A stretch of 64,000 bases of DNA from Trichocoleus sp. (lineage in GTDB: Bacteria; Cyanobacteriota; Cyanobacteriia; Elainellales; Elainellaceae): assembly GCA_036702865.1 (NCBI GenBank), contig DATNQD010000076.1:1-64000 (forward strand), given 5' to 3'. Positions 1-64,000 of this stretch are shown here, in pieces; within the stretch, counting starts at the first letter, position 1; each line of letters starts with the position of its first letter. A model generated the notes under the pieces. It worked only from the letters and a program-made list of their open reading frames with translations, searched no databases and had not been told where the DNA came from. The position numbers and the translations under genes were made by a program.

Positions 1-49
1 CTGCGGTGTCTTCTGGAACTGGGGGAATGGGTTGGGGCTGCATGGACAT
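1..49 (-). CDS. IS1182-like transposase, N-terminal fragment (runs off left edge)
   Basis: Reading the minus strand from the ATG at 49 gives MSMQPQPIPPVPEDTA, open to the window edge. This proline-rich opening, PxP(I/V)PE(E/D)TA, resembles the start of IS1182-family transposases, whose next residues are usually RVA(R/K)AAFPKGN. Only 16 codons are visible, so it may be an intact insertion sequence or a relic. The family call comes from my memory of the N-terminal motif. Confidence 0.4.
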   Translation of the reverse strand, partial: MSMQPQPIPPVPEDTA

Positions 50-149
50 AATGCACCTCTGTTTAGCCATGTACCGTTACCCTTATCTTACGGAAGTCCA
101 GTTGCCTTGATTTTTCTCTGATGAATTCGCCAACGGTATCATTAGGGCT

Positions 150-1556
150 TTATTGCAGCAGAGGAAGCAGGCAGAGAAGCGAGCCGAGTAGAGCAAAGAT
201 TGGACGACAGCTCCAGGCAGGAAGATCAGTGGGTAGGCTGCGAAGCAAAGGTTGAGCCAGGTAATAGCCGATCGCCGCCAGCATCGTGCCTAGTAATATC
301 AGCCCAGCGTGGAGCAGCAAGACTGGAGAGATGCCAATAACACACAACATCGGCAGAGCCAAAATAACCCAGGCTTTGAGGATGTTTGCCAGGAGAAACC
401 CAATCTGAGAGAGATGCCAGTAATTTACAGGAGAGATGCCTGCGACTCCAATCACAGCGAGGTTGGCACTGTAAGCAAGGGTATAGGGATAAAGAAATTC
501 AGGGCGATCGAGCAGCACAAACAAGGTGAGCCAGAGCAGCCCGGCAGCACAAACGCTCAAAACAGAATAAATGTTGTGGACTCGCTCCCATTGTCGCGGA
601 TGAGTATCAGGATCAGTTGGTAGCCAGAGCATCATCTGACGTTCTGTGTCGCTGAGCGGCGACTGGTGCTGATCAATCCAGGGGACAAACAGCGGATAGG
701 TAATAAACAAAATACCAGGAGGAATAAACCATTGCCATCCACCGACTGCCCAGCTGAGATAGCCAATGAAAGCAACTCCCAGTAATGCACTATCATTCAG
801 CGTCGTTTTTTTGCGCCAGCACAGCACAAAGGCAACGAGAGCCAGCGTCACGAAGAGTCGCACCAGCAAATCAGGAACAGCCATTTCCAGGTGAGTTTTG
901 AGCAGGAGAAAGCCACCTAGGGGAATAAAAAGATTGTCTAAGCCCCGCCAAGCGATCGCCTCCAGCAACATGACGAGCAGACCCAGAATAATCGCAATTA
1001 AGAGGGTTTCAGCACGTCCGGTCTGGCTAAACAGCAACAGTGGCACATGGGCGCTGAAGAAAGCCACCATGAAGAAAGTAATAGAGCCTTCTGCACTTTT
1101 TTGCCCATCTGTTGTTTTGTAGTGCAGTCGCCCATAGCGCACTCCAATAATCGCCGCAACGGCATCTGCCAGCGTCAGGAGGAGCATGGGAATGATGTAC
1201 AGCAGCGGGTCAGATTGCGCCAACACAAAAATGAGGGCGATCGAGATCGGGAAGTAGATTTCACCCAGCGATTGCCGACCCACACCGCCCAAAACAGAGC
1301 CAAGCCGATCGCGCAGTGGCGCATAAAACTTGAGTAATCCCATCCAACCCACTGCCAGAACAGCCAGGATCACCACAGGCAAAGCAGAGTGAAACAACCA
1401 GGGAAAGCTGAGCGTAATTAGCCCCATGGAGACATGAAGCAGCTTACGGATCAATTCTGGGTGAGGAGCATAGCGACGCTGAATTAGTCGCAGCACTAAC
1501 ATCAGTCCGAGGAGGACAGTCAGAATAGAGAGGACGTTGAGCCAGTCATTTGGCAT
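150..1556 (-). CDS. Phytol/dolichol kinase-like integral membrane protein with C-terminal membrane extension
   Basis: A 468-aa, almost wholly hydrophobic protein with a dozen or so predicted membrane segments. The N-terminal half carries the marks of the SEC59/VTE5/phosphatidate-cytidylyltransferase superfamily: an early HPELIRKLLHVSMG helix and, near residues 130-165, DAVAAIIGVRYG followed by KSAEGS. Members use CTP to phosphorylate phytol or dolichol, or make CDP-lipids. Cyanobacterial phytol kinases are usually about half this length. The C-terminal half (from about residue 250) is a further set of membrane helices I cannot assign; a prenyl-phosphate kinase fused to it would be one reading. 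It is the last gene of the minus-strand cluster that starts with HMG-CoA reductase, but is separated from the preceding gene by 286 bp, so it may have its own promoter. Substrate unknown. Confidence 0.7.
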   Translation of the reverse strand: MPNDWLNVLSILTVLLGLMLVLRLIQRRYAPHPELIRKLLHVSMGLITLSFPWLFHSALPVVILAVLAVGWMGLLKFYAPLRDRLGSVLGGVGRQSLGEIYFPISIALIFVLAQSDPLLYIIPMLLLTLADAVAAIIGVRYGRLHYKTTDGQKSAEGSITFFMVAFFSAHVPLLLFSQTGRAETLLIAIILGLLVMLLEAIAWRGLDNLFIPLGGFLLLKTHLEMAVPDLLVRLFVTLALVAFVLCWRKKTTLNDSALLGVAFIGYLSWAVGGWQWFIPPGILFITYPLFVPWIDQHQSPLSDTERQMMLWLPTDPDTHPRQWERVHNIYSVLSVCAAGLLWLTLFVLLDRPEFLYPYTLAYSANLAVIGVAGISPVNYWHLSQIGFLLANILKAWVILALPMLCVIGISPVLLLHAGLILLGTMLAAIGYYLAQPLLRSLPTDLPAWSCRPIFALLGSLLCLLPLLQ

Positions 1557-1599
1557 GAATCAGCAGGGGGATGAGAGGATTGAAGCGATGAGTTTAAGT

Positions 1600-1746
1600 T
1601 TCCCAATTCTGCGACGTTTTGCAGTTCTTGAATCGACGGCACAAAACCTTTCTTGGTTCAGAAGCGATCGCACACTTGTCGAAACACTGAGCAATAAACT
1701 TGATATTGGAGAAGCTGAAGTAATTGCTTCAACCGCTTCACATACC
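1600..1746 (+). pseudogene. Relic of a DUF3368-type PIN-domain toxin
   Basis: The plus-strand frame through 1537-1830 contains SWFRSDRTLVETL followed by LDIGEAEVIASTAS. DUF3368 PIN toxins have the same order: a short W-x-V strand, S/N-DR-x-LV, then LDxGEAEAIALA. The sequence before and after does not continue as a PIN domain: the N-terminal Asp and the LLLDE segment are missing, and no antitoxin is seen. I read it as a decayed toxin–antitoxin fragment lying opposite to, and between, two genes of the lipid-like cluster. The alignment is from memory. Confidence 0.45.
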
Positions 1747-1842
1747 ACGATTAATAGTACCGAGGGAGTCCCCAGAATTGGAGGATTTAGGAGCCAACGC
1801 AGTCAGGAATTTCTGATTGGCAAAAGGTGAACAATGCCCACC

Positions 1843-2943
1843 CTACTCAATGATTTCTTCAACAATAAACGATCGATAGAAAAAGGCTTTATCTTGAGCA
1901 TGAAGGGTTTGAGCCAGATCAGGCAAAGATTTAAGCTGATGTTGCATTGTTTCAGGACGCGATCGAGGAGCCAACATATTCCAATATGCAAAACGTCCAC
2001 CTGTTCGTCCGGCTTTGACTAACCGCTGTAAGATTTGTTGATAATTGTCCTCAGAAAGATACTCAAAGATATCGCTGAGATTAAATCGATCGATCGAGGC
2101 TTCTCCGATCTGATTGAGAGAGTCTTCGACTGAGCAGCAATGCCATTCTAAGCGATCGAGATTTTGTCGGATCAGGTCAAAATTTTCCAGACGAAGCGAA
2201 TAGGGAAGTGCGGTTAAATGATGTCCCGTTAATATCCATTGCAGATAAGGATTTTCAGCAGGATTTAGTTGAGTTAATGCATATTGCGTGCGCTGAAAAA
2301 TGCGATCGGCAACCGTTCCTTCTACATATTTGAAGAAGCTCGGATCGCGTCCGGCTCGTCCCATGACAAAGCGCGAGAAAAAGAAGCGAAACATCAGTCG
2401 CCACCGCCAGGTATTCCACTTCTGGTCATAAAAAGCTTGTCGCTGTTCCAGCGTGCCACCTTGTAATAGTTGATAAATACGATCGGTACTGTGAACGAAG
2501 GGCAAAATTCGCTCCCGAAATAAAGCAAAATAGCGTTCAAATTTGCCTGCTGCCCCAATACCACGATCGATTTCGTCGGTGTGGTTGTCCCAAAAATACT
2601 GCGCTTCAGCAGAGAGCAAACTACGACAGCGTTGATAAAGCGTTTGGCGATTTTGTCCTGCTTTTGACCCCATCAACACCAGTAATTCCGAATGCTCTAG
2701 TTCTCGATAGGCAGCAACGCGCAGCGCTAAGCAAGCAAGCTGAGCCGGACTGAGATCAAGCGCAATCACCCGGTCTGGATTTTGGGTCAGCAGGGCTAAG
2801 GCGTTATCCCCAGCAGAGGCGATCGATAGACAAACATCTCCCGGCTGAATCTGCAAAGCCGTCAACAAAATATCGGCATCTTCCCAACATTGGGCATAGC
2901 GAATGCGAGAAAAATCGGCGCGATTACTGACTTCACTTCCCAT
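1843..2943 (-). CDS. DUF3419 / BtaA-like SAM-dependent 3-amino-3-carboxypropyl transferase
   Basis: A 366-aa protein. The N-terminus has the DUF3419 signature RYAQCWEDADILL followed by LSIASAGDNALALL (the SAM-binding glycine loop) and VIALDLSPAQLACL. BtaA, the known enzyme of this family, moves the aminocarboxypropyl group of SAM to diacylglycerol to begin betaine-lipid (DGTS) synthesis. The ending, with FNLSDIFEYLS and GRFAYWNMLAPR, also fits the family. No BtaB-type N-methyltransferase is in the window, so the product may stay unmethylated or the acceptor may differ. GGAG lies 7 bases before the ATG. It follows the GNAT gene by 12 bp and is probably co-transcribed with it. Cyanobacteria are not known for DGTS, so the substrate is open; context suggests a prenyl or ether lipid. 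Confidence 0.75.
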   Translation of the reverse strand: MGSEVSNRADFSRIRYAQCWEDADILLTALQIQPGDVCLSIASAGDNALALLTQNPDRVIALDLSPAQLACLALRVAAYRELEHSELLVLMGSKAGQNRQTLYQRCRSLLSAEAQYFWDNHTDEIDRGIGAAGKFERYFALFRERILPFVHSTDRIYQLLQGGTLEQRQAFYDQKWNTWRWRLMFRFFFSRFVMGRAGRDPSFFKYVEGTVADRIFQRTQYALTQLNPAENPYLQWILTGHHLTALPYSLRLENFDLIRQNLDRLEWHCCSVEDSLNQIGEASIDRFNLSDIFEYLSEDNYQQILQRLVKAGRTGGRFAYWNMLAPRSRPETMQHQLKSLPDLAQTLHAQDKAFFYRSFIVEEIIE

Positions 2944-2955
2944 GAAACCGCTCCG

Positions 2956-3474
2956 TTAAACGTCCAAAAAATAGGCTGGATAGTTTACTGTTCCCTCAAC
3001 CTGACTCAACGCATCAGGAGAAAGGGCTTTCACCATAAAAGCCTCGTCTGGAACCTCAAATGGAGCCTGAATCCCATAGCGACTCGCAGGCTCAAATCCA
3101 AACCGTTTGTAGTAGTGAGGATGCCCTAAGACAATGACGATCGCCTGCCCTAAAGCGTGACACTGCGCCAATCCCACCTGAATTAATTGGCTACCAATTC
3201 CCTGCTTTTGCTGAAGAGGGGTGACTGCCAGGGGAGCCAGTGCCAGTGCTGAAACCGGATGCGTTACCGTTTCAATTGTGATTTTGCTGAAGAGAATATG
3301 CCCAACCACCTCTTGATATTTTGCAACGATCGACAATTCCGGCACAAAATTGGCAGAAATCCGAATGCGATCGATTAGATCTGCTTCGTTCGACCGACCA
3401 AATGCAGCAGTGACGGCTGCGCGGATCTGGGGAATATCGGCTGAGGATTCAGCAGCAAAGGTTAGGGAATTCAT
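2956..3474 (-). CDS. GNAT-family N-acetyltransferase (YhbS-like)
   Basis: A 172-aa single-domain acetyltransferase. The acetyl-CoA loop is visible as APLAVTPLQQKQGIGSQLIQVGL, with Q-x-x-G-I-G at about residues 94-99, followed by the strand VIVLGHPHYYKRFGFEPA typical of the YhbS/COG3153 group. The ATG overlaps the stop of the upstream dikinase gene (ATGA), so the two are translationally coupled. The substrate is not predictable. Placed between a dikinase and a BtaA-like enzyme, it may modify an amine or hydroxyl of the cluster's product, but that is inference. Confidence 0.8.
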   Translation of the reverse strand: MNSLTFAAESSADIPQIRAAVTAAFGRSNEADLIDRIRISANFVPELSIVAKYQEVVGHILFSKITIETVTHPVSALALAPLAVTPLQQKQGIGSQLIQVGLAQCHALGQAIVIVLGHPHYYKRFGFEPASRYGIQAPFEVPDEAFMVKALSPDALSQVEGTVNYPAYFLDV

Positions 3475-6068
3475 CGTAATTGCGCGATCTGATCGGCTTG
3501 GGAGGCATCAGAAAAGGGAGGTTCAATTCGCTGCACGATGCCTGTACTTCCATTCATTTCCACCCAATCGCCATCCTGAAGCCACTGAGTCACACCTGAA
3601 ATCGAGACGATCGCCGGAATACCCATTTCACGGGAGACGATCGCGGAATGAGAGAGTAGACTGCCTCGCTCCACCAGCAACCCAGCCGCCGCCGGAAATA
3701 GCATAATCCAACCAGGGTCAGTCCGTTCTGCCACCAGGATACAGCCCTGCTGCAAGACTGCGTTTTTGGGATCAGTAATCACTTGAACGGGAGCACGTAC
3801 AATCCCAGGACAGCAGCCAATTCCTTGCAGTGATTGGTCTGAAGTGGGTGAAATTTGCAGTTTGTCTGGAATCACTTCAGCAAGCGGATGAACCGCACCG
3901 TGAGTCGAAAAGCGATCGGGTGGGGCAGGCAGTTGGCGGTAGGTTTCAAATTCTGCCTGTCGAATTGCTGCTAATTCACTGAGCTTTATGCAGGTGGCTG
4001 TGCCGTCGATCGTGCCCAAAATTTCGTCTAGTTCCAGGTAGAAAATATCTCTGGGATGCTTCAGCAAATCCGCTGCATAAAACCGTTTCCCAAGTTCCAC
4101 CATAATCCGCCGGACACGACCAAAAACCCTGGTTCGCTCAAACCGCAAATTCTCTCGATCGCGCACTCTTGCTCTGGCATTCTGCAACACCCAACCAAAC
4201 AAAAAGCGTCGTAGCGGATAGCTTTTGAACGACTGGCGCACCTTCTCTTCTGCCTGCTGCCGGAGATTAACCTCTGCCCTCTGCCCCCTGGCCCCTGCGC
4301 CCCCGCTTCTCGCTAACTGCCCGATCGATCGCAGCAGCAACAGCGGCTCATCCTGTAAAGTTGCACTTTCGAGCTTCAGTTCTTCCAGGCACCGATCGCC
4401 AAACTTCTCTAAATAAGCCTGGTATTGGGCATAAAATTCAGGAATCTTGGCAATGTCAGACTGGATTTGCGGCAGCAAACCTTCACAGAGCAGCGCGATC
4501 GTTTTGGGGTAGGGCGCGATCGTTTCTGCCATCTGGATCATGCGTTGGGCAGGTTCTGCGCTGATCATGCCACCTTCGCCGCTAATCAAATCATTTTGCA
4601 GCGTTCCATCTTGGTCATCGCACCATTTCACTGTCAACTTTCGCAGCACCCCATAAAAAATCATGGCGAAGAAATCGTTCACCAGAGGCGCATCCCAGCG
4701 AGTCAAAAGCTGGCGTTCTAGATCGTGATAGTAATGAGCTAGCTCATCCGATCGCATGTCTGCCAAATCAGATAGAGGTAGAGCAAGCGCGCGATCGAGT
4801 CGCTGATAAAACTCACGAATTTGATGCGGCAATGTCAAATTGTTTTTTACTAGCCCGATCAGCGTTTGGGCAAGGTGGAGACTGTCTTGTAGTTTGTCGC
4901 CCAAACTGGCAGTCACGACTTCAGCAGCAACTTCGGCAGAAAGCTCTTCTTTCACGCCCATCATCTGTTCCATGAAGCGGCGGTTGACGGTGAATCCGGG
5001 CAACAGTGCCAGCACCCGATACCAGCTCAGTAGATTGTAGTAAATTCGTCCGCGCAGCAGCCCCAACATTTGGCGAAAGGTCGTGTCCTGTTGGGCGATC
5101 GTCTTTTCGGGCACGCCCATCAATCGGCAGAACTGGCGGTAAACCGCTTCATAAGCCCGACGCGCAAAGGAGAAAGTCAGCGGCGTTGTGATCCCACCAT
5201 AGCTTTCCGCAATGTTGCTGTTGTCCCAGAGGTTCAATCTGCCATCTGGATCGGGCAGTTGTGCCAGCGCAGTAATGGGACGGGATTGCAACAAATAAAC
5301 CTGATGATCCTCGATCGCCCATTCAATATCTTGAGGACGGTGAAAAAACTGGGCAGTCTGACGGGCAAGTGCTGCGATCGACTTGATTTGTTCATCGCTC
5401 AGCAGAGGTTCAGCCTCAAGGATTTGGCGCGTCAGAATTTTGCCAGCCCGATCGACCTCATACGTATCTGCATCGGCAGCCCCCGACACCAGCGCATCGC
5501 CCAATCCGCGCACCGCAGAGACGATCGCAACGCTTCGCTGTCCTGTAATGGGGTTGGCACTAAAGGCAACTCCAGCAAACTCCGCTTTCACCATGCGCTG
5601 AATCAGGACGGCAGGCGGTTGAGGCAGAGCGTTGAGCTGATGCTCTTTTCGGTAAGCAAAAATCCGATCGCTAAAGCCCGATCGCCAAACCTCCACCACT
5701 TTCTCAGCCACCTGATCCACAGGCACACTCAAAAAGCTCTCTAGCTGTCCGGCAAAGGAATGAGTTACGCCATCTTCATCCAAAGCAGACGAGCGCACTG
5801 CCAACAATTCTCCCTCTGGGCAAAGCGCTGCCAGAGCCTCAGCCAGTTCTGCCGCAATTGAATCCCTCAGCTTGACCTGTTCCAGGGCAGCCATGAAGTC
5901 TGTGTGTGAGGATCGATCGATTGCCGTCAAACTCGCCGCAAACGCCGCAGGTAAGACCACGATCCAATCGGGAATCAGAACATTTTGCCCTAAAGCCGCT
6001 AACGCACTCGCTTTTCCGCCAAATTGGGTGAGGTCGATCGAATCATTGGGTCGGATTACATATTTCAT
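3471..6068 (-). CDS. PEP-synthase-like ATP-dependent dikinase (rifampin-phosphotransferase-like layout)
   Basis: An 865-aa protein. An N-terminal ATP-grasp domain of the PPDK_N type (about residues 1-270) shows GGKASALAAL, VRSSALDEDG, then FAGQLESFL and ending QDIEWAIE. A long, family-variable middle follows (about 280-770), then a C-terminal swivelling phosphohistidine domain with GSLLSHSAIVSREMGIPAIV, where the His after S-L-L-S would carry phosphate. The PEP/pyruvate barrel of true PEP synthase is absent, so this is not a gluconeogenic enzyme. The layout is that of rifampin phosphotransferase: ATP is split to AMP and phosphate while the His passes phosphate to a substrate held by the variable region. 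In this cluster a prenyl or lipid hydroxyl is a reasonable guess. Its start lies 9 bp after UbiA and its stop overlaps the GNAT start. Confidence 0.75.
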   Translation of the reverse strand: MKYVIRPNDSIDLTQFGGKASALAALGQNVLIPDWIVVLPAAFAASLTAIDRSSHTDFMAALEQVKLRDSIAAELAEALAALCPEGELLAVRSSALDEDGVTHSFAGQLESFLSVPVDQVAEKVVEVWRSGFSDRIFAYRKEHQLNALPQPPAVLIQRMVKAEFAGVAFSANPITGQRSVAIVSAVRGLGDALVSGAADADTYEVDRAGKILTRQILEAEPLLSDEQIKSIAALARQTAQFFHRPQDIEWAIEDHQVYLLQSRPITALAQLPDPDGRLNLWDNSNIAESYGGITTPLTFSFARRAYEAVYRQFCRLMGVPEKTIAQQDTTFRQMLGLLRGRIYYNLLSWYRVLALLPGFTVNRRFMEQMMGVKEELSAEVAAEVVTASLGDKLQDSLHLAQTLIGLVKNNLTLPHQIREFYQRLDRALALPLSDLADMRSDELAHYYHDLERQLLTRWDAPLVNDFFAMIFYGVLRKLTVKWCDDQDGTLQNDLISGEGGMISAEPAQRMIQMAETIAPYPKTIALLCEGLLPQIQSDIAKIPEFYAQYQAYLEKFGDRCLEELKLESATLQDEPLLLLRSIGQLARSGGAGARGQRAEVNLRQQAEEKVRQSFKSYPLRRFLFGWVLQNARARVRDRENLRFERTRVFGRVRRIMVELGKRFYAADLLKHPRDIFYLELDEILGTIDGTATCIKLSELAAIRQAEFETYRQLPAPPDRFSTHGAVHPLAEVIPDKLQISPTSDQSLQGIGCCPGIVRAPVQVITDPKNAVLQQGCILVAERTDPGWIMLFPAAAGLLVERGSLLSHSAIVSREMGIPAIVSISGVTQWLQDGDWVEMNGSTGIVQRIEPPFSDASQADQIAQLR

Positions 6069-6077
6069 AGCAGCCCA

Positions 6078-6989
6078 TCACCCTAAAAATAACGGCACAA
6101 TTCCCACGCTTAAATAAACCAGCAACGTCCAGATTCCAGACAGCGTTTCAAACCAGTTTGCCCAAGCCGTCACCGGACAAGCCAAAAACCGCCACGCGAC
6201 CAGCACTGATCCAGGCAGCAACAGCAGCAGCACAAATGCCGTTGGAACGACAAAGTTAATCTGGGTTGCCGCTCCGAGCGCACACAACGCCAACAGCCAC
6301 ACCACCGTTAACCAAACAATGACTGCCCGTTGCTTGCCCCAAAGAACCGTATAGGTTTCAACACCAGTTTCTTCATCCTGGGGGGCACGAATTTTGCGCC
6401 CGATTTCGATCGTCAGCGACACAAACCAACTGATGAACAGAAACCAGATGAGTCCAGTTGCAGGTGTATCCCCGGTTACGAACCATTCACAAGCAGTCGC
6501 ATACAATGCCATTAGCGGCATGATGACGGCATGACTCAGCAGATAAGCGATCGGGTGAGCCTTGAGCCAGTGAGACACAAAGAACTCCTTGCTCATTAAG
6601 CCCAAATATCCCCAGACCAGCAACAGCAGCAGCACCAACGGCAAGCCGATCGCCCAAGCCAGCCCGAACTGCACAACTGCAGCCCCCAGCCCCAGCAGTC
6701 CCAACTCTGACAGCGTCACCAGCCCACGCGGAACCGGACGATAAGGACGATACTGAGCATCCTCTGCAAAATCCTTAAACTCATCAGCAATTCGCAGCTG
6801 TAGGAAAAACAGAAACAGCGTCAGAAAAGCAACCAGAGCCGGACGAATCAGCAAATCGATCGATCGATCACCCAGCCCCCCATGCAATAACAACGCATAT
6901 CCCACTGCCGAAAGGCTAAACACCGCAATCAGCAGCCCATGCTTAAAAACCGGAAACCGTTCCCGCTGATAAACCCACCACCGATTCAT
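6078..6989 (-). CDS. UbiA-family prenyltransferase
   Basis: A 303-aa membrane protein with about eight to nine helices. The first aspartate motif is QLRIADEFKDFAED (about residues 85-98), followed by YRPYRPVPRG, the conserved substrate-binding stretch of UbiA enzymes. The second acidic motif is in GRKIRAPQDEETGVETY (about residues 207-223). UbiA proteins join a prenyl diphosphate to an acceptor, such as an aromatic ring, chlorophyllide, or geranylgeranylglyceryl phosphate in archaeal lipids. The sequence does not look like HemeO synthase, and the acceptor cannot be read. It lies 52 bp after HMG-CoA reductase and 9 bp before the dikinase, so it is probably in the same operon. Confidence 0.8.
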   Translation of the reverse strand: MNRWWVYQRERFPVFKHGLLIAVFSLSAVGYALLLHGGLGDRSIDLLIRPALVAFLTLFLFFLQLRIADEFKDFAEDAQYRPYRPVPRGLVTLSELGLLGLGAAVVQFGLAWAIGLPLVLLLLLVWGYLGLMSKEFFVSHWLKAHPIAYLLSHAVIMPLMALYATACEWFVTGDTPATGLIWFLFISWFVSLTIEIGRKIRAPQDEETGVETYTVLWGKQRAVIVWLTVVWLLALCALGAATQINFVVPTAFVLLLLLPGSVLVAWRFLACPVTAWANWFETLSGIWTLLVYLSVGIVPLFLG

Positions 6990-7041
6990 ATCTCACAGCC
7001 ACTCTTGATGACACTTCTCCTCTCACCCACGCTCCGCGTCT

Positions 7042-8337
7042 CTATTCTCCCTTCCCTCTCGCCAATCGCTGATGTGCTTTCGTAAACTCCCCCGAACTCA
7101 GCGCCCCAATAATGGATAGCTCTCCAGCAAGCAGTAGCCCAGCGCAAACTTCGGCAAAGGCTCTCGCATGACCCGCACCCGCTAATCCTAAGATCTTGAG
7201 ACAGGCTTGCTGACTGGGTAATCCGGTTCCTCCTCCCACTGTACCGACAATCAGATTTGGCAGCGTGACCGAGGCATAAAGTGATTCCTCGACAACTTCA
7301 AAGCGCGTGACGCCGATCGCGGATTCTGCAACGCAAGCCGCATCTTGACCGCAAGCAATATAAAGAGCCGCTAACCCGTTGGCATAGTGCCCCTGCACAC
7401 CGATCGTCCCGCTCAAAGTACCACCCAGAGCCGACATTCGCCAATAGTTCACCATTTGTTCTGGGGAAGTGTGAAGCCGCTTTTGCACCAGTTCGGCGGG
7501 TAGCGTCACTTCTGCTGTCACTTTTTTGCCCCGCACTGAAACAAAAGACTGGGCACTGGCTTTCTTGTCGCCAGACAGGTTTGCTTCGACAAAATAGTAC
7601 TGCGGCTGAATTGGAGTGTTTGCCTGAATGTAGCCACAGATGGCTTGCGTAGCGATCGTCACCATATTTTGTCCGGCAGCATCTCCGGTGGTGAACTGAA
7701 AATCGAGATAAACATGGTTGCCCTCGACCGTCAGCCGCATGTCGGTTAGCTTGCCATAGCGAGTGGTTGATTCAGCACACTGTTTAAAGTGATCCTGGTG
7801 ATCGATCGCCCAGACCATGAACTTACCGACTTCCTGCAAATTCCGAAATGCAAAGCCCGGTGTCCGGCTAACCCCTTCATTTAAAAGCATTGCCGCACAG
7901 CCACCAACCTCTGAAATGAGTTGTGCACCGCGACTATAAGAAGCAACTAGCGCCGCCTCAGTCGTTGCCAGCGGAATATAGTAGTCACCTTGAGCAAACA
8001 AGCCATTGACGCGCAGCGGACCCGCAATTCCCACCGGAATTTTTACAGTTCCAATAAAATTCTCAATATTGCGGCGATAGCACTCCATTTGTGCTAGAGT
8101 TTCTGGGTCTGCGAGGGCTGTCTGCGTTTCATCTGATACTGGAAGAAGTTGCCAGCGTTTCGCAATGGCTTCTGGGGTCAGTCTGGAACCACCTGGCATT
8201 TTGGACGATGGCTCGGTTTGCTTTGCCGATAACCGTTGCGCCAATAATTCGATCGCTGCTGCTTCAGAGGATTCAGCCAAACCACCTTGTAAGAGTTGGT
8301 TGATGTAGAGACTGGCATGGCGGTAGTGAGTTGACAT
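7042..8337 (-). CDS. hmgA: Class I hydroxymethylglutaryl-CoA reductase
   Basis: A 431-aa soluble HMG-CoA reductase, which would reduce HMG-CoA to mevalonate with NADPH. The class I motifs are all there: ENFIGTVKIPVGIAGPL, the catalytic Glu in TTEAALVAS (E127), GDAAGQNM of the cofactor site, the catalytic Lys in SGDKKAS (K258/259), GQD (D332), GTVGGGTGLPSQ and the terminal His in TKAHQRLARG (H422). It has no membrane domain, like archaeal enzymes. The start follows AGGAA at good spacing. It is the first gene of the minus-strand cluster, ahead of UbiA. Cyanobacteria rely on the MEP pathway, and no HMG-CoA synthase, mevalonate kinase or decarboxylase is in this window. Either those lie elsewhere, or the enzyme feeds a dedicated product or acts on a related thioester. 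Confidence 0.92.
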   Translation of the reverse strand: MSTHYRHASLYINQLLQGGLAESSEAAAIELLAQRLSAKQTEPSSKMPGGSRLTPEAIAKRWQLLPVSDETQTALADPETLAQMECYRRNIENFIGTVKIPVGIAGPLRVNGLFAQGDYYIPLATTEAALVASYSRGAQLISEVGGCAAMLLNEGVSRTPGFAFRNLQEVGKFMVWAIDHQDHFKQCAESTTRYGKLTDMRLTVEGNHVYLDFQFTTGDAAGQNMVTIATQAICGYIQANTPIQPQYYFVEANLSGDKKASAQSFVSVRGKKVTAEVTLPAELVQKRLHTSPEQMVNYWRMSALGGTLSGTIGVQGHYANGLAALYIACGQDAACVAESAIGVTRFEVVEESLYASVTLPNLIVGTVGGGTGLPSQQACLKILGLAGAGHARAFAEVCAGLLLAGELSIIGALSSGEFTKAHQRLARGKGE

Positions 8338-8728
8338 TGCCGATTTCCTGATTCATTTGCGTTTTGAGATCCTGCTATAGACACTCTAGGCGGGATTGTT
8401 TAGAGCGCAGGAAAATCTGTACCAGTCCTTAAGGGTGGAACAAAGCTTTTTGAACGGCTCTCATTTATGAGGCGATCGGACACATTGGTTTCTCATTTAA
8501 GAAATTGATGACTAGATCATTTGTTCTCTGCTAAGATTCCATTTAACTTTTAGACGGAGAGAGGGAACGAGCAGCAATCGCTCTAAGGCAATGGGATGTA
8601 AAGTATTCTTTCTATCCCAGGAGTATGAACCATTTAGCGCAATTATCGCTATAATTACGTTCAATAATTCTGAAAGAACTTCATAAAACTTAAGCTAATT
8701 GTTACAAAAATTTATTAGGAGTAACTCA
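8338..8728. other. Divergent promoter region of hmgA and the DUF2949 gene
   Basis: A 391-bp AT-leaning gap between the minus-strand HMG-CoA reductase cluster and the plus-strand DUF2949 gene, so it must hold promoters for both. Apart from the -10-like hexamer at 8650-8655 I see no repeat or coding signal. Confidence 0.5.
8650..8655 (+). promoter_or_regulatory. Candidate -10 box for the DUF2949 gene
   Basis: A consensus TATAAT lies 74 bp before the DUF2949 start. No good TTGACA is found at 16-18 bp spacing, so the promoter call is weak. Confidence 0.3.
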
Positions 8729-8926
8729 ATGGCACAAACCTCCCAGGAGCAGGCTCGCCTGATTAATTTCTTAAAAGATGAGCTGGCAGTTCCCAGCCCG
8801 GCGATTGCAATGGCTCTGCGTCACCCAGAACAGGGGGCAAACATACTGCCCATGGTTCTCTGGCAATATGGCTTGATTACAACTCAGCAGCTCGATCGCG
8901 TTTTTGAGTGGATGGAGACGGCATAG
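8729..8926 (+). CDS. DUF2949 family small protein
   Basis: A 65-aa protein starting at the ATG that follows TTAGGAGTAACTCA, a good Shine-Dalgarno at 8717-8721; a longer in-frame start at 8699 has none. The body, LINFLKDELAVP then ALR then LPMVLWQYGLITTQQLDRVFEWM, matches the small cyanobacterial DUF2949 family, all-helical proteins with no known role. It stands alone between the hmgA cluster and ftsH. Confidence 0.8.
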   Translation: MAQTSQEQARLINFLKDELAVPSPAIAMALRHPEQGANILPMVLWQYGLITTQQLDRVFEWMETA

Positions 8927-9317
8927 CGGCTGTAATTGGCTTTCCGCTGGGATCAGAATGTTTTGAAAAAAGAATCTTTTGGGGTTGGAGCAGGCTTTGC
9001 GAGCACTTTTGCATCCAACCCATCGTTTTGTTGACCACGTTGCCCTTACAAGTCTTTTATTTCCTAGAACCTGACCAGGTACGGTTACCCGATCGCTCTC
9101 ATAAATTTGAAACAAGACTAAACATTTAGAATTGTTAATAAGCCGCTTAAGCGAGCCGAATGACAAAACTCTCTTTACAAGAGACATGATTTCGTTTGGT
9201 AAACAAGCTACGCTCCGGCAAGTAAAGGCGCAGAGACCAGCAATTGCCCTTCCATTTTCTGTTCCCTGCAACTGTATTCTTGCTGATTAAAAACTTAGAA
9301 AAAAGGACGCTGAACGA
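8927..9317. other. Upstream region of ftsH, no gene seen
   Basis: A 391-bp gap. Frames open on either strand here do not resemble protein and are not continued. It presumably holds the ftsH promoter and leader; AAAAAAGGACGC just before the ATG is the likely ribosome-binding site. Confidence 0.4.
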
Positions 9318-11195
9318 ATGGCGATAAAAGATCGACCTCAGCCCTCCCGTCCTCGCCAGATTGGTAATCTGTTGTTGGGTCTCTCTGGGCTGTTTCTCCT
9401 AATCAATATCTTTTTGCCAAATCTCTTTGGTCCATCGATTCCGCGAGTGCCCTATAGCCTGTTTATTCATCAGGTGCAGGATCAGGAAGTCTTACAAGCT
9501 TCGGTGGGGCAAAACGAAATTCGCTACCAATTGAAAGAGGAAGAGGGCAAGCCAGGACAGATTCTGGCTACGACTCCCATTTTTGATCTGGAGTTACCGA
9601 AGCTTTTAGAGGAAAAAGGGGTTGAATTTGCGGCTGCACCGCCGCCTAAAAATAATTGGATTGGCAGTGTCCTTAGTTGGGTTGTGCCACCGCTGATCTT
9701 TGTGGCAATCTGGCAGTTCTTTATTAGTCGAGGCAGTGGCGGACAGCAAGGTGTGTTGTCGATCGGCAAAAGCCGCGCCAAGGTTTATGTCGAAGGCGAT
9801 TCCGGCAAAATTACCTTTAAAGACGTTGCAGGGGTCGAGGAAGCCAAAACGGAACTTGTTGAGATTGTCGATTTTCTCAAAGAACCACAGCGGTTCACCC
9901 AGATCGGCGCCAGAATTCCCAAAGGTGTGTTGCTGGTCGGCCCGCCGGGAACAGGGAAAACCCTTCTAGCGAAAGCCGTTGCTGGGGAAGCAGGTGTTCC
10001 TTTCTTCAGCATCTCCGGTTCCGAATTTGTAGAACTGTTTGTTGGGGTTGGTTCTTCCCGTGTACGTGACTTGTTTGAGCAAGCCAAAAAACAAGCTCCC
10101 TGTATCATTTTTATTGATGAGTTGGACGCGATCGGCAAATCCCGTGCCTCTAACGGTATGTATGGCGGCAACGATGAACGAGAGCAAACCCTGAACCAGC
10201 TCTTGACTGAAATGGATGGCTTCTCCGCAGGAGCGCAAACGGTGATTGTTCTGGCAGCGACAAACCGTCCAGAAACCCTTGATCCGGCTCTACTGCGTCC
10301 AGGTCGGTTCGATCGTCAGGTACTCGTCGATCGTCCGGACTTACAAGGTCGTCTGGAAATTCTGGAAATTCACTCGAAAGGGGTGAAGTTGGGACGGGAT
10401 ATTGACCTCAAAGCAATTGCAACTCGAACTCCGGGCTTTGCAGGTGCAGATTTGGCAAACTTAGTCAACGAAGCGGCTCTTTTAGCAGCGCGGAATAAGC
10501 GTCAGGAAGTAGCTCAGGAAGATTTTGCAGAAGCCGTAGAACGTGTGGTAGCAGGCTTGGAGAAAAAGAGCCGTGTCCTCAACGAGAAAGAGAAAAAGAT
10601 CGTTGCCTATCACGAAGTTGGTCATGCGATGGTTGGAGCTGTCATGCCTGGAACCAGCCGAGTTGAGAAGATTTCGATCGTGCCGCGCGGGATGGCTGCT
10701 CTCGGGTACACGCTGCAACTTCCCACCGAAGATCGCTTCTTAATGAGTGAAGGTGAACTACAAGGACAAATTGCCACCCTATTAGGGGGACGATCGGCAG
10801 AAGAAGTGGTGTTCGGTAGCATTACTACTGGAGCTTCCAACGATCTGCAGCGGGCAACCGACTTAGCCGAACGGATGGTGACAACCTACGGCATGAGCAA
10901 GGTTTTAGGACCGCTCGCCTATCAGCAGGGACAGCCAAATATGTTCCTCGGCAACGAAGCTCCAAATCCGCGTCGTCTGGTTAGCCCCCAAACTGCAGAA
11001 GCGATCGATCAAGAAGTAAAAGGGATTGTTGAGAGTGCCCATGAAACGGCGCTGAACATCTTGAAAACGAATCGAGAGTTGTTAGAGACAATTTCGATCA
11101 AGCTTCTTGAAACTGAGGTTATTGAAGGCAAAGAACTGACTGCATTACTGAGTCAAGTAAAATCGGTTGAATCAGACTTTGCGACAGCAGTTTAA
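9318..11195 (+). CDS. ftsH: ATP-dependent zinc metalloprotease FtsH
   Basis: A 625-aa membrane AAA+ protease that degrades damaged membrane proteins; in cyanobacteria FtsH hexamers remove photodamaged D1 from photosystem II. Two N-terminal membrane helices (about residues 17-36 and 113-131) flank a periplasmic/lumenal segment. The AAA domain has Walker A GPPGTGKT (about 209-216), Walker [12 protein letters not shown], and the second-region-of-homology RPGRFDRQ. The zinc site is HEVGH (about 431-435) with the later acidic ligand in the [15 protein letters not shown] helix. Length and motif set are normal. Cyanobacteria have about four paralogues, and I cannot say which one this is. A clear terminator follows. 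Confidence 0.95.
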
Positions 11196-11221
11196 CTTTT
11201 TGCTGTTAACTTGACGCATTT

Positions 11222-11249
11222 AGGTGGGGAAATCCCACCTTTTTTATTT
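11222..11249 (+). terminator. Rho-independent terminator of ftsH
   Basis: AGGTGGG (11222-11228) pairs with CCCACCT (11234-11240) around a 5-base loop and runs straight into TTTTTATTTT. It lies 27 bp after the ftsH stop. Confidence 0.85.
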
Positions 11250-11274
11250 TCGACTTGTGCAAATATTTCTTTCA

Positions 11275-11481
11275 CTATGCTTTATCAATCACTTGGGCAA
11301 ACTCTTCTTTTCCTTCTGCCCTCCATTTTTCAGCAAGAGCTTGCATCGTTTTATGATATTCACTTAGGGCCTGGTGTGCCGCTTGGGCTCTCATCCGACG
11401 ATCGGATTCTGATAGATTTTTGTTGCTCCAGGTTGTAACGATGTAGTGTTTGATTGCTTCGGTGAATGATGAATCAGGCAC
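11275..11481 (-). CDS. Small hypothetical protein
   Basis: A 68-aa charged, helical frame with a GTG start (MPDSSFTEAIKHYIV, then AAHQALSEYHKTMQALAEKWRAEG). The amphipathic pattern and lack of low-complexity look protein-like, but there is no recognised domain and no clear ribosome-binding site. Treat it as a candidate gene, convergent with ftsH. Confidence 0.35.
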   Translation of the reverse strand: MPDSSFTEAIKHYIVTTWSNKNLSESDRRMRAQAAHQALSEYHKTMQALAEKWRAEGKEEFAQVIDKA

Positions 11482-11690
11482 AGGACTGCTCCATTGTCGT
11501 CAAGGTTATAACGGACAGACGCACCAGGGATTCCAAGAACCTATCCAGTTTCCGTTATATAACAGTGCATTAGCAGTCGGCTTTCCTTTGTCTTTGTTTC
11601 TTCGTATCTTTTTTCTTAAGTAAAGTTCTTGTTGAGACGATCGTTCTTTCCTGGTGAACTGATCTTGAATAGCAGAAACAGAAAAATTGC

Positions 11691-11723
11691 CAAACAAAAG
11701 AGAGTCCGGGGGCTTGAACTCTC
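11691..11723 (-). terminator. Probable terminator of the M48-like gene
   Basis: On the minus strand GAGAGT (11723-11718) pairs with ACTCTC (11705-11700) around a GC-rich loop and is followed by TTTTGTTTG. It lies 34 bp beyond the stop of the gene at 11757-12926. Confidence 0.5.
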
Positions 11724-11756
11724 CTTAAATCACATTGGTTAATTGGTTACAGCAAG

Positions 11757-12926
11757 CTAGTTTGGAAATAGCTGATCCACATCCTGATTGCCGTTTCGGG
11801 AATTGATGCGAAGAGAGCTGCCATCCGGGGAAAGGTTGTAGTTCAACGGTTGTGCATTGAGCGTCAGTTTCGTTTGACCGCTTGCCGCCAGATTTTCAGC
11901 AGGAGCCTCACTCATTGCCTGTTTCAGTGTTGTTATGCGATCGGGCATTGCAGTCGGGCTTGTTGCAGGAGCATCATCAGGTGTGGACGGGTCTGCATCG
12001 TTCCCAACCATTTCTCGCATCGCTTGAGCCATCTCAGAATTGCTTTGGTTAGCAGCTTGCATCTCATCAGCACTTTTGAGAATTTCGATCGCCCGTACAC
12101 AGCCTTCGGGTTTAAATCCAGCCGTTGCCATGTAGCGATAGCCAAGTCGATCGGCTTCAGTGTTTTGCTTGTAGATCTGCTCTGTAATGTGCTGCTCAAT
12201 TTCTGCCATTCTGGTGCGGTAGGTTTCTTGAATTCGTTCCTGTGCCCGTATAACGCGACTCTGGCTTGAACCACCGATCGCGGAGCCTGCCAATCCTCCG
12301 ACCAGTCCTCCTAATCCGCCAAACAATCCACCGACCGTAGACAAAATTGAACTGCCCACACTGGCTGCTCTGGCATCATTGGAAGCATCTTCGATTTCTG
12401 CCGTGGTTTCTGACTGAATTTGATTCTGCAATTCGGCTAGCATTTGCGCTCGTTGTGCGTCTCCCACTGCCGTATGCTTTTGGGTGTGGTGTGCCATTTC
12501 TCGCCCGACAACGCAAGCAAGCGCATCGACATCGCTATGCAGTTGATCCAGCAAACCGTTATAAACCGGGATCAGATTTGCATCCGTCGCAAAGGCATTA
12601 CTGTCATACTCAGAAGCCGTTTTCAGTCGCCATGCCTGATTATCTAAACCGTTGGCACGCGCCATCCGATCGACAATTCGGTAAAGCACATATAAGTCTT
12701 CGGGGAGTTCCTGCCTTGCCTGCTCATAGCGTGGATCATTGGGTCTGGATTGAGGTGTAGCGATCGATGGATTCGCCGGAGCCGGATTGGAATTAACTGG
12801 ATTGGAATTGACTGGATTGGGACGAGTCGGAAGCGTAGGGGCAACCTGTGCCTGGACTGGTATAACAGCAGTAGCCGCAAGGGTAACTAAAGCCGTAAAA
12901 GCGGCAATTGGACGAACCTGTTTCAT
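11757..12926 (-). CDS. Secreted M48 peptidase-like protein with degenerate zinc motif
   Basis: A 389-aa exported protein: signal peptide to about residue 26 (cut after PVQAQ), then a Pro/Asn linker with a repeated NPVNS unit. An M48-like domain follows (about 75-290). The usual HExxH is REMAH in VGREMAHHTQKH, so the first zinc His is replaced by Arg, while the downstream glutamate motif is kept in NTEADRLGYRYMATAGF. Between them lies a glycine-rich hydrophobic patch (GGLFGGLGGLVGGLAGSAIGG) that could sit in or on a membrane. The C-terminal 100 residues are disordered. The fold family seems right, but proteolysis is doubtful. The gene is monocistronic. Confidence 0.7.
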   Translation of the reverse strand: MKQVRPIAAFTALVTLAATAVIPVQAQVAPTLPTRPNPVNSNPVNSNPAPANPSIATPQSRPNDPRYEQARQELPEDLYVLYRIVDRMARANGLDNQAWRLKTASEYDSNAFATDANLIPVYNGLLDQLHSDVDALACVVGREMAHHTQKHTAVGDAQRAQMLAELQNQIQSETTAEIEDASNDARAASVGSSILSTVGGLFGGLGGLVGGLAGSAIGGSSQSRVIRAQERIQETYRTRMAEIEQHITEQIYKQNTEADRLGYRYMATAGFKPEGCVRAIEILKSADEMQAANQSNSEMAQAMREMVGNDADPSTPDDAPATSPTAMPDRITTLKQAMSEAPAENLAASGQTKLTLNAQPLNYNLSPDGSSLRINSRNGNQDVDQLFPN

Positions 12927-13236
12927 AACTGCAGAAATCTAGATAGGCTGTGAGGGACTTGGAGAATTTGAAGTTAGGCAATGTATTTTTAGCGCATTCT
13001 AACTGTTATCAACCAGCCATAATAATCAATCAAGAATGAAAAATGTGGTGACCAATCCCTGATCCAATGAACAAACGCCAAGACTCTGATTTTGGCTTAA
13101 ATCGCCACAATGATAGCGCTTGAACGACGTTATTTCTTGCTGATTTTCGAGCGTGCCTGTTGTCATCTCAGCGTAAAGGCAAAGTGGGAAGAAATCGGGA
13201 AGGTCGATCGGATTCAGAAAAAGATGTTGTCCATTA
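12927..13236. other. Intergenic, no gene seen
   Basis: 310 bp upstream of the M48-like gene and downstream of the esterase gene. AT-rich near 13000-13060; probably holds the M48-like promoter. No repeat or hairpin stood out. Confidence 0.4.
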
Positions 13237-13902
13237 TCAATTTCTTATTTCCTGCATCACCTCCTGCCAAATCTCATCTTGCACATTGGTTAGTGCATGA
13301 TCGCTATTCAGTTCAATTAGCTTGACCCAAGAACGTAAATTAGCGAAGTCACGGCTGGCTTGCACAGAAATTACTTCGTCTTGCTGTCCGTGTAAAATCA
13401 GAGTTGATACAGGGCGTTGCAGTTGCCGTTCTGAATATTGCATTAAATCGGTAACAAACTGATAGCTCAATGGCATCATCTGTTGATTGCTATAGTGATA
13501 AACCTGAAGTGAGTTTTGTTGTTTCCACTGATTTAGCTGCGCCTCACCCAAACGCGGTAGCCATTGGTCTAAAAACTGAAAAGCTGGAGCCAACAGGATC
13601 GATCGCTCCACCTGTTCGCACTGCTCCGCAACCCAGGCAGCAGTCAAGCCGCCAAAACTTGAGCCAATCAAAGTCACTGGAACGTCTTGTGGCAAAAGGG
13701 CTTGCACCTGCTGAATCTGTCGGGTCAGGGTGAGCTGATAGAAGTCTGGTTGGTTAAGGTCTGGCAGGATTAGATCGATCCCCAAGGCTTGAAATCGATC
13801 TCGTAGGAATTGGGCTTTCGTGGACTGAGGACTGGATGCAAACCCATGTAAATAGATATAGACTGCTGCATGGCTTGAGTTACGCAAATTGAAAGACGCC
13901 AT
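13237..13902 (-). CDS. YqiA/YcfP-type alpha/beta-hydrolase
   Basis: A 221-aa single-domain hydrolase. After a short N-terminus it has the oxyanion strand YIYLHGFASSPQSTKA, the nucleophile elbow GSSFGG (about residues 101-106), the acid in LILHGQQDEVI (about 169-179) and the His in NSDHALTN (about 198-205). All three catalytic residues are present. YqiA/UPF0227 proteins are small esterases of unclear natural substrate. It runs opposite to the SDR gene, from which it is separated by 49 bp, so the two share a divergent promoter. Confidence 0.8.
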   Translation of the reverse strand: MASFNLRNSSHAAVYIYLHGFASSPQSTKAQFLRDRFQALGIDLILPDLNQPDFYQLTLTRQIQQVQALLPQDVPVTLIGSSFGGLTAAWVAEQCEQVERSILLAPAFQFLDQWLPRLGEAQLNQWKQQNSLQVYHYSNQQMMPLSYQFVTDLMQYSERQLQRPVSTLILHGQQDEVISVQASRDFANLRSWVKLIELNSDHALTNVQDEIWQEVMQEIRN

Positions 13903-13951
13903 TCTCTAACTCTGATCGCTATAGTCAGTATGATGAAACCTTGACCTTTTT

Positions 13952-14878
13952 ATGCCATTTTTTATGACCCATTCTCTTGCTGAACAAGTCGTCCTTATCA
14001 CAGGTGCTTCTACGGGAATTGGTGCGGCACTAGCGATCGTTTTAGCACAGCAATTTAAAGGGATTCGCCTAGTGATCTCGGCGCGCAGCAAAGAGAAGTT
14101 GGAAGCAGTCGCAGCCCAGTGTCGACAGGTTGGCGCTGAAGTGCTGGTTGTACCAACGGATATTCAACAAATTGATCAAGTTACTGCGCTTGCAGAAGTC
14201 GCTGTACAGCATTTTGGTAGAGTTGATGCTCTAGTGAACAATGCTGGATATGGGCAAATGGGACCGATCGAACTCGTTCCGCCTGCTGCTGCAAAACGGC
14301 AATTTGAAGTGAATGTTTTGGGTCCACTTGCCCTGATTCAATCAGTGATCCCAGTAATGCGCCAGCAAGGTGGAGGGCGGATTATCACAATTAGTTCAAT
14401 CGGCGGACGGATGGCATTTCCCTTTGGTGGTCTCTACAGCGCCTCAAAGTTTGCGCTAGAAGGTTTGAGTGATGCCTTGCGCATGGAACTGGAGCCATTC
14501 AACATCCAGGTTAGTGTGATTGAGCCAGGGGCGGTACGGACAGAGTTTTTTGGGGTCGCAAACCAGGCAGTCGTGGAAACGATCACCAATCCCAGTGAAA
14601 CACCTTACCGAGCTGCATTTGAAAACTTGGAAAAGCTGGATCAACTTGTTGATCAACGCGCCTGGACATCCGAGCAAGTGGCAGAAGTGATCATTCGAGC
14701 TTTAACTGATCGATCGCCAAAACCGCGATATGTCGCAGCAACAGGCGGCAACTTCATGATTAACTGCATGACAAAGCTGGTTCCAACTCGCGCGATGGAT
14801 AATTTCTGGCAGCGATTCTATGGCATCAATAAAGTAGCGCAGGACTGGCAAAGGAAACAGCAGCAATCGTTAGAATAG
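13952..14878 (+). CDS. Short-chain dehydrogenase/reductase
   Basis: A 308-aa classical SDR. The Rossmann motif is TGASTGIG (about residues 18-25), NNAGYG marks the adenine side, and the catalytic Ser and YSASK (Tyr/Lys) are present in ISSIGG and LYSASKFALEG. The C-terminal extension past PGAVRTEF is that of the SDR group acting on lipids or sterol-like substrates, but the substrate cannot be named. The ATG at 13964 is an equal candidate start; neither has a clear ribosome-binding site. The next gene begins 26 bp after its stop and may be co-transcribed. Confidence 0.85.
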   Translation: MPFFMTHSLAEQVVLITGASTGIGAALAIVLAQQFKGIRLVISARSKEKLEAVAAQCRQVGAEVLVVPTDIQQIDQVTALAEVAVQHFGRVDALVNNAGYGQMGPIELVPPAAAKRQFEVNVLGPLALIQSVIPVMRQQGGGRIITISSIGGRMAFPFGGLYSASKFALEGLSDALRMELEPFNIQVSVIEPGAVRTEFFGVANQAVVETITNPSETPYRAAFENLEKLDQLVDQRAWTSEQVAEVIIRALTDRSPKPRYVAATGGNFMINCMTKLVPTRAMDNFWQRFYGINKVAQDWQRKQQQSLE

Positions 14879-14904
14879 GGAATCAAATCAGGTTAGCTGC
14901 CCCT

Positions 14905-15396
14905 ATGAGCCAGTCGATCGCGCTTCACTCCCTAACTGCCCATCCCATCACCCCTGAAGCCTTCAGTCCTTATGGTCAGGTGATCGCTGCGACTGAAGAT
15001 GGAAAACCCTACGATCATCAAGATGCTCAGCTCCAGCTCGACCAGGGGATTCCTCGCTTCTACATTATGCGGCTGCACCAGCGGGGACGAAGATTTAGCT
15101 GCATCACGCGACATCAAAACTGTACCCAGTGCTTAGGCTCCCTCGAAGGAAAAGACTGGCTCATTGCGGTTGCGGCTCCAACCAAGGCAGATTGTCCTAC
15201 ACCAGAGGCGATCGTTGCCTTCCGAGTCCCCAGTGATTGTTTTATCAAGCTTGATGTTGGCACATGGCATGCAGGTCCCTACTTTGATCAAGCTTTTATT
15301 GATTTCTATAATCTAGAGCTGAGCAATACAAATATTACAGATCACCAAACCTGTGATCTCCACGAAGTATACGGTATAGCGTTTGAGATCCTCTAA
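14905..15396 (+). CDS. Ureidoglycolate lyase family protein
   Basis: A 163-aa cupin-fold protein. HPITPEAFSPYGQVI at the N-terminus and VPSDCFIKLDVGTWHAGPYF near residues 108-127 are the AllA family marks; the late DFYNLELSNTNITDH is also typical. AllA splits ureidoglycolate to glyoxylate and urea in purine breakdown. No other purine or allantoin gene is nearby, so the role may be different. It follows the SDR gene closely and its stop overlaps the end of the convergent BON-like gene by 4 bp. Confidence 0.75.
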   Translation: MSQSIALHSLTAHPITPEAFSPYGQVIAATEDGKPYDHQDAQLQLDQGIPRFYIMRLHQRGRRFSCITRHQNCTQCLGSLEGKDWLIAVAAPTKADCPTPEAIVAFRVPSDCFIKLDVGTWHAGPYFDQAFIDFYNLELSNTNITDHQTCDLHEVYGIAFEIL

Positions 15397-15785
15397 GAAC
15401 GAGGGCGCTTCACTGCCCGCAGGACGTGCTGGAGAGAGATGTGAGACGGCTTAACTTCGAGGTAATGTCTCAAGTGATCCCCAACAACAACCCCATTCAC
15501 CTCAACATCTGCCGTACCACTGGTTGACATCGCCAGTTTAACCATCTTGATTAGCAGCCACTGGCTCTGAATTTCACCAATGAGCACCACAACAGCTCCA
15601 CGCTGCCGAATGCGTAGCTTTTCAATTTCACAAGGTTCAAAATTCTGGCTAAATGCCAGTGAAACTCGCTTGGCTAAACCATGATGATCATATTCCCCAA
15701 ATAGCCCAACACGCTCTGGCGGTATTGTTCTAAACCAGGGGGTAACGGTAGATTGACCCATCAATCGTTTCTGACATTCCACCAT
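15393..15785 (-). CDS. BON-like domain protein
   Basis: A 130-aa protein with no signal peptide. The stretch GLAKRVSLAFSQNF ... LRIRQRGAVVVLIGEI ... VKLAMSTSGTADVEVNGVVV follows the BON (OsmY-like) pattern of helix, strand, V-x-L-x-G strand, then hxxAxxxxG-x-x-x-V. BON modules bind membranes or partner proteins. The match is by pattern only. It is convergent with, and overlaps by 4 bp, the ureidoglycolate-lyase-family gene. Confidence 0.5.
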   Translation of the reverse strand: MVECQKRLMGQSTVTPWFRTIPPERVGLFGEYDHHGLAKRVSLAFSQNFEPCEIEKLRIRQRGAVVVLIGEIQSQWLLIKMVKLAMSTSGTADVEVNGVVVGDHLRHYLEVKPSHISLQHVLRAVKRPRS

Positions 15786-16343
15786 ACAAATCCCTAAGTC
15801 ACAGATTGGGACTAACTCTGCCTTTAACGCATCAGAACTGATTTTTCTTTATAGACTTGCAAAAGAAACCTGAAATTTAATAGCAACTGGAGAAGGCGAC
15901 AAGTTAAACAGGGAAATGAAGTTATCCTTTATCCTTCCTGCTTCACACCACAATGCGACACCACAAGACTAAAAAGCAACTGATCCGTAGAGAAATCAAG
16001 AAGCTGAAATGAACTTTCGCAGGAGAACTATAAAGATAGAGTTAATTTACCACAAAAATTTGAAGTTCTCTCCATTATGATTACTCAGTAGGTTGAAGCC
16101 TACTTGAGGGCAGGCAACTGCCAGGCAGGCAACATCCATGAGGCAGATTTACTGAGAAAGTAAGCCTAGGCTCAAGTTGACTAATTTCACTCGCACAATT
16201 CGGGAAATTTAACCGACTTCAGCCCAAGTAGATTAACGCTACTATTGCGCTACGATTGTCATTTCTTTAACAGAAAGCTGAAGAAATCGATCGGCAACCA
16301 CGCAAGTAGCATTAAAGACGCTTGGCTTTGGGCATCCTCTCGT
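15786..16343. other. 558-bp intergenic region rich in hairpins
   Basis: Between two minus-strand genes. A cluster of short inverted repeats lies at 16087-16172: AGTAGG/CCTACT (16087-16104), TTACT/AGTAA (16149-16163) and the palindrome AGCCTAGGCT (16163-16172), with GGCA/TGCC between. No open frame of note apart from a 19-codon basic frame at 15953-16012, which I do not trust. Confidence 0.4.
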
Positions 16344-17147
16344 TTAAGTGTGAACTGTCCCATCCGGCATTGTGGCACCTGTCAATCGTGCCCCTGTCAG
16401 CTTCACCATCAGGCGATCGGACACAGCAATTCTGGCTCCCTGTAAGTCTGCCCCGCTCAAGTCTGCCCCACTCAAGTCTGCCCCAATCAAGTTTGCGCCT
16501 TGCAGATTGACATTCGTTAAATCCGCTTCAAGCAGGTTTGCCCGAAATAAGTTTGCGCCTGACAGATTTGCCCCTGATAGATTAATTCGGTGCAGAAAGG
16601 CATCACTCAAATTTGCCCCACTCAGGTCGGCATGGCTCAAGTTACGCCCAGCCAGATCTCTTTCTCGCAAATCTGCCCCACTTAAGTTAGTTCCACTCAA
16701 GTCCGGGTTTTGCGGTCGCGGTGAGGCTGACCGAGGCGGTGGGCTTTGCGATGGTTGTCTGGGGGGTTGATAGTCAGATTTGGGGGGTTGGCGAGCAGAC
16801 TGAGAGGAGGTATAAGGACTTTGAGCCTGAGGACGGGGCGGTTGGTAATAGTAGTACCGGGGTGGCGGAGTCTGGGAAGCTGGCTGCGAAGAGCGGGGCG
16901 GCGGGGAAGCCGTTGAGGAAGGCTTAGGCGGCAACTTGTCGTTTGTCCGCTGTGAGCGCAACTGTTCCCTTGCCTGATTAAGCTCTTTAATCTTTTCTTG
17001 GGCTTTTTCCTGAAGTCGCGGATTGTCTTTGGGGATGCGATCGGGATGCCAAATAAACACCAAGTCTCGATATGCCTGGTTCACCTCTTCCAGGGAGGCG
17101 CCAGGTTCTAAACCGAGTACTCTGTAGTAGCGATCCAGGTCACTCAT
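16344..17147 (-). CDS. J-domain protein fused to pentapeptide repeats
   Basis: A 267-aa protein from the ATG at 17147; the frame extends to a TTG at 17156, which is less likely. An N-terminal J domain (about residues 1-65) has RYYRVLGLEPGAS and the HPD motif in FIWHPDRIP, needed to stimulate DnaK/Hsp70. A Pro/Gln/Ser-rich linker (about 70-150) follows, then at least 20 pentapeptide repeats of the A(D/N)LSG type in a right-handed beta-helix (about 150-265). DnaJ's zinc and substrate domains are absent. It probably directs Hsp70 to a particular partner or site held by the pentapeptide helix. Confidence 0.88.
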   Translation of the reverse strand: MSDLDRYYRVLGLEPGASLEEVNQAYRDLVFIWHPDRIPKDNPRLQEKAQEKIKELNQAREQLRSQRTNDKLPPKPSSTASPPPRSSQPASQTPPPRYYYYQPPRPQAQSPYTSSQSARQPPKSDYQPPRQPSQSPPPRSASPRPQNPDLSGTNLSGADLRERDLAGRNLSHADLSGANLSDAFLHRINLSGANLSGANLFRANLLEADLTNVNLQGANLIGADLSGADLSGADLQGARIAVSDRLMVKLTGARLTGATMPDGTVHT

Positions 17148-17512
17148 CTTTTTCAAAATAGCATCAACGATATTGTTGGCTGTTGGCGTTCGCCCTAATT
17201 TATTGTGGCTTGCAGAAGTGGCAGAACGATCGCTCTGGCACCCAATTCCCTTCCAGAACTCTCAGTCTGTTCAGCATCTCCACTCTACTAGTGTAAAGTC
17301 CGGTTCTTACCAGCGTTATGAAACCTTGACGACAGTAATCTTCACCTTAACCGATAGTGACCTGGGAAATCCGCAAACTGGAGATATTATCGCGTTTCTC
17401 ATCAATTTGACAGACCGTTATTTCGCCGATGGAGTCTCGACAGGAAAGCCAATCCAGAACTAGACTGAAGTATTCGTAGAAATTGCATTAGCAGATACAA
17501 AACTTAATCCCT
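17148..17512. other. Divergent upstream region of ilvB
   Basis: 365 bp between the J-domain gene and ilvB. A 96-codon plus-strand frame crosses it but has no start signal and no protein-like pattern. It probably contains the ilvB leader and promoters for both genes. Confidence 0.4.
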
Positions 17513-19405
17513 ATGGGTAAAGTTCTTCCCGTTCCCGCTCAAGCCATTGTAGTCAATCAAGCTACTAGCCAGAGTCTATCTTCATCAGCCGCCTCAGTCA
17601 AAGCGACTGGAGCCTTTGCGCTGATTGATAGTTTAAGACGCCATGGTGTCAACCACATCTTTGGATATCCCGGTGGCGCAATTCTGCCGATTTATGATGA
17701 ACTTTACCGCGCAGAAGCAGCAGGTCATCTCCAGCACATTCTCGTCAGACATGAACAGGGAGCCGCTCATGCTGCGGACGGCTATGCAAGGGCAACGGGT
17801 AAGGTAGGGGTCTGCTTTGGCACGTCCGGTCCGGGTGCAACGAACCTGGTTACAGGCATCGCAACGGCTCAGATGGACTCGATCCCGATGGTGATTATTA
17901 CTGGACAGGTGAGCCGCCCGTCGATCGGCACCGATGCCTTCCAGGAAACAGACATTTATGGAATTACGCTGCCCCTCGTTAAGCATTCCTATGTGGTGCG
18001 CGATCCGCACGACATGGCACGCATTGTCGCTGAAGCCTTCTACATCGCCAGTACAGGACGTCCGGGTCCAGTGTTGATTGATGTCCCTAAAGACGTGGGA
18101 CTTGAAGAGTTTGACTATGTGCCTGTTGATCCAGGAATGGTCAAGCTACCAGGATACCGCCCCACAGTGAAGGGGAATCCGCGTCAGGTGATCCAGGCGC
18201 TGAAGCTGATCCGGCAGGCGCGTCGCCCACTGCTCTATGTTGGAGGTGGGGCAATTGCTTCTAATGCCCATGCTGAAATCAAACAATTGGCAGAACGCTA
18301 CAACATCCCAGTCACAACGACGCTGATGGGGATCGGGGCATTCGATGAACATCATCCACTGGCAGTCGGGATGCTGGGAATGCACGGCACGGCTTATGCC
18401 AACTTTGCGGTAACAGAGTGCGATCTGTTGATTGCTGTTGGGGCTCGCTTTGACGATCGCGTGACCGGAAAGCTCGATGAATTCGCGGCGCGAGCAAAGG
18501 TAATCCATATCGATATCGACCCGGCTGAGGTAGGCAAGAACCGGGTGCCAGAGGTGCCGATCGTTGGAGATGTGCGAACAGTCTTAACCGATCTGCTGCA
18601 ACGCGATATTGAAGAGGGAGTGTCCACAGCTTCCCACCAGACCGAGGAATGGCTGCAGCGGATCGATCGCTGGCGGCGAGACTATCCCCTCGTTGTTCCT
18701 TCCTATCCTGACTGTTTGGCTCCGCAAGAGGTAATTGTTGAAGTTGGGCGACAGGCTCCTCATGCCTACTACACAACCGATGTTGGTCAGCATCAAATGT
18801 GGTCAGCCCAATTCCTCAAGAATGGTCCGCGTCGCTGGATTTCGAGTGCTGGACTTGGCACAATGGGCTTTGGCGTTCCGGCAGCAATGGGGGCAAAAGT
18901 GGCGCTCCCTCATGAAGAAGTGATTTGCATTAGCGGTGACTCTAGCTTCCAGATGAATCTCCAAGAGCTAGGAACGCTGGCGGAGTATGGAATCAACGTT
19001 AAAACCGTCATCATCAACAATGGTTGGCAGGGCATGGTGCGGCAGTGGCAGGAAGCCTTCTACGGGGAGCGGTATTCTTGCTCCAATATGCAGACTGGAA
19101 TGCCCGACTTTATGAAGCTGGCTGAGGCTTATGGCATTAAGGGAATTCTGGTGCAGAACCGGGATGAGCTGCAAGGTGCGATCGCGGCAATGATTGCCCA
19201 CAACGGTCCCGTGCTACTGGATGTGCGCGTCAAGCGAGACGAAAACTGCTATCCAATGGTGGCACCCGGAAAGAGCAATGCTCAAATGGTGGGCTTACCA
19301 AAACCTTCTCCCGCAGAGAACGCTGAACCCACTGCCTGCGTTAATTGTGGAACAAAGAATGTGCCTGATAACAAGTTCTGCCCTGAGTGCGGCACGAAAC
19401 TCTAG
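17513..19405 (+). CDS. ilvB: Acetolactate synthase large subunit with C-terminal zinc ribbon
   Basis: A 630-aa ThDP enzyme making 2-acetolactate or 2-aceto-2-hydroxybutyrate, the first shared step of valine, leucine and isoleucine synthesis. The catalytic Glu is in [19 protein letters not shown], the FAD/ubiquinone-oxidase-like middle domain follows, and the ThDP/Mg motif is [12 protein letters not shown] ... [11 protein letters not shown]. It ends with a 40-residue extension holding [19 protein letters not shown], a CxxC-x10-CxxC zinc ribbon. This is not part of the catalytic fold and might mediate regulation or subunit contact. No ilvN (small subunit) adjoins it. Confidence 0.93.
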
Positions 19406-19437
19406 TTCGATCGATTGATTATTGGTTAATTCACTTT

Positions 19438-19462
19438 GCCTCTCGATCTGGGAGGCATTTTT
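19438..19462 (+). terminator. Terminator of ilvB
   Basis: GCCTC (19438-19442) pairs with GAGGC (19452-19456), followed by ATTTTTTG. It lies 33 bp after the ilvB stop. Confidence 0.75.
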
Positions 19463-19525
19463 TGTGGCAAGTGATGGGATCACGTTCAAGAGACTTGCTG
19501 AACATCTAACAAAAACAACACCCAA

Positions 19526-19559
19526 CGAAAAACAAAAGGTAGGCGATTGCTCGTCTACC
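19526..19559 (-). terminator. Terminator of the 52-aa gene
   Basis: On the minus strand GGTAG-A-CGA pairs with TCG-C-CTACC around GCAA, an imperfect 9-bp stem, and is followed by TTTTGTTTTTC. It ends 39 bp beyond the stop at 19598, which supports that small frame being a real gene. Confidence 0.75.
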
Positions 19560-19597
19560 CTTTAACTTGATAAGTGCTATTCATGTCTTGAATACTG

Positions 19598-19756
19598 CTA
19601 AATGCTGCGGCTACCTTCCCGCTTTTTTAGCGCTGCAAGCATCTGTTGACGGACTGCAACCGCCCAGCGATCGAAGTCTAACATGACTTCGCGTGAGGTA
19701 AAAACACCATCAAAGCTCTGGCTTTCCTGCTGGTTTATCGTGGTTTTCTTGTTCAT
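19598..19756 (-). CDS. Small basic protein, 52 aa
   Basis: The minus-strand frame from ATG 19756 to TAG 19598 encodes 52 residues: MNKKTTINQQESQSFDGVF, then TSREVMLDFDRWAVAVRQ, then QMLAALKKREGSRSI. The centre, DFDRWAVAVRQQMLAALKKR, is a clear amphipathic helix with a protein-like pattern, and a good terminator lies just downstream on the same strand. The ribosome-binding site is weak (AAGAG 12 bases before the ATG). I do not recognise a named domain. It may belong to a group of short cyanobacterial peptides with a WA-x-x-VRxQM core. Confidence 0.6.
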   Translation of the reverse strand: MNKKTTINQQESQSFDGVFTSREVMLDFDRWAVAVRQQMLAALKKREGSRSI

Positions 19757-19961
19757 CGCTGATGTTTATAGCTCTTACATATTCATAGTTTGCCTTGAGG
19801 GGGGGGAGCTGCGTCTATATCACAAGGAACAATTTTCTTCTCGCAATGTAAATATTGCATTGTAACAATGCGACAATTACATTCTGCTGCGATGATTCGA
19901 TTTTTAAAGAATGAATGCTGGTGATTAGCCAGGGGTTGATCAGTCCGGAAAGTGCAGTTGA

Positions 19962-20591
19962 TTAAGGTTGAACAACTGACTTTTTGGGCGTTGAGCCAGT
20001 TTGGGGTGCACCCGGCTTACTGGATGGTGCGATAGTGCTGCCAGGGAGCGGCTCTAAACCGGGAATCGACTGGCTTGGATTGGCTGGAGTTGTCTGGGTT
20101 GGCAGTTGATAGGGAGCCAGGGGATCAACTGTACCTGGAGCAGCACCCGTTCCAATGGGGGCTTGAGGCGCAGTACCGCCTGCATCCGGCAATGTGGCTA
20201 GAGCAACCCGATCGCCCCCAACCGATCGCAGCAGATCGAGAATTTGGACAACGTCGTTATAGCTGGAAGCTTTGGAGGCATAGAGAACCATCAGTCCATC
20301 AGGGCTTCTCTGCTGGAAATTTAAGAGTGCCTGATAAAGCTGGTCGCGTCCGATCGGCTGCTTTTCCAAATAAGTTTGCCCCACCGGATCGACACTAACA
20401 ACCAGAATTTTTCGCATCTGGGTTGTGCCAGTGGCAGCACGGGGGAGATCAACGTTGATGGCGCTCTGACGAGTCAGGGTAACGGCAGCCAAAATGAAAA
20501 ACGTCAGAATACAGAAGATGACATCCATGAGCGGAACGATCTCAATCCGGACATCAGATTCAGAAGAGTCAAGTGGCGTTTTAATAGGCAT
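19962..20591 (-). CDS. exbD: ExbD/TolR family biopolymer transport protein
   Basis: A 209-aa protein. A short cytoplasmic start with IVPLMDVIFCILTFFILAAVTL gives the single membrane helix, where the Asp of PLMDVIF is the proton-pathway residue of the family. A periplasmic domain follows (about 45-140: the GRDQLYQALLNF and SKASSYNDVVQILDLLR segments). The last 70 residues are Pro/Thr/Gly-rich and disordered. With ExbB it uses the proton gradient to power TonB-dependent uptake across the outer membrane. It follows exbB by 33 bp. No tonB or receptor gene is nearby. Confidence 0.88.
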   Translation of the reverse strand: MPIKTPLDSSESDVRIEIVPLMDVIFCILTFFILAAVTLTRQSAINVDLPRAATGTTQMRKILVVSVDPVGQTYLEKQPIGRDQLYQALLNFQQRSPDGLMVLYASKASSYNDVVQILDLLRSVGGDRVALATLPDAGGTAPQAPIGTGAAPGTVDPLAPYQLPTQTTPANPSQSIPGLEPLPGSTIAPSSKPGAPQTGSTPKKSVVQP

Positions 20592-20624
20592 AATTCAGCA
20601 GAAAAATGGCGTGATGGTGAAGCT

Positions 20625-21314
20625 TTACTCCCCAGGCTTAGCGTTCTCCTCAAAGGGGAGCGAGCTAGGCACAGAGTAACGCTGTCTACTTTGGGGCAAA
20701 TGTTCTTTGCGGTAGAGTAGTTCTAGCTCATTGCCTGACTGTCGAAACATTTTTGCCTGACTAGAGACAAAGCTTTGGAATAACCGATAAAAGGCAAGAG
20801 CGGCAATCGCCACAATCAAACCGGTTGCTGTACTAATCAATGCTTCAGAAATACCAAGCGTTACCCCTGTCGTTGCATCCGTTCCTAAGTCACCAATGCG
20901 AATTGAACTGAGGGAGCTAATCAAACCAAGAACTGTCCCTAAAAGCCCTAACAGCGGAGCTATCGCGATCGCTGCTTCCAGCACTCTATCGCCTCGGCGC
21001 ATTGCCGCCAGTTCCTCGTCAGCAGAGGCTTGCAGTGTCAGTTCAAACACTTCAGGTTCTGGATCTTGCAGTGCCAGAGCAGAGTAAAGAAACCGTCCGA
21101 TCGGCTGGTTACTCGACTTACGGGCAATTTCCGTTGCTGCACCCCAGTCGCGCCTTGCTGCTTCCAGCACCCGACCAGAAATCTCCCGTTCATGCGTCAG
21201 AATTTTTGACCAGAACCAGGCTCGTTCAATAATCGTGCTGAGTGCCAAGAAAGAAAGTAATAGCAAGGGAAACATGGCAATGCCGCCCTTGGCAAATAAA
21301 TCAGAAATACTCAC
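20625..21314 (-). CDS. exbB: ExbB/TolQ/MotA family proton channel protein
   Basis: A 229-aa protein with three membrane helices: one at the N-terminus (about residues 12-33), then a cytoplasmic stretch, then APLLGLLGTVLGLISSL (about 118-134) and GISEALISTATGLIVAIAALAFYRLF (about 152-177), which are the MotA_ExbB signature. The start is a GTG at 21314. It forms the energising pentamer around ExbD, encoded 33 bp downstream in the same operon. What the pair energises is not shown here. Confidence 0.9.
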   Translation of the reverse strand: MSISDLFAKGGIAMFPLLLLSFLALSTIIERAWFWSKILTHEREISGRVLEAARRDWGAATEIARKSSNQPIGRFLYSALALQDPEPEVFELTLQASADEELAAMRRGDRVLEAAIAIAPLLGLLGTVLGLISSLSSIRIGDLGTDATTGVTLGISEALISTATGLIVAIAALAFYRLFQSFVSSQAKMFRQSGNELELLYRKEHLPQSRQRYSVPSSLPFEENAKPGE

Positions 21315-21530
21315 TGCTTCGTCTTACCTCCATAGAATGCCTCACGCCGGGTTGGATGAGTTAGGCAGCCCTAAAATCCAGAGCGTTTCGGTTCTTAGAA
21401 TGTTCCAATGACTCAAAATTTGCCTGCTCATCAACGCTCATCAACAGTCCAATATAGAATAACAGACTGGCATTCTGGCAAAAGGTTGTATCAGTCGGAG
21501 AAGAGCCAGGCAAGACGAAGCAGAAACGAA

Positions 21531-21668
21531 TTAGCCTTTGGTTCGTCGAACGTGATCCCGAATTTGCTGCTTGCGCTGATCCGTCATTTGGGAGGTCGGT
21601 TTAATAAAATTTCCCGAACTGCGAGCGACGTGCTCCATGATGCGTTTTTTGCGATCGTCCATTGCCAT
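21531..21668 (-). CDS. Small basic protein, 45 aa, with internal duplication
   Basis: The minus-strand frame from ATG 21668 to TAA 21531 encodes MAMDDRKKRIMEHVARSSG, then NFIKPTSQ, then MTDQRKQQIRDHVRRTKG. Two copies of a D-x-RK-x-x-I-x-x-HV-x-R motif are joined by a short linker, a pattern unlikely by chance in non-coding DNA. It lies upstream of exbB on the same strand, with 216 bp between, and may be monocistronic. I do not know its function; the basic helices suggest nucleic-acid or protein contact. Confidence 0.6.
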   Translation of the reverse strand: MAMDDRKKRIMEHVARSSGNFIKPTSQMTDQRKQQIRDHVRRTKG

Positions 21669-21796
21669 AACAAAAATCAATCCAATGAGTGCAAAGTGAT
21701 TTGCGAAATCTATTCTTAATTATAGGGAGGGATAGATGATTGTTTGAGAAACAGTAGAGATTTTGCATCGCTCCGCTATTCGCTATCGTGGGAGAT

Positions 21797-23620
21797 ATGA
21801 AAATCTCTTCATTCAGTTGGGCATCGCTGCGTCGATCGCTCTCAATTTTTCAATACTGTCGGCGGGCAATTGAACTGGTTTGGACAACCGATCGCAGGTT
21901 GACTGTTGCTTTAGCCGTTCTGACATTGATTGCAGGTTTGCTGCCAGGTGCAACTGCCTACTTAGGAAAGCTGATTGTGGATGGTGTTGTGCGGGCAGCA
22001 CAGTCGGGGCTCGCAAGCGATCGAACCACAGCCTTGGGATATTTAGGACTAGAAGCAATCGCTGTTGTCTTGCTTTCTGGGAGCCAGCAGGGAATTGCGC
22101 TCTGTCAATCGCTGTTGCGGGTGCTGTTGGGGCAGAAGGTGAATGTGCTAATTTTGCAGAAAGCCCTGACCCTGGAACTGTTTCACTTCGAGGATTCTGA
22201 GTTTTACGACAAGATGACTCGTGCCCGACGTGAAGCCTCGGTGCGTCCATTGAGTTTGGTAGGGCGAACGTTTGGATTTGTGCGAGACACAATCTCGCTG
22301 ATTACCTTCGGCGGTTTGCTGCTTCAGTTTTCCTTCTGGTCGGTGCTCTTGCTGATGCTGGCAGCAGTCCCGGCATTTGTCGCAGAAACTCGCTTTGCTG
22401 GGGCAGCATTCCGGTTATTTCGCTGGCGGGCACCAGAAACCAGAGAGCAGACTTACCTGGAAACGCTGATTGCTCGCGAAGATTTTGCGATGGAAGTGAA
22501 GCTATTTCAGCTTGGCGAGATGCTGCTGAGACGCTATCACAGCTTGTTCGATCGCCTCTACCGTGAAGACCGCGATCTCACCATTCGGCGGAGTCTCTGG
22601 GGTTATGGGTTGAGCCTGATTAGCACGATCGCCTTTTATGCCACCTACGTTTGGATTGTGCTGGAGGCGATTGCCGGACGCATTTCGTTAGGCGATCTAA
22701 CAATGTATCTGGTGGTCTTTCGACAAGGACAATCAACATTCTCATCCATCTTGACGGCGATCGGTGGCGCTTACGAGGACTGTCTGTACCTCTCGAATCT
22801 GTACGAGTTTCTAGAAGAAGACGTACCGCCTCCAACTGGACAAGTCACAAAAGGAACGCTTCCTGGTGATGGAATTCGCTTTGAAAATGTCTCGTTTCGC
22901 TATGCGGGCAGCAGCCATTGGGCAGTCCAAAACGTTTCGTTTCATCTGCGACCGGGCGAAAAACTGGCGATCGTCGGGCAGAATGGCTCTGGTAAGACCA
23001 CGCTAATTAAGTTGCTGACGCGGCTCTACACACCTGATGCAGGGCGGATTCTGCTAGATGGTGTAGATTTGCGCGATTGGGATATTAATCAGTTGCAACG
23101 ACGGATTGGTGTTATCTTCCAGAACTTTGTTCGCTATCAGTTTACGGTGGGTGAGAATGTCGGCGTGGGCGATGTAGATCATCTGGAAAGTACAGCCCAG
23201 TGGGAAACTGCGACTGAAAAAGGGACAGCCCGATCGTTTATTGAAACCCTACCAGAAGGCTTTTACACTCGCTTGGGGCGCTGGTTTAAGGGAGGGCAGG
23301 AATTATCTGGCGGGCAGTGGCAAAAAATTGCGCTTTCGCGTGCCTTTATGCGATCGAGTGCCGACTTACTCGTGCTGGATGAGCCAACTTCTGCGATGGA
23401 TGCCGAGGCTGAAGCCGAAATTTTCGATCGATTTCGTGCCATGACTCAAAACCAGATGGCAATTTTGATCTCACACCGATTTTCAACGGTTCGCATGGCA
23501 GACCAGATTCTTGTCCTGACGAATGGTGAAATTCAAGAGCGAGGCACACATGAAGAACTGATGCAGCTCAACGGACGTTATGCTCACTTGTTTTCACTTC
23601 AGGCAGCAGGCTATCGCTAA
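21797..23620 (+). CDS. ABC exporter, fused membrane and ATPase domains
   Basis: A 607-aa half-transporter that should work as a dimer. The first 330 residues hold about six membrane helices. The ATPase domain starts at about residue 355 (GIRFENVSFRY) with Walker A VGQNGSGKTT, Q-loop IFQNFVRYQFT, signature LSGGQWQKIALSRAF, Walker B LLVLDEPTSAMD and the switch His in LISHRFSTV. All ATPase residues are intact. The frame also has a GTG nine bases upstream, but the ATG at 21797 is preceded by GGGAG. It resembles lipid/peptide exporters; the cargo cannot be read and no peptide precursor is adjacent. Confidence 0.88.
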   Translation: MKISSFSWASLRRSLSIFQYCRRAIELVWTTDRRLTVALAVLTLIAGLLPGATAYLGKLIVDGVVRAAQSGLASDRTTALGYLGLEAIAVVLLSGSQQGIALCQSLLRVLLGQKVNVLILQKALTLELFHFEDSEFYDKMTRARREASVRPLSLVGRTFGFVRDTISLITFGGLLLQFSFWSVLLLMLAAVPAFVAETRFAGAAFRLFRWRAPETREQTYLETLIAREDFAMEVKLFQLGEMLLRRYHSLFDRLYREDRDLTIRRSLWGYGLSLISTIAFYATYVWIVLEAIAGRISLGDLTMYLVVFRQGQSTFSSILTAIGGAYEDCLYLSNLYEFLEEDVPPPTGQVTKGTLPGDGIRFENVSFRYAGSSHWAVQNVSFHLRPGEKLAIVGQNGSGKTTLIKLLTRLYTPDAGRILLDGVDLRDWDINQLQRRIGVIFQNFVRYQFTVGENVGVGDVDHLESTAQWETATEKGTARSFIETLPEGFYTRLGRWFKGGQELSGGQWQKIALSRAFMRSSADLLVLDEPTSAMDAEAEAEIFDRFRAMTQNQMAILISHRFSTVRMADQILVLTNGEIQERGTHEELMQLNGRYAHLFSLQAAGYR

Positions 23621-23652
23621 CGAAATCGATCGGGCAAGTCTCCAAATAAGAA

Positions 23653-23865
23653 CTAATCAACAACTTTAATCAAGCCCATTTGCAGTCGATCGACGAGATG
23701 ACGAATTTGATCCACTTCATCACTTGAAAGAAGGGTATCTGATACAGTTGCTTGCAGCAGCCACTTTCGCTCAAAAGATGTAATTTTGCCAGAGGACAAA
23801 ATTTGTTGAATCACCAACTCAGGTGTTAGTGGAGGAGAAACTGTTGAGGTCGATTGAGGAGTCAT
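23653..23865 (-). CDS. Conserved small cyanobacterial-type protein, 70 aa
   Basis: A 70-aa helical protein: PELVIQQILSSGKITSFERKWLLQA, then LLSSDEVDQIRHLVDRLQMGLIKVVD. The I-x-x-IL-x-SG-x-IT ... WLL and DRL-x-x-G-x-I-x-VVD pattern is one I associate with short conserved cyanobacterial proteins of unknown role. It is convergent with the ABC exporter gene, 32 bp apart. Confidence 0.65.
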   Translation of the reverse strand: MTPQSTSTVSPPLTPELVIQQILSSGKITSFERKWLLQATVSDTLLSSDEVDQIRHLVDRLQMGLIKVVD

Positions 23866-24475
23866 AACATTGTCTCAGGTGAGGGGCAAAGTCTGAGTAT
23901 TTCAAAAAGTAATCTAACCTTCAGGTTCTCTGAAAAAGCAATATCTGGCATCACTCAGTCAGGTGATTCTACTCAGCAAAAAGAGAGAGAATCTGAGTCT
24001 AAAGTGAGCAGATCGATCGCTGCTAAAGTAATTGGTTTAAGTCGGTTTGTTACCTGAAAGCATTGTGGAGAAACCAATAAAAGCAATCTAACCGATAGCA
24101 ATAGTATGAAATTTAATGTATGGTATGACCAATTTATGAAATACTACAACCCCTGGCAGATATGAGATAAACCCAAAGAAGTAAGTATCTTGCTAATGCT
24201 TGCCCTGTAATTTATCACAAATAATCTGACGGCTAAATTTTCCAAGTCTATATTGATATCACTTGTTACAAAACAGCTCAAACGATTAAGCAAAATTGCT
24301 TATTTATTTACTAATTCATCTTTTTATCTTAAGCATGATTGTCCGATAGAAATTTCTGTAGCAAAATTTGTTCCATTGACTTTTTTCTGTCGAACTCGTT
24401 TGAGGAATGAGAGCAGCAAAACAAGCTGAATAATGACTCAATCCTGACTCTCTACTGAAAATTTAGCAGCCGTGA
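23866..24475. other. 610-bp AT-rich intergenic region
   Basis: Upstream of both the 70-aa gene (minus) and rnc (plus). No frame with protein-like character; a 19-codon frame at 24106-24165 was rejected. No CGATCG between about 24020 and 24475 apart from one at its left end, and base composition is markedly AT-rich, as expected for promoter DNA. Confidence 0.4.
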
Positions 24476-25168
24476 ATGAGTAACATTTTAGACTTACCTT
24501 CCTTCCGTAACTTCTCTCTGTTTCAGCAGGCAATGACGCACCGTTCTTATGTCAATGAGCATCCTGCAACAGGCGAACACAATGAGCGACTTGAATTTCT
24601 TGGAGATGCAATTCTCAATTTCTTAAGCGGTCATTTTTTGTACCAGTGGTTCCCTGAAAAACCTGAAGGCGAACTGACACCGTTGCGATCGAGCCTGACA
24701 GATGAGAAACAGCTTGCCGAATTTGCAATTGCTTTGAATTTGGGTGATCAGTTGCGCTTAGGCAAAGGGGCAGAACTCAACGGCGGACGGCATAATCCCA
24801 ATCTGCTTAGCAGTGCGTTTGAAGCAATGATTGGTGCCTATTTTCTCGATGCCGACTCGGATATGGAAACCGTGCGAGCCTACGTCGAACCCCTGTTTGG
24901 GGCTGTGATCGATCGAGGGTCTACCGCAGCGCTGACCCTGAACTTCAAAAGTCAGTTTCAAGCCTGGGCACTGGCTGAAATCGGTGAAAACCCAGCGTAC
25001 TCAACCATTGGGCAAACGGGTCCCGACCACGATCGCACCTTCACAGCTGAAGTTCGAGTTAAGGATCAAAAATATGGTGAAGGGCAAGGGCGGCGCAAGC
25101 AGGATGCTGAAAAAGCAGCAGCCAGAGATGCACTCGATCGGCTTGGGCTGATGGGGGAGGGGAAATAG
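24476..25168 (+). CDS. rnc: Ribonuclease III
   Basis: A 230-aa double-strand-specific endonuclease used in rRNA and mRNA processing. The signature NERLEFLGDAIL (about residues 37-48) contains the catalytic Glu and Asp; the second metal pair lies in AFEAMIGAYFLD (about 113-124). A double-stranded-RNA-binding domain follows (about 157-225: NFKSQFQAWALAEIG ... GQGRRKQDAEKAAARDAL). Length and domain order are normal. The gene appears monocistronic. Confidence 0.94.
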   Translation: MSNILDLPSFRNFSLFQQAMTHRSYVNEHPATGEHNERLEFLGDAILNFLSGHFLYQWFPEKPEGELTPLRSSLTDEKQLAEFAIALNLGDQLRLGKGAELNGGRHNPNLLSSAFEAMIGAYFLDADSDMETVRAYVEPLFGAVIDRGSTAALTLNFKSQFQAWALAEIGENPAYSTIGQTGPDHDRTFTAEVRVKDQKYGEGQGRRKQDAEKAAARDALDRLGLMGEGK

Positions 25169-25226
25169 GGGGCGAGGTCGGGGATCTGCTCAGACTGGCG
25201 CAACCTGCAAACTCCGATTCATTCGT

Positions 25227-26786
25227 TTAGTCAAATTTGAAATACTCTAACTCTCTGTACTCCTCATGGTCAGGGAAAGGATAAACGCGCAGCGGCTGGG
25301 TTAGGGCAATGTTGAGCTTGCGGTAGAACATGGGATGAACGACGCAGTAATCGGTCACCAGTAGGGGCAAGCGATCGGCACGGTTATACTCAAAATCTGC
25401 TTCGACAAAGCCTGCCTTCTCGTTAACGCTCCGCACTCGCCCCAAGATGCCCAGTTCAGCGACCAACTGCCGAAATGCCAGCGGCGAATATTCTCCAGGC
25501 GACCATTCTGAGGCAGTCAGTGGAGCGCGTTTATCGAGTTCGTTGCCCTTAAAGATCATGGGCAAGCCAGACAGAGCCTCCACAATTCTGCCAACTTTTG
25601 GATAGACGGAACTGTAGGAGTTAAACACTTCGTCTGCGAGGGCGGTCGTGCCCTGAACTACTGCATCTCTGATCGTTTCGGACTGTAACTGCGGAAAGCT
25701 TGTTTCCCGAATCGCCCGCTCTGCGATCGCATTACACAGCACAATTAGCTGACGTGGACGCATTTGAGTGTGGCGCAGCACATAGGGAAAGGTTAGCTCA
25801 ATTAAATTCTGACAATTGTGCAAACTCTCGCCAAAGTAGGGATGCCACATATTCTTCAGCACGTTGCTGTAGTCGTCCCAGTTAATCCCGATCGATTCTT
25901 TTGAGAGTTGCCCGCTTGCTTGCAAATAGTGATAAAACCGCCAGCTAATTAGGCGCATCAAGTCTTTGGGTCGCCAGTGCAGATAGAGTTCATTGCGGAC
26001 AAACTTGAGCGTATTGAGAACAACTTCTTCTTTGATATAGGGAAAGGCTTCCGCCATGACAAAGATCTTCAGGTGAATGCCCTGCCGCGCATATTCGCGG
26101 TTAAAGTTGCTGCCGCATTGAATTAGGGCTGCTGTAGCTCGCATCATGCCTTCATCGTGAATGGCGTAGTTTTCCAGCGTATCGATCGCCACAATCACGG
26201 GTTCTCTTCTTGCCAGTTCTAAAACGGCTGCTCTGCCTGCCTGAATTCGATCGTCAGCAAAAATGGTTTCTAGCTCATCGAGTAGATCATCTTCGGCTTC
26301 AACAACGCGATTAAGCAGGGCTTTGAGGATATGTCGAATAAAATTTGTGAGCTTGCCCGATTTGTCACCAAAAATGCAGGCGGTGCGAATTTGCACATCT
26401 CGATTTTGCAGTTGTCGAAAGATAACCGACCAGATAATAAATTCCCATACTTTTGCAATGCGAGGAATTGCCACTTCCCGCGAATGTACAGACATTACTG
26501 CAATCTTTTCGAGGACTTGCTCAAAAGCAGCGGGTTCATCGACATCGATCGCCGTTGCATGGCGCAGACGTTTTTGAAAGGAGAAGAACTGCGAGAGGGC
26601 TGTTTTGCCAGAACCCCGCCGACCCACAATCAAAAAAACAGAAGGATCGAGGGCAAGATGGTTGAAATGGGTGTGATAAAAGAAATACTCGCTGTATGTT
26701 TCTTTTAGTAGTTTGACTTCCGATTCACAGTCAGCTTCACCAAATGGGCGCGTGAGAGCAGCAAGCTTCCGATTCATTCGCAGCAT
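25227..26786 (-). CDS. P-loop ATPase, Sll1717 family
   Basis: A 519-aa protein. After about 50 residues it has Walker A in FLIVGRRGSGKTALSQFF (about 51-68) and a Walker B-like VIVAIDTLENYA (about residue 195). The rest is a helical region plus, near the end, a winged-helix-like part. This is the layout of the KAP/STAND-like ATPases annotated as the Sll1717 family. They occur in cyanobacteria and in other bacteria, often beside defence or signalling genes, and have no assigned role. It starts with ATG at 26786 and lies 188 bp beyond the stop of the glucokinase gene on the same strand. Confidence 0.7.
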   Translation of the reverse strand: MLRMNRKLAALTRPFGEADCESEVKLLKETYSEYFFYHTHFNHLALDPSVFLIVGRRGSGKTALSQFFSFQKRLRHATAIDVDEPAAFEQVLEKIAVMSVHSREVAIPRIAKVWEFIIWSVIFRQLQNRDVQIRTACIFGDKSGKLTNFIRHILKALLNRVVEAEDDLLDELETIFADDRIQAGRAAVLELARREPVIVAIDTLENYAIHDEGMMRATAALIQCGSNFNREYARQGIHLKIFVMAEAFPYIKEEVVLNTLKFVRNELYLHWRPKDLMRLISWRFYHYLQASGQLSKESIGINWDDYSNVLKNMWHPYFGESLHNCQNLIELTFPYVLRHTQMRPRQLIVLCNAIAERAIRETSFPQLQSETIRDAVVQGTTALADEVFNSYSSVYPKVGRIVEALSGLPMIFKGNELDKRAPLTASEWSPGEYSPLAFRQLVAELGILGRVRSVNEKAGFVEADFEYNRADRLPLLVTDYCVVHPMFYRKLNIALTQPLRVYPFPDHEEYRELEYFKFD

Positions 26787-26974
26787 TCCCTAAGCAGTGA
26801 TGATTGAGATCTAGCCCTTTCTCATTTTCAAGACTGGAAGATCAAATCCGCAATTCCTGCGGAGGGTACTTCATCTTCTGGTCATACTTTGAACAAAGTG
26901 GCTAAATCTTAAGCAAAAGACGCTGTTGGGCTGGAACTTGGTCCCAATTGCTCAATATTCGGTCTAATTCGGTT

Positions 26975-27736
26975 TTAATGCTTCCAGAGCGCGATCCCAC
27001 CCAGCAAGCCAGAAATATTGGGGACGATTTTCACGTTCTTCGGTAGAGTAAGGTCAATTTTCTTAGTATTGCCGCCGCCGAGGTAAAGCAGGTCGTAATT
27101 GAAGAACCGATCGAGCGTGTTGATTGCCTTTTCGAGCCGTTGATTCCAGCGCTTCTTGCCCACTTCATCTAAAGCCGCTCTGCCAAGTTGTTCTTCGTAA
27201 GTTTCGCCCTTCCGGAACGGGTGATGCCCTAACTCCAAATTGGGCACCAGCAGACCATCTAGAAACAGGGCTGAACCCACACCTGTACCCAGCGTCACGA
27301 CCAGTTCAACTCCATGCCCTGCCACTGCCCCTAAACCCTGCATATCAGCATCATTGATTACTCTCGTCGGTTTGCCCAAGCGCTGCAACAGTGCCGTTGC
27401 CAGATCAAAGCCAATCCAGCTTGCATCCAAATTTGCCGCTGTACAGGTCACACCTTGACGAATCACACCCGGAAAGCCAACCGAAACCCGATCGAACGAT
27501 TTCCCTTCTGTCAAACCCTGGATTGCTTCTAGAACAGCTTGAGGCGTTGCGGGCTGTGGCGTATCTACCCGATCGCGTTCTGTTAGCGGCTCACCTGCCT
27601 CATCAAGAACCATCACCTTGACACCGCTGCCGCCAATATCAATCGCCAGGGTTTGTAGCGGCTGCCCGCCATTCGAGCTTTCTTCAAGATCACAGGCGAT
27701 TGCTTTTTCGGGCTGATGGTTCTCTAGCATGGTCAT
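26975..27736 (-). CDS. ppgK: Polyphosphate glucokinase (ROK family)
   Basis: A 253-aa protein from ATG 27736; the frame continues upstream to 27928, but that part lacks family resemblance and overlaps the start of the opposite gene. It has the ROK phosphate loop AIDIGGSGVKVMVLD, INDADMQGLGAVAG with the catalytic Asp, TLGTGVGSALF, and ELGHHPFRKGETYEEQLGR near the C-terminus, typical of PpgK. It phosphorylates glucose using inorganic polyphosphate, and in many members ATP as well. The zinc Cys cluster of some ROK proteins is absent, as usual for PpgK. Confidence 0.85.
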   Translation of the reverse strand: MTMLENHQPEKAIACDLEESSNGGQPLQTLAIDIGGSGVKVMVLDEAGEPLTERDRVDTPQPATPQAVLEAIQGLTEGKSFDRVSVGFPGVIRQGVTCTAANLDASWIGFDLATALLQRLGKPTRVINDADMQGLGAVAGHGVELVVTLGTGVGSALFLDGLLVPNLELGHHPFRKGETYEEQLGRAALDEVGKKRWNQRLEKAINTLDRFFNYDLLYLGGGNTKKIDLTLPKNVKIVPNISGLLGGIALWKH

Positions 27737-27874
27737 CGATGCTTCTCCAAATGGCGGTTGCTGAATCGAAGTAACCTGAATTTCAATCGAATCAAAACGA
27801 TTATCTGCGGTTGAATTAAGTTGCGCTATGATTCTTTGGCATGATTTTAGCAATGGGGTTGCAATTAAACTTGG

Positions 27875-30142
27875 ATGCGTCTTGAAACGCCAACAACACG
27901 CTTGCTCAAACGGGTGCAGTCCTGGCAAAAGGCGATCGTGTCACATTTGGCTGTATCTTCTGCATTTGAGGCTGCGGCAATCGATCGCACTACCCAAAAC
28001 TTCATTTTAGTCATCCTGGTTTTTTATCTCAGTGAACAGCGAGGCATCTGGTTCAGCGATAGATTACCGGAACTGGCAAGAAGCGATCGACTCCATCTTC
28101 GGTTACTGGCGCTGTGGCAAGACTGGCAAACTCACTTCAAGCAAGATATCGGGTTCGATTTATCCCCCGCCGCAACCTTGCCCGATTCCCTCATTCGCTC
28201 CATCCTGGAGGACTTGTATCAGCCTGATCCAGCGCAATTTTCAGCCCTTTCCAGTGCAGTGTTAGGTCAGGTATATGAAGCAATGCTGGGTGGTTCTATT
28301 TCAACCCAAAGCAGCCTTCATCGGCGTTACCCTCCGCAAAAAGCAGGCGGCATTTACTACACCCCCTCCCCGATCGTGCAATTTATGGTGGAACAAACGA
28401 TCGGTGCTTCACTGCAATCTTCTCCCGGCTCACCCCTCTGGATTGTGGATCCGGCTTGTGGCAGCGGCGCGTTTCTGTCAGCGGTCTATCAATTTCTGCT
28501 CAATCATTGGCAAGATCATCCAACCCAATTTCCTGGCGAATTCTCCCAATTATCACCTCATCAAAAACAGGGACAGTTAAGCCCGATCGACCGACAACAA
28601 ATTCTTTTGAACTGCATTTATGGCGTTGACCTTGACCCACAAGCTGTCACAGTGACAAAACTCACACTCTGGCTCAAGTTGTTAGAAGAAACTCCTGAAC
28701 CGATGAGTCAGGCATTACCGGATTTGAACCAGAATCTACAGGTGGGGAATGCCCTGATTGGTACAGATTGTCGTGATTTTCCTGCGCCAGTTTATCCCCT
28801 CGATTGGGAAATGGCATTTCCAAAAATTATGCGATCGGGTGGGTTTGATGTGGTGCTTGGCAATCCCCCTTATCTGGACTCCGAATGGATGACAACCCAT
28901 CTTCCAGCATGGCGACGCTATTGCAACAGTCACTATCGCACGGCAACCGGAAACTGGGATTTGTTTTGCGTGTTTATTGAGAAAACGCTGACCCTTTGCC
29001 GAGCAGGTGGAATGCTCAGTTTCGTTGTGCCAAACAAACTCACTTCAGCAGACTACGCAGCCCAGACTCGATCGCTCCTGCTTCAGGAAACTCATCTCCA
29101 GATCATTCGCGACTATGCCCAGGTTCCAGTCTTCGCCGCATCAGTTTATCCGCTGGTTTATGTCGCCAAACATGTGCCTGCTCCAACTCGATTACAGGTG
29201 CGCTGTGAAGTGATGCAAGATTTAGTGCAAGTTGAGCGATCGGGCTGGCTGACATTTGATTTCAGCGATTCCAGCAATTCCAGCAACGTGCAGACCACTC
29301 GCCCCTGGCAGATCAGTGTCTTTGAGCAGCAGGCAGCCCTCTTACAGCGGTTGAGTGAAACATTTCCACTCCTTGGCTCAATTGCACCCGTTTATGGAGC
29401 AGCAACCGTCGCTGAAGCTTATGCTTTACAACCCTGGATTCAAAATTGTGAAGCCCCTGCTCTGGGTGACTGGCGGTTGGTTAATAGTGGCACGATCGAT
29501 CGCTACAGTATCCGCTGGGGACAAAAGCCCACTCGCTACCTGGGACAGAGCTACCTGCATCCCATCATTCCAGTTGTCAATCAGCAACAGCTCTCGCTCC
29601 GGCGACAAACACAAGCAACCGAACCCAAAATTATCGTATCGGGAATGTCTCGATGCCTGAAATGCACCTTAGATGCAACTGGCAATTTGCTGGCTGGTAA
29701 ATCAACTTGCATTGTACTGAGCGCGCTCGCAAATTCTGGATTGGATCTGCACTACCTTCTGGGATTACTCAACAGTAAGCTGCTCAGCTTCTACTTTGTT
29801 CATCGCTTTGAGGGAAACCGATTGCAAGGCGGATATTTTCGGGTCGGAACGCTGCAAGTACGGCAGCTACCCATTGCAATTCCAGATTTGATGAACTTGG
29901 AGCAACAGAAGTATTACCAGAAAATTATTAGTCTAGTTAAGAATTTAAACAAACAAAAAGGAATAGAATTATCACAACAACAGATATTGTTCACAACACC
30001 GCAGCAAGAACCTAAACTCACAACTGATCATCTTGATCGAGAGATCGATCGATTAGTTTATAAACTCTATCGCGTCACAGATGAAGAAGCAGTGGCGATC
30101 GAACAAGCTCAATCCAGCAGGGATAGCCAACGTCAAACTTGA
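27875..30142 (+). CDS. Adenine-N6 DNA methyltransferase with TaqI-like specificity domain
   Basis: A 755-aa protein of the Eco57I/type IIG methylase layout. The SAM motif is IVDPACGSGAFLSA (about residues 189-202), and the catalytic NPPY is in VVLGNPPYLDSEW (about 325-337), the mark of N6-adenine methylation. A C-terminal target-recognition region (about 500-700) includes SGMSRCLKCTLD and LLGLLNSKLLSFYFVHRFEGNRLQGGYFRV, a TaqI-like specificity domain. The first 150 residues show no PD-(D/E)xK nuclease motif and no helicase, so I call it methylation-only. No separate nuclease gene is adjacent. It may be a restriction-system remnant, an epigenetic regulator or a phage-defence factor. Confidence 0.8.
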   Translation: MRLETPTTRLLKRVQSWQKAIVSHLAVSSAFEAAAIDRTTQNFILVILVFYLSEQRGIWFSDRLPELARSDRLHLRLLALWQDWQTHFKQDIGFDLSPAATLPDSLIRSILEDLYQPDPAQFSALSSAVLGQVYEAMLGGSISTQSSLHRRYPPQKAGGIYYTPSPIVQFMVEQTIGASLQSSPGSPLWIVDPACGSGAFLSAVYQFLLNHWQDHPTQFPGEFSQLSPHQKQGQLSPIDRQQILLNCIYGVDLDPQAVTVTKLTLWLKLLEETPEPMSQALPDLNQNLQVGNALIGTDCRDFPAPVYPLDWEMAFPKIMRSGGFDVVLGNPPYLDSEWMTTHLPAWRRYCNSHYRTATGNWDLFCVFIEKTLTLCRAGGMLSFVVPNKLTSADYAAQTRSLLLQETHLQIIRDYAQVPVFAASVYPLVYVAKHVPAPTRLQVRCEVMQDLVQVERSGWLTFDFSDSSNSSNVQTTRPWQISVFEQQAALLQRLSETFPLLGSIAPVYGAATVAEAYALQPWIQNCEAPALGDWRLVNSGTIDRYSIRWGQKPTRYLGQSYLHPIIPVVNQQQLSLRRQTQATEPKIIVSGMSRCLKCTLDATGNLLAGKSTCIVLSALANSGLDLHYLLGLLNSKLLSFYFVHRFEGNRLQGGYFRVGTLQVRQLPIAIPDLMNLEQQKYYQKIISLVKNLNKQKGIELSQQQILFTTPQQEPKLTTDHLDREIDRLVYKLYRVTDEEAVAIEQAQSSRDSQRQT

Positions 30143-30222
30143 TTGCAAAAAGATTACAAAAAGAATGACAAGTGTAGTTTCTAGTAGGGGGTGACGAGAA
30201 ACTAACGCACTCACATCTACTC

Positions 30223-30256
30223 AGTTAACACCAGTTAACAGTCTATCTAGTTAACA
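30223..30256. repeat. Three AGTTAACA direct repeats
   Basis: AGTTAACA occurs at 30223-30230, 30233-30240 and 30249-30256, spaced 10 and 16 bp start to start, just after the methyltransferase gene and before the convergent MBL gene. It might be a protein-binding site or a chance cluster. Confidence 0.4.
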
Positions 30257-30271
30257 GGCTTACGCCCCCTG

Positions 30272-31009
30272 TTACAGTCCCGCTTTCATTTGCAGCAATG
30301 CTTCCAAATCCAAATGGCTCAGCCGTTGATATGCCTGGTCGATCGATCGCTGCCCTCGCAAGAATCCAGTGTTAGCGCCAGGACAAATGAGGTTGAGGGT
30401 TTCTGGGCTGAATCGATCGAGCAATGCTTGAATGCTCTGAATTTGTCGCCGCCAGTGGAAGGTTTTGGCGATGCGGAGCGGCATAGGGTCGCCTTGAGAG
30501 TTGGGCAGAAGATGGCGTCCGGTAAACAAAATGCCGCCACAGCGGCTGTGATAAAGGCAGGCAGAGCCAGGAGAATGCCCGGGTGTCCAGATGGCTTGAG
30601 TCATTTGGCTCAGGTGAAATTCTTGCTGAAAGGCTGTGACCTGGAGCTGCGGCAGTAAATAGGCTTCTTGCTCCTGAATCAATACCTGGCAGCCCAACGT
30701 CTGCTGAATTTCTTTTACCTTGCCAATTGCTACGCGATGAGTGATGAACAGCCACCGCACTCCACCCTTTGCCTCCAAGAACGACCTGGTTGCGTCATCC
30801 CAGGCAGGACAGTCCACCAGAATATTGCCAGTCTCTTCCAGAATTAAGTAGGCGGTGCCACCCAGCGTATCGCGGTTGGGAGGAAAGGCAAAAACCGGAT
30901 CACAAACCGAACGAGGGGGTTTTGCAGGAGAGCTTGCCGAGCTTCGATCAGATTCAGGGGTTGCTGTGATTGCGGCGGTACTGGAATCGGACTCAAGCGG
31001 ATTGATCAT
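30272..31009 (-). CDS. MBL-fold protein lacking the HxHxDH metal motif
   Basis: A 245-aa protein from ATG 31009, preceded by AAGG; the frame runs further to a TTG at 31090, but that extension is Arg/Ser-rich. The metallo-beta-lactamase pattern is clear: GGTAYLILEETGNILVDCPAWD, LFITHRVAIGKV in place of THxHxDH, TPGHSPGSACLY, GGILFTGRHLLP and NLICPGANTG. Only one His of the metal-ligand motif remains, so at best one metal could bind, and the protein may be non-catalytic. It is divergent from the site-2 protease gene. Confidence 0.75.
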   Translation of the reverse strand: MINPLESDSSTAAITATPESDRSSASSPAKPPRSVCDPVFAFPPNRDTLGGTAYLILEETGNILVDCPAWDDATRSFLEAKGGVRWLFITHRVAIGKVKEIQQTLGCQVLIQEQEAYLLPQLQVTAFQQEFHLSQMTQAIWTPGHSPGSACLYHSRCGGILFTGRHLLPNSQGDPMPLRIAKTFHWRRQIQSIQALLDRFSPETLNLICPGANTGFLRGQRSIDQAYQRLSHLDLEALLQMKAGL

Positions 31010-31193
31010 CGGGAACCTTAGGGCATTGGAGGTGGCAGTTGTATCACGTCTAGAGTCAGGAATGCGATCGGCAGAATAGCGGTCTCTCAAGCGAAAACGG
31101 TATCCTTGAAATCATAGAGACACTTCTTGATTGATCTCTCGATTAATTCTGATGCTCTGAGCCTGGGCTTACACATTCCAAGAGATTTACAGC

Positions 31194-32681
31194 ATGATTT
31201 GGCTGCTCCTACTGTTTGGACTCATTACCTACTTCATTGTGCAGCACAGTGTTGCCAACTTAACGCGCACTCCAGTCTGGTTACTTTGGCTGGTGATGAT
31301 GATCCCCATTCTGATCTGGACTGGGTGGGTGGTGCTCCGAGGAGACACGCCAATGCCATTCTCACTGCTGATTACTCCCTTTTTCGTCTGCTCTATCCTT
31401 TATTGGATGTTGGTTCAGTGGGGGCGTTCTGTCCCACCGGGTTCAGAGCAGAAAACTGCACAGTCTCAAACCCAGGAAGCCATAACCGTTGTAGAACCGA
31501 AATCCGCTGTTCGAGCGATCGATCGAGAAGAAGAAGCAAATTTACAAAACTGCTTTCCCTGGTCGGTTTATTATCTGCAAAATATCGAGCATCGTCCCCA
31601 AGCGCTTATTTGTCGGGGGCAGCTCCGTACTTCACCAGAAGCCGCCTACTCAACCATTCAGAAGAACGTTGAAGCGCAGTTTAAAGATCGCTTTCTGGTG
31701 GTGTTTCAGGAAGGCTTGAATGGGAAGCCCTTTTTTGCGCTGGTGCCCAATCCTTATGCCAAATCAGTGTCCCAATCTGCGACAGCAGCAACTCAAGCCA
31801 AAATAACACGTCCTGGGCTGGCGCTCGGATTACTGCTGGCAACCTTTCTGACAACAATGCTCGCTGGCGTTTTGATGAGCCGCCCTGACCCTCAACTGCC
31901 CAGCAGCCCATCTGAACTGCTGGCTGGCTTGCCTTATGCCCTGTCTTTATTGACGATTCTAGGCATTCATGAACTGGGACACTATTGGGTTGCTCGTCGC
32001 CACCAGATTCGCGCTACCCTGCCTTACTTTATTCCCGTTCCGCCTGCTGGAATCTTTCCCTTTGGCACGTTTGGAGCATTCATCCAGCTTCGATCGCCCA
32101 TTCCCAATCGCAAAGCTTTGTTTGATGTCGGCATTGCTGGCCCACTTGCCGGATTTATTGCCACAATTCCAATTCTGCTCTGGGGCTTAGCCCATTCCAC
32201 CCCCATTCCCCTCAGTGAGCAATCTGGGCTGCTAAACATGGCTTCGTTTAAGCCAACGGCTTCGCTGCTGTTAGCCCTCCTGAGTAAAGCGGCACTGGGA
32301 AGCCAGGTCACGGCTGAGACTGCCCTGAAGCTGCATCCGCTGGCAATTGCGGGCTGTTTGGGCTTAGTGGTAACAGCGCTGAACCTGATGCCCGTTGGGC
32401 AACTCGACGGCGGACATATTGTTCATGCCATGTTTGGGCAACGTTTGGGAGCAGTGATCGGTCAAATTGCACGATTTCTGGTGCTTGGTTTGTCTTTTGT
32501 CCAGCAAGAGCTGCTGTTTTGGGCAATCCTGCTGTTTTTGATGCCTGTCGTGGATGAGCCTGCCCTCAATGATGTGAGCGAATTAGACAACCGCCGCGAT
32601 TTTCTTGGACTGGTCGCTTTAGGGCTACTGGTGATCATCATTTTGCCTGCTCCCTATGCATTGACTCAGTTTTTGTTCTAG
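31194..32681 (+). CDS. Site-2 protease family membrane metalloprotease
   Basis: A 495-aa M50 protease. Two N-terminal membrane helices (about residues 1-20 and 25-75) are followed by a cytoplasmic domain to about residue 205. The membrane core has the zinc motif HELGHYWVARRH (about 258-269) and the third ligand in NLMPVGQLDGGHIVHAMFG (about 395-413). It belongs to the cyanobacterial/plastid EGY-like S2P group, which lacks the PDZ domain of RseP. It probably cleaves membrane-tethered regulators. The next gene begins 36 bp after its stop. Confidence 0.88.
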   Translation: MIWLLLLFGLITYFIVQHSVANLTRTPVWLLWLVMMIPILIWTGWVVLRGDTPMPFSLLITPFFVCSILYWMLVQWGRSVPPGSEQKTAQSQTQEAITVVEPKSAVRAIDREEEANLQNCFPWSVYYLQNIEHRPQALICRGQLRTSPEAAYSTIQKNVEAQFKDRFLVVFQEGLNGKPFFALVPNPYAKSVSQSATAATQAKITRPGLALGLLLATFLTTMLAGVLMSRPDPQLPSSPSELLAGLPYALSLLTILGIHELGHYWVARRHQIRATLPYFIPVPPAGIFPFGTFGAFIQLRSPIPNRKALFDVGIAGPLAGFIATIPILLWGLAHSTPIPLSEQSGLLNMASFKPTASLLLALLSKAALGSQVTAETALKLHPLAIAGCLGLVVTALNLMPVGQLDGGHIVHAMFGQRLGAVIGQIARFLVLGLSFVQQELLFWAILLFLMPVVDEPALNDVSELDNRRDFLGLVALGLLVIIILPAPYALTQFLF

Positions 32682-32717
32682 ACTCTAGTACCAAACCTGC
32701 CGAAGGATGCAACAGCC

Positions 32718-33299
32718 ATGACTCAGGATGTCAGGCAGTGGTTAGCGGAAATTAAAACCCTGCAACAAAAGCTCAGCGAAACCCAAAAAGAACGAGATGA
32801 GGCATACGCGAGTGCTGCAAACTGGCGCAACCTCTACGAAACGGAAGCCAAACAGCGACGCACAGAAATTAGGCTGGCACAGCAAACGATCGATTCCCTC
32901 AAAAGTGAACTGCAAGATCTGCAAAGCCTGCCCGATGGAACCGATCGCCCTGAAGCACAGACTGCAATCCAACAGGAAATCAACCAACTTCAAGACCTTC
33001 AGGCACTACAAGTCAGGCTTACCGATGCCTTACTAGAATGCGATCGACTGGTGCAAGCGCTCCGAACTGAGCAGTCTGCCCATCAGCAAACCCGCAAGAG
33101 TTTAACTGCAGCATTGGGAGACACAGTCGATCGGTTGACGCAAGCGAGACGTACCCGGAACCCGGATCAGGAGTCTGGGAATCCGGGACAAAATATCGAA
33201 GGCAGCAATGGGATAAACAAGGACGGAGCAAACAAACCAGAAGCTAGAAACCCATTACTTGAGCTACCGCTGTTCGATTCGCCTCAATCCCGGTCTTAA
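32718..33299 (+). CDS. Coiled-coil protein of unknown function
   Basis: A 193-aa soluble protein. Residues 1-135 are a long coiled coil ([56 protein letters not shown]); the last 50 residues are Asn/Gly-rich and disordered. No enzymatic motif is seen. It lies 36 bp downstream of the site-2 protease gene and may be co-transcribed. Its last 56 bp overlap the convergent thrC gene. Confidence 0.75.
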
Positions 33300-34350
33300 A
33301 CTGGTTCTGGCAGTGCTTGATTGCCGTATCTGGGTCTTTTAGACCGTTTCCGGTGAGGACACAGACAATTTTGGCTCCAGCCGGAACCTGGTCTTTCACC
33401 TTGAGCAGCCCTGCAACAGAGGCAGCACTGGCAGGCTCACAGAAAATTCCTTCTTCAGCAGCCAGCAGGCGATAGGCGTGCAAAATTTCTTCATCTGTCA
33501 CAGCGTTAAACTGTCCTTGGCTGGCATCTTTCGCAGCAACTGCTAAATTCCAGCTTGCCGGATTGCCAATCCGAATCGCAGTCGCCAGGGTTTCAGGATG
33601 CGCTACAGGTTGACCCGTAACGAGCGGCGAAGCCCCTGCTGCCTGGAAGCCCATCATGCGCGGCAATTGACTGCATTTTTTCTCCTGGTGATACTGGCAG
33701 AAGCCCATCCAGTAAGCCGTGATATTTCCAGCATTTCCCACCGGGATGCAGAGCCAGTCTGGCGCATCGCCCAACACATCCACAATCTCAAATGCTGCGG
33801 TTTTTTGACCTTCCAGACGGTATGGGTTGACAGAATTTACCAGCGTAATCGGGTAATGCTCTGCCATCTCTCGCACAATTTCCAGGGCGCGATCGAAGTT
33901 TCCCTGCACTGCGAGGACTTCTGCCCCATAAAGTAAGGCTTGCGCTAGCTTACCCAACGCCACATAGCCATCAGGAATTAGCACATAAGCTCGCATTCCG
34001 GCACGTCTGGCATAGGCAGCAGCAGCAGCGGAAGTATTACCTGTACTGGCACAGATCACGACTTCTGCTCCGGCTTCTTTCGCCTTCGACACCGCCATTG
34101 TCATGCCCCGATCTTTAAAGCTGCCAGTCGGGTTCAGTCCATCATATTTGACCCAAACCTGCACCTCTCGCCCAATTTGAGCGGCAATTGCGGGAGCAGG
34201 AATGAGAGGGGTGTTGCCTTCCAGCAGCGTCACCACTGGGGTTTGATCCGTCACGGGCAAATAGCGGCGGTAAGTTTCGATCAAACCGCGCCAGCCGATC
34301 GCATGAGACACTTGAGAAGCTTGGGAGTTGACAGAGAGGCTAACAGTCAC
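33244..34350 (-). CDS. thrC: Threonine synthase
   Basis: A 368-aa PLP enzyme converting O-phosphohomoserine to threonine. The PLP Lys is in [14 protein letters not shown] (about residues 76-89), the asparagine-serine loop is [15 protein letters not shown], and the phosphate loop is [12 protein letters not shown]. Length is usual for the short bacterial form. The start is a GTG at 34350. It is antisense to the coiled-coil gene over 56 bp at the C-terminal ends. No other threonine-pathway gene is adjacent. Confidence 0.92.
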
Positions 34351-34869
34351 AGCAAAACAACTTTATTTAGACTCAGGACTGAGATGTTATCTCAACTACC
34401 ATCCTACGTCGAGTTCGATCGAATCTGGTCAATAAAAATTTTGGAGTGCGATCGATTTGGCTCTGAACTCAGAAGATTTTGGGAAGGAAAATCCTCCCTG
34501 AGGACAGGAGCAGGTTTAGTCGAGCCGCAACCGTCTTAACAAGTGAAGCAATACTCAAGCCGCTCCAAAACCCGCCCCGTAAGAGTGTTACAACATTTCC
34601 ATGCCAGTGTGGGGTATGCAAGTCAACCTCAGCCCCTATCCCAATCATGTACCAGCGCACCCGATCGTAGCTGCGTTTTCCAGCGTTTTGCGATTGGTTT
34701 CAAGATAGGGGCTTTGATTTTCGTCGGAAACTAAGAACATGGTCAAAGATCAATGAGAATTCCCAACAATAAAATCTTCTGGCTCATTGTTTAAGCCAGA
34801 GAAGGGGAGTATGAGCAGTGACATATGAGCAGTGACAGTGGATTCATCTGATAGAGCCGTGCTTGTCGA
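34351..34869. other. 519-bp region with decayed DNA
   Basis: Between thrC and the 88-aa membrane-protein gene. The only recognisable content is the multicopper-oxidase relic at 34574-34740. The rest shows no intact gene. Confidence 0.5.
34574..34740 (-). pseudogene. Relic of a ceruloplasmin-type multicopper oxidase
   Basis: Minus-strand translation gives FLVSDENQSPYLETNRKTL in one frame (34737-34681) and, after a frame change, YDRVRWYMIGIGAEV then DLHTPHWHGNVV in another (34672-34574). Ceruloplasmin/hephaestin-like oxidases have FDENxSWY-x-x-x-N and, later, ERVRWYLMxMGTEVDLHTPHWHG, so the order and copper-binding HTPHWHG are conserved but about 60-80 residues between them are gone. The frame then degrades. 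It is a dead gene, with thrC on one side and the 88-aa gene on the other. Confidence 0.6.
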
Positions 34870-35136
34870 TCAGGAAGAGCCGTTTTCATCAGAAGCAATT
34901 TCCCTGTCTAGTAGCCCACTTTCAGCGACAAGCTGCGGATAAATCACCAAAAAAAAGCTCATCCAGAGCAGGAGCGGCACAGCAACGAAGCCCGTAATCC
35001 AGCGGTTATGCAGCAGGAACCAACTCGCTGCAATTAGCCCCGTTCCGGTTAGCAAAATTGACCAGGGCTGACACCACCAGGGTTTGTAGTCCCACACCGT
35101 TTTCGATCGCTGCATTTCTTCTGACGACTCAGGCAT
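34870..35136 (-). CDS. Small two-helix membrane protein (DUF6737-like)
   Basis: An 88-aa protein: charged start, VWDYKPWWCQPWSILLTGTGLIAASWFLL (helix 1, about 25-42), then WITGFVAVPLLLWMSFFLVIYPQL (helix 2, about 46-68). The YKPWWCQPWSI signature matches short cyanobacterial proteins I believe are annotated DUF6737; the number is from memory. No known function. It lies 41 bp upstream of the glgX start region on the same strand... that is, glgX ends the other side at 35178, so the order is glgX then this gene, possibly as one transcript. Confidence 0.6.
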   Translation of the reverse strand: MPESSEEMQRSKTVWDYKPWWCQPWSILLTGTGLIAASWFLLHNRWITGFVAVPLLLWMSFFLVIYPQLVAESGLLDREIASDENGSS

Positions 35137-35177
35137 CCCAAATCTCCTTCCCGTTCAATACACTACTTTCTCAAAAC

Positions 35178-37292
35178 TTACCTTCCCACTAAAACAACGG
35201 TCGATCGTGCACCGATCGCAATTTTGTGCTGATTTAAGAGTTCGGGTTCGGTTCCGGGTTCCCAAATGTCTTGCGGGGGCTTTTGGGCTGTATTGATGAA
35301 GGTATGCCACTTCAAGCCGATCGGCAGATCTGGAAGTTCAAAAACGTGGGGTTCCCAATGGACATTCATCGCCACATAGATAAAATCATCGGGTGCTGTG
35401 CCACCTTTGGCGTACTTACCGCAGAGCAGGAAGGCAAGCGTGCGGCTATAGTCTGCCCAGTCAGGTTTCCAGGCTTCGACACCATGCCAGCTAACATCCG
35501 GGTAGCCATAACCCATATAGTCTTTTTCGGTAAAGAACTGGCGGTTTCGCAGCATCGGGTGGGCATGACGAAAGGCAATGCAGTTTTTGACGAAGCGGAA
35601 AAAGGCGATGTTAGTCTTCAGTAGATTCCAGTTGAGCCAGGTGAGTTCTGAGTCATGACAGTAGGCGTTGTTGTTGCCCTGCTGCGATCGACCCATTTCA
35701 TCCCCCATCAAAATCATCGGAATGCCCTGACTAAGCATCAGCATGGCGATCGCGTTTCGCATTTGCCGCTGCCGTAGCGCCATAATCTTGGGATCGGCAG
35801 TTACCCCTTCAACGCCACAGTTCCAGCTATCGTTGTCATTCATGCCGTCCTGGTTGTTCTCGCCATTTGCCTCGTTGTGTTTCTGGTTGTAGGAAACGAG
35901 GTCTGCCAACGTGAACCCATCGTGAGCCGTGATGAAGTTAACGGAGCTATCCACTGTCCCGCCAGATTTGGCATAGAGGTCAGGTGAGCCTTGCAGCCGC
36001 AGAGCCATTTCCTTGACGCTGCCGTTGCCGCTCAAAAACTTCCGGGCAGCATCTCGATATTTGCCGTTCCATTCCTCCCAGCGCTGGTGATAGCGAGGAA
36101 ATGAGCCAACCTGATATAAACCGCCTGCATCCCAGGCTTCCGCGATCAGCTTGCATTTTGCCAGCACCGGGTCAAACGCCAGATTTTCCAGCAAAGGTGG
36201 ATTCATCAAGGGTTCGCCTGTAGGATCGCGCCCCAAAATTGAGGCGAGGTCAAACCGGAATCCATCAATGTGATATTCCGCCGCCCAGTAGCGCAGACAC
36301 TCCAGCACAAAAACCCGCACGACGGGGTGATTACAGTTGAGCGTGTTGCCGCATCCGCTGAAATTAAAGTACGACCCGTCCGGAGCCAGCATATAGTAGG
36401 TCTTATTATCCAACCCCCGGAAGGAAATCGTCGGACCACTTTCATTTCCCTCTGCGGTATGGTTAAACACCACATCCAGCATCACTTCAATGCCGTTTTG
36501 ATGCAGCGCTTTAATCAGCGTTTTCAATTCGTTAATTTCTTGCCCGATCGCCCCTGATGCGGCATAGCCTGCCTTCGGCGCATAAAACCCGATCGTGCTG
36601 TAGCCCCAGTAGTTAAACAGCCTTTCTCCCGTCAGGGGATTGAGCCTGGGATTATCCAGTTCGTCAAACTCAAAGATGGGCATCAGTTCTACGCAGTTCA
36701 CGCCCAGTTCCTTGAGGTAAGGAATTTTTTCAATGATTCCGGCAAAGGTGCCACGAGCCGCAGGTGCCACACCAGATGAAGAATGCCGCGTAAACCCCCG
36801 AACATGCATTTCATAGATCACCAGATCTTCTGTCGGGATTTCTAGGGGGCGATCGTCCTCCCAGTCAAAATCTTCGGCAAAAATGCGGGCACGGTAAGGG
36901 TAAATATCGTTCTCTCGCGGCACTGCACCCCAAACTTCTCTGCCGCCGATCGCTTCTGCATAAGGGTCGAGCAAGATTTTACTGGCATCAAAGCGATGTC
37001 CGTCTGTGGGGCTATAAGGACCATCCATCCGGTAGCCATATTCCAGATCTTCATAGTCCAAATCTAGAACAATCATGCTGACCACGTTGCCCAACCGAAA
37101 CTCTCGCAAAAAGGGAATTTCCGCAAAGGGTCTGGCTGCACCTTTTTTAAAGAGAACAAGGGTTCCAAGTGAGGCGTGATTGGAGTAAATCGAGAAGTTG
37201 ACTCCACCCGGAACGACCGTTGCACCAAACGGAAAAGGCTTTCCATGACAAAGTTGAAAGCCATCGTAGGTGTAGGTATATCGAACGCCCAT
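35178..37292 (-). CDS. glgX: Glycogen debranching enzyme GlgX
   Basis: A 704-aa isoamylase-type GH13 enzyme that cleaves alpha-1,6 branches of glycogen. A CBM48-like N-terminus (about residues 1-110: PFPFGATVVPGGVNFSIYS) leads into the barrel: VMLDVVFNHTAEG, GFRFDLASILGRD (nucleophile Asp), LIAEAWDAGG (acid Glu) and ITAHDGFTLADLVSYNQKHN (third acid). The full catalytic triad is present and length is normal. With polyphosphate glucokinase elsewhere in the window it is part of carbohydrate use; no other glg gene is adjacent. Confidence 0.93.
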   Translation of the reverse strand: MGVRYTYTYDGFQLCHGKPFPFGATVVPGGVNFSIYSNHASLGTLVLFKKGAARPFAEIPFLREFRLGNVVSMIVLDLDYEDLEYGYRMDGPYSPTDGHRFDASKILLDPYAEAIGGREVWGAVPRENDIYPYRARIFAEDFDWEDDRPLEIPTEDLVIYEMHVRGFTRHSSSGVAPAARGTFAGIIEKIPYLKELGVNCVELMPIFEFDELDNPRLNPLTGERLFNYWGYSTIGFYAPKAGYAASGAIGQEINELKTLIKALHQNGIEVMLDVVFNHTAEGNESGPTISFRGLDNKTYYMLAPDGSYFNFSGCGNTLNCNHPVVRVFVLECLRYWAAEYHIDGFRFDLASILGRDPTGEPLMNPPLLENLAFDPVLAKCKLIAEAWDAGGLYQVGSFPRYHQRWEEWNGKYRDAARKFLSGNGSVKEMALRLQGSPDLYAKSGGTVDSSVNFITAHDGFTLADLVSYNQKHNEANGENNQDGMNDNDSWNCGVEGVTADPKIMALRQRQMRNAIAMLMLSQGIPMILMGDEMGRSQQGNNNAYCHDSELTWLNWNLLKTNIAFFRFVKNCIAFRHAHPMLRNRQFFTEKDYMGYGYPDVSWHGVEAWKPDWADYSRTLAFLLCGKYAKGGTAPDDFIYVAMNVHWEPHVFELPDLPIGLKWHTFINTAQKPPQDIWEPGTEPELLNQHKIAIGARSTVVLVGR

Positions 37293-37560
37293 AAACTGAG
37301 TAACTCACGTGATGCAAACAAAGTAGATGCAAAAAAACGGCACGGTTGACCAATCAACTTACTGGAAATGCTCCGCTGTAAGCTAACCATCACCTTAGTT
37401 CTGCTGCTTAATCCAAGGCAAGACTCAGGGCAGCAGAGAATTCATTTTCACCCCTCCACCAGTTGGATATTTCTAGGGTAAGGTTGGATGGTGCTTACCA
37501 TTGTTCAGTAAACACGAGTCGTAATTGCTCTACCTTCACTAAAGCTCATAAGAGGACGTT

Positions 37561-37950
37561 ATGGCATTGGAATATCCCGAAGATTTGAAGTATCGTGACT
37601 CCCACGAATACGCCCGACTCGATGGTGAAATTGCTACGATTGGAATTACAGCGTTTGCCGTTGATCAGCTAGGAGACATTGTATTTCTAGAGCTTCCAGA
37701 GGTCGGAGAGGCACTGACCAAAGGAGAAGCCTTCGGTACGGTTGAGTCTGTTAAAGCCGTTGAAGATCTCGTTGCCCCGCTTTCAGGAACTGTGATTGAA
37801 CGAAACGATCCCCTGCTAGATACACCCGAACAACTGGCAGAAGATCCCTACGGAGAAGCCTGGATGCTTAAAGTGCGAATTACTGATGCGGTTGACCTGG
37901 AAGACGCAATGACCGCCAACGAATATCGTGCTCAAGTTGAAGGCGTATAG
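37561..37950 (+). CDS. gcvH: Glycine cleavage system H protein
   Basis: A 129-aa lipoyl carrier that shuttles the aminomethyl group between the P, T and L proteins. The lipoyl Lys lies in [22 protein letters not shown] (about residues 58-79), in the expected ESVKA context. Start and length are normal; AAGAGGACGTT precedes the ATG. gcvP follows 291 bp downstream on the same strand. gcvT is not in the window. Confidence 0.95.
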
Positions 37951-37984
37951 AGCAAGGTCTGTCGATCGAGGCATATTGATCAAA

Positions 37985-38028
37985 GCCTAGGAGGAGGATG
38001 AGAATTCTAGGCAGCCCCAAATTTGGGG
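37985..38028 (+). other. Two consecutive hairpins between gcvH and gcvP
   Basis: GCCTAG (37985-37990) pairs with CTAGGC (38007-38012), and CCCCAAATTTGGGG (38015-38028) is a perfect palindrome. No T-run follows, so this is not a standard terminator. The glycine-riboswitch core is not recognisable. It may be an mRNA-processing or attenuation structure in the gcvP leader. Confidence 0.4.
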
Positions 38029-38241
38029 AGTCAGGGGACTAAAAACGGCTGAACCCGACGGATTAATTGATCGAATCTCCCTACAGCTTCCTTGCTGCAA
38101 GCTATCTAGCCTAGAAATTTAAGCGCGAATGACTCGATCGCCCTAGAGCAAAATTTCCACGCTTGCCCCAGTTCATTGCAAGTTGTTACGGGAAAAGCTA
38201 CAAATTATTTAACCTTCTTTCAGCAAATCCCCTTATCTGCT

Positions 38242-41235
38242 ATGTCATCGGAGTTTTTCAGCAACCTCCAATCTACCCCTGAGTCAACCCCCGTTGGAAC
38301 AGTGGCAAATGGCAGTCAGCCTCTATCAGGCTCTGCTGCAGCTCAGGCAATTTCTCCAGCCTCGGCTTCGCTCATCTCCTCGATCGCGCCTGCGTTGGGT
38401 AAAGGTTTACCAGCAGATTTTGAGCAGCGCCACATTGGACCTGCAACCGCCGAGATTCAGCAAATGCTGGAAACTTTGGGGTTTGAAACACTGGAAGACC
38501 TGATTGGCAAAGCAGTTCCGGCAACAATTCGGCTAGAGCGTCCGCTGCATTTGGACGACCCCCGCAACGAGTCCGAAGTCCTGGCAGAGCTAAAAACGAT
38601 CGCCGCTCAAAACCAAATTTTTCGATCGTTCATTGGCATGGGCTACTCCAACTGCATCACGCCCCCTGTGATTCAGCGCAACATTTTGGAAAACCCTGCC
38701 TGGTACACGCAATACACCCCCTATCAGCCCGAAATCGCTCAAGGTCGTCTGGAAGCGCTGCTAAATTTCCAGACCATGATTATTGACCTGACAGGGATGG
38801 AGATTGCCAATGCCTCTTTGCTCGATGAAGGCACGGCAGCCGCAGAAGCGATGACCCTCAGCTATGGGCTGTACAAAGGGGAAAGCAAAACCTTTTGGGT
38901 GTCTGAAGCTTGCCATCCTCAAACGATCGACGTGGTGCAAACTCGCGCCAAACCACTAAGCATTGAGGTGATTGTTGGTGATCACCAAACATTTGAATTC
39001 GATCGTTCCGTCTTTGGGGTGCTGCTGCAATATCCGGCAACCGACGGGGCAATTTATGACTATCAAGATTTTATCGAGCGGGCACATCAGGCAGGCGCAC
39101 TCGTCACCGTTGCTGCTGACATTCTCAGCCTGACGCTGCTGAAACCACCAGGCGAATTTGGGGCAGATATTGCCGTGGGCAGCACCCAACGTTTCGGCGT
39201 TCCTCTGGGCTATGGCGGACCCCATGCCGCTTATTTCGCCACGAAGGATATTTATAAGCGACAAATTCCCGGTAGGCTGGTTGGCGTTTCCAAAGATGCC
39301 CTTGGACAGCCCGCCCTGCGTCTGGCACTGCAAACTCGTGAACAGCACATCCGCCGCGACAAAGCCACCAGCAATATCTGTACGGCTCAAGTGTTGCTGG
39401 CAGTAATCGCCAGTATGTATGCCGTATATCATGGCGCTGCTGGGCTGAAGCAAATTGCCCAAAGAGTTCATAGTCTCACTGTCCAACTTGCCACTGCGCT
39501 CCAGCAGGCAGGCTACAAGATCGGCACAGAACCCTGCTTTGATACCCTCCGCATTGAAGTGGGTGACCAGCAAGCCCAAATCCTACAGCTTGCCCTCGAT
39601 CGCCAAATCAACTTAAGACCAATCGGTGCAACAGCGATCGGCATCTCCCTCGACGAAACCAGTACTGAACGCGATCTCTTCGACCTTCTCACCGTTTTTT
39701 CTGTCAATCCTTCCTCTATCTCTTGTCCCACATCCCTGATCCCTCCTGCTCTCTGCCGCACCTCCCCTTATCTGACCCATCCCGTCTTCAACGCCTATCA
39801 CTCGGAGACGGAACTGCTGCGCTATATGTATCGGCTTCAGGGCAAAGATTTATCCCTCACCACGGCAATGATTCCGCTGGGGTCTTGCACTATGAAGCTG
39901 AATGCAACTTCAGAAATGATTCCTGTTACCTGGGCAGAGTTCGGGCAAATTCATCCTTTTGTGCCAAGAGAGCAGGCGCGGGGCTATCAAATTTTGTTTG
40001 AGCAGCTTGAGCAATGGCTGGCAGAAATTACTGGTTTTGATGGCATTTCGCTGCAGCCAAACGCTGGCTCTCAGGGCGAATACGCGGGGCTGCTGGTGAT
40101 CCGGGAATATCACGAGTCGCGGAGTGAGGCACATCGCAATATTTGTTTGATTCCTGAATCTGCTCACGGCACGAATCCGGCAAGTGCAGTCATGGCAGGA
40201 ATGAAGGTTGTGCCGATCGCCTGTGACAAAGACGGCAATATTGATATTGCGGATCTTAAAGCCAAAGCAGAGCAGCATCAGGCAAATCTCTCGGCGCTGA
40301 TGGTGACTTATCCCTCCACGCATGGCGTATTTGAGGAAGGAATTCGGCAGATCTGTGAGATTGTTCACGCGAACGGTGGGCAGGTCTATATGGACGGAGC
40401 CAATATGAATGCTCAGGTGGGGCTGTGCCGTCCGGCAGACTTTGGCGCAGATGTTTGCCATCTCAACCTGCACAAAACTTTCTGCATCCCTCACGGTGGC
40501 GGGGGTCCGGGGATGGGACCGATCGGCGTTAAAGCCCATCTGATGCCGTTTTTGCCAGGTCATGCGGTTGTTGACTCCAATCCCAACACTAAGGCGATCG
40601 GGGCAGTTTCGGCTGCACCCTGGGGTAGCGGTAGCATCCTGCCGATTTCCTGGATGTATATTGCCTTAATGGGCAGTGCTGGATTGACAAAAGCAACGGA
40701 AGTCGCCATTCTCAACGCAAATTACATCGCCAAGCGGCTAGAGCCTTACTATCCTGTGCTCTATAAAGGCAGCAATGGGTTAGTGGCGCATGAGTGCATT
40801 CTGGATTTGCGGCAGTTCAAGAAAACGGCGGCGATCGAAGTTGACGATATTGCAAAACGCTTGATTGATTATGGTTTCCATCCACCCACGGTGTCCTGGC
40901 CTGTTGCAGGGACGGTGATGGTTGAACCGACGGAAAGCGAATCAAAACAGGAGCTAGACCGCTTCTGCGATGCAATGATTGCCATCCGCGAGGAAATTCG
41001 TGAGATTGAAGAGGGCAAAGTCGATCGCCAAAACAACCTGCTCAAAAATGCCCCCCACTCCGCAGTAAGCTTGCTAACCGATGAGTGGGATCGTCCTTAC
41101 TCTCGAGATCGAGCTGCTTACCCAACCCAATGGACGAAGGACAACAAGTTCTGGGCAGCCGTCGCGCGGATTGATAATGCCTATGGCGATCGAAATCTGG
41201 TTTGCGCTTGTTTACCAATGGATGCATACCAATAA
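38242..41235 (+). CDS. gcvP: Glycine dehydrogenase (decarboxylating), P protein
   Basis: A 997-aa PLP enzyme that decarboxylates glycine in photorespiration and C1 metabolism. I take ATG 38242 as start because the conserved part begins later ([18 protein letters not shown]); the frame extends 22 codons upstream. Both homologous halves are present in a single chain. The PLP Lys is in [21 protein letters not shown], and [17 protein letters not shown] is also typical. A 40-residue low-complexity start (Ser/Thr/Pro/Ala) precedes the family body. It follows gcvH. Confidence 0.95.
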
Positions 41236-41426
41236 TTAAGTTGTTTTGAGTCGTTTGGAAATCTGAAAGTGCAGCTCAGCACTGCTTCTGACTCTCTGGT
41301 TTGTCCAGATGACTCTTCCCCTAAAAACTTGGCAAGGTCTGGTTGTGGCAACGCTGACCAAACCAATATCCCCTCAGTGGTTACTGCTGTAGGGAGGCTG
41401 GGTTTTTAGGTGTCCTCACAACTTCT

Positions 41427-42314
41427 TTAGATGCTGGAATAGCGGCGCAAAAATCTTTCCAGAGTTTCCAGCTTCAAATCAAACATCATCTCCAGTCGAT
41501 CGATCTCGGCTTTGGGGACATAAAACTCATTAGACAGCAGCGTTCGCAGCGTTCCGAGTGATTTCTGTACATCTCGATTGACGAACCCAGACAGCAAACG
41601 GACTCCATCCAGCGCCAGTACAGGGGGATTGAGAACAATCGGTTCTCGGTTAAAAATCCGTCCAAAGATCTGCGGAATCTGCCGTCGCTCTAAAATTTCT
41701 GGTCCACCGACTGCCAAGACCTGGTTTCGTGCTGCCACCACGCGCACTGAATCGATCGCCATTCTCGCCAGATCATCAGTGCTGACGATCGATGTGCGGA
41801 TTAGAGGATCGCCCACCAACAGATAAATTCCAGTTTGGCTAAACCGATCGGCAAGCGGCAATAAATTAGAGGCAAAGCCAGATGGACGCAAAATTGTGTA
41901 GTTTAACTGGCTGGATCGCAAATACTGCTCCACTGCCCACTTCGCCTTAAACACAGGCGCATCTTCATAACCGCGATCGGCTCCCAGCACTGAGGTAAAG
42001 ACAAAATGCTGCACTTCAGCAGACTTCGCAGCATCAATCAAATCAACATTAGCGCGATAGTCGATCGCCTGTGCTCCGTTTCGTGAAGCGGCATTCGAGC
42101 CATGAGCACTAATAATATATTGCACATCCTGACAAGCTTTCTGGATGTCTCGCGGCTGTTGCAAATCCCCAATGAAAATTTCTGCGCCACGATGCTCTAA
42201 TTCACTGTAGCGAGAAGTCAGTTGCACAAATGCCCGCACCGGCAGTTCTCGCTCTCGCAACAGCCGCACAACCCGCCGACCCAATCCTCCTGTCGCACCT
42301 GTCACTAGAAACAT
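41427..42314 (-). CDS. NmrA-like NAD(P)-binding reductase
   Basis: A 295-aa atypical SDR. MFLVTGATGGLGRRVVRLL is the Rossmann start with GATGGLG, followed by VRAFVQLTSRYSELEHRGAEIFIGDLQQP. The catalytic YxxxK of classical SDRs is absent; the family includes NAD(P)-sensing and chlorophyll- or quinone-related proteins such as Ycf39 and isoflavone-reductase types. The last 80 residues are charged and helical. Substrate unknown. The GNAT gene lies 41 bp upstream on the same strand, so they may form an operon. Confidence 0.8.
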   Translation of the reverse strand: MFLVTGATGGLGRRVVRLLRERELPVRAFVQLTSRYSELEHRGAEIFIGDLQQPRDIQKACQDVQYIISAHGSNAASRNGAQAIDYRANVDLIDAAKSAEVQHFVFTSVLGADRGYEDAPVFKAKWAVEQYLRSSQLNYTILRPSGFASNLLPLADRFSQTGIYLLVGDPLIRTSIVSTDDLARMAIDSVRVVAARNQVLAVGGPEILERRQIPQIFGRIFNREPIVLNPPVLALDGVRLLSGFVNRDVQKSLGTLRTLLSNEFYVPKAEIDRLEMMFDLKLETLERFLRRYSSI

Positions 42315-42355
42315 GAATTCCTCTCCGCGATGATCCCTGCTGACTCAACTTTTCC

Positions 42356-43039
42356 CTATCCTCGCCGCAAAGCTTTATGAAGCAATACCTGCCGGGAGCG
42401 CCCAAAAACAAGCGAGGTCAAGCTTGTTTCCGTTTGCTGCACCTGGTAGCCTGCCTTGTCATAAAGCCGTCTAGCGCGATCGTTGTTCTCCAAAACATGC
42501 AGATGAATATCGTGATAGCCCCAATCTAGAGCAATCCGTTCACACATCTTCAGCAATTGTTGGGCGACTCCCTGCTGCCGATATTCCTGCAAAACTGCCA
42601 GATTCGACAGATAAGGATAGGGCGATCGACGGTGTAGCAGGCTGGGTGAATTCCGCACCGCAATTTCCACGGTTCCCACAATCCGATCGCTTTCTCCTGC
42701 CTGAGACAGTGGAGAATCAAGGGCGCGAGACTCGAAGACTGCTTCTTGGGGTGACATCCGACGAATTGCCACTAAACAGGCATAGCGAGGCGTTTGTGCC
42801 CGTAGCCGCATTCGTAAATCTTCATGAATTCCCTGCCGCAGCAGCGGATAAAGCCAACCCATTGCCCCATCTTTGGTGTGAAAGCTGCTTGCCAAAACCT
42901 CAGACAGGCTGGTTAGATCCTGTTGGCGAAATGTGCGAATGAAGAAGGGATCGATCGATCGATTGCAGTTGACCTGTCCGGACGAGCGGTTAGGATGAAA
43001 CTCAGGGAAACAAGAAGCGTCACTTGGGAATGTAGCCAT
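42356..43039 (-). CDS. GNAT-family N-acetyltransferase
   Basis: A 227-aa acetyltransferase. After a 30-residue variable start comes FIRTFRQQDLTSLSEVLASSF, then YLSNLAVLQEYRQQGVAQQLL with the acetyl-CoA-binding Q-x-x-G-V-A loop, and DIHLHVLENNDRARRLYDKAGYQV. The arrangement resembles the plant-chloroplast/cyanobacterial GNAT group. The substrate is unknown. It is followed 41 bp later by the NmrA-like gene. Confidence 0.8.
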   Translation of the reverse strand: MATFPSDASCFPEFHPNRSSGQVNCNRSIDPFFIRTFRQQDLTSLSEVLASSFHTKDGAMGWLYPLLRQGIHEDLRMRLRAQTPRYACLVAIRRMSPQEAVFESRALDSPLSQAGESDRIVGTVEIAVRNSPSLLHRRSPYPYLSNLAVLQEYRQQGVAQQLLKMCERIALDWGYHDIHLHVLENNDRARRLYDKAGYQVQQTETSLTSLVFGRSRQVLLHKALRRG

Positions 43040-43303
43040 GCGCGACGTAGAGAGGGATGAACCTATTTTAGTCTGGTGCTTTCAGGCTGGGGATTCGATT
43101 TGCGAAACCAAAGACCAGAGCACATTGCTGCTGTCTCGTTATATTCCCCCTTACAATGGGCATTCTAGTCCCTAGAGCACAAATACGGTCAAGTCGTTGA
43201 GGGACAATTATTTTCGGTGCATCTGCAATTTCCCTTACGCCAAGTCATGCAGTACGACAACCAAGCCTATCCCGGCTGGGCTTTGGGTTGAGGAGAAGCA
43301 TTC

Positions 43304-46300
43304 ATGAAATCTGCGGAGCAGCAAAAGCCAAGAATTTTGGTTGTGGATGATGAACCAGACAACCTCGATCTGCTGTATCGCACTTTCCACCGAGAATTCA
43401 CGGTTTTTCGAGCTGAGAGTGGGGCAGCAGCCCTCGAAATATTGGCAAAAGAAGGAGAGGTTGCTGTCATCATTTCAGACCAGCGAATGCCCTCAATGAG
43501 CGGCACAGAATTCCTGAGTCTCACTGCAACCCAGTTTCCCGACACAATTCGGATTATTTTGACGGGCTATACCGACGTTGAGGACTTGGTCGAAGCCATC
43601 AACGCGGGCAAAGTGTTTAAATATGTAACAAAACCCTGGAACGGGGACGGGCTGAAGGCAGTCGTGCGGCAGGGCGTTGACACGCACAACATCCTGAAAA
43701 CCCGGACTCAGGAGCTACAGCGCACTCTGCGTCAGAAATCTTTACTCAATGCGGTCACAAGCACCATTCACCGTGCCTCTGGCTATCAGCAAATTCTCCA
43801 GACGATCGCCGAAACGATCGGGCATCTGTTTGAGGCAGACTGCTGTATTGTCCGTCCCTTTCAGGAAGGTCGCCTTCAGCCAGAAACATTTTTCTACAGC
43901 ACCCATCCCTATTTATCGACTCTGGAGTTTCAGAGTCTTTCCTGCACTGTTTGGGAGACTCATGAAGTTGAAGTTGTACAAGATGCCAAGACGCATCAAG
44001 CCGCCGGAGATGACCCCGATCGAGCAGAGGCATATCAAGCTGCCAATATTGCTTCTAGTCTCATTGTGCCGCTGATCTATCAGCAAGAACTGATGGCGGT
44101 GCTGGCGCTGCATCACTGTGGGCAACCCCACCCCTGGCAAACGGATGAAGTGCAGTTGGTCATCATGATGACTGATCAGGCGGTGCTGGCACTGGCGCAG
44201 GCAAGGGCTTATGAGCGAATGCAGGCACTGGCAACTCGCGAAGCATTGGTAAACACGATTACCGCAGCAATTCGATCGAGCCTTGACCCGCAGGAAATTT
44301 TTGCGGCGATTACGCAACAGCTCGGGCTAGCGCTTCACACGGATGGCTGTGCTTTGTCCCTCTGGACTGAAGACGCAGAATATGTGCAGTGTGTGGGTCT
44401 ATACGATGGGACAGAAGCCGATTTGTTGCCTTTGTCCACTTATCCTCTAGACGAAAAAAGTCGTTCCCAACTGCCGCAGTCGCTCGTACCGATCGAAGGC
44501 AACCCAGTTTTGCAACAGTTGCTAAACACCCAAGCCCCTGTGGTGATCAACGATCTGGGCCAGCATCCAGAGATGAATATTTTGGATTTGCCGCTGCGAT
44601 CGGCTGCCTGTGCGCTGCTGGTGGTTCCTTTACTCTATAACGGCAAGATCATCGGCAGTATTTCGCTGCGTCAGGTGCATCAGCCCCGGAAATGGAAACG
44701 ATCGGAAGTGGAGCTGGCGCAAGCAGTCGCGGCACAAGCAGCAATTGCAGTACAGCAGTCGCGGCTCTATCAAACCACCCGTCAACAAGCCGAACAGCTA
44801 CTCGAACTCGATCGCCAAAAAACCGAGTTTTTTCAGAATGTCTCCCATGAGTTTCGCACTCCCTTAACGCTGACGATCGGACCTTTAGAGTCGGCAGTCG
44901 AAAAAGGTGAGGGGCTATCTGCTGATCAGTCTGTGATTGCTCTCCGCAACTCACGGCGGCTATTGCGGTTGGTGAATCAACTGCTCGACCTGCAACGATT
45001 GGATGCTGGACGAATGCAGCCCAGTTTCCGCCCCTGCGACATTCAGGAATTTGTTGGGCAAATTGTCGATTCATTCCGTCCTTATTGCCTCAAGAAGCAG
45101 ATCAGGCTAGAAACCCGCCTCACAGATTGTCCACTCATTTATTTGGACTTAGAGAAATTCGATAAGGTCTTGTATAACCTGCTCTCCAACGCCATCAAAT
45201 TTACTGCGGCTGGTGGGGCGATCGAGGTGAACCTGAAGACTGCTGGCGACCATAGCCTGATCCAGGTCAAGGACACCGGGCTGGGCATTCGTCCTGACCA
45301 AATTCCCCACTTGTTTGAGCGATTTCGTCAGGCAGATGGGTCTGCGAGCCGCAGTCATGAGGGCAGTGGTTTAGGGTTAGCCTTGGTGAAAGAATTGGTT
45401 GAGCTGCATGGCGGCAAAGTTACGGTGGAGTCGGTTTATGGCGAAGGCACAACCTTCACTATCTGGCTCAAAACCGGAGCCGCCCACTTACCCACTCAAC
45501 AGGTGCTCGAAATCCCGGCTGAAGTCGAACAGAGCCGAGCCGTTGTGGAACTGGCAGATGTTGAAACAGAGCTACAGGGTGGGGATTGGCAGCAGCAGAG
45601 CGGGGAGGACGAGCAACAGCAGGAACCGGGAACAGTCCGTTTACCGAAGATGGCTCATCATCCTTTAGCAAAAAACCCTTCTCCCTTTCGCATCCTGGTA
45701 GTTGAAGACAACGCGGATATGCGGAACTATGTTTCTAGCGTGTTGCAGCGATCGGGCTACCGGGTTTCAACGGCACGACATGGAGCAGAAGGCTTCGAGG
45801 TTGCGCAAAGTTTACGTCCTGATCTGATCCTTACTGATCTAATGATGCCGCTGGTCTCTGGATTAGAAATGATTGAGCAGATCCGGCTGAATGAAGAGTT
45901 GCGCGGTACGCCGATTATTTTGCTGACGGCAAAGGCAGATGCAGATACGCGAATTGAGGGGGCAGAGAAGGGAGCAGATGCTTATCTGTCGAAGCCGTTT
46001 AACGATCGAGAACTGCTGGCGGAAGTGCGAAATTTGCTGGCGCTGAAGGAGAACGAACGGAAAGTCGCAGAACTCAATACTTACCTGACGCAATCGGTCT
46101 TACGGCGATTCTTGCCTCCAGCACTGGTGCAAAAAGCCGCCAAGGGAGAACTCACGCTCGATCTGCGTCCAGAACCGCGCATGATTACAGTTTTGTTCAG
46201 CGATATCATTGGCTTCACCCAACTCTCGAACACGCTTCGATCGCGCCGAGTCGCCGAATTGCTCAACGAGTATTTAACTGAAATGACTCATGCCATTTTT

Positions 46301-46768
46301 GATAATGGCGGTACGGTTGATAAGTTTATGGGCGATGCAATTCTGGCAATTTTTGGTGCACCAGAGGAGATTAGCCCCAATGAGCAGGTGAGACGTGCTA
46401 TCGCTGCGGCTCGACAGATGTATCGCAACTTGAATCAGCTCAATGAACGCTGGCAGCAACAGGGCATTAGTCAGGTGCAGTTTCGCTGCGGCATCCATCA
46501 GGGAACGGCAGTAGTGGGAATGTTTGGCGGTGAAGAACGGGCAGACTATACGGCGATCGGTCCCAGTGTCAATATTGCTGCTCGGATTCAAGAAGCCGCT
46601 GAGCCAAATTCAATTCTCGTTTCGGCTGCGGTCGCAGATTATTTAGAACTGACCGAGGAAGCGATCACCAAATTTAGCCCACTCAAGCTGAAAGGCGTTG
46701 ATGAAACTGTTCTTACTTTCTCAATCCATCCAGAAGTAGGGAAAACTGCTCAAACTCATCCTGGCTAA
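43304..46768 (+). CDS. cyaC: CyaC-type hybrid histidine kinase–adenylyl cyclase
   Basis: A 1154-aa multidomain signal protein: receiver (about residues 8-125, phospho-acceptor Asp59 in ISDQRMPSMSG), two GAF domains (about 150-305 and 320-490), HisKA with His514 in NVSHEFRTPLTL, HATPase with N-box YNLLSNAIKFT and DTGLGIRP, SGLGLALVKEL, a second receiver (about 796-912, Asp844 in LTDLMMPLVSG) and a class III cyclase (about 950-1115). In the cyclase both metal Asp are present (LFSDIIGFT, FMGDAILAIFG), as are the adenine-specifying Lys (VDKFMGD) and DYTAIG, and the NIAARI transition-state residues, so cAMP synthesis is expected. Domain order matches CyaC of Anabaena and Arthrospira, in which phosphorelay controls cyclase activity. 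AGGAGAAGC precedes the ATG. Confidence 0.93.
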   Translation: MKSAEQQKPRILVVDDEPDNLDLLYRTFHREFTVFRAESGAAALEILAKEGEVAVIISDQRMPSMSGTEFLSLTATQFPDTIRIILTGYTDVEDLVEAINAGKVFKYVTKPWNGDGLKAVVRQGVDTHNILKTRTQELQRTLRQKSLLNAVTSTIHRASGYQQILQTIAETIGHLFEADCCIVRPFQEGRLQPETFFYSTHPYLSTLEFQSLSCTVWETHEVEVVQDAKTHQAAGDDPDRAEAYQAANIASSLIVPLIYQQELMAVLALHHCGQPHPWQTDEVQLVIMMTDQAVLALAQARAYERMQALATREALVNTITAAIRSSLDPQEIFAAITQQLGLALHTDGCALSLWTEDAEYVQCVGLYDGTEADLLPLSTYPLDEKSRSQLPQSLVPIEGNPVLQQLLNTQAPVVINDLGQHPEMNILDLPLRSAACALLVVPLLYNGKIIGSISLRQVHQPRKWKRSEVELAQAVAAQAAIAVQQSRLYQTTRQQAEQLLELDRQKTEFFQNVSHEFRTPLTLTIGPLESAVEKGEGLSADQSVIALRNSRRLLRLVNQLLDLQRLDAGRMQPSFRPCDIQEFVGQIVDSFRPYCLKKQIRLETRLTDCPLIYLDLEKFDKVLYNLLSNAIKFTAAGGAIEVNLKTAGDHSLIQVKDTGLGIRPDQIPHLFERFRQADGSASRSHEGSGLGLALVKELVELHGGKVTVESVYGEGTTFTIWLKTGAAHLPTQQVLEIPAEVEQSRAVVELADVETELQGGDWQQQSGEDEQQQEPGTVRLPKMAHHPLAKNPSPFRILVVEDNADMRNYVSSVLQRSGYRVSTARHGAEGFEVAQSLRPDLILTDLMMPLVSGLEMIEQIRLNEELRGTPIILLTAKADADTRIEGAEKGADAYLSKPFNDRELLAEVRNLLALKENERKVAELNTYLTQSVLRRFLPPALVQKAAKGELTLDLRPEPRMITVLFSDIIGFTQLSNTLRSRRVAELLNEYLTEMTHAIFDNGGTVDKFMGDAILAIFGAPEEISPNEQVRRAIAAARQMYRNLNQLNERWQQQGISQVQFRCGIHQGTAVVGMFGGEERADYTAIGPSVNIAARIQEAAEPNSILVSAAVADYLELTEEAITKFSPLKLKGVDETVLTFSIHPEVGKTAQTHPG

Positions 46769-47190
46769 ACGCCTGACATCAGCATTCTCTCCAGACTAAG
46801 GAAACACAAGCCTGAGCGATCGGGTGTCATTATTTGTTGATGCAATTGGTGAATGGGGCGATCGAACAACTGTGGAAGAAGGTCGCAGAGATACAGAATT
46901 CTGCTGTTTATCCCTCGCGGGAGGGCGAATATACAGATTAATTGTTGTTTACTCCTCCGCTTTAGTTGTGAATACACATCAACCTGTATGCCTATCTCGG
47001 CTGTTAGAGTAAATACACAGAGTAGCTCTGTACAATAAATTGTTATCCGCCTTAAGTTCTCTCCTAATTCAAGTCTGCAATACTGATTTTCCTCTTATTG
47101 ATTTGAGAAAATCGTGGTGGTGTTACCTTCTGAGAAGGACTCAGTTAACAATAAGGTCTAAGATAAATATTGATTTAACTCCAAAATAAT
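46769..47190. other. Intergenic before the AT-rich island
   Basis: 422 bp. The left half has normal composition with one CGATCG near 46859; the right half (from about 46990) is AT-rich. A small CCCTC/GAGGG hairpin lies at 46912-46925. No gene seen. Confidence 0.4.
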
Positions 47191-48069
47191 ATGGATAGAC
47201 GACGTAAATTACTAGTCAACAACTATGAAAAATTGGCTGATGAATTAATTACTAAGGCAGTTGCTCCTTATAACGCTAGAATCTGTCCAAAAGTTGGATT
47301 GAAAGACATCATTAAGCTCTCAGGTTCCGGGATAAGCACTGAGGAGTATTCTTACGCTCTCAAGGCACATATTGACTTTTGTGTAGTTAATAGTGATGAC
47401 TACATTGAATTTGGTCTTGAAATTGATGAGTCACATCATCTTTCCAACCCAGAAGTAATTAAAAAGGATAAACTCAAAGATAAATTATGTTCAAAGTTGG
47501 GGTTCCCTTTGTTGCGAATCAGTGACAAATCTCTCGAACGGGTCAAAGAATTGGAGCTTTTGGCTTGGTTGGCATCATACTACTTTGTTTTCTCAGATCT
47601 ATCCAAAAGTAGAAAAGACTTGAGGGAGCCTGAGAACCAGAGAAAATTGTTTTTATTGAGAGAGCCATTTGTATATTCACCTTTTGCTGATTCTCATGAA
47701 TCAATACAAAATTTTGAAAGAGCAGGTTTATTTGAGCTTGTTTCTCATGAACTACCAGCCTGTGTATCCCACAATTCAGAAACGTACTTCATCTCTTGGG
47801 CTGGAGTTCCTCTAAGAAGCCCAGGTGTTCCTATAGGGAGTAAACCGTTCTTGTATTCTAAGAAGGCATTTAGAGCATTCAACAATTTTGCAGGAATATA
47901 TCCATTTCAGCTTTCTGAAGGTTTAGCTATTGTTGAACTTGATAGAAAAATAAGAGATTATGTCAATGGCTTTTACAGTCCAGAAGAAAATGAGACATTG
48001 GATACGATGTCTAAAGAAATAGCCGAAGAATACTTCAAAATCGAAAATTTTAGAAAATTGAGAGATTAA
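47191..48069 (+). CDS. DUF2726-like protein, nuclease-fold candidate
   Basis: A 292-aa protein. The middle segment AHIDFCVVN, then FGLEIDESHHLSNPEV, then KKDKLKDKLCSKLGFPLLRIS follows the DUF2726/PD-(D/E)xK plan: Asp in a DF strand, E-x-D with following HH, and Lys/Asp-rich helix ending in a small LLRI strand (about residues 68-112). The remaining 180 residues, including two WAGVPLRSPG-type segments, are unlike anything I know. Base use is AT-rich and CGATCG sites are absent, which suggests horizontal transfer. It may be a nuclease-like part of a mobile or defence module. Confidence 0.55.
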   Translation: MDRRRKLLVNNYEKLADELITKAVAPYNARICPKVGLKDIIKLSGSGISTEEYSYALKAHIDFCVVNSDDYIEFGLEIDESHHLSNPEVIKKDKLKDKLCSKLGFPLLRISDKSLERVKELELLAWLASYYFVFSDLSKSRKDLREPENQRKLFLLREPFVYSPFADSHESIQNFERAGLFELVSHELPACVSHNSETYFISWAGVPLRSPGVPIGSKPFLYSKKAFRAFNNFAGIYPFQLSEGLAIVELDRKIRDYVNGFYSPEENETLDTMSKEIAEEYFKIENFRKLRD

Positions 48070-48466
48070 TTTAGATGTAATACTCGTCAATAGTCTAAGC
48101 ATCCTGCTCACCGTAGCTACAAGTATTGACGTATAACAATTGCAGCGCAGTGAACTGAAGGAAACCGCCGGTACTGAGTTCAAGTTTTTGGTAATCGCTG
48201 AGTGCAACCGTTAGCTAGTTCAATCTTCAGTGGAGGACTAGTCGTGAGTCTGCCTAATAGTTTTCAATCATTTAGTGACTATAAAGTTTTTACAGGACGA
48301 CTGCTATTAAGTTGCTTTAGGGAAAACTAGCTTTTACATGTTAGCTAAACATATGGGCATCTCGAAAATAGATTTAATAACGACTAGAATTCTTAAAATC
48401 TCATGGATAATTGTTATTAAAATTGTTTTGCCCTCAGTAAACTTAAATTGATCGAGGTGCTTATAT
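48070..48466. other. Intergenic within the AT-rich island
   Basis: 397 bp. A patch of higher GC at about 48120-48240 interrupts the AT-rich DNA, but I cannot assign it; the longest frame there is a 24-codon stretch without a start. Confidence 0.35.
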
Positions 48467-49051
48467 ATGCTGAATGAATCAGTAATCAGAGTCGGAATGT
48501 TTATAATTGCTTTTTTAGGACTTATTATAACTCTTGCTATCAATCGTGAGAAATTGCAGCGATCAAAGCTCAAAGTTGAGATAATAAATGACGCTTTTAA
48601 AGTGAATTTTAGAACTGATCAGATACTCGACTTTCAGATAAACTTGAGGATTCAAGCAATAAACGGAAAAATTTGTCTTAGAAAAATCGTATTAATTTGT
48701 AAGAAAGGTTTGTTTGATTGGCAAGATTTAGAAGTTTTTGAGAAAGCTGTCAATATTGGAGGAGATTTAACAAAGTATAACGAGGATGAATTTGACCAGT
48801 TTATGAGCTGTGTATTCCTTGAGTGTGGCTGTTCAAAAATCATTGAATATGAAAGCCGATTTAGAGAATTCATTCAACTTAGAGATTTAATTTTAGAAAA
48901 AGATATCCCACGTTCTATTACACTTTTGGGCAGAATATGTGATTGGCAAAAAAAATACAGATTCTTCTTGCAATTTGACTATGATTTAAACGGATCTAGA
49001 AGGAAGTTATCCAAAAAATTGGACTTTGAAAAATATCTTCAGAAGGGTTAG
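48467..49051 (+). CDS. Membrane-anchored protein of unknown function
   Basis: A 194-aa protein. The N-terminal helix VGMFIIAFLGLIITLAI (about residues 9-25) is followed by a cytoplasmic basic stretch (NREKLQRSKLK) and a 150-residue charged domain rich in Lys, Phe and Ile. The domain is not recognised. AT-rich like its neighbour; GAGG lies 11-14 bases before the start. It could be a partner of the DUF2726-like protein, since both sit in the same island and on the same strand, 397 bp apart. Confidence 0.6.
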   Translation: MLNESVIRVGMFIIAFLGLIITLAINREKLQRSKLKVEIINDAFKVNFRTDQILDFQINLRIQAINGKICLRKIVLICKKGLFDWQDLEVFEKAVNIGGDLTKYNEDEFDQFMSCVFLECGCSKIIEYESRFREFIQLRDLILEKDIPRSITLLGRICDWQKKYRFFLQFDYDLNGSRRKLSKKLDFEKYLQKG

Positions 49052-49423
49052 AATTTCTCAGCATAGTGTTCTCTTAGAAAGAAATTCCTGCTACAAAAAG
49101 GTTAACAGAGGATAGATATGACCTGAATAGGAGAAATTTAAATGAGAAATTGCTGAGAACGCAAGCTAAGAACGCCCATGCACACCGAGCGCCTAAAGTT
49201 GATCGGTCATGATACAGAAGCAATTTGCAGCAGGTGGTGGGCAACGTTACCTTACAGTAAAATTATAAAGATATAGCCTTTTCAGTAAGGTGCAGATAGA
49301 GAACTTAGGTTCCCTGTTTAACAGCGTTCTGTGTACCTCACCAGCATAGAAAAGGCTGTAGCTTCTGCCAGTTTGTTGGCTGCATTGCTCCCTTAATCTA
49401 GAGTGCTTTATTAGATACCCGCT
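49052..49423. other. Intergenic at right end of the AT-rich island
   Basis: 372 bp. AT-rich to about 49140 and then closer to the genome average. No intact gene; a 31-codon frame from 49178 was judged too weak. Confidence 0.35.
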
Positions 49424-49678
49424 CTAAGACTCAGAGACTTCATTTGCTTCGATCGCTTCCTGAATGTAGAGTTGCGCGAGTCGATCGTACATTCCGGCTC
49501 CAATGTACATCGGGTATTTGTGAGATTTGCTGTAGACCCAGATCACTTCATCCAGCAAATAAATCCGGACATCTTCCGTCCAGCCTTTGCATTGAGGCAT
49601 CAGCGACTTTGCCGCTTCCAGCGCATCTGTCCAGCGTTCAAACTCTTGAGAATAGCGAGGCGTCACAACCTTAAACAT
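49424..49678 (-). CDS. Conserved small hypothetical protein, 84 aa
   Basis: An 84-aa protein: MFKVVTPRYSQEFERWTDALEAAKSLMP, then GWTEDVRIYLLDEVIWVYSKSHKYPMYIGAGMYDRLAQLYIQEAIEA. The alternation of strands and helices and the dense conserved-looking aromatic pattern point to a folded domain. I recall similar short cyanobacterial proteins but no name or role. It follows acnB on the same strand, past the terminator. Confidence 0.65.
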   Translation of the reverse strand: MFKVVTPRYSQEFERWTDALEAAKSLMPQCKGWTEDVRIYLLDEVIWVYSKSHKYPMYIGAGMYDRLAQLYIQEAIEANEVSES

Positions 49679-49755
49679 GATGAGTGTTCGAGCGAGATTC
49701 TTCTTTCATCATGAAACGTTTTGTCAGTCTTTTCACATTCAAACAACTGGCAGCA

Positions 49756-49786
49756 ACAAAAAAAGAGACACGAAATACCGTGCCTC
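49756..49786 (-). terminator. Terminator of acnB
   Basis: On the minus strand GAGGCACG (49786-49779) pairs with CGTGTCTC (49772-49765) around GTATTT and is followed by TTTTTTTG. It lies 32 bp beyond the acnB stop. Confidence 0.85.
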
Positions 49787-49817
49787 CTAAAATAATTGTT
49801 TCCAGCCAACCGCAGGA

Positions 49818-52472
49818 TTAACGCCCCGCAGCCGTCGGCATTCCCAGAATATCCTCAATCCGAGGCATTTCCTCCAGCGGAATCACTCGACCCTCATCCT
49901 CAAATCCGGTGATTTGATCAAAGTTGAGATAGCGATAAAGCTCCGCCGCAAACGGATCAATCTTCTTCGTGACGATCGCCATATATTCCTCAACCGTCGG
50001 AATCTTACCCAACAGCGCACAAACTGCCGCCAACTCCGCCGAACCAAGATACACCTTCGCATCTTTGCCCATGCGGTTATTGAAGTTGCGCGTTGAAGTC
50101 GAGAAGACCGTCACACCATCTGCCACCCTTGCCTGATTCCCCATGCAAAGCGAACATCCAGGCATTTCGGTTCTGGCTCCCACCCCAGAGAAGATGCTAT
50201 ACACCCCTTCCTCGCGGAGCTGCTTTTCATCCATGCGAGTCGGAGGAGCAATCCAGAGACGCACTTTTGCTTGCCCTGCACCTTCCAGAATCTTGGCAGC
50301 AGCGCGATAATGTCCGATGTTCGTCATGCAAGAGCCAATAAAGACTTCGTGGATCGGATCTCCAGCACATTCAGACATCAGCTTAATGTTATCTGGGTCA
50401 TTGGGAGCCGCAACGATCGGTTCTTTAATCTCGCTCAGGTTCACCTCAATCACATCAGCATATTCAGCATCCGCATCCGCTTCCATCAAGCTCGGATTGG
50501 CTAACCACTGCTCCATCTTGGCAACTCGCCGCAGAATGGTACGCGCATCTCCATAGCCCCGCGCCGCCATATTTTTGAGCAGCGCCACGTTCGATCGCAG
50601 ATATTCTGCAACGGTATCGGTGCTGAGCTTAATCGTAGACCCGGCACAAGAGCGTTCGGCAGTTGCATCAGTTAGCTCAAAAGCTTGCTCTAGCTTCAGA
50701 TCGGGCAGACCTTCCATTTCCATAATCCGCCCAGAAAAAACGTTCTTTTTGTTCTGCTTCTCGACAGTCAATTTGCCCTGTTGAATTGCCACAAAAGGAA
50801 TCGCATTGACAACATCGCGCAGCGTTACGCCCGGTTGCAGTTCTCCGGTGAAGCGCACCAGCACAGATTCCGGCATATCCAACGGCATCACGCCCAGAGC
50901 CGCCGCAAACGCCACCAACCCAGAGCCAGCCGGGAAGGAGATCCCCAGCGGGAACCGAGTATGCGAATCGCCACCCGTACCAACCGTATCGGGTAACAGC
51001 ATCCGATTGAGCCAGGAGTGAATGATGCCATCTCCCGGACGCAGCGAAACCCCACCACGTGCGTTGATGAAGTCCGGCAGATCGTGATGCGTTTTAATAT
51101 CGACAGGCTTGGGATAAGCAGCGGTATGACAGAAGCTCTGCATCACCAGATCGGCACTAAAGCCAAGACAAGCAAGCTCTTTGAGTTCATCGCGCGTCAT
51201 CGGTCCAGTGGTGTCCTGAGAACCAACTGTCGTCATCAGAGGCTCACAGGATGTCCCAGGACGAACGCCAGGGAGACCACAAGCTTTACCCACCATCTTC
51301 TGAGCCAATGTAAAGCCTTTACCCGTATCGGAGGGCATTCGCGGACGAATAAACAAATCGCTTGGCTCCAGCCCCATTGCTGCCCGAATTTTGTCGGTGA
51401 GCGTTCGCCCAATCAGCAGCGGAATCCGTCCACCTGCCCGGACTTCATCCAGAATGGTGTCAGGCTTGAGGCTAAAGGTTGAGATAACTTCGCCTGCTTC
51501 ATTCGTGATTTCGCCTTTGTAGGGATAGATGGTGATCACATCCCCCGTTTCCAGCTTCGATACGTCACACTCGATCGGCAGTGCCCCCGAATCTTCAGCC
51601 GTGTTGAAGAAAATCGGCGCAATTTTGCCGCCCAAAATATAGCCCCCCGATCGCTTATTCGGCACGAAGGGAATATCATCGCCAATGTGCCACAGCACCG
51701 AGTTGATCGCAGATTTCCGCGAAGAACCTGTCCCAACCACATCTCCAACATAAGCAACGGGATGTCCCTTCTGTTTCAGTTGGGCGATCGTCTCCAAGGA
51801 ACCAGGCTGGCGCGTTTCCAGCATTACTGTCGCGTGCAGCGGAATATCTGGGCGGGTGGTGGCATGAGGCGCAGGAGATAAATCATCCGTGTTTGTCTCG
51901 CCAGGAACCTTGAACACCGTTACCGTAATGGATTCAGGCAACTGTGGACGGCTGGTAAACCAATCGGCATTTGCCCAGGATTGCAAGACTTGTTTGGCAA
52001 ACAGATTGTCTTTCTCGGCGAGTTCCTGCACATCATGGAAGGCGTCGTAAACCAGGAGCGTTTTGCTAAGTGCAGTGGCAGCAGCGTCAGCAATCACAGC
52101 ATTGGGAACTTGCAGCAGATCAATCAATGACTGGACGTTATAGCCGCCCATCATCGTGCCCAACAGTTCAACCGCATCTCCAGGCGATACAAGCGGACTC
52201 GTGATCTCACCTTTGGCAATTCCGGTTAGAAAGCCCGCCTTAACATAAGCAGCCTGATCAACCCCAGGCGGCACTCGATCGCGCAACAGCGCCACCAAAA
52301 ATTCTGCTTCGCCTGCCGGGGGATTTTTTAACAGTTCACACAGATCAGACGTTTGTTCCGCAGACAGCGGTAAGGGCGGAATTCCTAACGCCGATCGCTC
52401 TGCAACATGGTTTCGATAAGCCTCTAGCATCTTTTCAACCTCTCCTGGCAGCATCTCACCGTGATGAAACAT
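49818..52472 (-). CDS. acnB: Aconitate hydratase B
   Basis: An 884-aa bifunctional aconitase / 2-methylisocitrate dehydratase of the TCA cycle. The N-terminal HEAT-like domain (about residues 1-160), swivel domain (about 165-380, [19 protein letters not shown]) and catalytic domains are in AcnB order. [4Fe-4S] ligands lie in [12 protein letters not shown] and [14 protein letters not shown], with the third motif [30 protein letters not shown] one codon upstream also opens the frame; I chose the ATG at 52472. Monocistronic with a good terminator. Confidence 0.95.
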
Positions 52473-52577
52473 CACTACAGAACCTTATATTTAAACATTT
52501 TTGGTTCTATTCCTACGGTAGCTTGACGGACAGATTATCAGAGCGTTGTGAGAAGGTACAAAAATCGTTCAACGCTT

Positions 52578-53027
52578 CTATGCCGGATCGCAGCGAATTT
52601 CGACCAGAAAGCCATCCGGATCATAGAAATAGATGCCTCTCCCCGTTGGGCGGCTGACCGGACCATGATCGATCGTCACATGATTCTGTTTCAGCACATC
52701 AACCGCGTGATCGAATAAGGCGGGATCAATATCAAATGCTAAATGCCCAGCGCGAGTGAATTCCTTGCCCGGATCAGGATCAGGCGGCAGCAAATTGGGC
52801 TTCCAGAACAGATCGACAATCGTTCCATCGGGCGTTTCAAAGTTCGCTGCTTCTCCTTTCTCAAACAAATCTCGCAGCGTCTCTGGCACTTCATTCCCTG
52901 TCAGCTCGCGCAGTCCCAAAATCTTCCCGTAAAAGTGCTTCGAGGCTGCCATCTCTCGAACATGAAGCGCAATATGATGAACACGACGCAACATTCCTGA
53001 CGCAATTGCCGATTCAGTAGAAGTCAT
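52578..53027 (-). CDS. VOC-superfamily (glyoxalase-like) protein
   Basis: A 149-aa single-module protein with paired beta-alpha-beta-beta-beta units. HHIALHVREMAASKHFYGKILGLRELTG opens the first unit; GHLAFDIDPALFDHAVDVL and YFYDPDGFLVEIRC the second. The potential metal ligands are the first His, the GHLAFD His and the Glu of LVEI. The family includes glyoxalase I, dioxygenases and resistance proteins, and the substrate cannot be told. The start could also be the ATG at 52991 (MLRRVHHIAL). Confidence 0.85.
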   Translation of the reverse strand: MTSTESAIASGMLRRVHHIALHVREMAASKHFYGKILGLRELTGNEVPETLRDLFEKGEAANFETPDGTIVDLFWKPNLLPPDPDPGKEFTRAGHLAFDIDPALFDHAVDVLKQNHVTIDHGPVSRPTGRGIYFYDPDGFLVEIRCDPA

Positions 53028-53125
53028 TGGCAGAGCTAAGGGATGAACTATCTAACAATCAGGATAGCTCAGGAGAGCGTGGGTAATAGGAGGGAGTAAG
53101 TAGGTTTTGTGTCCTTTGCTCCTCG

Positions 53126-54121
53126 TTATGGATGAGTGCTGCCGTCTGGCAGAATTGCTTCAGTCAAAATGGTTCCTGTGAGGTTGGTGCTGCTCATCTC
53201 GGCACGCATCAAGTTGGCATTGGTCAGGTCGGCGTTCGTGAGATTGGCTCTGGCAAGATAGGCATCTGTCAGTTGCGCGTCGCGTAAAATCGCTTCCCAG
53301 AGGTGGGCGCGGCTAAGATCAGCGCGAGGGAGGCGGGCGCTCGTGAGATTCGCTCTGGCAAGGTGGGCTTTCGTGAGTTTGGCATCGGCTAGGAGTGCGC
53401 CTTGCAGGTTGGCACTTGCCATGTCTACCTCAGTCAGGTTCGATCGCTCCATCTTGGCATTGACAAGATAAGTGCCCCGTAGGATTGCCTGCTTCAGATT
53501 AGCATCGGTTAACAGGGTTCCTCTGAGATTGGCATCACTTAAGTCGGCTCCGCTCAGGTCGGCTCCGCGCAAGGTTGCTTCGCTCAGGTCGGCTCCGCGT
53601 AAGTCAACTTTCGACAAATCGGCTCCAGTCAAGTTACTGCCGCGTAAATCGACTTTTCGCAGCACTGCTCCCCGCAGGTTCGCCACATAGTTGCGGTTTT
53701 CTTCCCGGAGATTTGTGCCTCGCAAGCAGGCTCCCGTTAAGTTTGCTCCGCCGAGCTTCGTATTTCGCAAGTCAGCATTGATCAAATTTGCGTCCAGCAG
53801 GTTTGCCAGAGACAGGTCAGCACTTCGCAGGTCGGCTCCTTGAAGAATTGCGCCATGAAGGTCTGCATCTTTCAGGTTGGCACCACTGAGGTCGGCTTGA
53901 CTGAGGTTGATACCACTCATTTTGGTTGCAGTCAGGTTGGCTTTTGTCAGTCTGGCACGGTTGAGGAAAGCAAAGACCAGCACGGCACTGTGCAAATCTG
54001 CTTTTGCCAAATTAATCCCAATCAAATCAGCGTTGCTGAGGTTAATGCCAGCCAGATTAATACCACTAAAATTCGTTTCCCCAGCGCTGTAGCGTTTCAA
54101 AAGGTCTGCTGCCTGGAACAT
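53126..54121 (-). CDS. Pentapeptide-repeat protein
   Basis: A 331-aa protein made almost wholly of about 60 pentapeptide repeats, with A(D/N)L(S/R)G the common form (SNADLIGINLAKADLHSA, LRGADLSGADLSDANLRGT). It should form a long right-handed beta-helix. No signal peptide, membrane segment or catalytic domain is visible apart from a short N-terminal helix (MFQAADLLKRYSAGE). The start lies 3 bp after the stop of the upstream triple-repeat gene, so the two are co-transcribed. Role unknown; related proteins mimic DNA or act as scaffolds. Confidence 0.88.
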   Translation of the reverse strand: MFQAADLLKRYSAGETNFSGINLAGINLSNADLIGINLAKADLHSAVLVFAFLNRARLTKANLTATKMSGINLSQADLSGANLKDADLHGAILQGADLRSADLSLANLLDANLINADLRNTKLGGANLTGACLRGTNLREENRNYVANLRGAVLRKVDLRGSNLTGADLSKVDLRGADLSEATLRGADLSGADLSDANLRGTLLTDANLKQAILRGTYLVNAKMERSNLTEVDMASANLQGALLADAKLTKAHLARANLTSARLPRADLSRAHLWEAILRDAQLTDAYLARANLTNADLTNANLMRAEMSSTNLTGTILTEAILPDGSTHP

Positions 54122-54124
54122 GAT

Positions 54125-55387
54125 TTACTCTCCGATCGGAGCTGAGATGGAGGGCTGGATAAGAACGGTTTGAGTAAGCTGCTGTGACCATTCGGGCTGA
54201 GTTGCTTCATTAAGCCCCGCTTTATTACCCAAGACTTCGGTGTTGGCAGGGGCTTCTGGAGTTGCTTGCCAGAGGCTCAACTGTTTGCTGTAGAGTGGTT
54301 TGATCGATCGCAACATCGCCGTTACGGTTTGCTGGTAGGCTTCTGGGTCATCCAACTGCTTGACCGTCTGGTTGAGGCAGCTTTCGAGATGAGCGAACTG
54401 CTTATAACTTTTCAACAACATTCGCAGCAGTTCATCGAGTTCATAGCCCTTGAGCATCGACTCATGCTCTGGCGTGGGCTGGAAGGGTTCGTGCAGCAGC
54501 GAGAAGATCAAAATTTTGATGCGGTAAGGATTGCTGTATTGCATAATTTCCTGCCGCAAATCAAATAGCCGGGATGAGTTTAAGTCTGTGATCGAGAGAC
54601 TGGGGGAAGGAAGAGGTTCCGGCAATGAGGGGGTGGGTTTGGCAGGTTGCAGCAGCACTGATAAAGCTTCGGTTGCCTCAGCGATCGGAGAGAATTGAGT
54701 CGATGCTTCCGGTTGCGGGACGGAGTTAACGGTCGAGAGGATGTAGGTCGCTTCTTCTACATAGAGGGGCTGAAACGCTTGCACAATTCGATGAGCAATT
54801 AAAGCGTATTCACTGCGTTTGCTCAGGGTCTTCACCAAGTTGCTCAGAACGGCTTTGAGGCTTTCTAAACAGGGAGCGAGCTGATGAACCGATTGCACTA
54901 GCCCCAGGTAGGAGTACTGTCTCAGTCTTTGTGGGTCGTTTTCCCACTGGTTTGTGCAGGCAAGGACGAGCAGCTTTTTGAGGCGGAGGCTGTCGATGTC
55001 ATGTTCAAGCACTGGCACGATCGCCTGGTAATCTTGCAGCTTAGCGATCGGGGTTGATTCTGTCTCAACATAAAGTTTGCTGACATGCCGAATAATCGCG
55101 TTGGCAATGACCATGTACTCGGCGGCTTTGTTGAGCGTTTTCACCACCTGCTCTAACCGTATTTGCAGCTGCTCCAAAGTGGGGGCAAGGGTTAACAGCG
55201 TTTGCAGCAGCTCATTCAGATGAAGCGCTTCCAGTTGAGATCGATCGTCTATCCAGTGATTAGTACAGATATAAGCCAGAAGTTTGCGAACCCGAATGGA
55301 CTGCGAATCTTGGCTCAGTGCTTGTGAAACTTCAGCGAGAAGGCAAGGCATAGCGATGCGGTGAACGGAAGATGCGGTGAGGATCAT
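54125..55387 (-). CDS. Triple-repeat helical protein of unknown function
   Basis: A 420-aa protein from ATG 55387; the frame continues to a TTG at 55435. Three copies of a ~75-residue helical module: (1) IRVRKLLAYICTNHWIDD ... LHLNELLQTLLTLAPTLEQLQIRLEQVVKTLNKAAEYMV ... ISKLYVE type, (2) LRLKKLLVLACTNQWENDP ... LGLVQSVHQLAPCLESLKAVLSNLVKTL ... QPLYVE, and (3) YRIKILIFSLLHEPFQPT ... ELDELLRMLLKSYKQFAHLESCLNQTVKQL ... IKPLYSK. A Pro/Ser linker precedes the third copy. No known domain. The pentapeptide gene follows 3 bp later. Confidence 0.75.
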   Translation of the reverse strand: MILTASSVHRIAMPCLLAEVSQALSQDSQSIRVRKLLAYICTNHWIDDRSQLEALHLNELLQTLLTLAPTLEQLQIRLEQVVKTLNKAAEYMVIANAIIRHVSKLYVETESTPIAKLQDYQAIVPVLEHDIDSLRLKKLLVLACTNQWENDPQRLRQYSYLGLVQSVHQLAPCLESLKAVLSNLVKTLSKRSEYALIAHRIVQAFQPLYVEEATYILSTVNSVPQPEASTQFSPIAEATEALSVLLQPAKPTPSLPEPLPSPSLSITDLNSSRLFDLRQEIMQYSNPYRIKILIFSLLHEPFQPTPEHESMLKGYELDELLRMLLKSYKQFAHLESCLNQTVKQLDDPEAYQQTVTAMLRSIKPLYSKQLSLWQATPEAPANTEVLGNKAGLNEATQPEWSQQLTQTVLIQPSISAPIGE

Positions 55388-55901
55388 GGTCGCTGCGGGA
55401 TGACGAGACACCCTGATAAACAATCGACGAGACAATCGGTTTGGGGCAGCTCCAAAAGGGTGGAAAAGCTGACTGATAGCAAGATGGCTGCTTTATAGAA
55501 TTCCCAGTTCCCAAAACGGAATCACGGGTTCTAGCGCCGAACTCTGTATTTTTTTCGTCAAGATAGTTGAGTCGTGTAAGTTCCCTCTTTTCCTAAGGAG
55601 GACTCGGAGAAAGCAAACCGATTTGCAATTTCTCAAGCAGCCGCTTGAATGATTGAATGACTTCTAAACTAAAAGCGGCTGCGGCAGGATCAATTACCCA
55701 AAATGATGAGTCTTTAAACTTGAGTTGATGAAATTCTATCGATGAAAAACCTTTTTCTTGAAATAATTTGTGCCTGAAACTCAGTACCAGAATTACGATA
55801 GATATCACCGTATGTGGTGGTGAAATAGTAAGATTCAAAACTAGAGCACGCTATCTTTCCCACTCATCGGTTTCGGCGTCCGCATTTACGAGTGTTTTGC
55901 T
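55388..55901. other. 514-bp region upstream of two divergent genes
   Basis: Between the triple-repeat gene (minus) and the FAD oxidoreductase (plus). An 81-codon minus frame at 55593-55838 ends in VIQSFKRLLEKLQIGLL, vaguely like the tail of the 70-aa protein at 23653-23865, but the rest does not match. I see no convincing gene. Confidence 0.35.
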
Positions 55902-57866
55902 GTGAGCCAACTGCCTCCTCTTCGTCAATTTGCCCAACTAGCTCTATTTGCCGTTCTCCTACCGCTTAGTGCAACTGGTTTGCTCGGTGCGCTGCAATAC
56001 TACTCCTGGGGTGGTACGGTTACACCGCTCTCTTCAGCATCATCGGCTCCTGATACCAGTGCCAAGGTCGTTGGTTCCGAGACGATCGATCGCCTGGTCA
56101 ACCGTCTTAATGGCAGACCAACCCTTTCTCCTTTACCCCAGCCGAAAGAAGTTTGGGAATGTGAGGTCGTGGTGATTGGGGGTTCGTTGGGGGGGGTATC
56201 GGCAGCAGCAGAATCAATGCATTCTGGCGCAAAGACTTGTTTGATCGAGCTTTCTCCCTGGCTGGGTGGGCAGATCAGTTCGCAGGGTGTCTCAGCAATT
56301 GATGAATCTTCGACGATGAATGGGCGGCAAAACCTGTCCCCAAACTGGTTAGATTTCAAGGCTCTCATTGAACAACAGCAGCTCAATGTGCCTGCCTGGA
56401 CAAATCTTGCTTCGCCCCAACCGATCGCAAATCTCAACAGTTGTTGGGTAGCAACGCTCTGTTTTTTGCCTAAAGCAGGGATGACCGCATCAGAGGAATG
56501 GCTAAAAACAGCAGTGGCTCAGGCTCCTGGCAGTCGATGGGCAGCTTCTACAGCGTTTAAAGGAGCGGAGTTTGATCCGACCGGAAGACTGATTACAGCC
56601 GTTTATGCAGTACAGCGCCTTCCTCGCAATCCAGCTTATATCCCGTTAGGTCGTCCTTCTCAAGAACTGCCTGCCTGGTACTCTTGGTCGTCCAATGACC
56701 AGTTTGAGAAAGTGCCGATTCGGCTCCAGGCTCCTCCAGGCAAGCAAATGATTGTGATTGATGCCACCGACACTGGAGAACTGATCGGCTGGGCAGGGAT
56801 TCCTTATCGCTTAGGCTCAGAGGCGCGAACCACAACTAGTGAATCGTTTGCTTCTAAGCAAGATAACCCTGACTGCACCCAGGCGTTTACCTTTCCCTTC
56901 AGTCTGGCAATTCTGGATGATGGCGGAGCCAGTCAGCAACTGCTCTCTCAAGTTAAACCTGACTACTCAAAGGCAGAGCATCGGCAGCTTTATGACATGG
57001 AAGGCTTCCCGATGTTTAAGGGAGCGAGTTTGTTCAACTACCGCCGTATCCTCAGCAGCACCAAAAATGATCCGCGATCGGACGGTCCTGCCTCCGGTGA
57101 TATCTCAATGATCAACTGGAACCGGGGTAACGATTGGACTTACATGGATCCGCCCCTGATCCTCAACGAGAAAAAGATTGCAGAATCGGGACAGCACCAA
57201 AACTGGATGGGGGGATTGTCGCTGAGTTCGCTGCGTCATGCCGAAGAACATGCGCTGTTGTTTGCAGAATGGTTGATGGAAACACAGGCATCGGAAGCCT
57301 ATCCCTTGACCTATCTTTATGGACCTGATGCCCCGATGGGTACAGCCTCTGGGCTGAGCATGGCACCTTATATCCGTGAAGGACGCAGAACTTTGGGGCG
57401 CAGCGCCTATGGACAATACGAATTTATGATTCGGGAAGCAGATATTCGGGTAGATATGCGCGGCGGACGCAATTTTAAGCCAACGACGATCGCCCTGACG
57501 CACTATGGGATCGATATGCATGGCTGCCGCTATCGCAACTGGGAAGAGACATGGGAAGCCAGCAGTGCCCCTCTCCGCGACGAGAGCCTGGTTAAGCCCA
57601 TTTATATTCCACTCGAAGCCCTGATTCCCCAAGAAATTGATAACTTGTTGATCGGAGGCAAATCGATCGCCGCAACCCACATTGTGAATGCCGCAACGCG
57701 CCTTCATTACGGCGAATGGGTGATCGGCGGGGCAGCAGGCGCAACGGCAGGTTGGATTATTAACCACAAACAACCCGGACTGTTACCTCCGATGCTGGTT
57801 CGTCAGAAGCTTACGAGTAGCCTTCAGCAATATTTGCGCGATCGGGGCTTTAGCCTGGACTGGTAG
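55902..57866 (+). CDS. FAD-dependent oxidoreductase
   Basis: A 654-aa protein with a GTG start and a hydrophobic N-terminal helix (LALFAVLLPLSATGLLGAL, about residues 12-30), so it is membrane-anchored or exported. The FAD fold begins with ECEVVVIGGSLGGVSAAAESM (about 86-106), GxGxxG being GGSLGG, then CLIELSPWLGGQISSQGVSA. The late flavin-contacting segment is DNLLIGGKSIAATHIVNAATRLHYGEWVIGGAAGAT. It belongs to the FAD_oxidored (PF12831) group. The substrate is unknown. It stands alone, with a 12-bp tandem repeat just after the stop. Confidence 0.82.
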   Translation: MSQLPPLRQFAQLALFAVLLPLSATGLLGALQYYSWGGTVTPLSSASSAPDTSAKVVGSETIDRLVNRLNGRPTLSPLPQPKEVWECEVVVIGGSLGGVSAAAESMHSGAKTCLIELSPWLGGQISSQGVSAIDESSTMNGRQNLSPNWLDFKALIEQQQLNVPAWTNLASPQPIANLNSCWVATLCFLPKAGMTASEEWLKTAVAQAPGSRWAASTAFKGAEFDPTGRLITAVYAVQRLPRNPAYIPLGRPSQELPAWYSWSSNDQFEKVPIRLQAPPGKQMIVIDATDTGELIGWAGIPYRLGSEARTTTSESFASKQDNPDCTQAFTFPFSLAILDDGGASQQLLSQVKPDYSKAEHRQLYDMEGFPMFKGASLFNYRRILSSTKNDPRSDGPASGDISMINWNRGNDWTYMDPPLILNEKKIAESGQHQNWMGGLSLSSLRHAEEHALLFAEWLMETQASEAYPLTYLYGPDAPMGTASGLSMAPYIREGRRTLGRSAYGQYEFMIREADIRVDMRGGRNFKPTTIALTHYGIDMHGCRYRNWEETWEASSAPLRDESLVKPIYIPLEALIPQEIDNLLIGGKSIAATHIVNAATRLHYGEWVIGGAAGATAGWIINHKQPGLLPPMLVRQKLTSSLQQYLRDRGFSLDW

Positions 57867-57876
57867 CGTCTAGATT

Positions 57877-57910
57877 GAGAGGCAATATGAGAGGCAATAT
57901 GAGAGGCAAT
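57877..57910 (+). repeat. Tandem 12-bp repeat
   Basis: GAGAGGCAATAT repeats twice in full (57877-57888, 57889-57900) and once partly (57901-57910) between the FAD oxidoreductase stop and the end of the L,D-transpeptidase gene. Probably a slippage tract. Confidence 0.7.
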
Positions 57911-57926
57911 GGAATGAGAGGACTGC

Positions 57927-58556
57927 CTAGGGCACAACACTCACCTTCGTGCCTACGCCCACCATCTCAAACAGCTTTTGCACATCGCGATCGTACATCC
58001 GGATACAGCCGTGTGAGGCAGGTGTGCCAACAGTTTCTTCGTTGGGAGTGCCATGAAAACCAATGAAATTGTTGCCATCTGTCCAGAAGCCAATCCAGCG
58101 AGTGCCAAGGGGGTTATCGCTGCCCGCCGGAATCACCTCTCCGGTAAAAGGGTTTTGCCAGGAAGGATTGCGAAGCATCTGCAAGACTTGATAGCTTCCG
58201 GTTGGCGTTTCCCAGCCACTTCGCCCGATCGCAATGGGGAAGCTCGTTTTCACCTGATCATTTTGATAAACGTAAACTCGTCGATCGGCTAGCTTAATCA
58301 CCAGCCGAATCACAGGCTTTAGGTCGGGCAAAAACCGATCAGGGCTACCCAAACTTGGTAGATCGGGTGTTGTTTGCACAGCAAGCTGGTCTAAAGCCGC
58401 AGAGGTTGAGGTGGGGTTTATCGGACGTGACCCCGAAGTCGCTCCAGGCAGAGGGCCGGCTTGAGCCGGAGCCATCAGGAGAACTGTGGGAGCCAAGGCA
58501 AACAAAGCCGCTGCAGGAGCCGCAATCACATTCTGAATTAATTCACCGATCGCCAT
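57927..58556 (-). CDS. L,D-transpeptidase (YkuD domain)
   Basis: A 209-aa protein from ATG 58556; 17 codons upstream in frame look spurious. A signal peptide (residues 1-32: IQNVIAAPAAALFALAPTVLL ... PAQAG) is followed by a Ser/Thr/Pro linker and the YkuD domain (about 90-205). The catalytic motif is HGTPNEETVGTPASHGCIRMYDRD with His and the Cys of SHGCIRM. It forms 3-3 cross-links in peptidoglycan or attaches proteins to it. Peptidoglycan-binding proteins lie 4 kb away on the same strand, but there is no operon. Confidence 0.9.
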   Translation of the reverse strand: MAIGELIQNVIAAPAAALFALAPTVLLMAPAQAGPLPGATSGSRPINPTSTSAALDQLAVQTTPDLPSLGSPDRFLPDLKPVIRLVIKLADRRVYVYQNDQVKTSFPIAIGRSGWETPTGSYQVLQMLRNPSWQNPFTGEVIPAGSDNPLGTRWIGFWTDGNNFIGFHGTPNEETVGTPASHGCIRMYDRDVQKLFEMVGVGTKVSVVP

Positions 58557-59134
58557 TTGTTTGAATTCACAATGATCTGAGACAATATCGTACCGTTCAT
58601 CCGTCACATTCTATGGCAGACATCGATAGCCAACGGTCAGTCCCTTCAGGGTCTTAATCCGCTCAGCTTGTTCTAGCCTACTTGAGAACTGTTATAGCCT
58701 AACCTCTCTTGCTTCTACATTTTGAAAGAGACAAGTTAGAGAAATACGACGAACGAACTCAAGATTCGTTTCCATCTCAAAAATTCAACCCTGAACAAAC
58801 CTGTTGATTTGTTGTTTAAACAGGCTGAAAAGGACAAACGGCTCAGTCTGAACCCAACAAGCTCGCTCTCCCTTGAACTGTCACCGAGACCTATTTTCTA
58901 TTTCCCATCCTCGGCTTCAGTTAGTAATAAGTAATCATTACTTTGAACTCTATCTCTGGGTACATACTCCCTGAATTTTTTTTCTCTAAGCTCATAAAAG
59001 CCCTGAATTCAATGGTAAATTTGGGTGTTTAGCGTTTAGCGATGTTGACTTGCTAATGTTTCAAACCAAACATTGAGTGAGTTCTATTTCTTACAGTTTT
59101 CGCTGTGTATCACAAAGCGATAGGAGAATTGACA
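58557..59134. other. 578-bp divergent promoter region
   Basis: AT-rich DNA between the L,D-transpeptidase gene (minus) and the secreted-protein gene (plus). It contains the perfect inverted repeat at 58929-58943. No gene seen. Confidence 0.45.
58929..58943. promoter_or_regulatory. Candidate operator: AAGTAAT-C-ATTACTT
   Basis: A perfect 7-bp inverted repeat around one base, about 190 bp before the start of the secreted-protein gene and 370 bp before the L,D-transpeptidase gene. Such odd-spaced palindromes are typical of dimeric repressor sites, but the regulator is unknown. Confidence 0.35.
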
Positions 59135-59710
59135 ATGAGTTTTCATCATGGCAAGCTGCTTGCAGGTACAGCCGTTGCGCTTCTCACCTGTGTGGGAACG
59201 ATCGCTCCAGCATTTGCTCGCCCCCTGAGTCAGGCGAACGAAGGACAGTTACTTAGCCAGGTAAACCGACCGGAGCGGGAAGGTGTACCTACAGCGAACG
59301 TAGAAACGGTCTCTGGTCGCGTTGTCGGCATTAGTGGTGACCAGGTTCAGTTGCGCCTGTCTAACAATGAGACTCGCACCTACACGATCCCTCAGGAGTC
59401 ACAACAGCAATATAATCTGCAAACTGGCTCAGATGTTACGTTGTCGGTCACTCGGGGCACGAATACAGTTGTGGCAATTAACCCAGTCAACCGCGCTGGC
59501 GACCCAACGACAACTGTTGGTGCTACAGAAAACACAACTGGCAGCACAACCGGAACCACAGGCAGCACCACTACCTCTGGATCGAGTACGGTTATCCGCA
59601 GGGAAACAACCGTGACCCAACAGCAACAAACGCCAGCACCACGTCCCACAACTCAAACACCAGCACCACGTCCTGCTCCTACCCAAACCCCAGTTCGGGC
59701 CCTCTGGTAG
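59135..59710 (+). CDS. Secreted protein with low-complexity tail
   Basis: A 191-aa protein from ATG 59135, with TAGGAG at 59121-59126; a longer start at 59105 has no such site. Signal peptide to about residue 28 (AVALLTCVGTIAPAFA). A small beta domain (about 58-110) contains VSGRVVGISGDQVQLRLSN and TYTIPQESQ, which look like an OB- or SH3-like barrel. From about residue 125 it is Thr/Gly/Ser-rich and then Pro/Gln-rich with repeated TPAPRP. Likely periplasmic or surface-exposed. Function unknown. Confidence 0.75.
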   Translation: MSFHHGKLLAGTAVALLTCVGTIAPAFARPLSQANEGQLLSQVNRPEREGVPTANVETVSGRVVGISGDQVQLRLSNNETRTYTIPQESQQQYNLQTGSDVTLSVTRGTNTVVAINPVNRAGDPTTTVGATENTTGSTTGTTGSTTTSGSSTVIRRETTVTQQQQTPAPRPTTQTPAPRPAPTQTPVRALW

Positions 59711-59756
59711 GCAACGGGTTTTAAGCAGCATTGTGTAGCAAACTGAATTAGTTCTT

Positions 59757-59784
59757 AAGGGCGAGTCCAATCCGCCCTTTTTTG
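59757..59784 (+). terminator. Terminator of the secreted-protein gene
   Basis: AAGGGCG (59757-59763) pairs with CGCCCTT (59773-59779) and runs into TTTTTTG, 46 bp after the stop. Confidence 0.85.
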
Positions 59785-59846
59785 TTGGTCTTCTGATTGA
59801 ATTTGTTTGACTAAACCGATCAGAGATAAGAACTGATGATGGACAT

Positions 59847-60731
59847 TTACTGCGGAGACTGAGACGGTTCCATCTGCGCCGATCGACTAATTTGAGCCAG
59901 AGTTTCTCGAATACGCGGTAGGGCAAGAAAGGTCTTTGCATCCGTCAACAACTGATCGCCCCACAGATTATCCTGCAAAAACTTTGGATCTGCGTAGCGA
60001 TTATCGAGCCGAAGTGCAACTTCTCCCGCCTGGAGGGCTTGCTCAGTATTTCCCTCGCGATGCAGTGCGACTGCAAGGGCAAGTTGCGGCTCAGGCTGAT
60101 TGCGATCGATCTTCAGAGCTTGCTGCCAGCGGTCGATCGCCTCTCTGACGTTGCCCCGCTCATAAAGCACCAGACCCATATTATTGATTGCAGGCCAGAA
60201 CTGAGCGTCTATCTGAACCGCTTTTTGGTATTCTGCGATCGCCTGATCATACTGCTTCATCTTGTAGTAAGCGTTGCCCAAATCAAATAGTGCACCGGGC
60301 GTTTCTGGCTTAATCCGTAGCCCTGCCTGAAAAGATTGCACCGCAGATTGATAGTTGGCTTGCTGAAAATAGGCAGATCCCAGGGCAAACAAAACGGCTG
60401 CATTCCGTGGGTCAAGCGATCGAGCTTTGAGTAGGGCTTGAATTGCCGGGTCAGACTGTTGAAGCTGGAGATAAAGACTGCCTAATAGCGACCAAACCTG
60501 AGCGTTTTTCGGAGCCAGTTGAGAAGCCAATTGTGCCCTTGAAAGTGCCAGTTCATACTGCTGGAATTGCGCCAGTTGAGCAGATTCTTGGGCAAGTCCT
60601 AAGCCCTCCTGCTCAAGTTGCTGGTTGTCTAGCTGCACAAAATGGGGGATGAGGGCTTGAGCAAAGACGGGTTGAGCAACTCCCCACAAGCCAGCAACCA
60701 TCAAAAGCGACAAGGAAAAACGTTTGGGCAC
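59847..60731 (-). CDS. Secreted TPR-repeat protein
   Basis: A 294-aa protein with a GTG start, signal peptide to about residue 24 (SLSLLMVAGLWGVAQPVFA) and six TPR-like units. The clearest are AQVWSLLGSLYLQLQQSDPAIQALLKARSLDP, AAVLFALGSAYFQQANYQSAVQSFQAGLRIKP, PGALFDLGNAYYKMKQYDQAIAEYQKAVQID and WPAINNMGLVLYERGNVREAIDRWQQALKID. It is probably a periplasmic or thylakoid-lumen scaffold protein. The partner is unknown. Confidence 0.85.
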   Translation of the reverse strand: MPKRFSLSLLMVAGLWGVAQPVFAQALIPHFVQLDNQQLEQEGLGLAQESAQLAQFQQYELALSRAQLASQLAPKNAQVWSLLGSLYLQLQQSDPAIQALLKARSLDPRNAAVLFALGSAYFQQANYQSAVQSFQAGLRIKPETPGALFDLGNAYYKMKQYDQAIAEYQKAVQIDAQFWPAINNMGLVLYERGNVREAIDRWQQALKIDRNQPEPQLALAVALHREGNTEQALQAGEVALRLDNRYADPKFLQDNLWGDQLLTDAKTFLALPRIRETLAQISRSAQMEPSQSPQ

Positions 60732-60877
60732 GGCTAACCTTCTATTGAACGAAAAATTAAACAGACGAAATCTGTAAACGGTGGTGTTTCACACGCTTCT
60801 TAGATTAGACGATCTACAATCTATCCTGGCAAAAATCTTTGTGAATCCTGAAGTTTTAATCTCCAATGCATTGCCAC

Positions 60878-61645
60878 CTAACATAGCTTCTGCGCGAGTT
60901 CCAGGTCAAAGTATCGGTGGTTTAGCGGGTCACCAGCGATCGGCTCAAATGGCTCATCCGGTTCGCCGAGATGGTTCAAAACCAGCACTGCATCTGTAAA
61001 ATCTTGATGACGGGTATAGTCATTAACAGTGATCACCGTGGGTAGGTTGGCTTGGCGGGCTGAGGTTAATCCATGCTGCGAGTCTTCAAACGCTATACAA
61101 GCTTCAGGGGGAAGTTCGAGTGCTTGTAACGCATAGAAATAGATGTCAGGTGCAGGTTTCTTTGCCGGAACGATATCGCCCGCCGCAATCACTTCAAACC
61201 AGGACTGAGCATCTGATCCCAGCGTAGACTCAAGCAGTGCTGTCACATTATCAGGGGTCGTGGTGGTCGCAATGGCAAGCCTCATGCCTGCCGATCGCGC
61301 TTCCGCTAAGAGTCGCTTTACCCCCGGACGCAGAGGAATGCCGCCTTCCCGCAGGAGCGTGGTGTAGTGCGTCGTTTTGTTGGCGTGCAGCTTCGCAATA
61401 AATTCTTTGAGTGTGCCCTCAAACTGTGCTGGCACTTGAAAGTCAGGGCGATAGCGATCGATGTAGTATTGCATTCGCTCTTTTCCCCCGGTTACAGTCA
61501 GCAGCTCACCATATTGCTCAACTGACCAGTCCCAATCTAAACCTGCGTCAGCAAAAGCTCGGTTAAAGGCAACCCGATGTCCATCGCGTTCGGTGTCAGC
61601 GAGCGTTCCATCTACATCAAAAATGAGGGCTTGGAGTTGCGGCAT
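60878..61645 (-). CDS. HAD hydrolase, CbbY-like
   Basis: A 255-aa phosphatase from ATG 61645; the frame also runs to a GTG at 61696. The nucleophile motif is IFDVDGTLADTERDGHRVAFN (Asp at about residues 9 and 11), the Lys is in AAGDIVPAKKPAPDIYFYALQAL and the acidic motif is IAFEDSQHGLTSA. The cap begins with HRVAFNRAFADAGLDWDW. The family includes CbbY, a phosphatase of the Calvin-cycle by-product xylulose-1,5-bisphosphate. The closest members I know are plastid/cyanobacterial. Confidence 0.85.
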   Translation of the reverse strand: MPQLQALIFDVDGTLADTERDGHRVAFNRAFADAGLDWDWSVEQYGELLTVTGGKERMQYYIDRYRPDFQVPAQFEGTLKEFIAKLHANKTTHYTTLLREGGIPLRPGVKRLLAEARSAGMRLAIATTTTPDNVTALLESTLGSDAQSWFEVIAAGDIVPAKKPAPDIYFYALQALELPPEACIAFEDSQHGLTSARQANLPTVITVNDYTRHQDFTDAVLVLNHLGEPDEPFEPIAGDPLNHRYFDLELAQKLC

Positions 61646-62061
61646 GGCGATCGATTTTGAAGAACAATTTGCTGAGAAAATTATCTGCTCTTTCACAAAC
61701 AGATATGGTACATTTGTATTAGGGAACTCGCTATCGGCACTAGCGCATAGTACATGAAAACTACGGCATACTTGCCAACAGTTTTTAAGTCTATCTCGCT
61801 GGGGTCAATAGTCCAACCTTCCCTGTATGACCGACTCCTCAAAACAGTCAGGGTACCCTGTTTCATCATGATGGACTGGTCGGTTACCTCACAATTATCT
61901 ATGTTATTTGCAGCACAAAATTAGACGCTCTGCCAAAGCTGCCAGCGTCACTGCGTCATGTTATTCAATCGTGATTACCAGAACAATTACTAAAGCAGCA
62001 GAACCAGTCACCCACTCTGGGTAAACAAAACCTTTGGAACCTGGCGTTCGTTCCCTGCTGC
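61646..62061. other. 416-bp intergenic region
   Basis: Between the HAD gene and the peptidoglycan-binding-protein gene. A 58-codon minus frame (61693-61869, starting MMKQGTLTVLRSRSYREGW) is open here; it has no ribosome-binding site or terminator and I do not accept it as a gene. AAACAG/CTGTTT at 61843-61864 is a small hairpin. Confidence 0.35.
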
Positions 62062-63003
62062 CTATGTATAGCCACCCAGACCCAATCGATCGAGCGTTGT
62101 GCTGTCTGCAATACCGCTAATGGCTAAGTTGTTGCTGCGCTGGAAGGCGATCACTGCCTGCTCCGTGTTTGCTTCATAGATTCCCGTGATCGGGCCACTG
62201 TAGAACCCAAGCTGTCTTAGAGCAATTTGCAAATCTGCTACATAAGGACCTCGATCGCCGATCCGCAGTTGATTTGTACCTCCGACTGGAATCCCTGGGG
62301 TTGGGGTCACGGGAGGAGTAGGTGTAATGGGACGATATGAGCCACCTCCCAATGCTATCCAGGTTGCTTCACCAACAATGCCATCCACGCCCAAGCCTCG
62401 ATCGCGCTGAAAAGCTTTGACACCACTTTCAGTCAAAGAGGCAAAAAATCCGGTTGCAGGAGCATCAAAATAGCCTGCCGATCTCAGCAACTCTTGAACC
62501 TGTCGTACAGTTTCTCCATTGTCTCCGCGACGCAGAAAGACCCCACGGATTGGCTGAGTTTCGTTTGGGCGAACGTTAACAAAACCCGGGTTTCTGTAAT
62601 CGTTCGTGACACTGGGGCGAATGTAAGCGGGATCAGGCTGCGCTGGATAAATAACGGGTGTGTTACAGGGTTTAACACAGGTTACGTTTGTGGTATTGCA
62701 GGTGCCTGTCGTTACAACTTTGGTTGTGTTGTTGGCTGTTGCAGCCCGAACATCGGTGTAGCCCGTATCTGCCGATCGACTGCCAAAACTCGGATCAAAA
62801 TCTTCGACTGCCGCAGCCGTTTGTGCTGCCGTTGTCCAAACTGCACTGGAAAGACAGAGTAAACCGATCGCCACCTTGCCACAGCGAACAGGCAGCAACC
62901 GAGCAAGCAATTGGCTCTGTATCTCTTCTGTTGCAATTGTTTCAATCCACCCTGCAAATTGCTCATCCATCTGAGCAACCTCAAGGTAAGCAAAGGTTTC
63001 CAT
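62062..63003 (-). CDS. Peptidoglycan-binding protein with two PGB domains
   Basis: A 313-aa protein. The N-terminal leader METFAYLEVAQMDE is followed, unusually late (about residues 43-60), by a hydrophobic segment VAIGLLCLSSAVWTTAA. Then comes a variable region with a Cys-containing stretch (TGTCNTTNVTCVKPC) and two PG_binding_1 modules: GDNGETVRQVQELLRSAGYF ... VDGIVGEATWIAL (about 180-240) and GDRGPYVADLQIALRQLGFY ... SGIADSTTLDRLG (about 250-310). It probably anchors to the cell wall. A paralogue lies immediately upstream. Confidence 0.88.
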   Translation of the reverse strand: METFAYLEVAQMDEQFAGWIETIATEEIQSQLLARLLPVRCGKVAIGLLCLSSAVWTTAAQTAAAVEDFDPSFGSRSADTGYTDVRAATANNTTKVVTTGTCNTTNVTCVKPCNTPVIYPAQPDPAYIRPSVTNDYRNPGFVNVRPNETQPIRGVFLRRGDNGETVRQVQELLRSAGYFDAPATGFFASLTESGVKAFQRDRGLGVDGIVGEATWIALGGGSYRPITPTPPVTPTPGIPVGGTNQLRIGDRGPYVADLQIALRQLGFYSGPITGIYEANTEQAVIAFQRSNNLAISGIADSTTLDRLGLGGYT

Positions 63004-63264
63004 TTCACTTTCTCCTCAACTGAATCTCCTGAACTAAAAAGGGCGTAACTGAATCAGCCACACCCCATTAAGGTTTTGCTTTAACCTGCTTGCTACTGCT
63101 TCAGGTTGAATTGCTTAAACTGACTCAGTCACGCAAACAGTTTTATGAATTAAGAACCAGAGCAATTGCAACGACCTATGCTCAGACATCGTTTTCAGAC
63201 ATTAGTTGTTGAAACGATCGAGATGCCATTGAAATGCTCTAGGCAAGAATCAAACCTGAGTTGC

Positions 63265-64000
63265 TTAGACAAAGGAAGCGGCAGTTGAAGGACCAAAGAT
63301 TCCATCTGCAACAAGTCCAGACGCTCGCTGATAAGCAATCAAAGCGGCTTCTGTGGATGAGCCAAAGTAGCCTGTCGCCAGACCGGGAGCCAGGAATCCT
63401 CGGTTGATCAACTGCTGCTGTAGCCCAGCGACCCCAGATCCGGAATCACCATACTGAAGAATTACACCGCCTTCTTCTGGACGAACCGCTTGGTAGTTAA
63501 GTGCATCAAGCGTAGCAGGACCTGCCAAACCATCTGCAACCAAGCCATAATCCCGCTGGAATGCAAGCAGGGCGCTCTCAGTTGCTGAACCGAAGTACCC
63601 CGTTTGCGGCACAAAGTAGCCAGCATTGGAAAGTAGGCGTTGCAGGTCACTTACTCCTGAACCAGAATCACCGTAACCAAGAGAGCCGCCCGGACGAACG
63701 GGTTGGAAACCTTCAAGAGCACCAAAGGTGGCGGAACCAGCAACTCCATCTGCCACTAAACCCTGTGCCGCCTGGTAGTTTGCAACTGCATCCGCTGTAT
63801 AGCTACCGTAATAGCCAGTGGCGCTGCCAGAAAAATATCCAGCATTTGCCAACAGGTTTTGCAGATAAGTAACATCAGGACCGCTGTCTCCCTGATATAA
63901 AGTCAGGGCTTGAGCCGCGCCTGCCATACCGACGGCAACCGTCGAACAAGCCGCACCGATCGCCAGTGCTGCCAGTTGACCAGGAAGCTTTGACTCTGAG
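63265..64000 (-). CDS. Peptidoglycan-binding protein with three PGB domains (start beyond right edge)
   Basis: The reading frame is open through the right edge: before the Met at 63927 it reads SESKLPGQLAALAIGAACS, then TVAVGMAGAAQAL. So the true start lies outside the window and the Met at 63927 is internal, inside the hydrophobic segment. At least 245 codons are visible. Three PG_binding_1 modules follow: GDSGPDVTYLQNLLANAGYF, GDSGSGVSDLQRLLSNAGYF and GDSGSGVAGLQQQLINRGFL, each ending near a DG(V/L/I)xGxxT motif. It is a paralogue of the gene downstream on the same strand, 261 bp apart. Confidence 0.88.
   Translation of the reverse strand, partial: SESKLPGQLAALAIGAACSTVAVGMAGAAQALTLYQGDSGPDVTYLQNLLANAGYFSGSATGYYGSYTADAVANYQAAQGLVADGVAGSATFGALEGFQPVRPGGSLGYGDSGSGVSDLQRLLSNAGYFVPQTGYFGSATESALLAFQRDYGLVADGLAGPATLDALNYQAVRPEEGGVILQYGDSGSGVAGLQQQLINRGFLAPGLATGYFGSSTEAALIAYQRASGLVADGIFGPSTAASFV

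Follow-up and report, generated by a model that had tools for sequence, protein, structure and literature searches.

Genes in the window

The window, meaning the whole stretch of DNA that was analysed, covers 64,000 bases (1-64000 on a contig of 68,142 bases) from a cyanobacterial genome of 5.93 Mb that is rated 100% complete. An HMG-CoA-reductase-like gene lies at 7042-8337; the plus-strand reading of this interval has many stops, and the open reading frame (ORF) is on the minus strand. It is the first gene of a same-strand run, followed by genes for a UbiA protein, an Rph/PEP-synthase-like dikinase, a small GNAT protein, a DUF3419 protein and a membrane protein referred to here as KIN:

7042-8337, minus strand, HMG-CoA-reductase-like (class I fold) reductase, 431 aa
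6078-6989, minus strand, UbiA-family membrane prenyltransferase, 303 aa
3471-6068, minus strand, PEP-synthase/Rph-like ATP dikinase, 865 aa
2956-3474, minus strand, small GNAT acetyltransferase, 172 aa
1843-2943, minus strand, DUF3419 protein (BtaA-like SAM-dependent enzyme), 366 aa
150-1556, minus strand, membrane protein KIN, kinase-like, 468 aa

The contig starts at base 1, just past KIN, and any continuation of the run beyond that gene is out of view. Intergenic gaps along the run measure 52, 9, -4, 12 and 286 bases, and the first four of these suggest that at least the first five ORFs could form one transcript. A promoter scan gave matches no more numerous than those in shuffled sequences.

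The reductase is matched by the Pfam model HMG-CoA_red over residues 58-427 (E 3.4e-117, 392 bits for a cut-off of 27). In the PDB it is matched best by 6hr7, a class I enzyme from an archaeon (294 bits), and class II HMG-CoA reductases (HMGRs) reach at most 40 bits in the same comparison. Residues E127, R158, K258, K259, D332 and H422 were confirmed letter by letter. The catalytic residues Glu559, Lys691, Asp767 and His866 (human numbering) correspond to E127, K258, D332 and H422, and are kept, together with Arg590, across the reductase clade described below. The first-pass annotation of the locus, which recognised a class I HMGR with intact catalytic residues (E127, K258/K259, D332 and H422), agrees in this respect with both the Pfam and the 6hr7 matches. 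The strand, the genes that follow on it, the changed substrate pocket and the orthologues in three more cyanobacteria are additions to that annotation.

Three further features of the window were recorded. A segment at 46800-49800 has a low GC content (0.39-0.43, against about 0.50) and looks like an acquired island; its ORFs encode a DUF2726 nuclease-like protein (47191-48069) and a protein without a Pfam match (48467-49051). An Eco57I-type restriction-modification methylase with a TaqI-like specificity domain is encoded at 27875-30142. Finally, a large hybrid protein at 43304-46768 combines response regulators, GAF domains, a histidine kinase and an adenylate/guanylate cyclase domain.

A seven-gene set in diverse phyla

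Among named genomes, 80 relatives were retrieved that share 50-71% identity with the window reductase. About half of these are followed downstream, on the same strand, by genes for UbiA, the dikinase, DUF3419, KIN, a further acetyltransferase-like protein (GNAT2) and an AMP ligase. The conserved order is HMGR-UbiA-PEPS-DUF3419-KIN-GNAT2-AMPL, rearranged in a few loci. The full set of seven is found together in 31 loci, which span nine named phyla (Verrucomicrobiota 11, Pseudomonadota 6, Thermodesulfobacteriota 3, Bacteroidota 3, Planctomycetota 2, Acidobacteriota 2, Deinococcota 1, Chloroflexota 1 and Fibrobacterota 1, with one locus not assigned to a phylum). The run in the window represents the first five cluster genes in their conserved order, plus the small GNAT, a relative of which adjoins DUF3419 in one other cyanobacterium (L217). 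The remaining two members are encoded elsewhere in the host genome, GNAT2 at C36:88199-89083 and the AMP ligase at C36:131721-133277. The set is apparently undescribed so far: a literature search of limited scope found no description of it, which is weak evidence of novelty.

An HMGR-family gene is present in 20 of 386 Cyanobacteriota genomes. Within the host's class there are only four carriers, namely the host, a genome of the same family assembled as a single 5.5-Mb contig (73% identity) and two others (71%). Carriers in other classes mostly have a divergent HMGR with about 24% identity to the window reductase, followed in several cases by a kinase gene of the type expected in a mevalonate operon; several also possess a second gene with about 35-42% identity to the window reductase. 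Six-gene clusters lacking the reductase were found in one family (f31) of other-class Cyanobacteriota (L201-L205), with no conserved substitute reductase adjoining them, and a three-gene part (UbiA, dikinase and DUF3419) in one cyanobacterium (L200).

All four reductase-bearing cyanobacteria of the host's class also have UbiA, the dikinase, DUF3419, the AMP ligase and GNAT2, mostly scattered through the genome. In the other three, identities are 55-56% for UbiA, 59-66% for the dikinase and 67-71% for DUF3419; the AMP ligase is matched at E <1e-150, and GNAT2 is present, in one genome as a fragment where a contig ends. Just one further genome of this class has a strong UbiA match. With kinship ignored, the probability that four reductase carriers would overlap fully with five UbiA carriers by chance comes to about 1e-6 in a set of 100 genomes, and is lower still in a larger one. 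Since the partners are scattered and yet co-occur, this distribution points to a shared function rather than to mere neighbourhood.

Partner enzymes

The UbiA protein keeps the Asp motif DExKDxxxD found across the family, and its profile matches digeranylgeranylglyceryl phosphate synthase and chlorophyll synthase, weakly, as the nearest solved relatives. The dikinase (3471-6068) has an ATP-binding domain and a swivelling phospho-His domain in which His807 is conserved, an arrangement like that of the Rph, PigC-RedH and PEP synthase dikinases. It differs from these in gene context and in falling below every NCBIfam cut-off (best 768.5 versus 883). Among solved structures it is best matched by three distinct sequences of Rph size, which their depositors named phosphoenolpyruvate synthase.

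The DUF3419 domain is recognised with confidence (PF11899, E 1.8e-74), and the structure model, also confident, has a SAM-methyltransferase fold. BtaA of betaine lipid synthesis, a member of the same Pfam family, converts diacylglycerol and SAM to diacylglycerol-O-homoserine (PMC10685587). No gene resembling that for the BtaB methyltransferase of the BtaA/BtaB system is found among the recurrent neighbours of the cluster. The nearest NCBIfam relatives of the AMP ligase are PRK09274 (411.6 against a cut-off of 478) and OleC (245 against 900), so that it resembles PRK09274 ligases and the OleC-type beta-lactone synthetases while missing both cut-offs.

KIN is a remote match to CTP_transf_1 proteins (CTP-using lipid kinases and CDP-DAG synthase), with a weak DUF92-like half. 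A fold search gave no significant match, CDP-DAG synthase being the top hit with a probability of 0.84 and an E-value of 0.38. Eight loci (L042, L045, L047, L049, L050, L053, L061 and L208) have a YegS/DAGK lipid kinase and no KIN, and clusters with KIN have no adjoining YegS/DAGK, although one (L123) has a remote copy about 7 kb away. This mutual exclusion has a Fisher p of 5e-5, from a hand-counted table with kinship ignored. As YegS/DAGK adjoins the cluster genes only where KIN is missing, one seems to replace the other functionally, and KIN is taken as a lipid kinase, an assignment that the remote CTP_transf_1 match fits and for which the fold search is only suggestive. The putative roles of DUF3419, KIN and GNAT2 are all based on remote homology.

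In one divergent reductase an APH-type kinase domain is fused to the HMGR-like domain (L057:348-2681), as would suit a product alcohol that is then phosphorylated. Near the fusion gene lie a dikinase gene and two genes of nucleotide-kinase type.

Substrate pocket and HMG-CoA supply

The substrate pocket was compared with those of the human and archaeal enzymes, in human numbering, for 91 sequences (51 cluster-type, 33 Vibrio-type and 7 from a deep group). In plant and human HMGRs, the HMG part of statins is held by a polar contact from Ser684 and by a salt bridge from Lys735 (PMC9500038). The Ser684 position is acidic in 91/91 sequences, with Glu in 51/51 of the cluster type, Asp in 32/33 and Glu in 1/33 of the Vibrio type, and Asp in 6/7 and Glu in 1/7 of the deep group. 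The window reductase has Glu at this position and Gln at that of Met657, the latter being found in all 84 sequences outside the deep group. Met655-Gly-Met657 has become [A/S]-G-Q in the cluster-type and Vibrio-type groups, where the DAMGMN motif reads DAAGQN or DASGQN; the deep group mostly has DAYGAN. Pro693, Asn697 and Gly701 are also mostly altered in the clade. No Lys is aligned at Lys735, and the adjacent column holds Arg in most cluster members and Gln in most Vibrios. Loss of Lys735 was considered as a clean marker of the clade, and is weakened as such by the adjoining Arg in most cluster members.

The NCBI equivalog model for HMG-CoA reductase, TIGR00533, has a cut-off of 441.8 bits, which the window reductase misses at 328 bits; the window protein and seven clade members score 309-356 bits, and an archaeal control 636. 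Of the 30 genomes tested, which with few exceptions carry a clade reductase, 29 lack HMG-CoA synthase. The sole HMG-CoA-synthase-like match (L218, G213) belongs to a polyketide-type cassette with an enoyl-CoA hydratase and tandem carrier domains.

The view we lean towards is that the product of the gene is a soluble reductase of an acyl-CoA, dependent on NADPH and of the class I HMGR fold, that HMG-CoA is probably not its substrate, and that it serves a seven-gene lipid pathway. The strongest competitor, which we consider possible but rather unlikely, is a true HMG-CoA reductase that would draw HMG-CoA from leucine breakdown instead of from HMG-CoA synthase; mevalonate would then be its end product, or a building block that the cluster attaches to a lipid. 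Relative to class I HMGRs of solved structure (Methanothermococcus 6hr7, human 1dq8 and plant 7uli/8ecg), the clade has in common the fold, the catalytic Glu, Lys, Asp and His, and Arg590, Asp690, Lys692 and Asn755. Arg590, Asp690, Lys692, His752 and Asn755 are all kept in its main clade, and with the Arg beside the Lys735 column in most cluster members they suggest that HMG-CoA could still bind. A true HMGR would also account for the archaeal HMGR as best solved match. On the other side, the same comparison sets the clade apart by its uniformly acidic Ser684 position, by DA[A/S]GQN in place of DAMGMN, by the unconserved Lys735, by scores under the equivalog cut-off and by hosts without HMG-CoA synthase. 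These losses of HMG-binding residues, the missed cut-off that the archaeal control passes and the missing synthase speak against the earlier expectation that the enzyme should work, as far as work as an HMG-CoA reductase is meant.

Stand-alone reductases in Vibrio and relatives

In a tree of 48 rows, with two true HMGRs as the only outgroup, the reductase clade is monophyletic (SH-aLRT 97), the cyanobacteria group together (88) and the Vibrios are nested inside the clade. The pathway partners are absent from Vibrio, Photobacterium, Aliivibrio and Thalassotalea, which hold the reductase all the same, an indication that the enzyme can serve outside the pathway. These stand-alone class I-like HMGRs of Vibrionaceae belong to the same clade, at about 57-64% identity and with the pocket changes in common, and differ in having no surrounding gene cluster and Asp instead of Glu at 684. 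A literature search on the function of the Vibrio HMGR gave nothing usable. Among the loci with a solitary reductase (L074-L129, Vibrionaceae and relatives), Vibrio splendidus has a FUSC-like membrane gene upstream, and genes of similar size lie upstream of the reductase in several others.

The Vibrio-type enzymes raise the alternative that the job of the reductase depends on the host: in lineages with the cluster it would act on another acyl-CoA, and in the stand-alone lineage on HMG-CoA or some other compound. That they form a subclade with Asp for Glu at 684, mostly Gln near Lys735 and none of the rest of the pathway is consistent with such a division. However, the Vibrio branch lies inside the cluster clade and has the Met657 to Gln and Gly701 to Val changes too, and we regard host-dependent substrates as improbable.

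Isoprenoid synthesis in the host

The host genome contains one HMGR gene. HMG-CoA synthase (PF01154) is absent from this 100%-complete genome, and mevalonate kinase, phosphomevalonate kinase and the decarboxylase are absent from among its GHMP proteins; the three GHMP kinases that are present are, judging by their sequences, the putative galactokinase GalK, IspE and the homoserine kinase ThrB. IspH is also present. With IspE and IspH in place and no mevalonate pathway, the host makes its isoprenoids via the MEP route, in keeping with the MEP-only metabolism that the first-pass annotation cites for cyanobacteria in general. Its statement that the window holds no other mevalonate gene extends to the whole genome, and its suggestion of a partial or complete mevalonate pathway elsewhere is ruled out.

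A remnant of, or entry into, a mevalonate pathway for isoprenoid synthesis in the host has the family name alone in its favour and is refuted by gene content, with all four further enzymes absent from a complete genome, IspE and IspH present, and non-photosynthetic Cyanobacteriota having a different, divergent HMGR gene next to a mevalonate-operon-type kinase gene. Assembly contamination, which the first-pass annotation had named as grounds for withdrawing the finding, is likewise ruled out: the contig is short (68 kb) and no support for contamination was found, while three further cyanobacterial genomes, including one assembled as a single 5.5-Mb contig, have orthologues that fall together with the window gene in the tree.

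A proposed lipid pathway

Returning to the acyl-CoA reductase that we favour, the seven-gene set most likely builds an amino-group-bearing lipid. The AMP ligase would activate an acid, and the reductase would use NADPH and the HMGR reaction to reduce a CoA thioester to the corresponding primary alcohol. The Rph-like dikinase and the KIN or DAGK lipid kinase may then phosphorylate alcohols, UbiA may join a prenyl or alkyl group, DUF3419 would add a 3-amino-3-carboxypropyl group from SAM, and GNAT2 would acylate the amine. That these activities belong together is supported; the cofactor, the substrate, the order of steps and the product are what we infer from them. Two distributions count against this reading, namely the solitary reductases of Vibrio and its relatives and the six-gene clusters that lack the reductase (L201-L205). 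The second option of the first-pass annotation, a reductase serving a dedicated product, is supported.

A broader proposal can be made, for which we see the arguments as evenly balanced. It holds that an HMGR-fold family acting on a substrate other than HMG-CoA feeds an undescribed seven-gene lipid pathway in about ten phyla, a few cyanobacteria among them, with the solitary Vibrionaceae HMGR as an offshoot.

Implications for orphan HMGR genes

Orphan HMGR genes in bacteria that use the MEP pathway are an acknowledged puzzle, as in Streptomyces with HmgR and a complete MEP pathway (PMC13001223). A large group of such genes is now linked, across nine phyla, to a fixed order of six partner genes and also to a diagnostic pocket change, and the puzzle becomes directly testable through the partner gene set. 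For this reductase clade, the annotation as HMG-CoA reductase, and the mevalonate calls built on it, may be wrong.
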